Assembly: GCA_016932915.1 (NCBI GenBank)
Contig: JAFGBY010000178.1
Coordinates: 1-37,579, forward strand
Reading direction: 5' to 3'
From: Acidobacteriota bacterium
GTDB lineage: Bacteria; Acidobacteriota; DATKUA01; JAFGBY01
DNA length: 37,579 nt
The position numbers and the translations under genes were made by a program. The notes beneath the pieces were generated by a model. That model was not told where the DNA came from and did not search any database. It saw only the letters and a program-made list of their open reading frames with translations. This document shows, one piece after another, positions 1 through 37,579 of this stretch. How positions within the stretch are numbered: position 1 is the first letter of the stretch; each line of letters starts with the position of its first letter.

Positions 1-143
1 CAGGTGTTCACGATGATGATTTCACTCTCATCAGCGCTGTCGGTGATCTCCCATCCGTCGGCTCTCAGATAGCCGAGCATTACCTCGGAGTCCACAAGGT
101 TCTTGGGGCATCCGAGCGATATTATACCGATTTTTCCAGACAT
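1..143 (-). CDS. rimO: Ribosomal protein S12 methylthiotransferase RimO, N-terminal fragment (truncated by window edge)
   Basis: Reverse complement from ATG at 143 translates [60 protein letters not shown] is the RimO/MiaB-type N-terminal signature. Confidence 0.9.
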
Positions 144-148
144 GATTT

Positions 149-1441
149 TTAAGGGTAAAGCCTGTAGAGCATCCTCGGGTAGGGGATAGTCTCCCGTATA
201 TGTTTTGAGCCGCTGAGCCAGGCTACGGTGCGCTCGATGCCGAGGCCGAAGCCGGCATGCGGCACGGAGCCGTACCTGCGGACGTCGAGGTACCATTCGT
301 ACGATTCGAGCGGGAGCCCCTGCGCGATTACTTTCTTTTTCAACCGTTCGAGGTCATGATCCCTCTGGCTGCCGCCGATGATCTCGCCGTAGCCTTCCGG
401 GGCGATCACATCCATGTTGGCGACCAGGTCGGGGTTTTCCGCATCCGGCTGCATGTAGAACGGCTTGATCTTCGCGGGGTATTTCTCAATGACTACCGGA
501 GTCTCGAACCACGAACCGATAACCGTCTCGTGCTCCGCGCCGAAGTCATCGCCCCATTCGATCTCGATGCCCTCTTTTTTCAGCCGTTCGACGGCGTCCG
601 TATATGTAACCCTGCCGAATGGCGCTTTTACTTTCTCTAATTTTGTTTTGTCGCGTTCGAGCGCGTCCAGTTCGCGGCCGCATTTTTCCAGCACCCAGGC
701 GACGATATATGATACAAACTCCTCAGCGAGTTTGATGTTGTCTTCATGGTCATTAAAGGCGACTTCCGGCTCCACCATCCAGAATTCCTGGAGGTGGCGG
801 CGTGTCTTGGATTTCTCCGCTCTAAAGGTCGGGCCGAAGCAGTATACCTTGCCGAATGCGGCAATAGCCGGTTCGAGGTAGAGCTGGCCGGACTGTGAAA
901 GGTACGCCTTGCCGTCGAAATAATCGGTCTCGAAGAGAGTCGATGTGCCCTCGACGGAAGCGGGTGTAAGGATGGGGCTGTCGATAAGCGTGAAGCCCCT
1001 CTCGTAATAGAATTGCCGTATCGACTGGATGATCTCATGGCGGATCCTCAGCACATGCCGCTGGCCCTCGGAACGCAGCCAGAGGTGGCGGTTATCCATC
1101 AGGAACGAGGTGCCGTGCTCCTTCAGGGAGATCGGGTATTCCTCGGCGATGTGTACGACCTCCAGGGATTTGAGCGTCATCTCGTATCCCCAGGGGGAGC
1201 GCTTGTCCTCACGGATCGTGCCGGTGACGGCGAGTGATGATTCCTGGGTGAGCTCCTCGATGAGGTCGAAGTATTTATCCTCTATCTCGCCCTTCACGGC
1301 GACTGCCTGGATAAGGCCTGTGCCGTCCCGCAGGATTATGAATTTTATCTTCCCGCTGGAGCGTTTATTATAAAGCCATCCTTTAAGGGTAACATCCTGT
1401 CCTTCGTATTTTGATATCTCGGAAATATATGCTGTTGTCAT
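149..1441 (-). CDS. asnS: Asparagine--tRNA ligase
   Basis: 430 aa class II aaRS with N-terminal OB-fold ([26 protein letters not shown]), [25 protein letters not shown] motif 2, and [15 protein letters not shown] motif 3. Confidence 0.95.
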
Positions 1442-1511
1442 TTTTCCACCTCTTGTCTTCAGCGCGGTTCCGTTTCCCTCGCATCCGTAATTGATTAATA
1501 ATAAAGGATGT

Positions 1512-1539
1512 ATTATATCCTTTCAAGAACTACATGCAA
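1512..1539 (-). promoter_or_regulatory. Putative sigma70-type promoter for asnS (TTGCAT-N16-TATAAT)
   Basis: Plus strand reads ATTATA (1512-1517), 16 nt, ATGCAA (1534-1539); about 70 nt upstream of the asnS ATG on the minus strand. Confidence 0.5.
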
Positions 1540-1694
1540 GGAGGACATCATGGTTTTATGATTATCAAAGAGTATTGTGAAAATAGGATTTCACGTAAAT
1601 AGTTTTTTAATATAAATAGTATACTTATTTATGTAGGCGTGCTAATATTATCATTATAATTATTTTCATAATTACAATCTTGGAGATGCATAAC

Positions 1695-2072
1695 ATGCAA
1701 AATGATAAAATACACAGCACGATTACAGGATTTCTCATAACCATTTATTTAGGCCCTGGATATACAAAAAGTGAAATTAGAGAACTTATACAAAGGGAGC
1801 TTAATGTTTTTAAGAATGAACCTGAAGATCTAATAAAAAGACTAAATATTGTTTTAAAAGTAATAAATGAAGAATTTAATAAAACAGAATATATTGAAAG
1901 GAAAGAAGACAGGGAAATAACATCTAGAATCACTAAAATAGTCGGACAAGAACTTTTAGATTCAGAACTAGAAGATATGTTTTATGAATTACTAATAGCG
2001 ATGGGTAACCGTATTGATGGCCAGAAGCACCTAGTTAAAGACTTAAAAGATATAAAAAATAATATTTTATAG
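1695..2072 (+). CDS. Hypothetical protein, about 125 aa, AT-rich
   Basis: ORF 1680..2072; the start at ATG 1695 has GGAG at 1682-1685 with 9-nt spacing. No recognised domain. Confidence 0.6.
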   Translation: MQNDKIHSTITGFLITIYLGPGYTKSEIRELIQRELNVFKNEPEDLIKRLNIVLKVINEEFNKTEYIERKEDREITSRITKIVGQELLDSELEDMFYELLIAMGNRIDGQKHLVKDLKDIKNNIL

Positions 2073-2119
2073 AATTTTACTTTTTAATTACGTTTACTTA
2101 ATTTAGGATTATCTATCGT

Positions 2120-2242
2120 GGGAATATGTGTGTCTTAGACCATGTGTTTGTATGTTTTCGAATAAGGCGAGATTGTAATGCCACTTCATTTAGTAGTAAG
2201 ACCAAACAAAAGGAGTAGGTGATCTCTGACACACATGCTCCC
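2120..2242. repeat. Long imperfect inverted repeat / potential structured RNA
   Basis: GGGAATATGTGTGTC (2120-2134) pairs with GACACACATGCTCCC (2228-2242): 13 of 15 Watson-Crick plus one G-U. Inner stem TGTTTG (2145-2150) pairs with CAAACA (2203-2208). Confidence 0.55.
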
Positions 2243-2271
2243 GTATAAAGGACTTTTAAAAAGGGGAAAAT

Positions 2272-2850
2272 ATGTCAAGTAAGAATTATAGTGATAATGA
2301 ATTTCTTTCATCAGATTTTCAATTTCCAGATGATAGAGTAGTAAAAATCGTTAAATACTTGCAAGGGAATCCTCTAGTTTTAATTTCATGTTTATGTACA
2401 AGTCTTATCGCTGCATTATTCTTTTTTAAAGACAATTCATTATATTCTTCCATTGCATATCTTATATGTATTTTAATATTTTGTGTTTTTATAACTGAAT
2501 TCATTAAATATAATCTCCTTTGTAAAGATTATCTCTCAGGATTAGCACTTATAGAACGTTTCCTTCTATATGTATGTGTAGAAAATGATGTTCGCGTAAT
2601 AGTTCTAGATAGTAAAGAGGTTGAACTTATTGGTGTATGTGAGAGGTTATCCACAAGATATTTACTAATTTCATATTTTCCTCTTGAGAATGATAATAGG
2701 TTTTTTATTATTAGTAGTTCATTTTGGTCAATATTGAAAGCAAACAAGAATATTCTTTTAGAGAAAAAAGATAGAGCTACATATAAAAACGAATTAGAGC
2801 AATTTACGAAATATATTTATAACCCGGATCCTCATAATTTTTTCAATTAG
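2272..2850 (+). CDS. Hypothetical membrane protein with two N-terminal TM segments and a cytosolic domain
   Basis: 192 aa; hydrophobic segments NPLVLISCLCTSLIAALFFF and LYSSIAYLICILIFCVFITEF. AT-rich; purine-rich AAAAGGGG upstream of ATG. Confidence 0.65.
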   Translation: MSSKNYSDNEFLSSDFQFPDDRVVKIVKYLQGNPLVLISCLCTSLIAALFFFKDNSLYSSIAYLICILIFCVFITEFIKYNLLCKDYLSGLALIERFLLYVCVENDVRVIVLDSKEVELIGVCERLSTRYLLISYFPLENDNRFFIISSSFWSILKANKNILLEKKDRATYKNELEQFTKYIYNPDPHNFFN

Positions 2851-2919
2851 TTTTAATTCTTTTTAGAGATATTATCCTCAGTTATACACAGATTGAAAAC
2901 TGTAAGTGTGACTTTTCAT

Positions 2920-3178
2920 TTTGTCACCCCGGGCTTGCCTGCACTGAACTTGTTGAGGTGACCCGGGGTCTTTAAGAATCGTGAACGTGCAAATTATTGA
3001 TTGGCAAAGTTCTCCTGGTTTTTATGGAGGATTGATTTTCAATATAGATCCCGCATCAAGTGCGGGATGACAGGGGAGTAGGAGCGGCAGCCCTCTCGAT
3101 TTTACTCGGGGCAGGCTTGCCGCGATAAAATAAAGCGTCATGCCCGGGGAGTTATTCGTTGGAAGCGGCCGGGCATCT
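2920..3178. repeat. Cluster of interspersed palindromic (REP/MITE-like) repeats
   Basis: ACCCCGGG (2926-2933)/CCCGGGGT (2962-2969); ATCCCGCA-TCAAG-TGCGGGAT (3048-3068); ATGCCCGG (3140-3147)/CCGGGCAT (3169-3176). Confidence 0.7.
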
Positions 3179-3244
3179 TCCGTTTAGCTGTTTCTAAAAG
3201 GTTTAGGTATAGAATATAGAGATCCTACGAAGAAAGCTTAGAGA

Positions 3245-3709
3245 ATGAAAAAATATCTGATATTTATAATGTTTTTCGCTGTCTCAATTTCCATCATGGC
3301 GGAGGATTTTATTATTTGCCAGGCCAGGTGGGGAATGACGAAAGAGGAAGTAAGGGCAGCGGAAAAAATAGAATTGAAAGAAGGAGAGGACGGGAATTCT
3401 CTTACCGGGAAAACACAGGTGCTGGGAATCGATACCGTTCTCTCATATTTTTTCATCGAGAATAAACTGGTGAATGTTACCTTTGTGCCCTTAGATTCAG
3501 ATGAATCGACTTTTAATCTTTTTGAGGCAGACTTAGTGACGAAATATGGCCCTGATTACGAAGTGATCGGTCAATATCATCATAGATGGAAGCTGAAAGG
3601 CTGTGTTATTGATATCATATTTGACGAGACTATAAAAACTATCCTATTGAATTATTTTTCACCTGAATATTTTAAATCAGTCCACATTAGCGAAGAAATA
3701 TGGCGGTAG
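3245..3709 (+). CDS. Hypothetical secreted/periplasmic protein
   Basis: 154 aa with N-terminal signal-like segment MKKYLIFIMFFAVSISIMA followed by WGMTKEEVRAAE. Confidence 0.65.
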   Translation: MKKYLIFIMFFAVSISIMAEDFIICQARWGMTKEEVRAAEKIELKEGEDGNSLTGKTQVLGIDTVLSYFFIENKLVNVTFVPLDSDESTFNLFEADLVTKYGPDYEVIGQYHHRWKLKGCVIDIIFDETIKTILLNYFSPEYFKSVHISEEIWR

Positions 3710-3747
3710 GCAGTATTTTATCGTGAGATAACATGAGCACTTAGACC

Positions 3748-3915
3748 GTCATTGCGAGCAAAGCGAAGCAATCTGTTGAATAAACACGGTTGTATCAGAT
3801 CGCCGCGGTCGCTCACACTCCCTCGCGATGACATCTTTTATCGCCAGGTGGCCTGTCCTGAGCGTAGTCGAAAGGAATTCGCTGGTAATATGAAGATTCC
3901 CGCTTTCGCGGGAAT
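3748..3915. repeat. Second cluster of interspersed palindromic repeats
   Basis: GTCATTGCGAG (3748-3758)/CTCGCGATGAC (3822-3832); CTGTCCTGAGCGTAGTCGAAAGGA (about 3853-3875); ATTCCCGC-TTTC-GCGGGAAT (3896-3915). Confidence 0.75.
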
Positions 3916-3936
3916 GACTTACATTTTTAAATAAAA

Positions 3937-3972
3937 AAACCCGGGTGGTTGGGGGACCATCCGGGTTTGTCC
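3937..3972 (-). terminator. Rho-independent terminator downstream of the octaheme cytochrome gene
   Basis: AACCCGGGTGGT...ACCATCCGGGTT stem; on the minus strand it is followed by a T-run (AAAAAAA on the plus strand). Confidence 0.85.
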
Positions 3973-3988
3973 TTATATAAAATATATG

Positions 3989-6115
3989 TTAATCGAAATT
4001 GTATTTCTGTAGTTCGGGAAGGTTTTCCAGTTCCTTCGCTCGGGCTTCGGTGTAGCCGAGGCGGCGGAAGTTCAGCAGGCCGCCAGGTTTATGGCAGTCC
4101 TTGCAGGTGTGGCCTTCCTTCTGTATCGCGTGGTTTATCATCAGGGTTCCCATCTGGCGCATCCAGCGCGGCTTGATGTTATCCCGGTTGCCCTCATCGA
4201 GCGGGTAGTCGGTTTTCCATTTGCCCACCCCGAAGTACGCCATGAACTCATCCATCATATATACCTTGAAAAGCCACTGGTACATACGTTTAACCATCGG
4301 GTGCTGCAGCGCGGTCTCCACGGAGAGCATCGGGTTGCCCTGCTCGAAGTATGTCTTGTAATCGAACGGGATGATCATCGCGCCGAACGGCCCGAGGTTC
4401 GCATAATCCTCGTACATCCTCGCGTTGAATACCTTGAAGGGGTAGATCTTCGAAGTCCCCAGGTTCATCACCGGGCGGAGCTTCGTCTCCACGACTTCAG
4501 CCCTTTCCCCGACAAGATCCGGATCCTGCTCGATAAAGGAATTTCCTTCCTTCAGTCCCGGCAGGGTGAGGCCCTTCACTTTGTCGTATTTCGCGATGTG
4601 ATCCATCAGCGGGTTGTATTCCGGGTTCTTGTTCGGGTTCGCGCCGAGCGCGTTGGCGAGGAAGGTGCCGTTATTGTTGAACCAGAGGTATTCGACCGCC
4701 TTGTCCATATCACCGGTGACGAGTATCTCCTTCGGATGGTAGTAACCCTCTTCTTCCACGAATACAGGCTGAGCCCAGTCGGTGAAGATGAGGTTCGATT
4801 TATGCAGCTTCGTGATGTGGCAGGTCTCGCAGGAGACCTTTGCGATATGCCCGTTCAGGATCGCTCTGGTCTTGGTGTTCTTGATATGCGGCGCCGCGGT
4901 GTGGCAGCGTTCGCAGGATACTTCTTCATTCGGCAGGTCGTTGGAAACAAGATCAGTGCCCTGCAGGCCCCTGGCGATCTTATGCCCGCGTGTGGTATGG
5001 CAGTCGATGCACTGCATACCAGCAGCGGCGTGTACATCCCACTCAGGATCGAAAGGCGTAGCCCTTTTTGCCGATGAATGTAAAAATCTTATATTTTTGT
5101 AGCCCCTGTTGTGAGCGGCTTCATTGCCTTCGAACTGGTCACCGCCCAGGTTGTGCTGGTGGCATCTCAGGCACATCTCCGCGCGCGGCTTCATAACGCC
5201 CATAGCCGCTTTCATGCTGCGGTCCTGGTTCCAGCGTTTGCCGACTCCATCATCGAAAACGTATTTATGGTTCATGTCATATGTAATCGAATGGCAGATG
5301 AGGCAGTCGATAGCCTGTTGCGCCTGGTGCGGAGTGCTCAGCCCCGGGAGCATCCTCTCGGATGGCGGCCCATATAGCCCGCCTACATGGCACTGCCCGC
5401 AGCCGACGCTTACCATATGTTCTTCGCCGTGCGCCGGTTTAGCCTTGATGAGGTCAGCCCAGCCGGTCCAGGTGAATGTACCGGTCATCCCGCAGGCGCG
5501 GTCGATCTTGCCGAGCGGTATCTTGTGCCAGCCCGCGTTTACCTTTTCGCCGTTGTAGCCGTATGTTGTGAAGCTGGAAGATGTGGAGAAGAGTTTAAAG
5601 TGGACGGAAGCAAGGACGTCATCCATCGTGCCGATTTCCTTGTAATCCCCATCATCCGTTTTTACCATCATAGTCTTATGGCACTGGAGGCATGTCTCCG
5701 GCCCCTCGTATTTACGGATTCCGTTCTCACGGAACTGCTCAATATGTTTGAGGTTCGCCTGTTCCAGGAAGCTGCCCGTCTTGAACCGGAGCTGTACGCG
5801 GTCTTCCTGTACGACCTCCTCATCCTTGTATTCGTTGGTATCTGCAAGCGCCTGTTTTTCTAGGAGTTCCGCCTGCACCTCGCGGGCAATCTCCTCGAAT
5901 TCAAGGTCGCTTACCTCAACGGAGTTCGGGTATTCCACAGTGGCGAGTTTATCGCCTGTGTAGTACCTGAAGAACGCCGGGTAAGCCCATGCGTATGCAA
6001 TATATAAAACGAATATCACGATGACGAAAATCGTCACCTTTCTTCCCCGTTTGGTCCTGGTATATTCCCTGACCGGGGAAAGTTTCCCAGCTATAAGCTT
6101 AAAAACATTCTTCAT
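3989..6115 (-). CDS. Membrane-anchored octaheme c-type cytochrome, octaheme tetrathionate reductase (OTR)-like
   Basis: 708 aa, N-terminal TM (KVTIFVIVIFVLYIAYAWAY), eight CXXCH motifs (CLQCH, CGQCH, CLICH, CLRCH, CIDCH, CERCH, CETCH, CKDCH); DVHAAAGMQCIDCHTTRGHKI and NGHIAKVSCETCHI resemble the OTR family as I recall it. Confidence 0.8.
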   Translation of the reverse strand: MKNVFKLIAGKLSPVREYTRTKRGRKVTIFVIVIFVLYIAYAWAYPAFFRYYTGDKLATVEYPNSVEVSDLEFEEIAREVQAELLEKQALADTNEYKDEEVVQEDRVQLRFKTGSFLEQANLKHIEQFRENGIRKYEGPETCLQCHKTMMVKTDDGDYKEIGTMDDVLASVHFKLFSTSSSFTTYGYNGEKVNAGWHKIPLGKIDRACGMTGTFTWTGWADLIKAKPAHGEEHMVSVGCGQCHVGGLYGPPSERMLPGLSTPHQAQQAIDCLICHSITYDMNHKYVFDDGVGKRWNQDRSMKAAMGVMKPRAEMCLRCHQHNLGGDQFEGNEAAHNRGYKNIRFLHSSAKRATPFDPEWDVHAAAGMQCIDCHTTRGHKIARGLQGTDLVSNDLPNEEVSCERCHTAAPHIKNTKTRAILNGHIAKVSCETCHITKLHKSNLIFTDWAQPVFVEEEGYYHPKEILVTGDMDKAVEYLWFNNNGTFLANALGANPNKNPEYNPLMDHIAKYDKVKGLTLPGLKEGNSFIEQDPDLVGERAEVVETKLRPVMNLGTSKIYPFKVFNARMYEDYANLGPFGAMIIPFDYKTYFEQGNPMLSVETALQHPMVKRMYQWLFKVYMMDEFMAYFGVGKWKTDYPLDEGNRDNIKPRWMRQMGTLMINHAIQKEGHTCKDCHKPGGLLNFRRLGYTEARAKELENLPELQKYNFD

Positions 6116-6753
6116 TTTTTCGGACTCCTTTTCTTAACCGTTTGACTCTCAACCGTATGGTAGCCGGTGATCATAGATTCAAGAAGCGATGTCAGTTTCT
6201 TGCCCGTAGTGGAGAGGTAGAGATGGACGATCAGGAACGTAACGGCAAGGAAACTGAACAATGTATGTATAACCGCGATAGATTTGAACGCGGAGAGATT
6301 CGATATCCATTCAATATCTTTCGTGATGCCGTAAAGGACTACACCGGATACAATCTGCACCGGCAGGATAAAGAGCATCAGGAAGAAATACGACACCTGC
6401 TGCAGTGGATTGAACTTCCTCTCCTTGCTCGCGGGATAGGGCGAATGGCCCTTATTGAAAATACCGAAGAGATAGTAGCGAGCCTGGTTGAACAGCTCTA
6501 CCGGCAACGCTTTCGTGAATCGGATGTAATATTTTATCCTCCCGGTCGTGACTTCATATATAAACCAGAACAGGAAATTCAAGAGGAACAGCATCGAAGT
6601 AATGTTGTGTACTTTCACAAGGGAAGCGAGCGAAAGGCTATCGAAGTTTTCGCTGTAGTGCATCAGGATGCCGGTCACCGCCAGAAGGATAAAGAACAAT
6701 GCGTTGAGCCAGTGCCATATTCTCTCGGGCAAGGTAATCAGGTATATCTTCAT
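6112..6753 (-). CDS. Cytochrome b561 / Ni,Fe-hydrogenase-type b-cytochrome-like membrane subunit
   Basis: 213 aa, about 4 TM; conserved His in ERIWHWLNALFF, GILMHYS, VKVHNITS, IAVIHTLFSF. ATGA overlap with both neighbours. Confidence 0.85.
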   Translation of the reverse strand: MKIYLITLPERIWHWLNALFFILLAVTGILMHYSENFDSLSLASLVKVHNITSMLFLLNFLFWFIYEVTTGRIKYYIRFTKALPVELFNQARYYLFGIFNKGHSPYPASKERKFNPLQQVSYFFLMLFILPVQIVSGVVLYGITKDIEWISNLSAFKSIAVIHTLFSFLAVTFLIVHLYLSTTGKKLTSLLESMITGYHTVESQTVKKRSPKK

Positions 6754-7622
6754 TTCTTTTTACCTTTCCCTTTCTTTTTTCCCATCATGATTCTGAGGAT
6801 TCCGTGGCCGGAAGCGCCCAGGAATGCAAACACAATAAGCAAGGTACCAAAGATTTCCACTAGGGAATTTCTCGTCCCGCCTACGAGATAAATCCTGGAG
6901 AGCATGGTCTCGGCGGTCGCTCTGTCAGATTCCGCCTCATCCTGAATAAGGAAAGTCGCCATCTTGTTTTCCCTGCTGTGGCACTCGGAACATTCCCTAA
7001 CTGATTTTTCCTTCTCCGGTATCAGGTGGCGCGCTGCATATCTATTAGGGTTCAACTGGATATGGCAGGCGATGCAGGGGATCTTCTCGAGGTGGAGCTG
7101 CGCCTGTGCATGCCAGGTGTGGTAAGCCTCGATATGAACCGGGGCGAGATACTTGTTGTCCTTCGGGTTCACCCCGAACTGATGGCATTTCAAGCACTGT
7201 TCGTTTCTCTCGGTCAGCTCCATATGCTTTGGTGACCTGTCCTGGTGTACATCGTGGCATTCATAGCACTGCAGGTCTTTATGGACGCTCTGTTGCAGTG
7301 AGTGTTCGATATCCCTGAAAAGGACATTCCTTTCCTTCTCATGGCATTCGAAACATGAAAGCACTGTCGCGTTTTTATGAGGATAGGTCGTTATCCCTTT
7401 GTGGCACTCGATGCATTCATGTTTTTTCCCAAGCGTGTAATGCCAGGATTGCTGGAATTTTTCCGGTGAGATGTAGAGAGAAACCGGGATACCGAGGCTG
7501 TTTTTCAGGGACGGTTTCATCTCTTTGTTCTGATGGCAGCCTGCGCAGTCCAGGGCTTGTTCAGAAAAGACTGCAACAGGCGCCATCAGTAAAAACAGGA
7601 TTAAAAAATTTGTCAGTTTCAT
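6750..7622 (-). CDS. Heptaheme c-type cytochrome with signal peptide and C-terminal membrane anchor
   Basis: 290 aa; seven CXXCH (CAGCH, CIECH, CFECH, CYECH, CLKCH, CIACH, CSECH); C-terminal TM VEIFGTLLIVFAFLGASGHGIL and KKKGKGKKK tail. Confidence 0.85.
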   Translation of the reverse strand: MKLTNFLILFLLMAPVAVFSEQALDCAGCHQNKEMKPSLKNSLGIPVSLYISPEKFQQSWHYTLGKKHECIECHKGITTYPHKNATVLSCFECHEKERNVLFRDIEHSLQQSVHKDLQCYECHDVHQDRSPKHMELTERNEQCLKCHQFGVNPKDNKYLAPVHIEAYHTWHAQAQLHLEKIPCIACHIQLNPNRYAARHLIPEKEKSVRECSECHSRENKMATFLIQDEAESDRATAETMLSRIYLVGGTRNSLVEIFGTLLIVFAFLGASGHGILRIMMGKKKGKGKKK

Positions 7623-7924
7623 TTACAGAAAATCTCCTTCATTTTCTGAAGTACATCTTTCAAGCGTCTATCCTTGAGGGAATACTTGATCAGGCTGCCG
7701 TCCCTGGTGGATTTCAATATTCCACGGTCACGCATAAGCCTCAGGTGTTGAGATATATTAGGCTGCGACTGGTCGCATGCGGCGGCGATGTCGTTTACGC
7801 TCATCTCCCCGTTAAGCAGTAATTCGATTATCAGGAGTCTTGTTGAATTAGCCAGGACTTGAAAACATTCAGCGGCTTTTTCGGTGTCTTGTATAATATT
7901 ATCCAGATTATCTAACAGTGCCAT
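7619..7924 (-). CDS. ArsR-family winged-helix transcriptional regulator
   Basis: 101 aa; ANSTRLLIIELLLNGEMSVNDIAAACDQSQPNISQHLRLMRDRGILKSTRDGSLIKYSL is a typical ArsR HTH/wing. Cysteines at positions 20, 50 and 100; no ELCVCDL metal motif. Confidence 0.9.
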   Translation of the reverse strand: MALLDNLDNIIQDTEKAAECFQVLANSTRLLIIELLLNGEMSVNDIAAACDQSQPNISQHLRLMRDRGILKSTRDGSLIKYSLKDRRLKDVLQKMKEIFCK

Positions 7925-7998
7925 ATTATATTATCTCCAAATATTTAAACAGCTTGCTAAAAACTTACAGTTAACAAAAGGCAAATAAAGACATTCGG

Positions 7999-8027
7999 AT
8001 ATTATTATATGCTTATGTGCATGTCAA
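7999..8027 (-). promoter_or_regulatory. Putative promoter of the arsR-cytochrome operon (TTGACA-N17-TAATAT)
   Basis: Plus strand ATATTA (7999-8004), 17 nt, TGTCAA (8022-8027); 75 nt upstream of the ArsR start. Confidence 0.55.
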
Positions 8028-8028
8028 A

Positions 8029-8068
8029 CAATATTCGTTAAATGAATGAACTATATTGAAAAATAGTT
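8029..8068. promoter_or_regulatory. Overlapping dyads adjoining the -35 box; candidate ArsR operator
   Basis: CAATAT (8029-8034)/ATATTG (8053-8058); ATTC-N7-GAAT (8033-8047); AACTAT (8049-8054)/ATAGTT (8063-8068). Confidence 0.35.
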
Positions 8069-8130
8069 ATATAAGGACAAAAATTTAATATTCAAGGAAT
8101 CCGGCAAGAATACTTCCGGTTGATTTTTCC

Positions 8131-8159
8131 TTGTTAGCTTAAGGGCTTTGTGTTATACA
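8131..8159 (+). promoter_or_regulatory. Putative sigma70-type promoter for the AGCS-LeuCD-like operon (TTGTTA-N17-TATACA)
   Basis: TTGTTA 8131-8136, TATACA 8154-8159; ATG at 8198. Confidence 0.5.
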
Positions 8160-8197
8160 GTGCCAAATATAAAGAGTAAATTTCAGGAAGAAGGATT

Positions 8198-9649
8198 ATG
8201 ATTCTTGATAAACTTTTAGATTTCACAATAAAGTCCTCAGACTTTATGTGGGGATTACAGACTATCGCGCTCCTGCTGCTTGCGGGAGTTATTTTGACTC
8301 TATTGACACGCTTTGTGCAGATCACAAAGTTAGGAAAATCAATTAAGCTGGTTCTGCTTGGGGCAGTAGGTAAGGATAAATCCAAGGACAAAGAAGGCGA
8401 TATCACACCGTTTGCCGCATTGATGACGGCGCTTGCCGCTACGGTAGGTAACGGGAATATCGCGGGCGTCGCGACTGCGATTGCCAGTGGCGGCCCCGGA
8501 GCTCCGTTCTGGATGTGGCTTTCCGGATTTTTCGGGATGGCTACCAAGTATGCTGAGGGGTACCTGGGAGTACGCTTCCGTAAGGTTGCCGAGGACGGTA
8601 CGATGGCAGGCGGCCCGATGTATTATATCCGCTATGGCCTTGGAGATAACGCATTCTCAAGATTCCTTGGCGGGATGTTCGCGATATGCGGAGGTATGGC
8701 TGCTTTACTGGGGACAGGCAATATGGCGCAATCCAATTCAATCACGCTTGGCGCGGTAGAACAGCTGAAGAAATATGGCATCATCTCTGAGTCATCCGGG
8801 ACGACTTATTCTGTTTTAATTGGTTTTGTCCTCGTGATTCTTGTCGGCATGGTCATTATCGGTGGTATTAAAAGGATTGGTGCTGTAGCGGAAAAAATTG
8901 TGCCCTTCATGATTCTTTTTTATTTTGGCGGTGCTTTGATAATTCTGATTAAATATTTCACAGCGATTCCAGCAGCTTTCGCACTGATTTTTAAATGCGC
9001 TTTTTCGTTTAAAGCTGTAGTTGGTGGGGCAGTGGGCGTAACTATTAAAGAGGCAGTCCGTTTTGGAGTTGCCAGAGGTGTTTTATCGAATGAAGCAGGC
9101 CTTGGTTCCGCATCGATAGCTCAGAGCGCAAGTAAGACCGAGAATCCGAGCGAGATGGGGCTCGTTGCCATGACAGGTGTTCTTATCGATACAATTATAG
9201 TCAATACACTGACGACCCTGTCGATTATATTAACCGGCGCATGGGTATATACCAGGGCGGCAAATTACACAGGCCCAAATCAGCTGGATAGTATTGCCCT
9301 TACTCAATATGCCTGGGATTCTGTATTTACAGGAGGCGGAGTGTTTATTGTTTTCGCCTCGCTGATGTTTGGGTTTACAACACTGATAGGCTGGTCGTAT
9401 TACGGCGAACAATGCTTTGAATATTTATTCGGCTTGCGGGCGGTCAAGCCTTACCGTCTTGTTTACATTCTATTGATCTTCTTCGGAGCGGTACTCCAGG
9501 GCAATTATATTCGTATCGTTTGGAATATCGGAGATACGGCAAACGCATTTATGGCAATACCTAACCTTATCGGGTTGATATTGCTATCAGTACTCGTTGC
9601 GCGAGAGACACGACAGGCTTTTTCAAAAAATAAATTTGAATTAGGATAG
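8198..9649 (+). CDS. AGCS-family sodium:alanine/glycine symporter
   Basis: 483 aa; FAALMTALAATVGNGNIAGVATAIASGGPGAPFWMWLSGFFGMATKYAEGYLGVRFR and GVARGVLSNEAGLGSASIAQ signatures. Confidence 0.93.
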   Translation: MILDKLLDFTIKSSDFMWGLQTIALLLLAGVILTLLTRFVQITKLGKSIKLVLLGAVGKDKSKDKEGDITPFAALMTALAATVGNGNIAGVATAIASGGPGAPFWMWLSGFFGMATKYAEGYLGVRFRKVAEDGTMAGGPMYYIRYGLGDNAFSRFLGGMFAICGGMAALLGTGNMAQSNSITLGAVEQLKKYGIISESSGTTYSVLIGFVLVILVGMVIIGGIKRIGAVAEKIVPFMILFYFGGALIILIKYFTAIPAAFALIFKCAFSFKAVVGGAVGVTIKEAVRFGVARGVLSNEAGLGSASIAQSASKTENPSEMGLVAMTGVLIDTIIVNTLTTLSIILTGAWVYTRAANYTGPNQLDSIALTQYAWDSVFTGGGVFIVFASLMFGFTTLIGWSYYGEQCFEYLFGLRAVKPYRLVYILLIFFGAVLQGNYIRIVWNIGDTANAFMAIPNLIGLILLSVLVARETRQAFSKNKFELG

Positions 9650-9656
9650 ACAAAAT

Positions 9657-10898
9657 ATGAAACAAACTGCGATTGAAAAGATAATTTCAAACCATTCAGA
9701 TCATCAGGTCAAAGCTGGCGAGATTGTCTGGATGAAACTGGATGTTCGTTCCGCAAGGGATTTCGGCGGCGCGAACGTTGTCAAAAACCTCAAGACTTAT
9801 TATCCTGGCCAGCCGCTGGATGATCTAAAAAAGACCTTCTTCACTTTTGATACAGTTGTCCCGGCTAATAATATTCCGTATGCAAACAATCAGCAGATAT
9901 GCAGGGATTACGCTGAGGAGATGGGGATAAAAGTTTATGACGTAAACGCCGGGATTGGCAGTCATGTCATGATAGAAGAGGGAAGGGCGCTTCCCGGTTA
10001 TACCCTCGTCGGCACGGACAGCCACTTGAACATCTTCGGGGCAGTCGGCGCTTTTGGACAGGGTATGGGCGATCAGGATATTGCATTTGCTTTCCGCAAC
10101 GGGTTTACGTGGTTTGAAGTACCAGAGAGCATGAGGATAATTCTGAATGGTGAAATCAAATACCCGGTTAGCGCGAAAGATGTTGTCCTGGCTGTTTTAG
10201 AGAGAATAGGCTCTAAAGGCGCGCTGGGAAGGGCGATAGAATTCACAGGCAGCGTAGTGGACAGACTTGATCTTGCGGGCAGGATCACACTTGCATCAAT
10301 GGTTACCGAGATGGGCGGAATTATTGGATTAATATCTCCGAACAAAGCAATACTTGATGAACTCAAGAAGAAATCCGGCCATTACACATTGGAACCTATT
10401 GTCGCTGATGAAGGCGCTGAGTATGTTGAGACAATCGAGATGAATCTGAATGGACTTGAACCTATGATCGCGGCGCCACCGAAACCGGATAATGTCGTGA
10501 AAGTATCCTCACTGAAAAAAGTTGCTGTTGATTCCATTTTTATCGGCTCATGTACTAACGGCAGGACAGAAGATTTTAAAGTAGCTGCGGATATTCTCCG
10601 GGGCAGAAAAGTGCATCCTAAAGTAATGATGAAAATTGTACCTGCGACGAGAAGAGTATTTACCGAAATGCTCAAATTGGGAATAGTACAGGAACTGCAT
10701 GAAGCCGGCGCGATTATCTCCAACCCGGGATGCGGCGGATGCGCCAGTGGACAAATCGGGATGACCGGTAAAGGAGAAGTTCAGGTCAGCACCAGTAACA
10801 GGAACTTCCTTGGCAAACAGGGTGATGGCGAGACTTACCTTGCTTCACCAGCTGTTGCGGCAGCCTCAGCGATAACCGGCTATATAACAGCCCCATAA
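9657..10898 (+). CDS. Aconitase-superfamily dehydratase large subunit (3-isopropylmalate dehydratase/homoaconitase-type)
   Basis: 413 aa; GTDSHLNIFGAVGAFGQGMGDQD, IFIGSCTNGRTEDF, SNPGCGGCASG (4Fe-4S cysteines). Confidence 0.9.
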   Translation: MKQTAIEKIISNHSDHQVKAGEIVWMKLDVRSARDFGGANVVKNLKTYYPGQPLDDLKKTFFTFDTVVPANNIPYANNQQICRDYAEEMGIKVYDVNAGIGSHVMIEEGRALPGYTLVGTDSHLNIFGAVGAFGQGMGDQDIAFAFRNGFTWFEVPESMRIILNGEIKYPVSAKDVVLAVLERIGSKGALGRAIEFTGSVVDRLDLAGRITLASMVTEMGGIIGLISPNKAILDELKKKSGHYTLEPIVADEGAEYVETIEMNLNGLEPMIAAPPKPDNVVKVSSLKKVAVDSIFIGSCTNGRTEDFKVAADILRGRKVHPKVMMKIVPATRRVFTEMLKLGIVQELHEAGAIISNPGCGGCASGQIGMTGKGEVQVSTSNRNFLGKQGDGETYLASPAVAAASAITGYITAP

Positions 10899-10927
10899 GC
10901 GGATGTAGAGAATACGAGGTAAATAAA

Positions 10928-11482
10928 ATGGCAGAAAAACAGAAAATATTAAAAGGCCGTATATGGCTGATGACTGATGAAAACAACACACTGATTGATG
11001 ATATAGATACAGATATGATTTTCCATAATGCGCATCTTGCGATCACCGATATTAAGGAGATGGGTCAGCATGCGTTTGGAAATCTTAAAAACTGGAAACA
11101 TTTCCCAAAAGAAGCAAAACCGGGTGATATTGTTATGGCTGGTCGGAATTTTGGTTCCGGTTCATCAAGGCAACAGGCGGTTGATTGTTTCCCTTCACTT
11201 GGAGTGACCGCGCTGATTTGTGAGTCCTATGGAGCAATCTATAAGAGGAATGCAATAAATAGCGGTTTTCCGATTGTGATAATACCGGGACTTGTAGAGC
11301 AGTTGAAGAAAAGTAAGAAAATAAAACACCTGCAGAATATTGAAATCAATCTTGAAACAGGTATCGTAAAAGATGTTGAAAGTGGAGAGATAGTCCTTAA
11401 TGGTCTGCCACTTTCACCCGTTCAGATTGATATTTATAATGTTGGGGGGCTTTTAAACCTGAGCCTCGATAACAAAGGCTAG
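10928..11482 (+). CDS. Aconitase-superfamily dehydratase small (swivel) subunit, LeuD-type
   Basis: 184 aa; DDIDTDMIFHNAHLAITDIKEMGQHAF and GRNFGSGSSRQQAVDCFPSLGVTALICESYGAIYKRNAINSGFPI. Confidence 0.9.
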   Translation: MAEKQKILKGRIWLMTDENNTLIDDIDTDMIFHNAHLAITDIKEMGQHAFGNLKNWKHFPKEAKPGDIVMAGRNFGSGSSRQQAVDCFPSLGVTALICESYGAIYKRNAINSGFPIVIIPGLVEQLKKSKKIKHLQNIEINLETGIVKDVESGEIVLNGLPLSPVQIDIYNVGGLLNLSLDNKG

Positions 11483-11507
11483 ATGTTCGATTAATATTAA
11501 AAATTAA

Positions 11508-11539
11508 AACCCCCGGCAATAAACCGGGGGTTGTTTTTT
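11508..11539. terminator. Bidirectional rho-independent terminator between the LeuD-like gene and pilC
   Basis: AACCCCCGG-CAATAAA-CCGGGGGTT followed by GTTTTTT; between convergent genes. Confidence 0.85.
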
Positions 11540-11555
11540 GATTTTTATTATTCCT

Positions 11556-12770
11556 TTAACCCTGTTCACTCATATGTTTCATCAGCGAGAACATTGGTAA
11601 GTACATCGAAACAACGATACCGCCAACGCTGACACCCAGGAATGCAATCAGGAGAGGTTCCATAAGGGCCAATAGGTTTTCAACTGCAATATCGACTTCA
11701 TCTTCGTAAAATTCAGCAACCTTGGAAATCATCGCGTCGATTTCACCGGTCTGCTCACCAACCTGTATCATCTGTGTAACAAGAGGGGGAAATAACTCCG
11801 AATCCTGCAATGGTTCCGAGAGACTGGAACCACCTTCAACTTTCGTTCGGGCATACATCAAGGCTTCCTCGACAATAATATTACCTGCCGTTTTAGCTGT
11901 AATCTCAAGAGAATCGAGAAGTGGTACACCGGAACTGATCAGGGTTGCCATCGTTCGGCAGAACCTTGCGATAACCATTTTCTGTAGCATTACTCCGAAG
12001 ACCGGAAGCTTCAATTTAATACTATCGATGAGATGATGACCATGGCTGGTTTTATAATATGCTTTATAACCCATTGATAACAGGATTACCCCGACGATAA
12101 TCAGGGGCATGTAATCCTGAAGAAATTCGCTCATGGCGACCGTTATTCGCGTTGGTAGTGGCATCTCCGCGTTCATACCTGCGAACAGGCCTGCAAAAAC
12201 TGGGATAACTTTCCATAAAATAACGGCAACAACAATAATAGCAACAATAATAACCGCTATCGGGTAAACCATGGCTGATTTGATAGCTCGCTTCAGGGCA
12301 ACACTCTTTTCAATATATTCCGCCAGCCTTCGCAGAATGATATCCAGGATACCGCCTGTTTCACCAGCGGCTACCATGTTGATATATAACTCGTTGAATA
12401 TTTTCGGATGTTTGCCTAAAGCATCAGCAAGATTTGAACCTGATTCAATATCTTCACGGACGTTATAGAGGGCTGCCTGGAATATCTGGTTCTCCTGCAT
12501 AACGCCAAGGATTTCAAGACACTGGTTAATCGGCATACCAGCATCGATCATAAAAGAAAACTGCCTGGTAAAGACTGCGATATCTTTATTGTCAACTTTA
12601 CCTCCGCCGATCTTCGGCAGGCTGATTTCTTTTCCTTTTTCCTTAACTGAGGATACGATTATCGCCTGTTTTCTTAAGGCAGCGATAACTTCGTTTTTAG
12701 ATCCGGCGACCATGATCCCATCTTTGACTTTTCCGCCTTTGGTCTTACCTTTCCATTGATAGCTAGGCAT
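11556..12770 (-). CDS. pilC: Type IV pilus inner-membrane platform protein PilC (T2SS F domain)
   Basis: 404 aa; ESGSNLADALGKHPKIFNELYINMVAAGETGGILDIILRRLAEYIEK and MIQVGEQTGEIDAMISKVAEFYEDEVD. Confidence 0.93.
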   Translation of the reverse strand: MPSYQWKGKTKGGKVKDGIMVAGSKNEVIAALRKQAIIVSSVKEKGKEISLPKIGGGKVDNKDIAVFTRQFSFMIDAGMPINQCLEILGVMQENQIFQAALYNVREDIESGSNLADALGKHPKIFNELYINMVAAGETGGILDIILRRLAEYIEKSVALKRAIKSAMVYPIAVIIVAIIVVAVILWKVIPVFAGLFAGMNAEMPLPTRITVAMSEFLQDYMPLIIVGVILLSMGYKAYYKTSHGHHLIDSIKLKLPVFGVMLQKMVIARFCRTMATLISSGVPLLDSLEITAKTAGNIIVEEALMYARTKVEGGSSLSEPLQDSELFPPLVTQMIQVGEQTGEIDAMISKVAEFYEDEVDIAVENLLALMEPLLIAFLGVSVGGIVVSMYLPMFSLMKHMSEQG

Positions 12771-12794
12771 ATAATCCTCCGTTAAAATACAAAT

Positions 12795-13892
12795 TTATGC
12801 AGAATGCAGGTCATCTTCAATGATGCCAGCACCCCTGTTTATCATTTCCTGCAATTCATCCGGCATTGAACTTCTCTGGAGAGCGACCTGCAGAGTAATC
12901 TGTTTCCTGAAATAAAGGGTTGCAAGTGACTGGTTAAAAGTCTGCATCCCGTATTTTGCCTGTCCGGTCTGCATGGTCGAATATATCTGGTGAATTTTAT
13001 CCTCACGTATGAGGTTTCTTATAGCCATATTAGGAATAAGTATCTCCATCGCAAGGCAACGGCCTTTACCGCTCGCTTTTGGGAGAAGTGACTGACAGAG
13101 AATTCCTTCCATAACGAAGGATAACTGCGCCCTGATCTGAGGCTGCTGGTGCGATGGGAAAACATCGACAATACGGTTGATAGTCTGAGCAGCGGAGTTT
13201 GTATGCAGGGTTCCAAAGGTCAAATGGCCTGTTTCTGCAATCGTCAGCGCCGCTTCGATTGTTTCAAGGTCTCTCATTTCACCAATGAGAACAACATCAG
13301 GATCCTGTCTTAGAACGGATTTCAGCGCGAATTTAAATGATTTTGTATCTGCATGAAGTTCTCTCTGGTTGACAAGACATTTCTTATGCTGATGAAGGTA
13401 TTCAATGGGGTCTTCGATAGATATTATATGATCATGCCGTTCCTGGTTGATTTTATCCAGCATTGCTGCCAGGGTGGTGGATTTTCCGGAACCTGTTGGG
13501 CCGGTGACCAGGATTAAACCACGAGGTTTCTGGCAAAGTTTGCTGATTACTTTTGGAAGTCCCAGTGTAGCGAAATCAAGGATTTTCCAGGGAATCGCAC
13601 GATAACAGGCTGCGACTGCTCCGCGTTGATTGAAAACGTTACATCTGAATCTTGCCAATCCTTTTATACCAAACGAGATATCCAGTTCCTTGTCTTCCTC
13701 AAACCTGTGTTTCTGGACATCAGTAAGAACAGAATACGCCAGTTGTTTCGTTTCGGTTGGGGTTAACGGTGGTAGATTGAGGGGCCTCAATTGCCCATCA
13801 ACTCTTATTTGAGGTGGAGAATTAGTAGTTATATGCAGGTCGGATCCACCCATTTCGAACATCGTTTTCAGCAGCTGGTGCAGAGTGACCAT
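12795..13892 (-). CDS. pilT: Type IV pilus retraction ATPase PilT
   Basis: 365 aa; GSDLHITTNSPPQIRVDG, GPTGSGKSTTLAAMLDKIN, AETGHLTFGTLHTNSAAQTINRIVDVFP. Confidence 0.94.
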   Translation of the reverse strand: MVTLHQLLKTMFEMGGSDLHITTNSPPQIRVDGQLRPLNLPPLTPTETKQLAYSVLTDVQKHRFEEDKELDISFGIKGLARFRCNVFNQRGAVAACYRAIPWKILDFATLGLPKVISKLCQKPRGLILVTGPTGSGKSTTLAAMLDKINQERHDHIISIEDPIEYLHQHKKCLVNQRELHADTKSFKFALKSVLRQDPDVVLIGEMRDLETIEAALTIAETGHLTFGTLHTNSAAQTINRIVDVFPSHQQPQIRAQLSFVMEGILCQSLLPKASGKGRCLAMEILIPNMAIRNLIREDKIHQIYSTMQTGQAKYGMQTFNQSLATLYFRKQITLQVALQRSSMPDELQEMINRGAGIIEDDLHSA

Positions 13893-13910
13893 AATTAAAT
13901 CCCTTATTAA

Positions 13911-15641
13911 TTATAATACAGTCTTTGTAATGACTTCTTCAATACTTGTTACGCCATTCATAATTTTAATCAAGCCACTTCGGCGGAGAGTAATCATTCC
14001 ATCCTCAACAGCCTGCCTTCTTAATTCAACAGCGGTTGCGCCTGAAAGGATGAGCTCTCTACTGTTATCCGTGACATGCATAATCTCAAAGAGCCCGACT
14101 CTGCCTTTATAGCCTGTTTCATTACAACGCGGGCAACCGACTGGTTTATAAACAGTTATACCTTCTGTCTCTTCTCTTGTATATCCAATCCTTAAAAGCG
14201 TTTCAATCGGAACTTTTGTTTCTTCTTTACATTCACTGCATAGTTTTCGTGCAAGACGCTGAGCGCAGATCATAAGTACGGATGTTGCGACGAGGAACGG
14301 TTCTATACCCATATTCATGAGACGGTTAATTGTACTCGGTGCATCATTTGTATGAAGTGTACTTAGAACCAGATGGCCAGTAAGTGCTGCCTTGATAGCG
14401 ATTTCAGCGGTCTCAAAATCTCTGATCTCACCGACCATGATAATGTCCGGATCCTGTCTGAGGAATGACCTTAAGGCTGCAGCGAAGTTCAAACCGATTT
14501 TATCGTGCATCTGAACCTGATTGATTCCATGGATTGCGAATTCAACAGGGTCTTCAGCGGTCATGATATTAACGTCAGGTTTATTGATCGTACCGAGAGC
14601 GGAATAAAGAGTGTTTGTTTTACCTGAACCCGTAGGACCGGTAACAAGGATCATTCCATAAGGTTTGGTGATTGATTCCTGAAGAATCTCCAGGGAACTG
14701 GATTCAAGGCCGAGTTTGGTAAGGTCGAGTTTCAGGTTTTCCTTATCGAGAAGCCTCATAACGACTTTTTCGCCGTAGAGGCATGGTAAGATCGAAACCC
14801 TCAAGTCGAGTTCCTTGATCTTACCCTGTTTGTCTTTCATTTTAATCTGGATACGGCCGTCCTGGGGTAACCTTCTTTCGGCGATATCCAGTTTGGACAT
14901 AATTTTTACACGGGAAATAATAGCGTTTTTTAAGTCCATCTTAGGCCTTAGGACTTCATATAAAATACCATCAATTCTAAAACGGACTCTAAAATCTTTT
15001 TCATAGCATTCGATGTGAATATCGGATGCGCCTTTTGCTACAGAATCCGCCAGGATAACATTAACAAGGCTGATGACTGACTGATCACCAGATGCGGATT
15101 CCAGTTGACCAAGGTCAATTTCGTCGACTTCTTCTTTCAGCTCGAGGGAGTTTGCATCGATCTCGGTTTCGTTCTGTATTTGCCCCCATTGCTCCATCAG
15201 GCCGACTGTTGCTGCCGCTATACCGTAATATTTTTCAATTGCTTCAGCGATTGCCACTTCGGAAGCGACAACAGGTTGTACATTGTAACCCGTAGAAAAC
15301 TTTATATCATCAAGAGAATATATATTTGTGGGGTCAGACATTGCTACTGTAATCGTAGCGCCTGCTCTGCTAACCGGTATAACCGAGTATTTCTGGCATA
15401 TTTCGGCTGGCACCAGTTTTACAACTTCTGGGTCAATTTCAAACTGTGAGAGGTTTATTGCAGGCATTCCATATTGTCTGCTCAAAAGGTTGGTTACTTC
15501 ATCCTCGGATACAAATCCTAGCTTGATGAGGCTGTAACCTAATCTTCCGCCTTCCCGTTTCTGGTGTTCAAGAGCCTGTTTGAGTTGATCCGGTGTGATC
15601 ATATTAGCGGCAACAAGCATTTCACCTAGTTTTGAAGACAT
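13911..15641 (-). CDS. pilB: Type IV pilus assembly ATPase PilB (GspE-like)
   Basis: 576 aa; MshEN-type N-terminus, GASDIHIECYE, GPTGSGKTNTLYSALG, LRQDPDIIMVGEIRDFETAEIAIKAALTGHLVLSTLHTNDA, zinc cysteines CSEC/CPRC. Confidence 0.94.
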   Translation of the reverse strand: MSSKLGEMLVAANMITPDQLKQALEHQKREGGRLGYSLIKLGFVSEDEVTNLLSRQYGMPAINLSQFEIDPEVVKLVPAEICQKYSVIPVSRAGATITVAMSDPTNIYSLDDIKFSTGYNVQPVVASEVAIAEAIEKYYGIAAATVGLMEQWGQIQNETEIDANSLELKEEVDEIDLGQLESASGDQSVISLVNVILADSVAKGASDIHIECYEKDFRVRFRIDGILYEVLRPKMDLKNAIISRVKIMSKLDIAERRLPQDGRIQIKMKDKQGKIKELDLRVSILPCLYGEKVVMRLLDKENLKLDLTKLGLESSSLEILQESITKPYGMILVTGPTGSGKTNTLYSALGTINKPDVNIMTAEDPVEFAIHGINQVQMHDKIGLNFAAALRSFLRQDPDIIMVGEIRDFETAEIAIKAALTGHLVLSTLHTNDAPSTINRLMNMGIEPFLVATSVLMICAQRLARKLCSECKEETKVPIETLLRIGYTREETEGITVYKPVGCPRCNETGYKGRVGLFEIMHVTDNSRELILSGATAVELRRQAVEDGMITLRRSGLIKIMNGVTSIEEVITKTVL

Positions 15642-15718
15642 TTATTTCCCTTTCATATTACCTGGAGTTTAGTATTCGAACTGTCTGATATCACTTTATG
15701 ATTATTCCTTATAAAACA

Positions 15719-15747
15719 AGTTTAAGCCCTTATAATGTGAATGTCAA
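15719..15747 (-). promoter_or_regulatory. Putative promoter for the pilB-pilT-pilC operon (TTGACA-N17-TAAACT)
   Basis: Plus strand AGTTTA 15719-15724 and TGTCAA 15742-15747, upstream of pilB on the minus strand. Confidence 0.5.
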
Positions 15748-15874
15748 TACACAATCCTATGTAGAAACATGAATCTTTGTGCCTAACTTATTGAATACTA
15801 ACAATAAACAGTGATTTGAGGCATAAGCTAAAGTACCTTAGCAACCTGAGTTTACGAACAGGACCTCTTCTTCC

Positions 15875-15903
15875 TTGTAAACTTAATTACTGCATTTTAT
15901 AAT
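15875..15903 (+). promoter_or_regulatory. Putative polA promoter (TTGTAA-N17-TATAAT) immediately next to the start codon
   Basis: TTGTAA 15875-15880, TATAAT 15898-15903, ATG at 15915. Confidence 0.5.
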
Positions 15904-15914
15904 ACCATCCTATC

Positions 15915-18632
15915 ATGGTAAAGAAAGAAAAATTATTCCTCCTCGATGGGTATGCTCTCGCATACCGGGCGTATTTCGCTTTCCTGAGGACTCCACTGAC
16001 AAATGCCAGAGGCGAAAACACATCAGCGGTGTACGGATTTGCCCTGACTCTCCTCAAGATCCTTAATGAAGAAAACCCTGATTATATTGGGGTCGCTTTC
16101 GATTCTTCCGGGCCGACTTTCAGACATGAACTTTACACTGAGTATAAAGCTACACGGCAGAAGATGCCGGATGATCTCCGTTATCAGATTCCATGGTTGA
16201 AAGAACTATTGGAAGCTCTCGATATCCCGGTGTTCGAAATGCCCGGTTTTGAAGCGGATGACATCATTGGTACTTTATCTATGAAAGGAAAAGATGCGGG
16301 GCTGGATGTATTTCTTGCGACAGGTGACAAGGATTTCCTGCAACTGGTCGATGACTCAATTTATTTTTATAATATCAGGACGAAGGATAATGAACCAGGT
16401 GATAAGGTCCTGGATAAAGATGGCGTGAAGGCTAAAATGGGAGTAATTCCGGGGCAGGTAAGAGAACTTCTTGCTTTAATGGGAGATTCCTCGGATAACA
16501 TACCAGGCTTGCCGGGAGTAGGGGAGAAAACGGCGCTGAAGCTCCTGGAAGAATTTGGATCACTTGAAAAGATTCTTGATAACGCAGAGAGCATCAAGGG
16601 TAAACTGGGCGAAAAAATATCACAGAATAAACACCTTGCAGAGATTTCGCTTGATCTTGCGACTATACGGACAGATCTGGATATCTCCTTTGATAAGAAT
16701 GCTTTATTGCTTGGCAAACCTGACCAGAAAAAACTTAGCGAACTCCTATCATCATTGGAATTCCATTCTCTAATTGAAAAATTCAATGCTGATTCGAAAA
16801 GAGTTGAATTTGACCCAACAGATCAAGAGTATATTGCTGTATCTGATAATATTGCTTTAGATGATTTAATAAAAGATATGGAAAAACAGGATTTTATAGT
16901 TTTTGATACTGAAACCACATCACTTGACCCCCTGATTGCCGAGCTGGTTGGTGTGTCATTCTCATGGAAAGAAAAACAGGCATATTATATTTCAGTCGTT
17001 TCTGCAGAGGGTAAACATTTTGAGATAGAATATCTAATCGATAAACTCAAACCGATTTTTGCGAATCCGAAAATTAAAAAGGGTGGGCAGAATCTTAAAT
17101 ACGATATCTCTGTATTAAAGAAGTATGGGGTAGAGGTCAACGGCGTCAGCTTCGATACATTGATTGCCTCATATCTGCTTAATCCAGAGGGAAGGAAGCA
17201 TAACCTGGATCTTCTTGCACTTGATTATCTTAATTATAAAAAAATTCCTACCAGCGATTTGATAGGTTCGGGTAAGGAATGCTCAAGCATGGATATAGTT
17301 CCTCTAGATAAAGTAAGTATATATGGTTGTGAAGATGCAGAGATAACTTTACGTTTAAAAAACCTTTTCCAGGATAACCTTCAGAGCCTCGAACTTACTG
17401 ATCTTTTTAATAATATTGAGATGCCTCTGATCGAGATACTTGCGGATATGGAGATGACAGGTGTCGCTATCGATGTCGAATTTCTTAATAAAATGTCCGC
17501 TGAACTGGAGAAACAAATTTCTGTTCTCAGAGATTCCATTTATAAACAGGCAGATGATGAATTCAATATAGACTCACCTCAGCAGCTCGGAAAAATTCTC
17601 TTTGAAAAGATGGAAATCCACAAGGAACTTGGGATTAAAAGGGTGCGTAAAACAAGCCTTGGATATGCGACCGACGCAAGACTTCTTGATCAGATGAGCG
17701 GGCATCCGATAGTAGCCGAAATCCTTCAATACAGACACCTTCGGAAGCTCAAATCTACTTATATTGATGCATTGCCGCAACTGGTACATAAAGTCTCAGG
17801 CAGGATACATACTTCATATAATCAGACAATAACGGCGACCGGGAGATTATCAAGTTCCGATCCCAACCTGCAGAACATACCAATAAGAACAGAACTTGGA
17901 AGGGAGATAAGAAAGGCATTTATCCCTTCCAGTGAGGATAGAATAATACTCGATGCAGACTATTCACAGATTGAATTCCGGATAGCAGCAGATTTTTCAG
18001 GTGATAAAAACCTGATAGATTTCTTTAAATCTGGCGAGGATGTGCATGCGCAGATAGCCGCTATGATTTATGATCTGCCTATTAATGAAGTAACCAGGGA
18101 ACAGAGGTCAAGGTCGAAGGAAATCAGTTTTGGGATACTCTATGGTATGAACCAATATGGGCTTGCAAGTAGATTGAAGATTTCCACAGATGAAGCTGAA
18201 GAGTTCCTGCGAAGGTATTACATTACACTCCCCGGAATCTCTGAATATATTCAGAGACAGTTGAGAGATGCCCGTTTACAAGGTACTGTAACGACTCTAT
18301 ACGGCAGGAGACGTCACGTGAGCAATATCGAAAGCGATAACGGAAGGCTTCGTTCTCTGGCTGAACACATCGCTGTGAATACCCCTATCCAGGGTACTGC
18401 CGCGGATATTATTAAAATTGCCATGATCAGGGTGTTTAACGCATTTAAAAAAGAGGGTTTCAGGAGCAAGATGATTATGCAGGTGCATGATGAGCTTGTT
18501 TTCGATGTTCTTCTGGAAGAATTGGATGAAGTGAGCAAGGTTGTAAAAGCCGAGATGGAGAAGGCAGCGGAGCTCAGTGTACCGCTTACGGTGGACATAG
18601 GGACTGGTAAAAACTGGCTGGAGGCGCATTAA
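15915..18632 (+). CDS. polA: DNA polymerase I with 5'-3' exo, 3'-5' exo and polymerase domains
   Basis: 905 aa; 5' nuclease domain (YKATRQKMPDDL), intact 3'-5' exo residues (FDTETTSLDPL, NLKYDISVL, YGCEDAEIT), polymerase motifs DADYSQIEFRIAA and QVHDELVFDV. Confidence 0.96.
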   Translation: MVKKEKLFLLDGYALAYRAYFAFLRTPLTNARGENTSAVYGFALTLLKILNEENPDYIGVAFDSSGPTFRHELYTEYKATRQKMPDDLRYQIPWLKELLEALDIPVFEMPGFEADDIIGTLSMKGKDAGLDVFLATGDKDFLQLVDDSIYFYNIRTKDNEPGDKVLDKDGVKAKMGVIPGQVRELLALMGDSSDNIPGLPGVGEKTALKLLEEFGSLEKILDNAESIKGKLGEKISQNKHLAEISLDLATIRTDLDISFDKNALLLGKPDQKKLSELLSSLEFHSLIEKFNADSKRVEFDPTDQEYIAVSDNIALDDLIKDMEKQDFIVFDTETTSLDPLIAELVGVSFSWKEKQAYYISVVSAEGKHFEIEYLIDKLKPIFANPKIKKGGQNLKYDISVLKKYGVEVNGVSFDTLIASYLLNPEGRKHNLDLLALDYLNYKKIPTSDLIGSGKECSSMDIVPLDKVSIYGCEDAEITLRLKNLFQDNLQSLELTDLFNNIEMPLIEILADMEMTGVAIDVEFLNKMSAELEKQISVLRDSIYKQADDEFNIDSPQQLGKILFEKMEIHKELGIKRVRKTSLGYATDARLLDQMSGHPIVAEILQYRHLRKLKSTYIDALPQLVHKVSGRIHTSYNQTITATGRLSSSDPNLQNIPIRTELGREIRKAFIPSSEDRIILDADYSQIEFRIAADFSGDKNLIDFFKSGEDVHAQIAAMIYDLPINEVTREQRSRSKEISFGILYGMNQYGLASRLKISTDEAEEFLRRYYITLPGISEYIQRQLRDARLQGTVTTLYGRRRHVSNIESDNGRLRSLAEHIAVNTPIQGTAADIIKIAMIRVFNAFKKEGFRSKMIMQVHDELVFDVLLEELDEVSKVVKAEMEKAAELSVPLTVDIGTGKNWLEAH

Positions 18633-18836
18633 TTTATGCAATGTTATGTTGCAGATTTGCAATTTTCGCAGCTTGAATGTTGCGTTGGTGCAACAAACGA
18701 ATCCAGAGGTTTTAGCTACATCCCAGCCGATTTCTCTAAGTGCTTGATATATATAAAGTTATCACCCAAAGTTTTCTTGGTTAAAATTGGTATGTTAGTT
18801 GCTTATACGAAACCGGGTATATTTTGGAGGTAGTGA

Positions 18837-19745
18837 TTGTTCTGGCAGAAAACGATTAGGCGGGAAGTTACAAGTACAGGAATCGGGCTACATTCGGGGA
18901 AAAAAGTTAGACTTAAATTAAAACCAGCCCTTGCAGATACTGGGGTTGTTTTTAAAAGGATAGATAAGGACGGCGTTGAGATTAAAGTCAATGATCGTTC
19001 ACTTTCTAATACTAACCGGGCGACTTCGATTGCGAAAAATGATATCTTTATAGATACTGTTGAACATCTTATGGCTGCACTGGTCGGTGCAGGTGTCGAT
19101 AATGTCATTATCGAACTCGATTCATCAGAAGTCCCGGCGATGGACGGCTCCGCTTCGCCGTTCCTTTACCTTATACATGAAGCAGGGGTTAGGCGTCTCA
19201 ATAAAAAGCGTAATTTTATGCGGATTTTAAAACCGATCGAGATTCGAGATAACGGAAAATTCATTGCGGTTTACCCGTCAGATACTTATCGTATCACCTA
19301 TGGAATTGAATTTGATCATCCAGCTATAAAGAAGCAGGAAGCCTCATTTGAAATCAATAACAGGATTTTTACTGATGAAATCGCCCCGGCTAGGACATTC
19401 GGTTTCCTGAAAGAGGTTGAACTTCTTCGGAGAAATAATCTTGCTAGAGGCGGATCCCTGGAAAATGCGATTATTCTCGATGATCACAAGGTTATTAACA
19501 ACCCGCTTCGTTATGATGACGAATTTGTCCGCCATAAAATTCTTGATGCTGTTGGCGACTTTGCCTTCCTGCCGTACAGGGTTTTAGGGCATATCGTCGC
19601 TTCAAAAGCCGGGCATGCGATGCATATGAAGCTCGTAGATGAATTGCTGACAAATCGGGAATACTGGGAATTGCTTAATGAAACCGCATACGAAAAACTA
19701 ATGCAACATTCAACACAAGAAGAAGCTGCTTTGTCGCTTGCTTAG
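18837..19745 (+). CDS. lpxC: UDP-3-O-acyl-N-acetylglucosamine deacetylase, TTG start
   Basis: 302 aa; TSTGIGLHSGKKVRLKLKPA, VEHLMAALVGAGVDNVIIELDSSEVPAMDGSASPF, ARTFGF, KILDAVGDFAFLP. GGAGG at about 18826 precedes TTG. Confidence 0.94.
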   Translation: MFWQKTIRREVTSTGIGLHSGKKVRLKLKPALADTGVVFKRIDKDGVEIKVNDRSLSNTNRATSIAKNDIFIDTVEHLMAALVGAGVDNVIIELDSSEVPAMDGSASPFLYLIHEAGVRRLNKKRNFMRILKPIEIRDNGKFIAVYPSDTYRITYGIEFDHPAIKKQEASFEINNRIFTDEIAPARTFGFLKEVELLRRNNLARGGSLENAIILDDHKVINNPLRYDDEFVRHKILDAVGDFAFLPYRVLGHIVASKAGHAMHMKLVDELLTNREYWELLNETAYEKLMQHSTQEEAALSLA

Positions 19746-20890
19746 TTTCTTCGGATTCCGAATATTTTCCTTACTTTCCCCAGGTATATTGCCTTTGCCG
19801 GGCAAACTTCTGCGCAACAGTAGCATCGGATACAGGTTTTATAACTAAATTTGATCCTTTTCCCTTTTCCATATTGGACCAGCTTTACTGATTTCGGATT
19901 TGTCGGGCATATCTTTTCACAATCACCGCACTTTATACAATTTTTATGATATGGTCTGGGTTTATCGATCAATATATTCCTGAAGAATTTCGCTGCTCCA
20001 CTTGTTGTGAGCTCTCTGACAGGTTTCCTGTCGATTATAAAATTATCGCGCCTGAGTTCATTCGGGTCATCACCGACTATTTCAATATTCGACTTGTTCA
20101 TATTTCCCAAACCGAACCTCTCTCCAATCACATTGGTGGGGACATATTCAGGATTGAGATTGATAAGGTCACAGAAAATTGTATCCAGGGCAACCGGATC
20201 GGTGCTGAAGAGCAGCAGATTCATCCTTGTAGGTGTTCCGGACCTTGGTCCTTCCCGTTCCATCGCGATGATTCCGTCCATAATATATAAACGGGGCTTT
20301 ATAAGCCGCGTAAGATCGACCAGCATCGAGGCGAAATCATTCCTTGCGGCAAGCCGGAGGTGATGTTGCCCTTTCTGCAGGCCGGGCAGGCAACCATACT
20401 GATTTTTTATTGCGCCTGTTATCTTCATCAGTCCATGCGGTTTCATTTTCGAGAGGCTGATGACCGCATCAGATTCGTGTACGCCTGCTGCTATCTGGAA
20501 TCTTTTGAAGGCCTTCCCTTCATCAAATGGCACATCAACAGAGTTTGCGAAATCAGCCTGTTTTATTTTGAGTTTTTCGGCGACAGAAAACAGGCCAGCC
20601 TTTTTTGCCGCTCTCGATGTAAAACCTAATGCAGGAGAATCCCCCCAGGTGACCTTTAATCCGGCTTCGATGCACAGCTCTGCTATGGCCTGAAAAACTA
20701 CAGGATGCGTAGTGATTGCTTTTTCCGGCTCAGCGGGGACAAGAAGGTTAGGTTTTAATAAAACTTTTTCGCCCTTTTGAAAAAGTGTTTTAAATCCCCC
20801 GAGGAGTTCAATACCTCTCTGTACAGCAGATTTGACGATTTTTTCATCAAGTGAATCACATTTTATTACTGCTACTTTGGATTTATTCAT
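19742..20890 (-). CDS. DUF362 domain protein with C-terminal 2x[4Fe-4S] ferredoxin domain
   Basis: Start chosen at MNKSKVAVIKC; DUF362-like KPNLLVPAEPEKAITTHP...LSKMKPHGLMKITGAIKNQYG; CIKCGDCEKICPTNP and CIRCYCCAEVCPAKA. Confidence 0.88.
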   Translation of the reverse strand: MNKSKVAVIKCDSLDEKIVKSAVQRGIELLGGFKTLFQKGEKVLLKPNLLVPAEPEKAITTHPVVFQAIAELCIEAGLKVTWGDSPALGFTSRAAKKAGLFSVAEKLKIKQADFANSVDVPFDEGKAFKRFQIAAGVHESDAVISLSKMKPHGLMKITGAIKNQYGCLPGLQKGQHHLRLAARNDFASMLVDLTRLIKPRLYIMDGIIAMEREGPRSGTPTRMNLLLFSTDPVALDTIFCDLINLNPEYVPTNVIGERFGLGNMNKSNIEIVGDDPNELRRDNFIIDRKPVRELTTSGAAKFFRNILIDKPRPYHKNCIKCGDCEKICPTNPKSVKLVQYGKGKRIKFSYKTCIRCYCCAEVCPAKAIYLGKVRKIFGIRRN

Positions 20891-20903
20891 TATGTTAGTT
20901 TGA

Positions 20904-21482
20904 TTATTTTGGTTCAAGAGGTAAACCTCTCTGTATGTAAATATTATTAAACCTTGCTGCTTCGAGAATTGCATTTAGTAACGATTCCGGCTTATTACTA
21001 CTTACAGAAAGTGTAAGCCCGTCTTTAAGTCTGATGATCAGGTAGTCTTTTGTTCCTGGAATATTATATGATCGTTCTCTTATTCCGACTTTATAAGCGA
21101 AGCCTCCTGGATTTATCCGGTGATGGTTATCGGAGATATCCACCGATTCGATCCGGTCATATTTTATTATTCTCTCAGCCATAATTGAAAGGTTGAGGAT
21201 CAGCTTGTCTCGTCTGACTTCCAGAACCATCTTCATTGTGAAGATTATATAATCGATAAGTAATATCAATCCGGTGAAAAATAATGCCAGTATTACCAGG
21301 AGTGTGTCATCAAGTGGGCGGGTTCCGAATTCCTGCCCCAGGAAAAGCTGCCTGTACACAGCATAGGCAAAAAAGCCGATTATAAAAATTGAGATTATCA
21401 ACATGAGTGCCGATATTGCGGGTTTGTTGAATTTATGGCTTTCATATTCGAAAATATCCGGATTACCGATTTCCTGATTCAT
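20904..21482 (-). CDS. Small membrane protein with two TM segments, PH-like C-terminal domain
   Basis: 192 aa; two hydrophobic segments then VRRDKLILNLSIMAERIIKYDRIESVDISDN...YLIIRLKDGLTLSVSSNKPE. Confidence 0.6.
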   Translation of the reverse strand: MNQEIGNPDIFEYESHKFNKPAISALMLIISIFIIGFFAYAVYRQLFLGQEFGTRPLDDTLLVILALFFTGLILLIDYIIFTMKMVLEVRRDKLILNLSIMAERIIKYDRIESVDISDNHHRINPGGFAYKVGIRERSYNIPGTKDYLIIRLKDGLTLSVSSNKPESLLNAILEAARFNNIYIQRGLPLEPK

Positions 21483-21549
21483 TTCAAATCTCCTGTTAAT
21501 ATTATTGTATTACTGTGAATTGTTAAATTAAAGTGGTTTATTAAATCTT

Positions 21550-21577
21550 TTGGCTTGGCTGGTAAAATTGGTATAAT
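21550..21577 (+). promoter_or_regulatory. Putative promoter (TTGGCT-N16-TATAAT)
   Basis: TTGGCT 21550-21555, TATAAT 21572-21577, upstream of ATG 21606. Confidence 0.45.
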
Positions 21578-21605
21578 GACTATATAAAAAATTGAGGAGT
21601 TTTAC

Positions 21606-22403
21606 ATGAAATATATGGCCAGGCTATTATTCTTGGGATTTTTATTATGTTTGTTTTATGGTTCGATGATACTCGGGGATACTAAGTCAAAAAAACTAAA
21701 TGTAAAAACCGATACTGATTACATAATGGAAGGCGATCAAGCGTATGCAAAACGTTCAGATGCAAAACAGGTAGTAAAAGCAGTAGATGCATATAGGGAT
21801 GCCTGGAAAGCTAATAATAATTCATACGAGGCGATGTGGAAACTTGCGAAAGCGTATTGGTACTGGGGAAATATTACACCAGAGGATGATGATGAGAAAC
21901 GTATGGACTTACATCAAAAAGGTAAGATTTGGGCTCAATCAGCCATGAAAGCCAATCCAAAAGGCGCGGAAGGATTTTTCTGGTATGGTGTTAACCTCGG
22001 CGCCTGGGGTGAAGCAAACGGTGTTACGAAATCTCTTTCAATCCGTGGTGATTTGGAAGAGTTTATGAAAAAGACAGTCGCTATTGATCCGGTCTTAGAG
22101 GGAGGAGGAGCCTATAGAGTTTTAGGTAGGCTAAAATTCCGGCTTCCCGGTCTTTTCGGTGGAGATAATGATGAATCCATTGCTTATCTGAAAAAAGCAA
22201 TCGAAGTTGGACCGACAAATTCTATGAATTATATTTTCCTGGCTGAAACTCTAATGGATGAAGATGATTATAAAGGGGCAAAAGACGCCCTTGAAAAAGT
22301 AATCAATATGCAGCCTGATCCGAGATGGATACCGGAGACCGAACAGGATAAAAAAAGAGCAAAAGAACTATTAAAGGAAGTGATGGAGGAACTCGAGGAC
22401 TAG
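21606..22403 (+). CDS. TPR-containing secreted protein, possibly TRAP-transporter TatT-component-like
   Basis: 265 aa; signal-like N-terminus, AYRDAWKANNNSYEAMWKLAKAYWYWG and SIAYLKKAIEVGPTNSMNYIFLAETLMDEDDYKGAKDALEKV repeats. Confidence 0.7.
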   Translation: MKYMARLLFLGFLLCLFYGSMILGDTKSKKLNVKTDTDYIMEGDQAYAKRSDAKQVVKAVDAYRDAWKANNNSYEAMWKLAKAYWYWGNITPEDDDEKRMDLHQKGKIWAQSAMKANPKGAEGFFWYGVNLGAWGEANGVTKSLSIRGDLEEFMKKTVAIDPVLEGGGAYRVLGRLKFRLPGLFGGDNDESIAYLKKAIEVGPTNSMNYIFLAETLMDEDDYKGAKDALEKVINMQPDPRWIPETEQDKKRAKELLKEVMEELED

Positions 22404-22412
22404 TTCTTCCAG

Positions 22413-23078
22413 ATGAAAGATATCCGCGCAGTTATATTCGATTTTGACGGTACGATCGCGGATGGTTCTACTGCGATTCATGAATGTTTTACAAGAGCTT
22501 TTACGGAGTCAGGTTTAAAGCCCCCTTCTTTTGAAGAGACTACTGCTCTTATCGGTCATACTCTCCATGACATGATCCAGAGTATGGCTGGGGATATTTC
22601 AGAGGAAACTAGGAATAAAGTGTTGGCATTATACCGTGCACATGCCCATGTTATATTGCCTGAGAAAACAGAGTTGAAAGCTGGAGTAAGAAATTTGCTG
22701 GAGTTCCTACGAGCAAATGATATCAAGATAGCAATCGCCACTACAAAGAAAACAGGTTCTACTGAGAAGACCCTTGAGAAAATGGGAATATTGAATCTGT
22801 TTTCTTATGTAGCAGGTGTCGACCAGGTAAATAATCCCAAGCCACATCCTGAACAATTGAATCTGGTTATGAGTAAATTGGATAGCGATTCCGAAAACAC
22901 TCTAATGGTGGGGGATACTGAATTGGATATAATAGCGGCTAAAAAAGCGGGAACCAAATCAGTTGCAGTACTTGATGGATTTGGTAATAGGGAAATCCTT
23001 CTCGCTTCCGGCTCCGACTATGTAATAGATAAAGTCGGTGATTTAATCGATCTTTTTCGATCGGAATTCGATTTTTAA
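22413..23078 (+). CDS. HAD-superfamily hydrolase, phosphoglycolate phosphatase-like
   Basis: 221 aa; IFDFDGTIADGSTA, ATTKKTGST, NPKPHPEQL, MVGDTELDIIAAKKAGTKSVAV. Confidence 0.9.
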   Translation: MKDIRAVIFDFDGTIADGSTAIHECFTRAFTESGLKPPSFEETTALIGHTLHDMIQSMAGDISEETRNKVLALYRAHAHVILPEKTELKAGVRNLLEFLRANDIKIAIATTKKTGSTEKTLEKMGILNLFSYVAGVDQVNNPKPHPEQLNLVMSKLDSDSENTLMVGDTELDIIAAKKAGTKSVAVLDGFGNREILLASGSDYVIDKVGDLIDLFRSEFDF

Positions 23079-23386
23079 TCCTCGTCGGATTTTTTCTTCG
23101 GCAGGCGCACCCGGCCTACGTCGATGTACTCGACATCTTCAATATCTTTCATATTATCAATAGCTTGCGGCCGTTCTTGATTCCACTTCATTTTAATACC
23201 GTTGGTTATTTCGTTCAGAGGTATTTTGGTTAGTTCTTCAATATCATCGAGATTGATAAAAAGATATGACGAGCCTTCAATTTTAAGTCCCTCGATGTCC
23301 ATTCGAATCCATCCATTCCTGCTGTCTGCTCCGAAATGAGGCAGGAATTCCATACGTTCCTTATCGATATCGATACCTTTTTTCAT
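23075..23386 (-). CDS. Hypothetical protein, 103 aa
   Basis: Intact ORF with acidic C-terminus; no recognised domain; 4-nt convergent overlap with the upstream HAD gene. Confidence 0.55.
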   Translation of the reverse strand: MKKGIDIDKERMEFLPHFGADSRNGWIRMDIEGLKIEGSSYLFINLDDIEELTKIPLNEITNGIKMKWNQERPQAIDNMKDIEDVEYIDVGRVRLPKKKSDED

Positions 23387-23601
23387 AATTACCTCAACTA
23401 TTATCTTTTATTATGAATATAACTCTAAAAAAATCAAGCAGATATGGTCTTATCTTGAATAGAACGTTTCCCAGAAGTTTTTATCATGAATAACACTAAT
23501 TACAATATTTTTCATTCTATCCTTGATAAGTCTTATATAAATTAATAATCATTTGCCTCGATTGGTCATCTGAACATATGAAACCGATCTAATTTGAACT
23601 A

Positions 23602-24453
23602 TTATGGCTTTTCCAGTTGATCGAAACGTTTCCAGAACCAGATTGCAGCAATTGTATAAACGACAGCTATGCTAAGGCCAAATTCCCCGGTAAAAAAATC
23701 GCTGTTTCCATTTTTTTGTGTAAATGCGTTAAATATTCCCTGTATTGCCATGTTGTGAGATGCGTGGAATACAGCTGCAGTCCATAAACTGCCAGATTTT
23801 ACTCTTATCCAGAACATAATTACTGAAGCGCTGATTATCATTATGCCGAAAAAAACAGTCGATTTTAGTCTCGAACCACTATAATAATCCAGAAAAATGA
23901 GGCCGGGAAGGTGAAATGAAAACCACACAATTCCACTTATAATCGCAGCTTTTTTCATCGAGAAAATTTTAATAAGCTGAGGGATTAAAAAACCACGCCA
24001 TCCAATTTCTTCTCCCAGGGCAAATATCATACGTAAGATTAAACCCCAGGTTAACATAACCGGAAGAGCAATGGCGAAAGGAGGATTCTTAATTCCTATT
24101 GTTCCGCATGTTGAGGTCCCAAATTGGTATTGCTCGACCATTTGAAATTTAGCCAGACCTGTTATCCAGATTATAGAGTAGGCAATCAAGGTGGCAAACA
24201 GAGGGAAAAAATAGCTGAGGGCTATATATTTGATTTTACCTAGCTTCCAACCAAGACCTCTTAGGTTCCGTTGAAATATAAGGCATGTGACAATAGCTGC
24301 TATCCCAGGTGACCACATTATTAATAGAGCCATCCCCATGTTACTGCTTGCTTCGCCGGTTTTTACTAAATAAATAGTAACTGCAATTAAAATTGAAAAG
24401 GTAATAATCAAAAAGACAGCAATTCTTGTTGTAGGTGAATTTTCCTTATTCAT
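23602..24453 (-). CDS. CPBP-family intramembrane protease (CAAX protease-like)
   Basis: Start chosen at MNKENSPTTRIAVFL; motifs GEEIGWRGFLIPQL, VWFSFHLPGL, AAVFHASHNM. Confidence 0.88.
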   Translation of the reverse strand: MNKENSPTTRIAVFLIITFSILIAVTIYLVKTGEASSNMGMALLIMWSPGIAAIVTCLIFQRNLRGLGWKLGKIKYIALSYFFPLFATLIAYSIIWITGLAKFQMVEQYQFGTSTCGTIGIKNPPFAIALPVMLTWGLILRMIFALGEEIGWRGFLIPQLIKIFSMKKAAIISGIVWFSFHLPGLIFLDYYSGSRLKSTVFFGIMIISASVIMFWIRVKSGSLWTAAVFHASHNMAIQGIFNAFTQKNGNSDFFTGEFGLSIAVVYTIAAIWFWKRFDQLEKP

Positions 24454-24727
24454 AATAGTGCTCCAATCATTAATGATCATAAAACTTCGATTAGTTTCAA
24501 GAATAAACGATTTTAGATTTATTAAGTTTCTTATCTAATAATTTTAGACCGACTATTCAAAATTTTGGTATGTTGGAATATGAGAAAATCTAAATAAATT
24601 TAAAGCTTCTTGTAAGTGGAAACCATTACAGGTGGTTTCTTATACGGTTCCTTAGAAAATCATTTTCAATTGATTTTCATTTCAATTATAATCATTCTGT
24701 ATAAAAGTGAATCAGGAGGGTACTCTA

Positions 24728-25792
24728 ATGAACCATAAACGTTTATTTATCCCAGGGCCGGTGGAAACGCGCCCAGAGAATTTGTTAGCATTAGCTACCC
24801 CACAGGTGGGACATAGATCTAAAGAATTCCAGGAACTATATGCAGATGTTAACAAGAAGCTTATGAAATTCTTACATACCGAGCAGTATGTCTTTTTATC
24901 AACTTCTTCTTCCAGTGGTGTAATGGAAGGCGGAATGAGAAACCTTGTCAATAAAAAGGTTTTAGCGACTACATGCGGTGCGTTCTCGGAACGCTGGTAC
25001 AAAATGGGGCTTGAGAACGGCAAGGAAGCTGATCAGCTGGCAGTCGAGTGGGGGAAAGCTGTTAAACCGGAAATGATCGACGAGAAACTTAAAACCGGTG
25101 AATATGATTCCGTCGCCGTTGTTTTCAACGAGACTTCAACTGGTGTTATGAACCCGGTTAAAGAGATTGCCGAAGTCGTTAAGAAATACCCTGATGTACT
25201 TCTTATGGTTGATGCTGTCAGCGCTATGGCAGGTGTCGATATAGATTTTGACGGTTGGGGACTTGATCTCTGCCTCGCAGGTTTGCAGAAATGTTTTGGC
25301 CTACCGGCTGGCCTGGCTGTTTTCGCAGTCAGCGAAAAAGCTCTCAAGAGAGCCGAGCAGGTCGAAAACCGCGGTTTTTATTTTGATTTCCTTTCATTCA
25401 AGAAATATCATGATAAAAACATGACCGCCTCAACCCCCGCAATTCCTCATATTTTTGCACTTAATGCCCAAATGACAGATATCCTGGCTGAAGGCAGTGC
25501 AAGATTTGACAGGCACGCAAGGATGGCGAAACTGGTTCAAGATTGGGCGAATAAACATTTTGAAGTATTTGCTGAAGAAGGTTACGCATCCAATACCGTT
25601 ACATGCATCAAGAACACCAGAAACATCAGTGTTGCGGACCTGAATGGCGAGCTAGCAAAACATCAGTGCACGATTTCTAACGGTTACGGCGACCTGAAAG
25701 AAAAAACCTTCAGGATTGCCCACATGGCGGACACACAGGAATGGGAAATCCGTGGCTTGTTGAGCTTAATAGATTCAATCCTCGGTCATTAA
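24728..25792 (+). CDS. Class V aminotransferase (serine-glyoxylate/phosphoserine-type)
   Basis: Start at MNHKRLFIPGPVETRPE with AGGAGGG upstream; HRSKEFQELY, VDAVSAMAGVDIDFDGWGLDLCLAGLQKCFGLPAGLA (PLP lysine). Confidence 0.9.
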   Translation: MNHKRLFIPGPVETRPENLLALATPQVGHRSKEFQELYADVNKKLMKFLHTEQYVFLSTSSSSGVMEGGMRNLVNKKVLATTCGAFSERWYKMGLENGKEADQLAVEWGKAVKPEMIDEKLKTGEYDSVAVVFNETSTGVMNPVKEIAEVVKKYPDVLLMVDAVSAMAGVDIDFDGWGLDLCLAGLQKCFGLPAGLAVFAVSEKALKRAEQVENRGFYFDFLSFKKYHDKNMTASTPAIPHIFALNAQMTDILAEGSARFDRHARMAKLVQDWANKHFEVFAEEGYASNTVTCIKNTRNISVADLNGELAKHQCTISNGYGDLKEKTFRIAHMADTQEWEIRGLLSLIDSILGH

Positions 25793-25819
25793 TCCGGGAC
25801 AGTTGGTTGGAGGTTTATA

Positions 25820-26725
25820 ATGAAAGTAATGGTATGTGACCCCCTGGCCAATGACGCCATTGACATATTAAAAGGCGCCGGTCTTGAGGTTGAAATAATG
25901 CAGGGTCAGACCCCCGAAGGTCTGGCTGAGACCATCAAAGGTTTCCATGCGGTAATAGTCCGTAGCGCGACTAAGGTACGCAAGGTTGCCATCGATGCAG
26001 CTGATGTACTTAAAGTTATTGCACGTGGTGGGATAGGGCTAGATAACATCGATGTCGATTACGCCAAGGAAAAAGGTATTCAGGTTCTCAATACACCGGC
26101 AGCGTCGACCCGTTCAGTAGCCGAGTTGGCTATTGCTCATATGTTCGCGATGGCTAGATTTATCGCGCAGGCTGATATCAGTATGAAAGACGAACAGTGG
26201 GAAAAGAAAGCATTCAAGGGTATTGAACTCCAGGGCAAAACTCTCGGTTTGATTGGTTATGGAAGGATAGGGCAGGAGACAGGACGTATTGCCGATGCCC
26301 TTGGTATGACCGTAATCGGCTGGGATAAATACATCAAAGAAAGCCCGGCACCCTATATTAAGAAAGTAGATTTTGACGAACTTCTAAAGAAGTCCGATTT
26401 TATATCTCTGCATATTCCGTTTATCAAAGCGGATGGCCCGACTTTAGGTAAGGCTGAATTTGATAAGATGAAAGATGGCGTTTACCTTGTAAACTGTGCC
26501 CGCGGCGGAACAGTGGATGAGAAAGCCCTGCTCGATGCCCTCAATAGCGGTAAGGTTGCAAAAGCTGCTGTTGATGTGTTTGAAGCCGAGCCAACAGCAA
26601 ATTGGGATCTCGTGAAGCATCCGAAGGTAAATTGCACTCCTCATGTGGGAGCATCTACGGTTGAAGGACAGCAGAGAGTCGGTATTGAAATAGCGGAAAA
26701 GGTAATCGAAGCGTTGAAAAGCTGA
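25820..26725 (+). CDS. serA: D-3-phosphoglycerate dehydrogenase, short form without C-terminal ACT domain
   Basis: 301 aa; VIARGGIGLDNIDVDYAKEKGIQVLNTPAASTRSVAELA, GKTLGLIGYGRIGQETGRIADALGM, NCARGGTVDEKALLDAL, TPHVGASTVEGQQRVG. Confidence 0.9.
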   Translation: MKVMVCDPLANDAIDILKGAGLEVEIMQGQTPEGLAETIKGFHAVIVRSATKVRKVAIDAADVLKVIARGGIGLDNIDVDYAKEKGIQVLNTPAASTRSVAELAIAHMFAMARFIAQADISMKDEQWEKKAFKGIELQGKTLGLIGYGRIGQETGRIADALGMTVIGWDKYIKESPAPYIKKVDFDELLKKSDFISLHIPFIKADGPTLGKAEFDKMKDGVYLVNCARGGTVDEKALLDALNSGKVAKAAVDVFEAEPTANWDLVKHPKVNCTPHVGASTVEGQQRVGIEIAEKVIEALKS

Positions 26726-26757
26726 GGCACCTGTAAAATCACCAAAGGAGTTGAATT

Positions 26758-28104
26758 ATGGCAAAAGTATTTCCGTTTCGCGCGTACAGATACAACAAGA
26801 AAAAAGTTAAACTGGAAAATGTAATCACTCAACCTTATGACAAGATCAACACTGATCTGCAGGGGGAGTATTATAAAAAGGATTCTCATAATGTAGTTCG
26901 TATGCTTCTGGGCAAAGAACTCAAAGGTGATAACGATCTGTGCAATAAATATACGAGAGCGCATTGTTATTTCTGGCACTGGGTTGAGAATGATGTAATG
27001 GTAAGGGATGGAAAACCTGCTTTTTACGCATATCACCAGGAATACAAAGTAGAAGGTAAAAAAGTTGTCCGTAAAGGTTTCATCGGCCTCGCTGAAGTTG
27101 AACCTTTCGGTGGTACGGTTAAGGCCCATGAGAAGACACTGGATGCTCCGAAAGCCGACAGGTTGAATCTCATGAAAGCCACGCATACAACACAGGGACA
27201 GATTTTTATGCTTTATTCCGACCCAAAACTGACCGTGAATAAAGTTCTTGAAGAGCAGATTGCAGGCAAAAAACCGGACATGCAGCTGAAAGATGATTAT
27301 GATGAAACTCATAAACTCTGGATTGTGGATGATCCGGCAGCAATCAAAAAAATCCAGAAAGCTATGAATGACCAGAAACTCTTCATCGCAGATGGCCATC
27401 ACAGGTATGAGACTGGAGTGAATTATTACAATTTCATGAAAGAAAATGGCGTAGAAAAAATCGGTAACGAGAATATTCAAAATCTCATGATGACTTTTGT
27501 CAATATCGATGAGCCCGGGCTTACAGTCCTGGCTACACACCGCCTGGTTCATTCATTGAAGGATTTCAATAAAGATTCATTTCTGAAGAAGATGGAGAAG
27601 TACTTCCGCATTGAAGAGATTTCATTCAAGGGCGGCGAGGATAAAGCGAGAAAAGAACTGTTTGAGAAAATGGATAACAAGGCTGAGACTGAACACGTCT
27701 TCGGCGTGTATTTCAAGGGTGATAAACAGTTCTACCTCCTGGAACTTGTTGATGACAACGTTATGCTGAAAGTTATCAAAGGCAAACAGTCCGATGTCTT
27801 CAAGAAGCTGGATGTCAGCATCCTGCATAACCTGATTCTTGAGAATCATCTCGGAATCGGTGATAAGCAGCTCAAGGAGCAGACGAATGTTAAATACGTC
27901 CGTTACCGTGATGATGCTATTGACAGGGTGAAAAAGGAAAACTTCCAGATTGCGTTCCTGTTGAATCCGACTTTGGTTAAAGAAGTTAAAGATGTTGCGG
28001 AGAACAATGAGAGAATGCCGCAGAAGTCTACCGATTTCTATCCAAAACTTCTTTCCGGGCTTACGATCAACCGTTACAACCTGGATAAAGACAGGGATTT
28101 ATAG
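26758..28104 (+). CDS. DUF1015 family protein
   Basis: 448 aa; FPFRAYRYNKKKVKLENVITQPYDKI, GLAEVEPFGGTVKAHEKTLDAPKADRLNLMKATHTTQGQIFMLYSDP, LFIADGHHRYETGVNY. Confidence 0.88.
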   Translation: MAKVFPFRAYRYNKKKVKLENVITQPYDKINTDLQGEYYKKDSHNVVRMLLGKELKGDNDLCNKYTRAHCYFWHWVENDVMVRDGKPAFYAYHQEYKVEGKKVVRKGFIGLAEVEPFGGTVKAHEKTLDAPKADRLNLMKATHTTQGQIFMLYSDPKLTVNKVLEEQIAGKKPDMQLKDDYDETHKLWIVDDPAAIKKIQKAMNDQKLFIADGHHRYETGVNYYNFMKENGVEKIGNENIQNLMMTFVNIDEPGLTVLATHRLVHSLKDFNKDSFLKKMEKYFRIEEISFKGGEDKARKELFEKMDNKAETEHVFGVYFKGDKQFYLLELVDDNVMLKVIKGKQSDVFKKLDVSILHNLILENHLGIGDKQLKEQTNVKYVRYRDDAIDRVKKENFQIAFLLNPTLVKEVKDVAENNERMPQKSTDFYPKLLSGLTINRYNLDKDRDL

Positions 28105-28128
28105 AATCCTGTTTTTATAGATTTCTTT

Positions 28129-28158
28129 CCTCGTGGGTTTTTCCCACGAGGATTTTTT
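28129..28158 (+). terminator. Rho-independent terminator after the serine-type cluster
   Basis: CCTCGTGGG-TTTTT-CCCACGAGG followed by ATTTTTTAT. Confidence 0.88.
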
Positions 28159-28258
28159 ATATTATCTTATGTATACTTCCTAAGATTAATACCTCTGGTT
28201 TTAGAAATTGATATATGCTATTCTACGTTCAACTTATTATTCCAAAGGAGTGATACTA

Positions 28259-29068
28259 TTGAGGAAAAGTATAATTATTATGCTCGTTCTCTTATTATCT
28301 GTTTTCCTGCTGACCGGTTTTGCTGACGAAAAACCTGCTGAAGAAAAGAAAGCAGATGAGAAGAAGGCGGAAGTCAAGAAAGATGGAAATGCTGAGAAGA
28401 TTAAATTCGAGATCTCATTCGGCATCGATCTTTCCGGGGGCAATACCGAAGCGCTGGGTGTAAATGCGGATGTTTATTTCAACTGGAAGACAGAAGAGAA
28501 TACGAATGTAGTTCTTTCTTCCAAGATGAGATACCTGGAATCTAATGGTGAACAGATCGCAGATAAAATCGATTTACAATTACTGTTTGATTACATGCTT
28601 GGAAGTAAAGTTACGATGTTTGTTTATGGTAAACCTTCTCGTGACCTGAACCAGCAGATCGACTTGCGAGTAGAAACCGCCGGTGGTTTAAAGTATGACA
28701 TTGTCGACAATTACCGCTCGGATCCGGCAATACTGAATACTGATCTTTCAATAAGTGCTGCCATGGTTTATGAAATAACCAACAGGGAAGAAGCAGAAGA
28801 AGCTGAAAAACTGATGCGGCTCTCGCTTCGCCCTAAATTCAAAAAAGAACTCGGAGAAAACCTTGAATTGGAACTCGAGTTTTTCTGGCAGCCGAGTATA
28901 TCGGATTTTGATGATTACAGGATGCTGCTCAATACAAAACTGGCATTCAAGGTATCGAAATCAATTTCGTTTCTCCTGAGTTTTGAATCAGAGTATAACA
29001 GCATAGTACCCGCAGGAGTTGAAAAGCAGGATTACAGGCTGTTAAATCAGATTAAGATTAATTTCTGA
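28259..29068 (+). CDS. DUF481-like predicted outer-membrane beta-barrel protein, TTG start
   Basis: In-frame TTG at 28259 preceded by AAAGGAG; signal peptide, charged linker DEKPAEEKKADEKKAEVKKDGNAEK, then FEISFGIDLSGGNTEALGVNADVYFNWKTEENTNVVLSSKMRY. Confidence 0.75.
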   Translation: MRKSIIIMLVLLLSVFLLTGFADEKPAEEKKADEKKAEVKKDGNAEKIKFEISFGIDLSGGNTEALGVNADVYFNWKTEENTNVVLSSKMRYLESNGEQIADKIDLQLLFDYMLGSKVTMFVYGKPSRDLNQQIDLRVETAGGLKYDIVDNYRSDPAILNTDLSISAAMVYEITNREEAEEAEKLMRLSLRPKFKKELGENLELELEFFWQPSISDFDDYRMLLNTKLAFKVSKSISFLLSFESEYNSIVPAGVEKQDYRLLNQIKINF

Positions 29069-29087
29069 TTAAAATAGTATAAAATAA

Positions 29088-29124
29088 AAACCGGTTTGCT
29101 ATATTCAAGCAAACCGGTTTTTTC
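29088..29124. terminator. Bidirectional rho-independent terminator
   Basis: AAACCGGTTTGCT-ATATTCA-AGCAAACCGGTTT followed by TTT, A-run on the other side; between convergent genes. Confidence 0.88.
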
Positions 29125-29140
29125 TATCTATTAATTTTTA

Positions 29141-32100
29141 CTAAGCAGTTGGAATGTTCTGGCTTTTAGAATGGCTGAATATCGAACGCATGATTCCAAG
29201 TCCAACTTTATTCCGCAAATCATCGAGGTAAGTATAAAATAGAGGTACTACAAACAGGGTACTGATTGTCGATGCAAGCAATCCTCCGGTGAAAGCTCTT
29301 CCAAGTGGTGTATATGAGATGCCCGCAGTTGAGCCGATACCAATTGTCATAGGAAGCAGGCCAAATACTGTTGTAAGCGCAGTCATAAGGATAGGCCTGA
29401 ATCTCAATCTTCCTGCTTCGATAATAGCCTCCATTCTTTCCATACCTTCTTTTCTCAACCGGTTTATCAGGTCAATAAGTACAATTGCGTTATTCACGAC
29501 AACACCGATGAGTATTATCAAGCCGATATAAGCCATTGGATCCATAGTGGTATTGGTTAAAAATAGTAGCCAGAAAGCGCCCCAGAAGGCGAATGGAATT
29601 GCCGCCAGGACAGAAAGCGGTAGGATGAAACTTTCAAAGAGGACACCCATAAGGAAGAAAACAAAGGTGATAACCAACGGGACAACCTGCGTCATTCCGG
29701 ATTCTGTATCCTGCATCCTTCTGAACCGGTCACCGAAACTCCAGCTGTACCCCCGCTTTAAATCCATTTTACCCATCTCTTCCGAGATTGCTCCATACAG
29801 GTTGTTCATATCATCTCTGGTTGTGTTTACTTTAACCGACAGCATTGTCCGGCGGTTTTCCCTTATCAGTTCAGTCGGGCCTCTTTCAACAATCGGTTGC
29901 ACAACAGCGCTTAACGGGATTCGTTGGCCGGAATCATTTACTACGCTCAGATTTTTAAGCTGCTCCAGGGTTTCACGGTCTTCCTTCTGAAGTTGCAGGT
30001 AAACCTCGATTTCCCTGTCCATCAGCTGGAACCTGGTGAGCATATTTCCACGAAGAGAGTATGCCACTGTACTGGCGATACGTCGCGCATTTATCCCCAT
30101 GCTCTGCGCCTTGCGCCGGTCTATCCTGAGCTGGATTTCATCTACGCCTTCTTCTTCATAATCAGTTTCCGCGCTGAGAACACCATCGATACCTGATACG
30201 CGGCGTTTTATTTCGTCAACATATTGCTCAATCTGATCCAGGTCTTTACCGAATACGCTTACTGTAATTGATGTATCGTTACCGGAGTTGTCATTCCATC
30301 CCCACTGGACATCAACACCAGGGAAAGTCGGAATTTTCTTTTTCAGATCTTCAATGACCTCATCTCGGGTCATAGGTTCATTAAGGTCTACAAAGATACC
30401 TCTTATTTTATCCCAGAGTTTACCCATCAAGAATTTTTTTGGTGGGTCATTCAGGAACACACGCAGTTGCCCTCTATGTGAACCAAATCTCGAGTATTGA
30501 ACTTTAACACCGTATTTATCATGGTTATCATCCACTATCTTTTCCAGCCTTGTAAAAATCCTGTCGGTATCCCTTAAAGTGAAATTTTCCGGTGCATTGA
30601 TGATTATCCTGAAATCATTGATATTACCTTCCAGGTTATCAGTTTGTGATATTTTGGGGACGATTATCCCCAATGTTGAGAAGAGGAAAACTAGGAATAC
30701 TACAAATGCTACGCGGTTATTGAGCACTACTCTTAAATGCTTAGTGTAGATTATATTAAGTTTCTCTATCGTCACATGATAAAGGGCGTTAAACCATTTT
30801 GCCAGACGTAGTTTTTCCGTTTTTTCCGGTTCATGGAAACGCGCTGTTCCAAGTGGAATAAAATAAAGTGCAATAAAGAGTGATGCAAGGATTGCGAACA
30901 CAATCGGCAATCCGAGGCGGCTCATGAAGAATGAAAAGACCTGGTCACCGCTCATCAGGAAGATCGGCAGGAAAACAACAATTGTTGTAAGAGTGGACAT
31001 TGTAATAGCGAGCCCAACTTCACCAGTCCCTTTGAGTGCTGATTCTCTGCGGTCCAACCCACTTTGCCTGAGCCTGAATATGTTCTCTGCTACAACAATT
31101 GAGTTGTCTACTACCATGCCAACACTGAGGATCAATCCCATCATTGTCAGCATATTCAAAGACCATCCCATGAAATAAATCACTATCAACATCATCAATA
31201 GTGACATGGGTAGAGCCAGGCTGATAATCAGTGTCATTTTAAGTTTACGAAGGAAGAAAAATAAAACCAGGAAAGCGAAAATTCCACCATATAGAGCAGT
31301 CATTTTAAATTCCTGGATTGTGTCTTTCATGACATCGCCCTGGGTGAAGATTAAGTAATATTCGAAACCCTGCATTTCCGGGTTATCTTCAAAGGCCTGG
31401 CGCATTGCCTCTTTTAATTTATCATTAAGTTCAATCGGGTTAGCCTGGTCTTCATGGAAAATCCCTATAGCAATACCAGGCATCAGGTTAACCCTGTTAA
31501 TACGCCTCTCTTCTTCGAATTCAAACCGGACATCGGCGACATCTTTAACACGGACATTGGTCCCTTCAATAACGAGGTTTTCTATTTCTTCGAGGCTCTG
31601 AAATTTAGCAATCGAACTGACGATCAAACGTTTATTTCCCTCAATGAGATCACCACCGGAGAGTATAAAATTTGTCCCCTCCAGGGTCTGCCAGAGCTGG
31701 TACAGGTTCACATTATAAGACTGGATTCGGTCATCTCTCAGGTTTATATAAATTGATTTTTCCCTTGCTCCCCAGAGTTCAACTTTAGCAACTCCGTCTA
31801 TTGTTTCAAATTTGCGCTGTACGTTTTTCTCAAGAAGCTCGAACGGATCATCAATGTCATATCCTTCTTTCATTCCAACAGCGATCATCATTACCGGTTC
31901 CTGGCTGGGTGACCATCTGTGGATGTACCTGAATTGCTGGTCTGAAGGTAATTCAGGACGAACCCTGTCGAGACGGTCTACTACTTCTCCGTATGCAAGC
32001 GCCATATCTGTGCCTGATTCAAATTCGATGAAGATACCCGAACCTCTTTGCATTGATCTCGCGCGCATTCTTTTTATGTTTCTTACCGTTCCCAGGATTT

Positions 32101-32323
32101 CCTCCACAGGTTTAGTAATTTGCTCTTCTACTTCTCTTGGACTCGCATTGCGGTAGGGATGGAAAACATAAAGATAAGGAAGGTTGAATCCATCCGGCAT
32201 CATCTTTGCCGGAATCCTCGTATAAGCAATGTAGCCTATTGTTAAAATAGCCAATAGAATCATTACAGCACTTATTGGCCTTTTCAGTGCCAGGCTTGCC
32301 AGAAAGTGGCTTTCTTTCTTCAT
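29141..32323 (-). CDS. RND-family efflux pump (AcrB/HAE-type), 1060 aa
   Basis: LALKRPISAVMILLAILTIGYIAYTRIPAKMMPDGFNLPYLYV, GLILSVGMVVDNSIVVAENIFR, IGLIILIGVVVNNAIVLIDLINRLRKEGM. Confidence 0.93.
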   Translation of the reverse strand: MKKESHFLASLALKRPISAVMILLAILTIGYIAYTRIPAKMMPDGFNLPYLYVFHPYRNASPREVEEQITKPVEEILGTVRNIKRMRARSMQRGSGIFIEFESGTDMALAYGEVVDRLDRVRPELPSDQQFRYIHRWSPSQEPVMMIAVGMKEGYDIDDPFELLEKNVQRKFETIDGVAKVELWGAREKSIYINLRDDRIQSYNVNLYQLWQTLEGTNFILSGGDLIEGNKRLIVSSIAKFQSLEEIENLVIEGTNVRVKDVADVRFEFEEERRINRVNLMPGIAIGIFHEDQANPIELNDKLKEAMRQAFEDNPEMQGFEYYLIFTQGDVMKDTIQEFKMTALYGGIFAFLVLFFFLRKLKMTLIISLALPMSLLMMLIVIYFMGWSLNMLTMMGLILSVGMVVDNSIVVAENIFRLRQSGLDRRESALKGTGEVGLAITMSTLTTIVVFLPIFLMSGDQVFSFFMSRLGLPIVFAILASLFIALYFIPLGTARFHEPEKTEKLRLAKWFNALYHVTIEKLNIIYTKHLRVVLNNRVAFVVFLVFLFSTLGIIVPKISQTDNLEGNINDFRIIINAPENFTLRDTDRIFTRLEKIVDDNHDKYGVKVQYSRFGSHRGQLRVFLNDPPKKFLMGKLWDKIRGIFVDLNEPMTRDEVIEDLKKKIPTFPGVDVQWGWNDNSGNDTSITVSVFGKDLDQIEQYVDEIKRRVSGIDGVLSAETDYEEEGVDEIQLRIDRRKAQSMGINARRIASTVAYSLRGNMLTRFQLMDREIEVYLQLQKEDRETLEQLKNLSVVNDSGQRIPLSAVVQPIVERGPTELIRENRRTMLSVKVNTTRDDMNNLYGAISEEMGKMDLKRGYSWSFGDRFRRMQDTESGMTQVVPLVITFVFFLMGVLFESFILPLSVLAAIPFAFWGAFWLLFLTNTTMDPMAYIGLIILIGVVVNNAIVLIDLINRLRKEGMERMEAIIEAGRLRFRPILMTALTTVFGLLPMTIGIGSTAGISYTPLGRAFTGGLLASTISTLFVVPLFYTYLDDLRNKVGLGIMRSIFSHSKSQNIPTA

Positions 32324-32341
32324 ATTTGAAACCGTACCTTA

Positions 32342-35300
32342 TTATTTGTTAGCTTTTCTTTTTTCAAGATAACCCTCAACGCTGATATATACTGTAGGTA
32401 TTATAACAAGCGTCAGTAGTGTAGCTGACAGTAATCCCGCAATAATTGTCCACGCCATTGGAGTCCTGATTTCAGCGCCCTCACCGAGGCCCATTGCCAT
32501 AGGCAACAAACCAAGTACTGTGGTAGCTGTTGTCATAAGGATTGGTCTTAGCCTTACAGAACCTGCTTCCACAACAGCATCTATAATCGGTATGCCGCGT
32601 TTTCTGAGCGTGTTAGTGTAATCCACAAGAACGATAGCGTTATTGACAACGATACCAATTAGTACAATTGCGCCTATACCGACTACAACACTCAATGGAA
32701 TACCACCTATCCACAGGACTAAAACTACACCAATAAGAGCGAGAGGAATCGTCAGGATGATTATAAATGGCTGAATGATCGATTCAAAAAGCATCGCCAT
32801 TACAGTGTAAACCAGGAATATCGCGAGAAGCATTGCCATCATGAGAGAGCGCATAGAGATTTCCATTTCCTTGTTCTGGCCGCTGATATCTACCGAGAAA
32901 TCACTTGGAATTTGGATGTTCCTGACATGTTTCATAATTTGTTCCGCTGCAGTTCCCAGGTCCAGGCCACTTACATTGGCCGTAATAACTGCTGAACGTT
33001 GTTGTTCTATTCGCCTGATTTCCGCAGGCCCTTCTTCCAGGTTCAAATCAGCAACAGCGCTAAGAGGAATCGGTACCTGGCTGGAAGGGGCGATGTTGAG
33101 CTTCGCTAACTCATCAAGAGTGTTTCTGTCAGCCTCTTCAACCTTTACACGGATTTCAATTTTGCGGTCTTCCTTGTTGAATTTTGTCGGTACATATCCA
33201 AGAACCTTGTTCCGAACCGTCTGCGCAACAACCGATATATCAAGGCCGTGTTTAGCAAGTCTTTCGCGGTCATAGGTAATCTGAATCTCCGGGTTTCCGG
33301 GTTGAATATTAGAGCGGACGTCATACAATCCTTCAATTTTCTCCATCTCCGTAACAACAGCTTTTGAAAGATTTTTTAATTTATCAAGATTGAACCCGGA
33401 TATCTCAACTTCGATTGGTGTTTTAAAACTGAATATCGCTGGCCTGGAGATATTTGTCTCGAGCTGAGGTATAGTTTTTGACCGGTCTCTTATCATCTCA
33501 ACAAGAGCTTCCTCTTTTTCAGCGAGGTTACCGTGAGTGGCTAGGCGTACCGTAATTTTTGCGGTATGTTCACCTTCTTCCGAATCTGTGGATGCAGTTT
33601 TTTCGGCTCCTACTACTGTCGCACGAATATCTATGCCGTCGAGCCCATTGATAAATTCATCCATCGGTTTAATATGCTCATCGGTGGATTCAAGAGGTGT
33701 ACCGACCGGCATTCTCATTTCAACATTAAATTCACCCTGATGGACTTCCGGAATGAGTTCGCTTCCCAATCCTGGTAGAATCACAAAAATAGTGAAGGCG
33801 AACAATACAACGACAGATGCCAGTACCGCTTTTTTATTTCTAATACTGGCGCGAAGGAAGCCCGGGTATGATCTTCTGATTGCTTCAAATCCTTTATCGA
33901 ATCCAAACAGTAGAATCGCTAGAATTCCACGAATGAAATAGATAAACAGGTTTACGAAATTCTTTCCGAAAAGGATCAATGTAAGTAATAATAGTAAGGA
34001 GAATTTTAAAAACACCTGCATGAAGTAATTAAGCACCAAAGTCAGTGAAATAAATGAGTAAACTACTGGATATAGTGGAAGAGTTATTATCCAGAAAAGT
34101 TTTGTAAATCTATTATTATCAGGATCAAGTTTTTTCCCCAGTGTTTTCCCATAATTTCGAGCGCTAATCGCTGCTGTTTCCCAGGCTGTGAAGCTGAGTA
34201 AATCCTGCCAGACATGGCGGATAAATGGCGCTGAAAAAATATTTCCAATGAATACAGCAATGAAACTCTGTTTAAATTCATCATCATCGTTATGCAGCCA
34301 ATGGTCAGGAAGAATTCCCTGAGAATTTGCTATGTCAGTCATAGTTTTCCAGAGAGAAAATTTATGACGCGTTACCCACATAACTATTTTGTAGATTATC
34401 AGTAAAATGAATACTGCAGGTAACAACATGAATTTAAATATCAAGTAAGCAAAACTTAAGAAAATTAGACATATTTTTAAAAATACTTCTACAAATGTCA
34501 GAATAATACCTATGACGCCTAAAACCGTATTTTTTAAGGCATTCACAAATGATATATTGTCATCGGTATTTTCTTCTCGCCATCCAGGAACTAATTCAAG
34601 TATAAAGTTATGTGTTTTGCTTATCAGTAATGGGCTTGTTAGTTTTCCTGTGCCGCTCATTTTCTTGAAATCTCTGGAAGCAAGCATCGGTATAAAGAAC
34701 AATGCCGCAATCAAGGACATGATAAGAGAAAATACGACTGTCAGTGAAAGGTCTCCAAATAACTGGCCGGCAACCCCCTCGACAAATACGATCGGTAGAA
34801 ATACAGAGATTGTTGTAAGAGTGGAAGCCGTAACTGCCCCTCCAACCTCTGATGCGCCACGTATAGCGCTTGCAACAACTTCATCTCCCTCCTCCCGGCA
34901 TCGGTATATTGACTCAAGGACAACGATTGAATTATCTACAAGCATACCTATGCCTAAGGCAAGACCTCCCAGTGACATCATGTTAAGCGTTACACTGAAT
35001 ATATTCATCGGTGCAAACGTCGCGACTACAGAAATCGGGATGGATAGGGCAATAATAAAGGTGCTGTAACCGTTTCGCAGGAAGAAGAAAAGCACGGCTA
35101 TCGCGAATATACCACCAAAAAGAGCGGTGCTTTTTACTTCATCTATTGACTGTTTGATAAAGGTTGATTGATCCGATAGAAGAGCGATATCTATATTCTC
35201 CGGTAGTTGTGCCTGTATATAATCCGGTTTGCCAGTATGCTGTTTGTTACCTCGGCCCTGATTCTGCCCGCTGTCGGCTTTTTCCTCTTTCTTCTCGGTT

Positions 35301-36343
35301 TTTGGTTTCTTGGCATCTTCTGCTTTCTTTTTCAGTTGTGCGTAATATTCTTTTAATTGGGCTTGCTGCAAAGGAGTACCGAATACTCGTTCTCTTACAG
35401 TCTGTGCAAGCTGCACAATGTTTGCATCCGCTTCCTTATATATTTCCAGTTCAACAGATTCTTTACCGTTTACATGAGTAATTACTTCACGTTCTTTATG
35501 GCCCATATAAACGCGGCCGATATCTTTTAATCGAATTTCCGCTCCGTTTCTGGTTGATACAATGAGGTTTGCTATTTCATCAAGATTAGTGAAGAGGTTC
35601 AATGTGCGAACCATATATTCAGTGTCGCCTTCTTCCAGGTTTCCGCCGGCGAGGTTTATATTTTCTGCAGCAAGGCGCTGGTTTATCTGGTTGATATCGA
35701 GGCCGATGTTAGTAAGTTCCTTTTCGTTGAGGTCAATGATTATTTCTTCTTCAAGACCGCCCTTGACCTTTACTGCCGCAACTCCAGGAATTGCTTCAAG
35801 GTCACGCTTTAGGTCTTCTTCTGAAATTTCCCTTATAAGATAGAGATCTGTGGATTTTACTTCCGAGCTTTTCGGATAAAGGCCGAATCTCATGATTGGA
35901 TCAAGTGTGGGGTCGTACCTGAGAACAAGCGGTCTTTCTGCTCCATCCGGTTCGATGAACTGTTCCAGCAATTCACGGACATCCTGTGTAGCGGTGTTCA
36001 TATCCGTATCCCAGGTAAATTCAAGAATAATATCTGAAAGGCCGGCCTTGCTGATTGAACTGATTTCGGTTTTATTCCGGACTACTGCCAGGATTTGCTC
36101 AAGAGGACGTGAAATAAGACTTTCCACTTCCTCAGGCGCGGATCCCTCGAATTCAGTACGGATTGTCAGGGTAGGGTAGGATATATCGGGCATCAAGTTC
36201 AATGACAGTTTATTGTAAGAGAACCAGCCGAATACAATAATAGCTAGCGCTATCATTATTACTGCGACCGGACGTTCGGTTACCAACCGGTATTGGCCTT
36301 TTATTTCATGAAGAGCGCTTTTGTTCTTCTCTTTTTGACTCAT
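32342..36343 (-). CDS. RND-family efflux pump, enlarged to 1333 aa by insertions
   Basis: TERPVAVIMIALAIIVFGWFSYNKLSLNLMPDISYPTLTIRTEFEG, GLALGIGMLVDNSIVVLESI, IGAIVLIGIVVNNAIVLVDYTNTLRKRG; large extra hydrophobic region in the middle. Confidence 0.93.
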   Translation of the reverse strand: MSQKEKNKSALHEIKGQYRLVTERPVAVIMIALAIIVFGWFSYNKLSLNLMPDISYPTLTIRTEFEGSAPEEVESLISRPLEQILAVVRNKTEISSISKAGLSDIILEFTWDTDMNTATQDVRELLEQFIEPDGAERPLVLRYDPTLDPIMRFGLYPKSSEVKSTDLYLIREISEEDLKRDLEAIPGVAAVKVKGGLEEEIIIDLNEKELTNIGLDINQINQRLAAENINLAGGNLEEGDTEYMVRTLNLFTNLDEIANLIVSTRNGAEIRLKDIGRVYMGHKEREVITHVNGKESVELEIYKEADANIVQLAQTVRERVFGTPLQQAQLKEYYAQLKKKAEDAKKPKTEKKEEKADSGQNQGRGNKQHTGKPDYIQAQLPENIDIALLSDQSTFIKQSIDEVKSTALFGGIFAIAVLFFFLRNGYSTFIIALSIPISVVATFAPMNIFSVTLNMMSLGGLALGIGMLVDNSIVVLESIYRCREEGDEVVASAIRGASEVGGAVTASTLTTISVFLPIVFVEGVAGQLFGDLSLTVVFSLIMSLIAALFFIPMLASRDFKKMSGTGKLTSPLLISKTHNFILELVPGWREENTDDNISFVNALKNTVLGVIGIILTFVEVFLKICLIFLSFAYLIFKFMLLPAVFILLIIYKIVMWVTRHKFSLWKTMTDIANSQGILPDHWLHNDDDEFKQSFIAVFIGNIFSAPFIRHVWQDLLSFTAWETAAISARNYGKTLGKKLDPDNNRFTKLFWIITLPLYPVVYSFISLTLVLNYFMQVFLKFSLLLLLTLILFGKNFVNLFIYFIRGILAILLFGFDKGFEAIRRSYPGFLRASIRNKKAVLASVVVLFAFTIFVILPGLGSELIPEVHQGEFNVEMRMPVGTPLESTDEHIKPMDEFINGLDGIDIRATVVGAEKTASTDSEEGEHTAKITVRLATHGNLAEKEEALVEMIRDRSKTIPQLETNISRPAIFSFKTPIEVEISGFNLDKLKNLSKAVVTEMEKIEGLYDVRSNIQPGNPEIQITYDRERLAKHGLDISVVAQTVRNKVLGYVPTKFNKEDRKIEIRVKVEEADRNTLDELAKLNIAPSSQVPIPLSAVADLNLEEGPAEIRRIEQQRSAVITANVSGLDLGTAAEQIMKHVRNIQIPSDFSVDISGQNKEMEISMRSLMMAMLLAIFLVYTVMAMLFESIIQPFIIILTIPLALIGVVLVLWIGGIPLSVVVGIGAIVLIGIVVNNAIVLVDYTNTLRKRGIPIIDAVVEAGSVRLRPILMTTATTVLGLLPMAMGLGEGAEIRTPMAWTIIAGLLSATLLTLVIIPTVYISVEGYLEKRKANK

Positions 36344-36404
36344 ACTACTTCTCTATCTTTTAATAGTTGTATTTACAGCTTTGAAACGATTAATGAAATC
36401 GTAC

Positions 36405-37508
36405 CTAGGATTTTTTACCGGGGATAATTTTAACCGGTGTTTTATCCTTCAATCCATACTGGCCGACGGTTATTATTTTATCGCCCGCCTTCAAGTTTTT
36501 ATTCAGGGCTTCTATATTTTCAGAATCCTGGAAACCTGTATCCAGAGTGATCTGGTTAGCGATTCCATCGCGGACAACAAATATTATAGACTGAATACCA
36601 TTATAAATAACCGCTTTTTTAGTGATGAGCAATGTATCTTTATGTGTATCAGTAATAATGTGGCATTTTACAAACATTCCAGGTCTGAGGTTTTTATCAT
36701 AATCCTGAAGGCCGACTGTTACCTTGACTGTGCCGCTGTCGGGATCGATGACGGGGCTGATTCGTTTGATGTATCCATAGTATGTTCTTTCTTTAAGAGC
36801 ATCGGAAGTTACTGTTGATTTCTGATTAAGCTTTATACCTGAGATATCTTTTTCAGGGATGTACACCTTGGTAATCAGGGTTTCCATATCGACTATTGAG
36901 AACAGTTTTGTGTTTACCGGTAAATAGTCTCCGTTTTTAATGTATCTAGAAGAGATAATCCCAGATATTGGAGCTTTGATATTAGTATAATTCAGCTGGA
37001 CTTTTGCTTTTTCCCAGTCAATTTTTGATTGCTCGTAGTTGTATTTTACCTGTTCGTATTCTTTTTCGCTGAGAAGTTTATCGCTGTACATCTTTGCCGA
37101 GCGGTCATACTCTCTCTGTGCTTTTTCATACGAAGATTTTGCTGAGGCTTCGCTCAACTTATAGTCCAGGTCTTCAATATTCGCCAGCACAGTACCGGCT
37201 TTTACGTACATACCTTCTTCAACATTAAGCTTAAGTATAATTCCGCTTACTTTGTTGTATACGTCTACGCTCTCTTCAGCTTCTATTGTGCTGTTATATA
37301 ACTGATAGGAAGAAATTTGTCCTTTAGTGATTGTGGTAATCTCTACCGGGATCTCATCCTTTTTTTCTTCTTCTTTTCCTGTTTCTTTGTTATCTGCTTT
37401 TTTTGCATCTTTATCGGCCTGAATTTTCTTCCCTTCCGTTTGTGAGCATCCAACGAAGAGGAGCGATATCAGAGCTAGTATCATAAATAAAGCCAATGTT
37501 CTTTTCAT
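36405..37508 (-). CDS. RND efflux periplasmic adaptor (MFP/HlyD-like) lipoprotein
   Basis: 367 aa; lipobox LLFVGCSQ; SYQLYNSTIEAEESVDVYNKVSGIILKLNVEEGMYVKAGTVLANIEDLDYKL; coiled-coil; YTNIKAPISGIIS. Confidence 0.92.
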   Translation of the reverse strand: MKRTLALFMILALISLLFVGCSQTEGKKIQADKDAKKADNKETGKEEEKKDEIPVEITTITKGQISSYQLYNSTIEAEESVDVYNKVSGIILKLNVEEGMYVKAGTVLANIEDLDYKLSEASAKSSYEKAQREYDRSAKMYSDKLLSEKEYEQVKYNYEQSKIDWEKAKVQLNYTNIKAPISGIISSRYIKNGDYLPVNTKLFSIVDMETLITKVYIPEKDISGIKLNQKSTVTSDALKERTYYGYIKRISPVIDPDSGTVKVTVGLQDYDKNLRPGMFVKCHIITDTHKDTLLITKKAVIYNGIQSIIFVVRDGIANQITLDTGFQDSENIEALNKNLKAGDKIITVGQYGLKDKTPVKIIPGKKS

Positions 37509-37534
37509 TGTTTAAGGTCTCCTTTACCTTCTAT

Positions 37535-37543
37535 ATTATATCA
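37535..37543 (-). promoter_or_regulatory. Putative extended -10 promoter (TGATATAAT) for the RND operon
   Basis: Plus strand ATTATATCA at 37535-37543, just upstream of the adaptor gene; no convincing -35. Confidence 0.35.
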
Positions 37544-37579
37544 CCCTTTATTAACGAAGTATTTCAAAAAATGTTTCAA

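Follow-up and report, generated by a model that had tools for sequence, protein, structure and literature searches.

The question raised by this locus is whether its closely packed minus-strand genes, two of which code for multiheme c-type cytochromes, encode a respiratory chain leading from quinol to a terminal reductase, and which substrate such an enzyme would reduce. The window (the whole stretch of DNA analyzed here) comprises 37,579 nucleotides from an Acidobacteriota bacterium.

Gene layout and conserved core

The four open reading frames lie where an earlier note had placed them, and the 4-nt overlaps at all three junctions (7619-7622, 6750-6753, 6112-6115) as well as the CXXCH motifs counted there, seven in the 290 aa and eight in the 708 aa protein, were found again (Table 1). 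No CXXCK motif was detected when these two proteins were scanned. A search for an operator yielded short AT-rich palindromes and nothing more.

Table 1. Genes and sequence features of the locus (positions refer to the window).
Feature	Position	Strand	Remarks
Intrinsic-terminator-like hairpin	3896..3915	minus	downstream of octaheme gene; consensus match only
Octaheme c-type cytochrome	3989..6115	minus	708 aa
Lys350	5066..5068	minus	invariant in 74 homologs; suggested to match heme-ligating OTR Lys153, past loop insertion
Asp326	5138..5140	minus	invariant in 74 homologs; aligns with OTR Asp150
Heme-2 motif C239-GQC-H243	5387..5401	minus	aligns with catalytic heme 2 of OTR 1sp3
Cys208	5492..5494	minus	invariant in 74 homologs; aligns with OTR Cys64
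N-terminal transmembrane helix, octaheme subunit	5966..6034	minus	about residues 28-50; from sequence, positive N-terminus inside
Cytochrome b561/PhsC-type membrane protein	6112..6753	minus	213 aa
Heptaheme c-type cytochrome	6750..7622	minus	290 aa
C-terminal membrane helix, heptaheme subunit	6768..6866	minus	residues 253-285; conserved H-G-x-x-R
ArsR/SmtB-family regulator	7619..7924	minus	101 aa; Cys20, Cys50, Cys100
Sigma-70-like promoter TTGACA-17-TAATAT	7999..8027	minus	upstream of operon; consensus match only

The regulator was assigned to the ArsR/SmtB family by NCBIfam NF033788 (85 bits against a 55-bit cutoff) and also matched Pfam HTH_5. Its inclusion by the earlier note in a four-gene module did not hold up: ArsR genes are missing from the homologous modules, the only case being located near a solo homolog (L049), and neighboring regulators vary (Rrf2 in L026, Crp/Fnr in L024). 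The conserved core consists of three genes, whereas ArsR is a local gene outside this core that probably regulates the operon in the Acidobacteriota host.

The order of the core genes (heptaheme cytochrome, cytochrome b561, octaheme cytochrome) was present in 14 of 80 named loci and, with Allochromatium proteins as queries, in all 18 Chromatiaceae loci examined. It is kept across six or more phyla, the core having been found in Gemmatimonadota, Zixibacteria, Myxococcota, Armatimonadota, Coatesbacteria, and many Chromatiaceae, among them the purple sulfur bacterium Allochromatium vinosum DSM 180, which carries it at approximately 1,679,891-1,683,692 of its chromosome. Many of the relatives' loci share a 4-nt overlap at the heptaheme/b561 or b561/octaheme junction, and the octaheme proteins of the module formed one group in the phylogenetic tree (SH-aLRT 100). 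The recurrence of the three-gene order is far beyond chance. The earlier reading of the locus as a conserved gene set for a respiratory chain from quinol to the octaheme protein, served by b and c subunits of its own, is supported. No sulfur-specific gene was conserved next to the core, and no description of a heptaheme/b561/octaheme operon was met in the literature searched.

The octaheme subunit

The octaheme subunit belongs to the octaheme tetrathionate reductase (OTR) superfamily, within which it falls into a divergent clade of its own. It matched the curated OTR profile TIGR04315 with 77.8 bits (E = 8e-22) and did not pass the cutoff of 375 bits, and its relatives in L028 and L066 scored 90 and 94 bits, respectively. 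Its AlphaFold model (mean pLDDT 89) had OTR 1sp3 as the sole significant match in a Foldseek search of the PDB (E = 3e-15, TM 0.63 over the target), and hhalign aligned the two proteins with a probability of 100% and all eight heme motifs in order. Besides these eight CXXCH hemes and the fold, the subunit shares with OTR (SO_4144, PDB 1sp3) the Cys and Asp at heme 2 and probably the Lys. It differs by being approximately 265 residues longer, by an N-terminal anchor (a helix spanning residues 21-53 in the AlphaFold model), by long insertions, by the separate heptaheme subunit that accompanies it, and by Phe563 in place of OTR His332, a likely ligand. Weak multiheme profile similarity was also seen to the cytochromes of the selenite/tellurite Ext operon (ExtM, ExtN, ExtO; E 1e-4 to 1e-8), but these matches are far under the cutoffs and the Ext operon context is absent.

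Heme 2 is the catalytic heme of OTR (PMC4484225, PMC11024163) and has a conserved Lys as ligand (PMC11024163). The corresponding motif of the octaheme subunit is, like the three residues listed in Table 1, invariant in 74 relatives. The pairing of Lys350 with OTR Lys153 is based on loop reasoning, as an insertion of approximately 20 residues occurs there and hhalign leaves a gap. Seven non-motif His are near-invariant among the homologs, exactly as many as a set of seven bis-His hemes and one Lys heme would require; this axial ligation is a prediction from conservation. The subunit is probably the catalytic one, as the earlier note had proposed, and its heme-2 pocket is predicted to be OTR-like.

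The invariance of the catalytic-heme residues does not favor the opposite view, in which the octaheme subunit is no longer catalytic and serves as a pure electron conduit. A precedent is MmcA of Methanosarcina, which is also a diverged multiheme protein of the OTR superfamily and has been proposed to act as a conduit (PMC11024163), and both the failed OTR cutoff and the further conserved His (H124, H321, H346) would fit such a role. However, MmcA has seven hemes, is Rnf-linked, and has lost the catalytic heme-2 motif and the Lys, whereas heme 2, Cys208, Asp326, and Lys350 are invariant in the 74 relatives. The subunit therefore does not fall into the MmcA-type class, and since the complex already possesses a seven-heme wire, a conduit function of the octaheme subunit appears very improbable.

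In the structure search against the OTR, HAO, and ONR families suggested by the earlier note, OTR alone matched by fold, also when NrfA is considered. Neither HAO nor ONR nor NrfA gave a PDB fold match at E<=10, NrfA chains produced weak sequence matches only, and with CXXCK, the catalytic motif of NrfA and ONR, lacking as well, membership in these families was rejected. The same applies to the MccA/SirA octaheme sulfite reductases, for which no fold match was obtained. These enzymes are marked by an atypical long heme motif (such as CX15CH), whereas in the scan for CXXCH and CXXCK all eight motifs of the subunit were standard CXXCH. These results also bear on the possibility that the module is a respiratory or detoxifying nitrite or hydroxylamine reductase. 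A passage of PMC4484225 cites the reduction of both compounds by OTR in vitro, but besides the missing fold matches and CXXCK motif, the host has genes for NrfH and a full-length NrfA already, and none of the examined loci had a recognizable nitrogen-cycle gene next to the core, so that we regard this function as distinctly unlikely.

The cytochrome b561 and heptaheme subunits

The 213 aa protein passed the cutoff of Pfam Ni_hydr_CYTB (92.8 bits against 30.1; E = 3e-26) and contains five conserved His (in RxxHW, GxxxH, and HN motifs and in two late helices), which together suggest a diheme quinol oxidase. Its best NCBIfam match was the thiosulfate reductase cytochrome b; against the PhsC equivalog NF011582 it reached 137 bits, below the cutoff of 204 bits, and the b561 partner of Allochromatium palmeri scored 194 bits. 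A quinol-oxidizing subunit of the b561 family is shared with PhsABC/PsrABC-type reductases. The module lacks, however, the molybdenum and Fe-S subunits of these enzymes, whose roles would be filled by the multiheme cytochromes.

Beyond its heme motifs, the heptaheme subunit has about seven further conserved His, so that every heme could be bis-His ligated, and it is predicted to be an electron wire. Only the C-terminal helix of its AlphaFold model was confident, and with a mean pLDDT of 58 the model was too poor for a fold search. This helix, which contains the conserved H-G-x-x-R motif, shares homology with the anchor at the C-terminus of membrane-bound canonical OTRs and is a candidate docking helix for the b561 subunit. 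Ending in an OTR-anchor-like helix, the heptaheme subunit probably replaces OTR on the cytochrome b. The common helix suggests a way in which multiheme enzymes could exchange electron-transfer subunits on one shared cytochrome b.

The best-studied OTR is a soluble protein, and this part of the contrast drawn by the earlier note stands. Membrane anchoring and a dedicated b subunit, in turn, are not distinguishing marks, since many canonical OTRs, including one in the host genome, have a C-terminal membrane helix and an adjoining b561 gene. An octaheme protein with a b561/PhsC-like partner likewise occurs in Thermosulfurimonas dismutans (TDIS_1882-1883), for which a membrane OTR with a cytochrome b has already been proposed (PMC4911364), and in the host paralog (G000:C18), which also has a His/Arg-bearing C-terminal anchor helix. 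Such canonical pairs consist of two genes with the anchor on OTR, whereas in the module described here it is located on the heptaheme subunit.

Proposed function, direction, and substrate

From the gene set and its conservation, together with the fold and the invariant residues, all obtained by computation, we infer the path of the electrons and their origin in quinol, the ligand of heme 2, the direction of the reaction, and the substrate, as follows. The three-gene core would form a membrane-bound, periplasm-facing quinol:acceptor reductase, in which the b561/PhsC-type subunit would oxidize quinol via two b hemes and pass the electrons to the seven-heme subunit, tethered to it by its own C-terminal helix. 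The N-terminally anchored octaheme subunit would receive them and reduce a small substrate at a Lys-ligated heme 2 that, as in OTR, has the invariant Cys and Asp next to it. The most likely class of substrate is that of S-S compounds or sulfur oxyanions, for example polythionates, thiosulfate, polysulfides, or organic disulfides. A quinol-dependent periplasmic reductase is the most likely function of the core, and substrates of this class are probable; for the whole explanation, including regulation by ArsR in the host, we estimate a probability of about 0.6.

For one canonical OTR relative, tetrathionate reductase activity has been measured (PMC6449678), and an otr gene of Acidobacteriota was upregulated 36-fold with tetrathionate (PMC8528874). 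As the host genome encodes a canonical OTR (608 bits) in addition to NrfHA, the substrate of the module is probably not simply tetrathionate or nitrite. What speaks against the proposed function, besides the lack of a conserved sulfur-specific neighbor gene, is that uptake hydrogenase and DsrA were not detected in this genome, which is 76% complete.

Electrons could also flow in the opposite direction, with the octaheme subunit accepting them from a periplasmic or extracellular donor (reduced sulfur, pyrite) and the b561 subunit delivering them to the quinone pool. The module is common in phototrophic sulfur oxidizers: within the A. palmeri family, 29 of the 96 genomes sampled contain it, as do all eight genomes of the genus. 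PMC11267869 reports the larger multiheme cytochromes of A. vinosum (one with seven and two with eight hemes) to be increased in cells grown on pyrite as electron donor, which would fit an oxidative role given that this organism carries the module. However, the module is also present in lineages from which no phototrophs are known, as well as in a host with NrfHA and a canonical OTR, it lacks a gene for an outer-membrane conduit, and canonical OTRs work as reductases. Moreover, in 7 of the 18 Chromatiaceae loci a Hyb-type [NiFe] hydrogenase operon lies beside the module in divergent orientation, a neighborhood that fits an electron sink. An oxidative direction is therefore considered unlikely.

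Returning to the reductase reading, we tentatively propose, at somewhat less than even odds, that the core represents a widespread but undescribed respiratory complex of three subunits, linked to quinol and shared by purple sulfur bacteria and deep-branching anaerobes. In this complex, the heptaheme protein would occupy the position of OTR on the cytochrome b and feed a divergent octaheme enzyme, the substrate of which would be new and neither tetrathionate nor nitrite. That a model organism, A. vinosum DSM 180, carries this conserved respiratory operon offers experimental access to its predicted function, and together with its occurrence in the A. palmeri family makes a sulfur-cycle role of this octaheme branch testable by gene deletion and biochemistry.

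Gene organization of the operon

A check of the sequence bore out the earlier note's four open reading frames on the minus strand, neighbours overlapping by exactly 4 nt, and a motif count likewise upheld its seven CXXCH motifs in the heptaheme and eight in the octaheme protein. Pfam and NCBIfam matches identified an ArsR/SmtB regulator, a cytochrome b561, and multiheme cytochromes; by these profile searches the octaheme protein is distantly related to the octaheme tetrathionate reductase (OTR) family. Elsewhere in the window, RND efflux pump genes encoding proteins of 1060 and 1333 aa stand in tandem, together with a membrane-fusion protein; the 1333-aa protein carries an unusually long insertion.

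Coordinates of features in the window and in other loci (L), genomes (G) and contigs (C)
Feature	Location	Strand	Remark
Promoter-like site	window 8027-7999	minus	upstream of operon; consensus match only
Terminator-like hairpin	window 3915-3896	minus	downstream of octaheme gene; consensus match only
RND efflux genes	window 28208-37508
Canonical OTR adjoining b561 gene	L008:4968-7226		host contig C18
ArsP-Band-7/SPFH fusion	L008:9329-11449		host contig C18
nrfHA	L106:832-2709		host contig C42
Pentaheme variant set	L040:5766-13085		Bacteroidota
Solo octaheme gene region	L049:6910-9692
Third OTR-like protein	G300:C196 ~40144-41733		Allochromatium palmeri
Third OTR-like protein	G304:C65 ~26951-28567		Thiocystis minor

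The octaheme subunit and its partners

The AlphaFold model of the octaheme subunit had a mean pLDDT of 89.2, and the OTR structure 1sp3 was the only Foldseek match in the PDB. A profile alignment with OTR placed all eight hemes in register and equated Cys208 and Asp326 with OTR Cys64 and Asp150, which we take to line the OTR pocket. In 74 relatives, variation is absent or nearly so at C208, D326, K350, the eight heme motifs, and seven further histidines (H172, H321, H362, H378, H410, H423, and H662). In OTR, seven hemes are bis-His ligated and the catalytic heme 2 has a conserved lysine ligand (PMC11024163), so that this residue set would fit seven bis-His hemes and one Lys heme. The distal ligand of one heme has probably been exchanged, since OTR His332 is replaced by Phe in this family. 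The Asp-to-Lys spacing is three residues in OTR and two in a short relative (L007), and long forms carry an insertion there.

The b561 subunit has five conserved histidines and thiosulfate reductase cytochrome b as best NCBIfam match. The heptaheme subunit has seven conserved motifs and additional histidines sufficient to make its hemes bis-His; its C-terminal helix, also conserved, bears H-G-x-x-R. A similar helix, with H-x-x-x-R, terminates the canonical OTRs of the host, other Acidobacteriota, and Chromatiaceae, and a b561 gene was adjacent in the neighbourhoods covered; the two C-termini also matched in tblastn searches (E 2e-11 in locus L014, 5e-7 in L016). The simplest reading of these sequences is that both helices may represent a common docking helix on cytochrome b. 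The module would work like a membrane-bound OTR, yet its octaheme subunit fails the curated OTR membership score. Pairing of OTR with a cytochrome b was proposed earlier (PMC4911364); no description of the three-subunit form, its separate clade, or its presence in Chromatiaceae was found in the literature searched.

Distribution and phylogeny of the module

A genome scan revealed 80 loci. The order heptaheme-b561-octaheme was found in loci of the Gemmatimonadota, Zixibacteria, Myxococcota, Armatimonadota, Coatesbacteria, and Chromatiaceae, whereas other relatives (≤45% identity) are mostly solo genes for an N-anchored octaheme protein of about 630 aa. In a tree calculated by a quick method, the octaheme proteins of the module formed one group (17 rows, SH-aLRT 100) separate from the solo group and the canonical OTRs. 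The octaheme gene occurs in 29 of 96 genomes of the family of Allochromatium palmeri (E ≤ 1e-100) and the heptaheme gene in all eight genomes of its genus; the Allochromatium vinosum DSM 180 chromosome contains all three core genes. A canonical OTR above the cutoff was also present in 3 of 10 genomes tested (module-bearing or related).

A. palmeri and Thiocystis minor encode a third OTR-like protein (open frame of about 890 aa, 139–145 bits to the OTR profile TIGR04315), and three acidobacterial loci (L017, L018, L023) contain open frames in which an OTR-like stretch is combined with 14 or more CXXCH motifs. The variant set of L040 (pentaheme, cytochrome b, octaheme) is preceded by MerR and followed by a second MerR, an FAD/NAD-binding oxidoreductase similar to sulfide:quinone reductase, and lastly a DUF1641 protein. 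The solo gene of L049 lies downstream of an RND efflux gene and is preceded by a small OsmC-like gene and an ArsR gene, whose cysteines are placed similarly to those of the window ArsR.

Direction of electron flow and host respiration

Electrons would pass from quinol via the b hemes and the heptaheme subunit to octaheme heme 2 and the substrate. This reductive direction is favoured because of the activity of characterised relatives (PMC6449678; PMC8528874), the Hyb-type hydrogenase operon that, in 7 of 18 loci from Chromatiaceae, adjoins the module, and the OTR close to a hydrogenase in Caldithrix abyssi (PMC5317091). Growth tests of the latter gave no support for sulfur, polysulfide, or thiosulfate respiration (PMC5317091). 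Phototrophs among the module hosts and pyrite expression data from A. vinosum (PMC11267869) speak for the oxidative direction, which we consider unlikely. For A. vinosum DSM 180, the published count is exactly one 7-heme cytochrome and two 8-heme ones, and its larger multiheme cytochromes, some without annotated function, are reported to show raised expression on pyrite (PMC11267869); we infer that the single 7-heme cytochrome is the heptaheme of the module.

The host genome, of which the window is contig C70, comprises 2.33 Mb and is 76% complete, so that the failure to detect an uptake-hydrogenase small subunit or DsrA in it is weak evidence. Its complete nrfHA pair, with full-length NrfA, makes the host a probable nitrite ammonifier. 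The host's canonical OTR scores 608 bits to TIGR04315 and has a C-terminal membrane tail. Beside it, an ArsP-type permease is fused to a Band-7/SPFH domain in one protein, followed by two more SPFH-like proteins.
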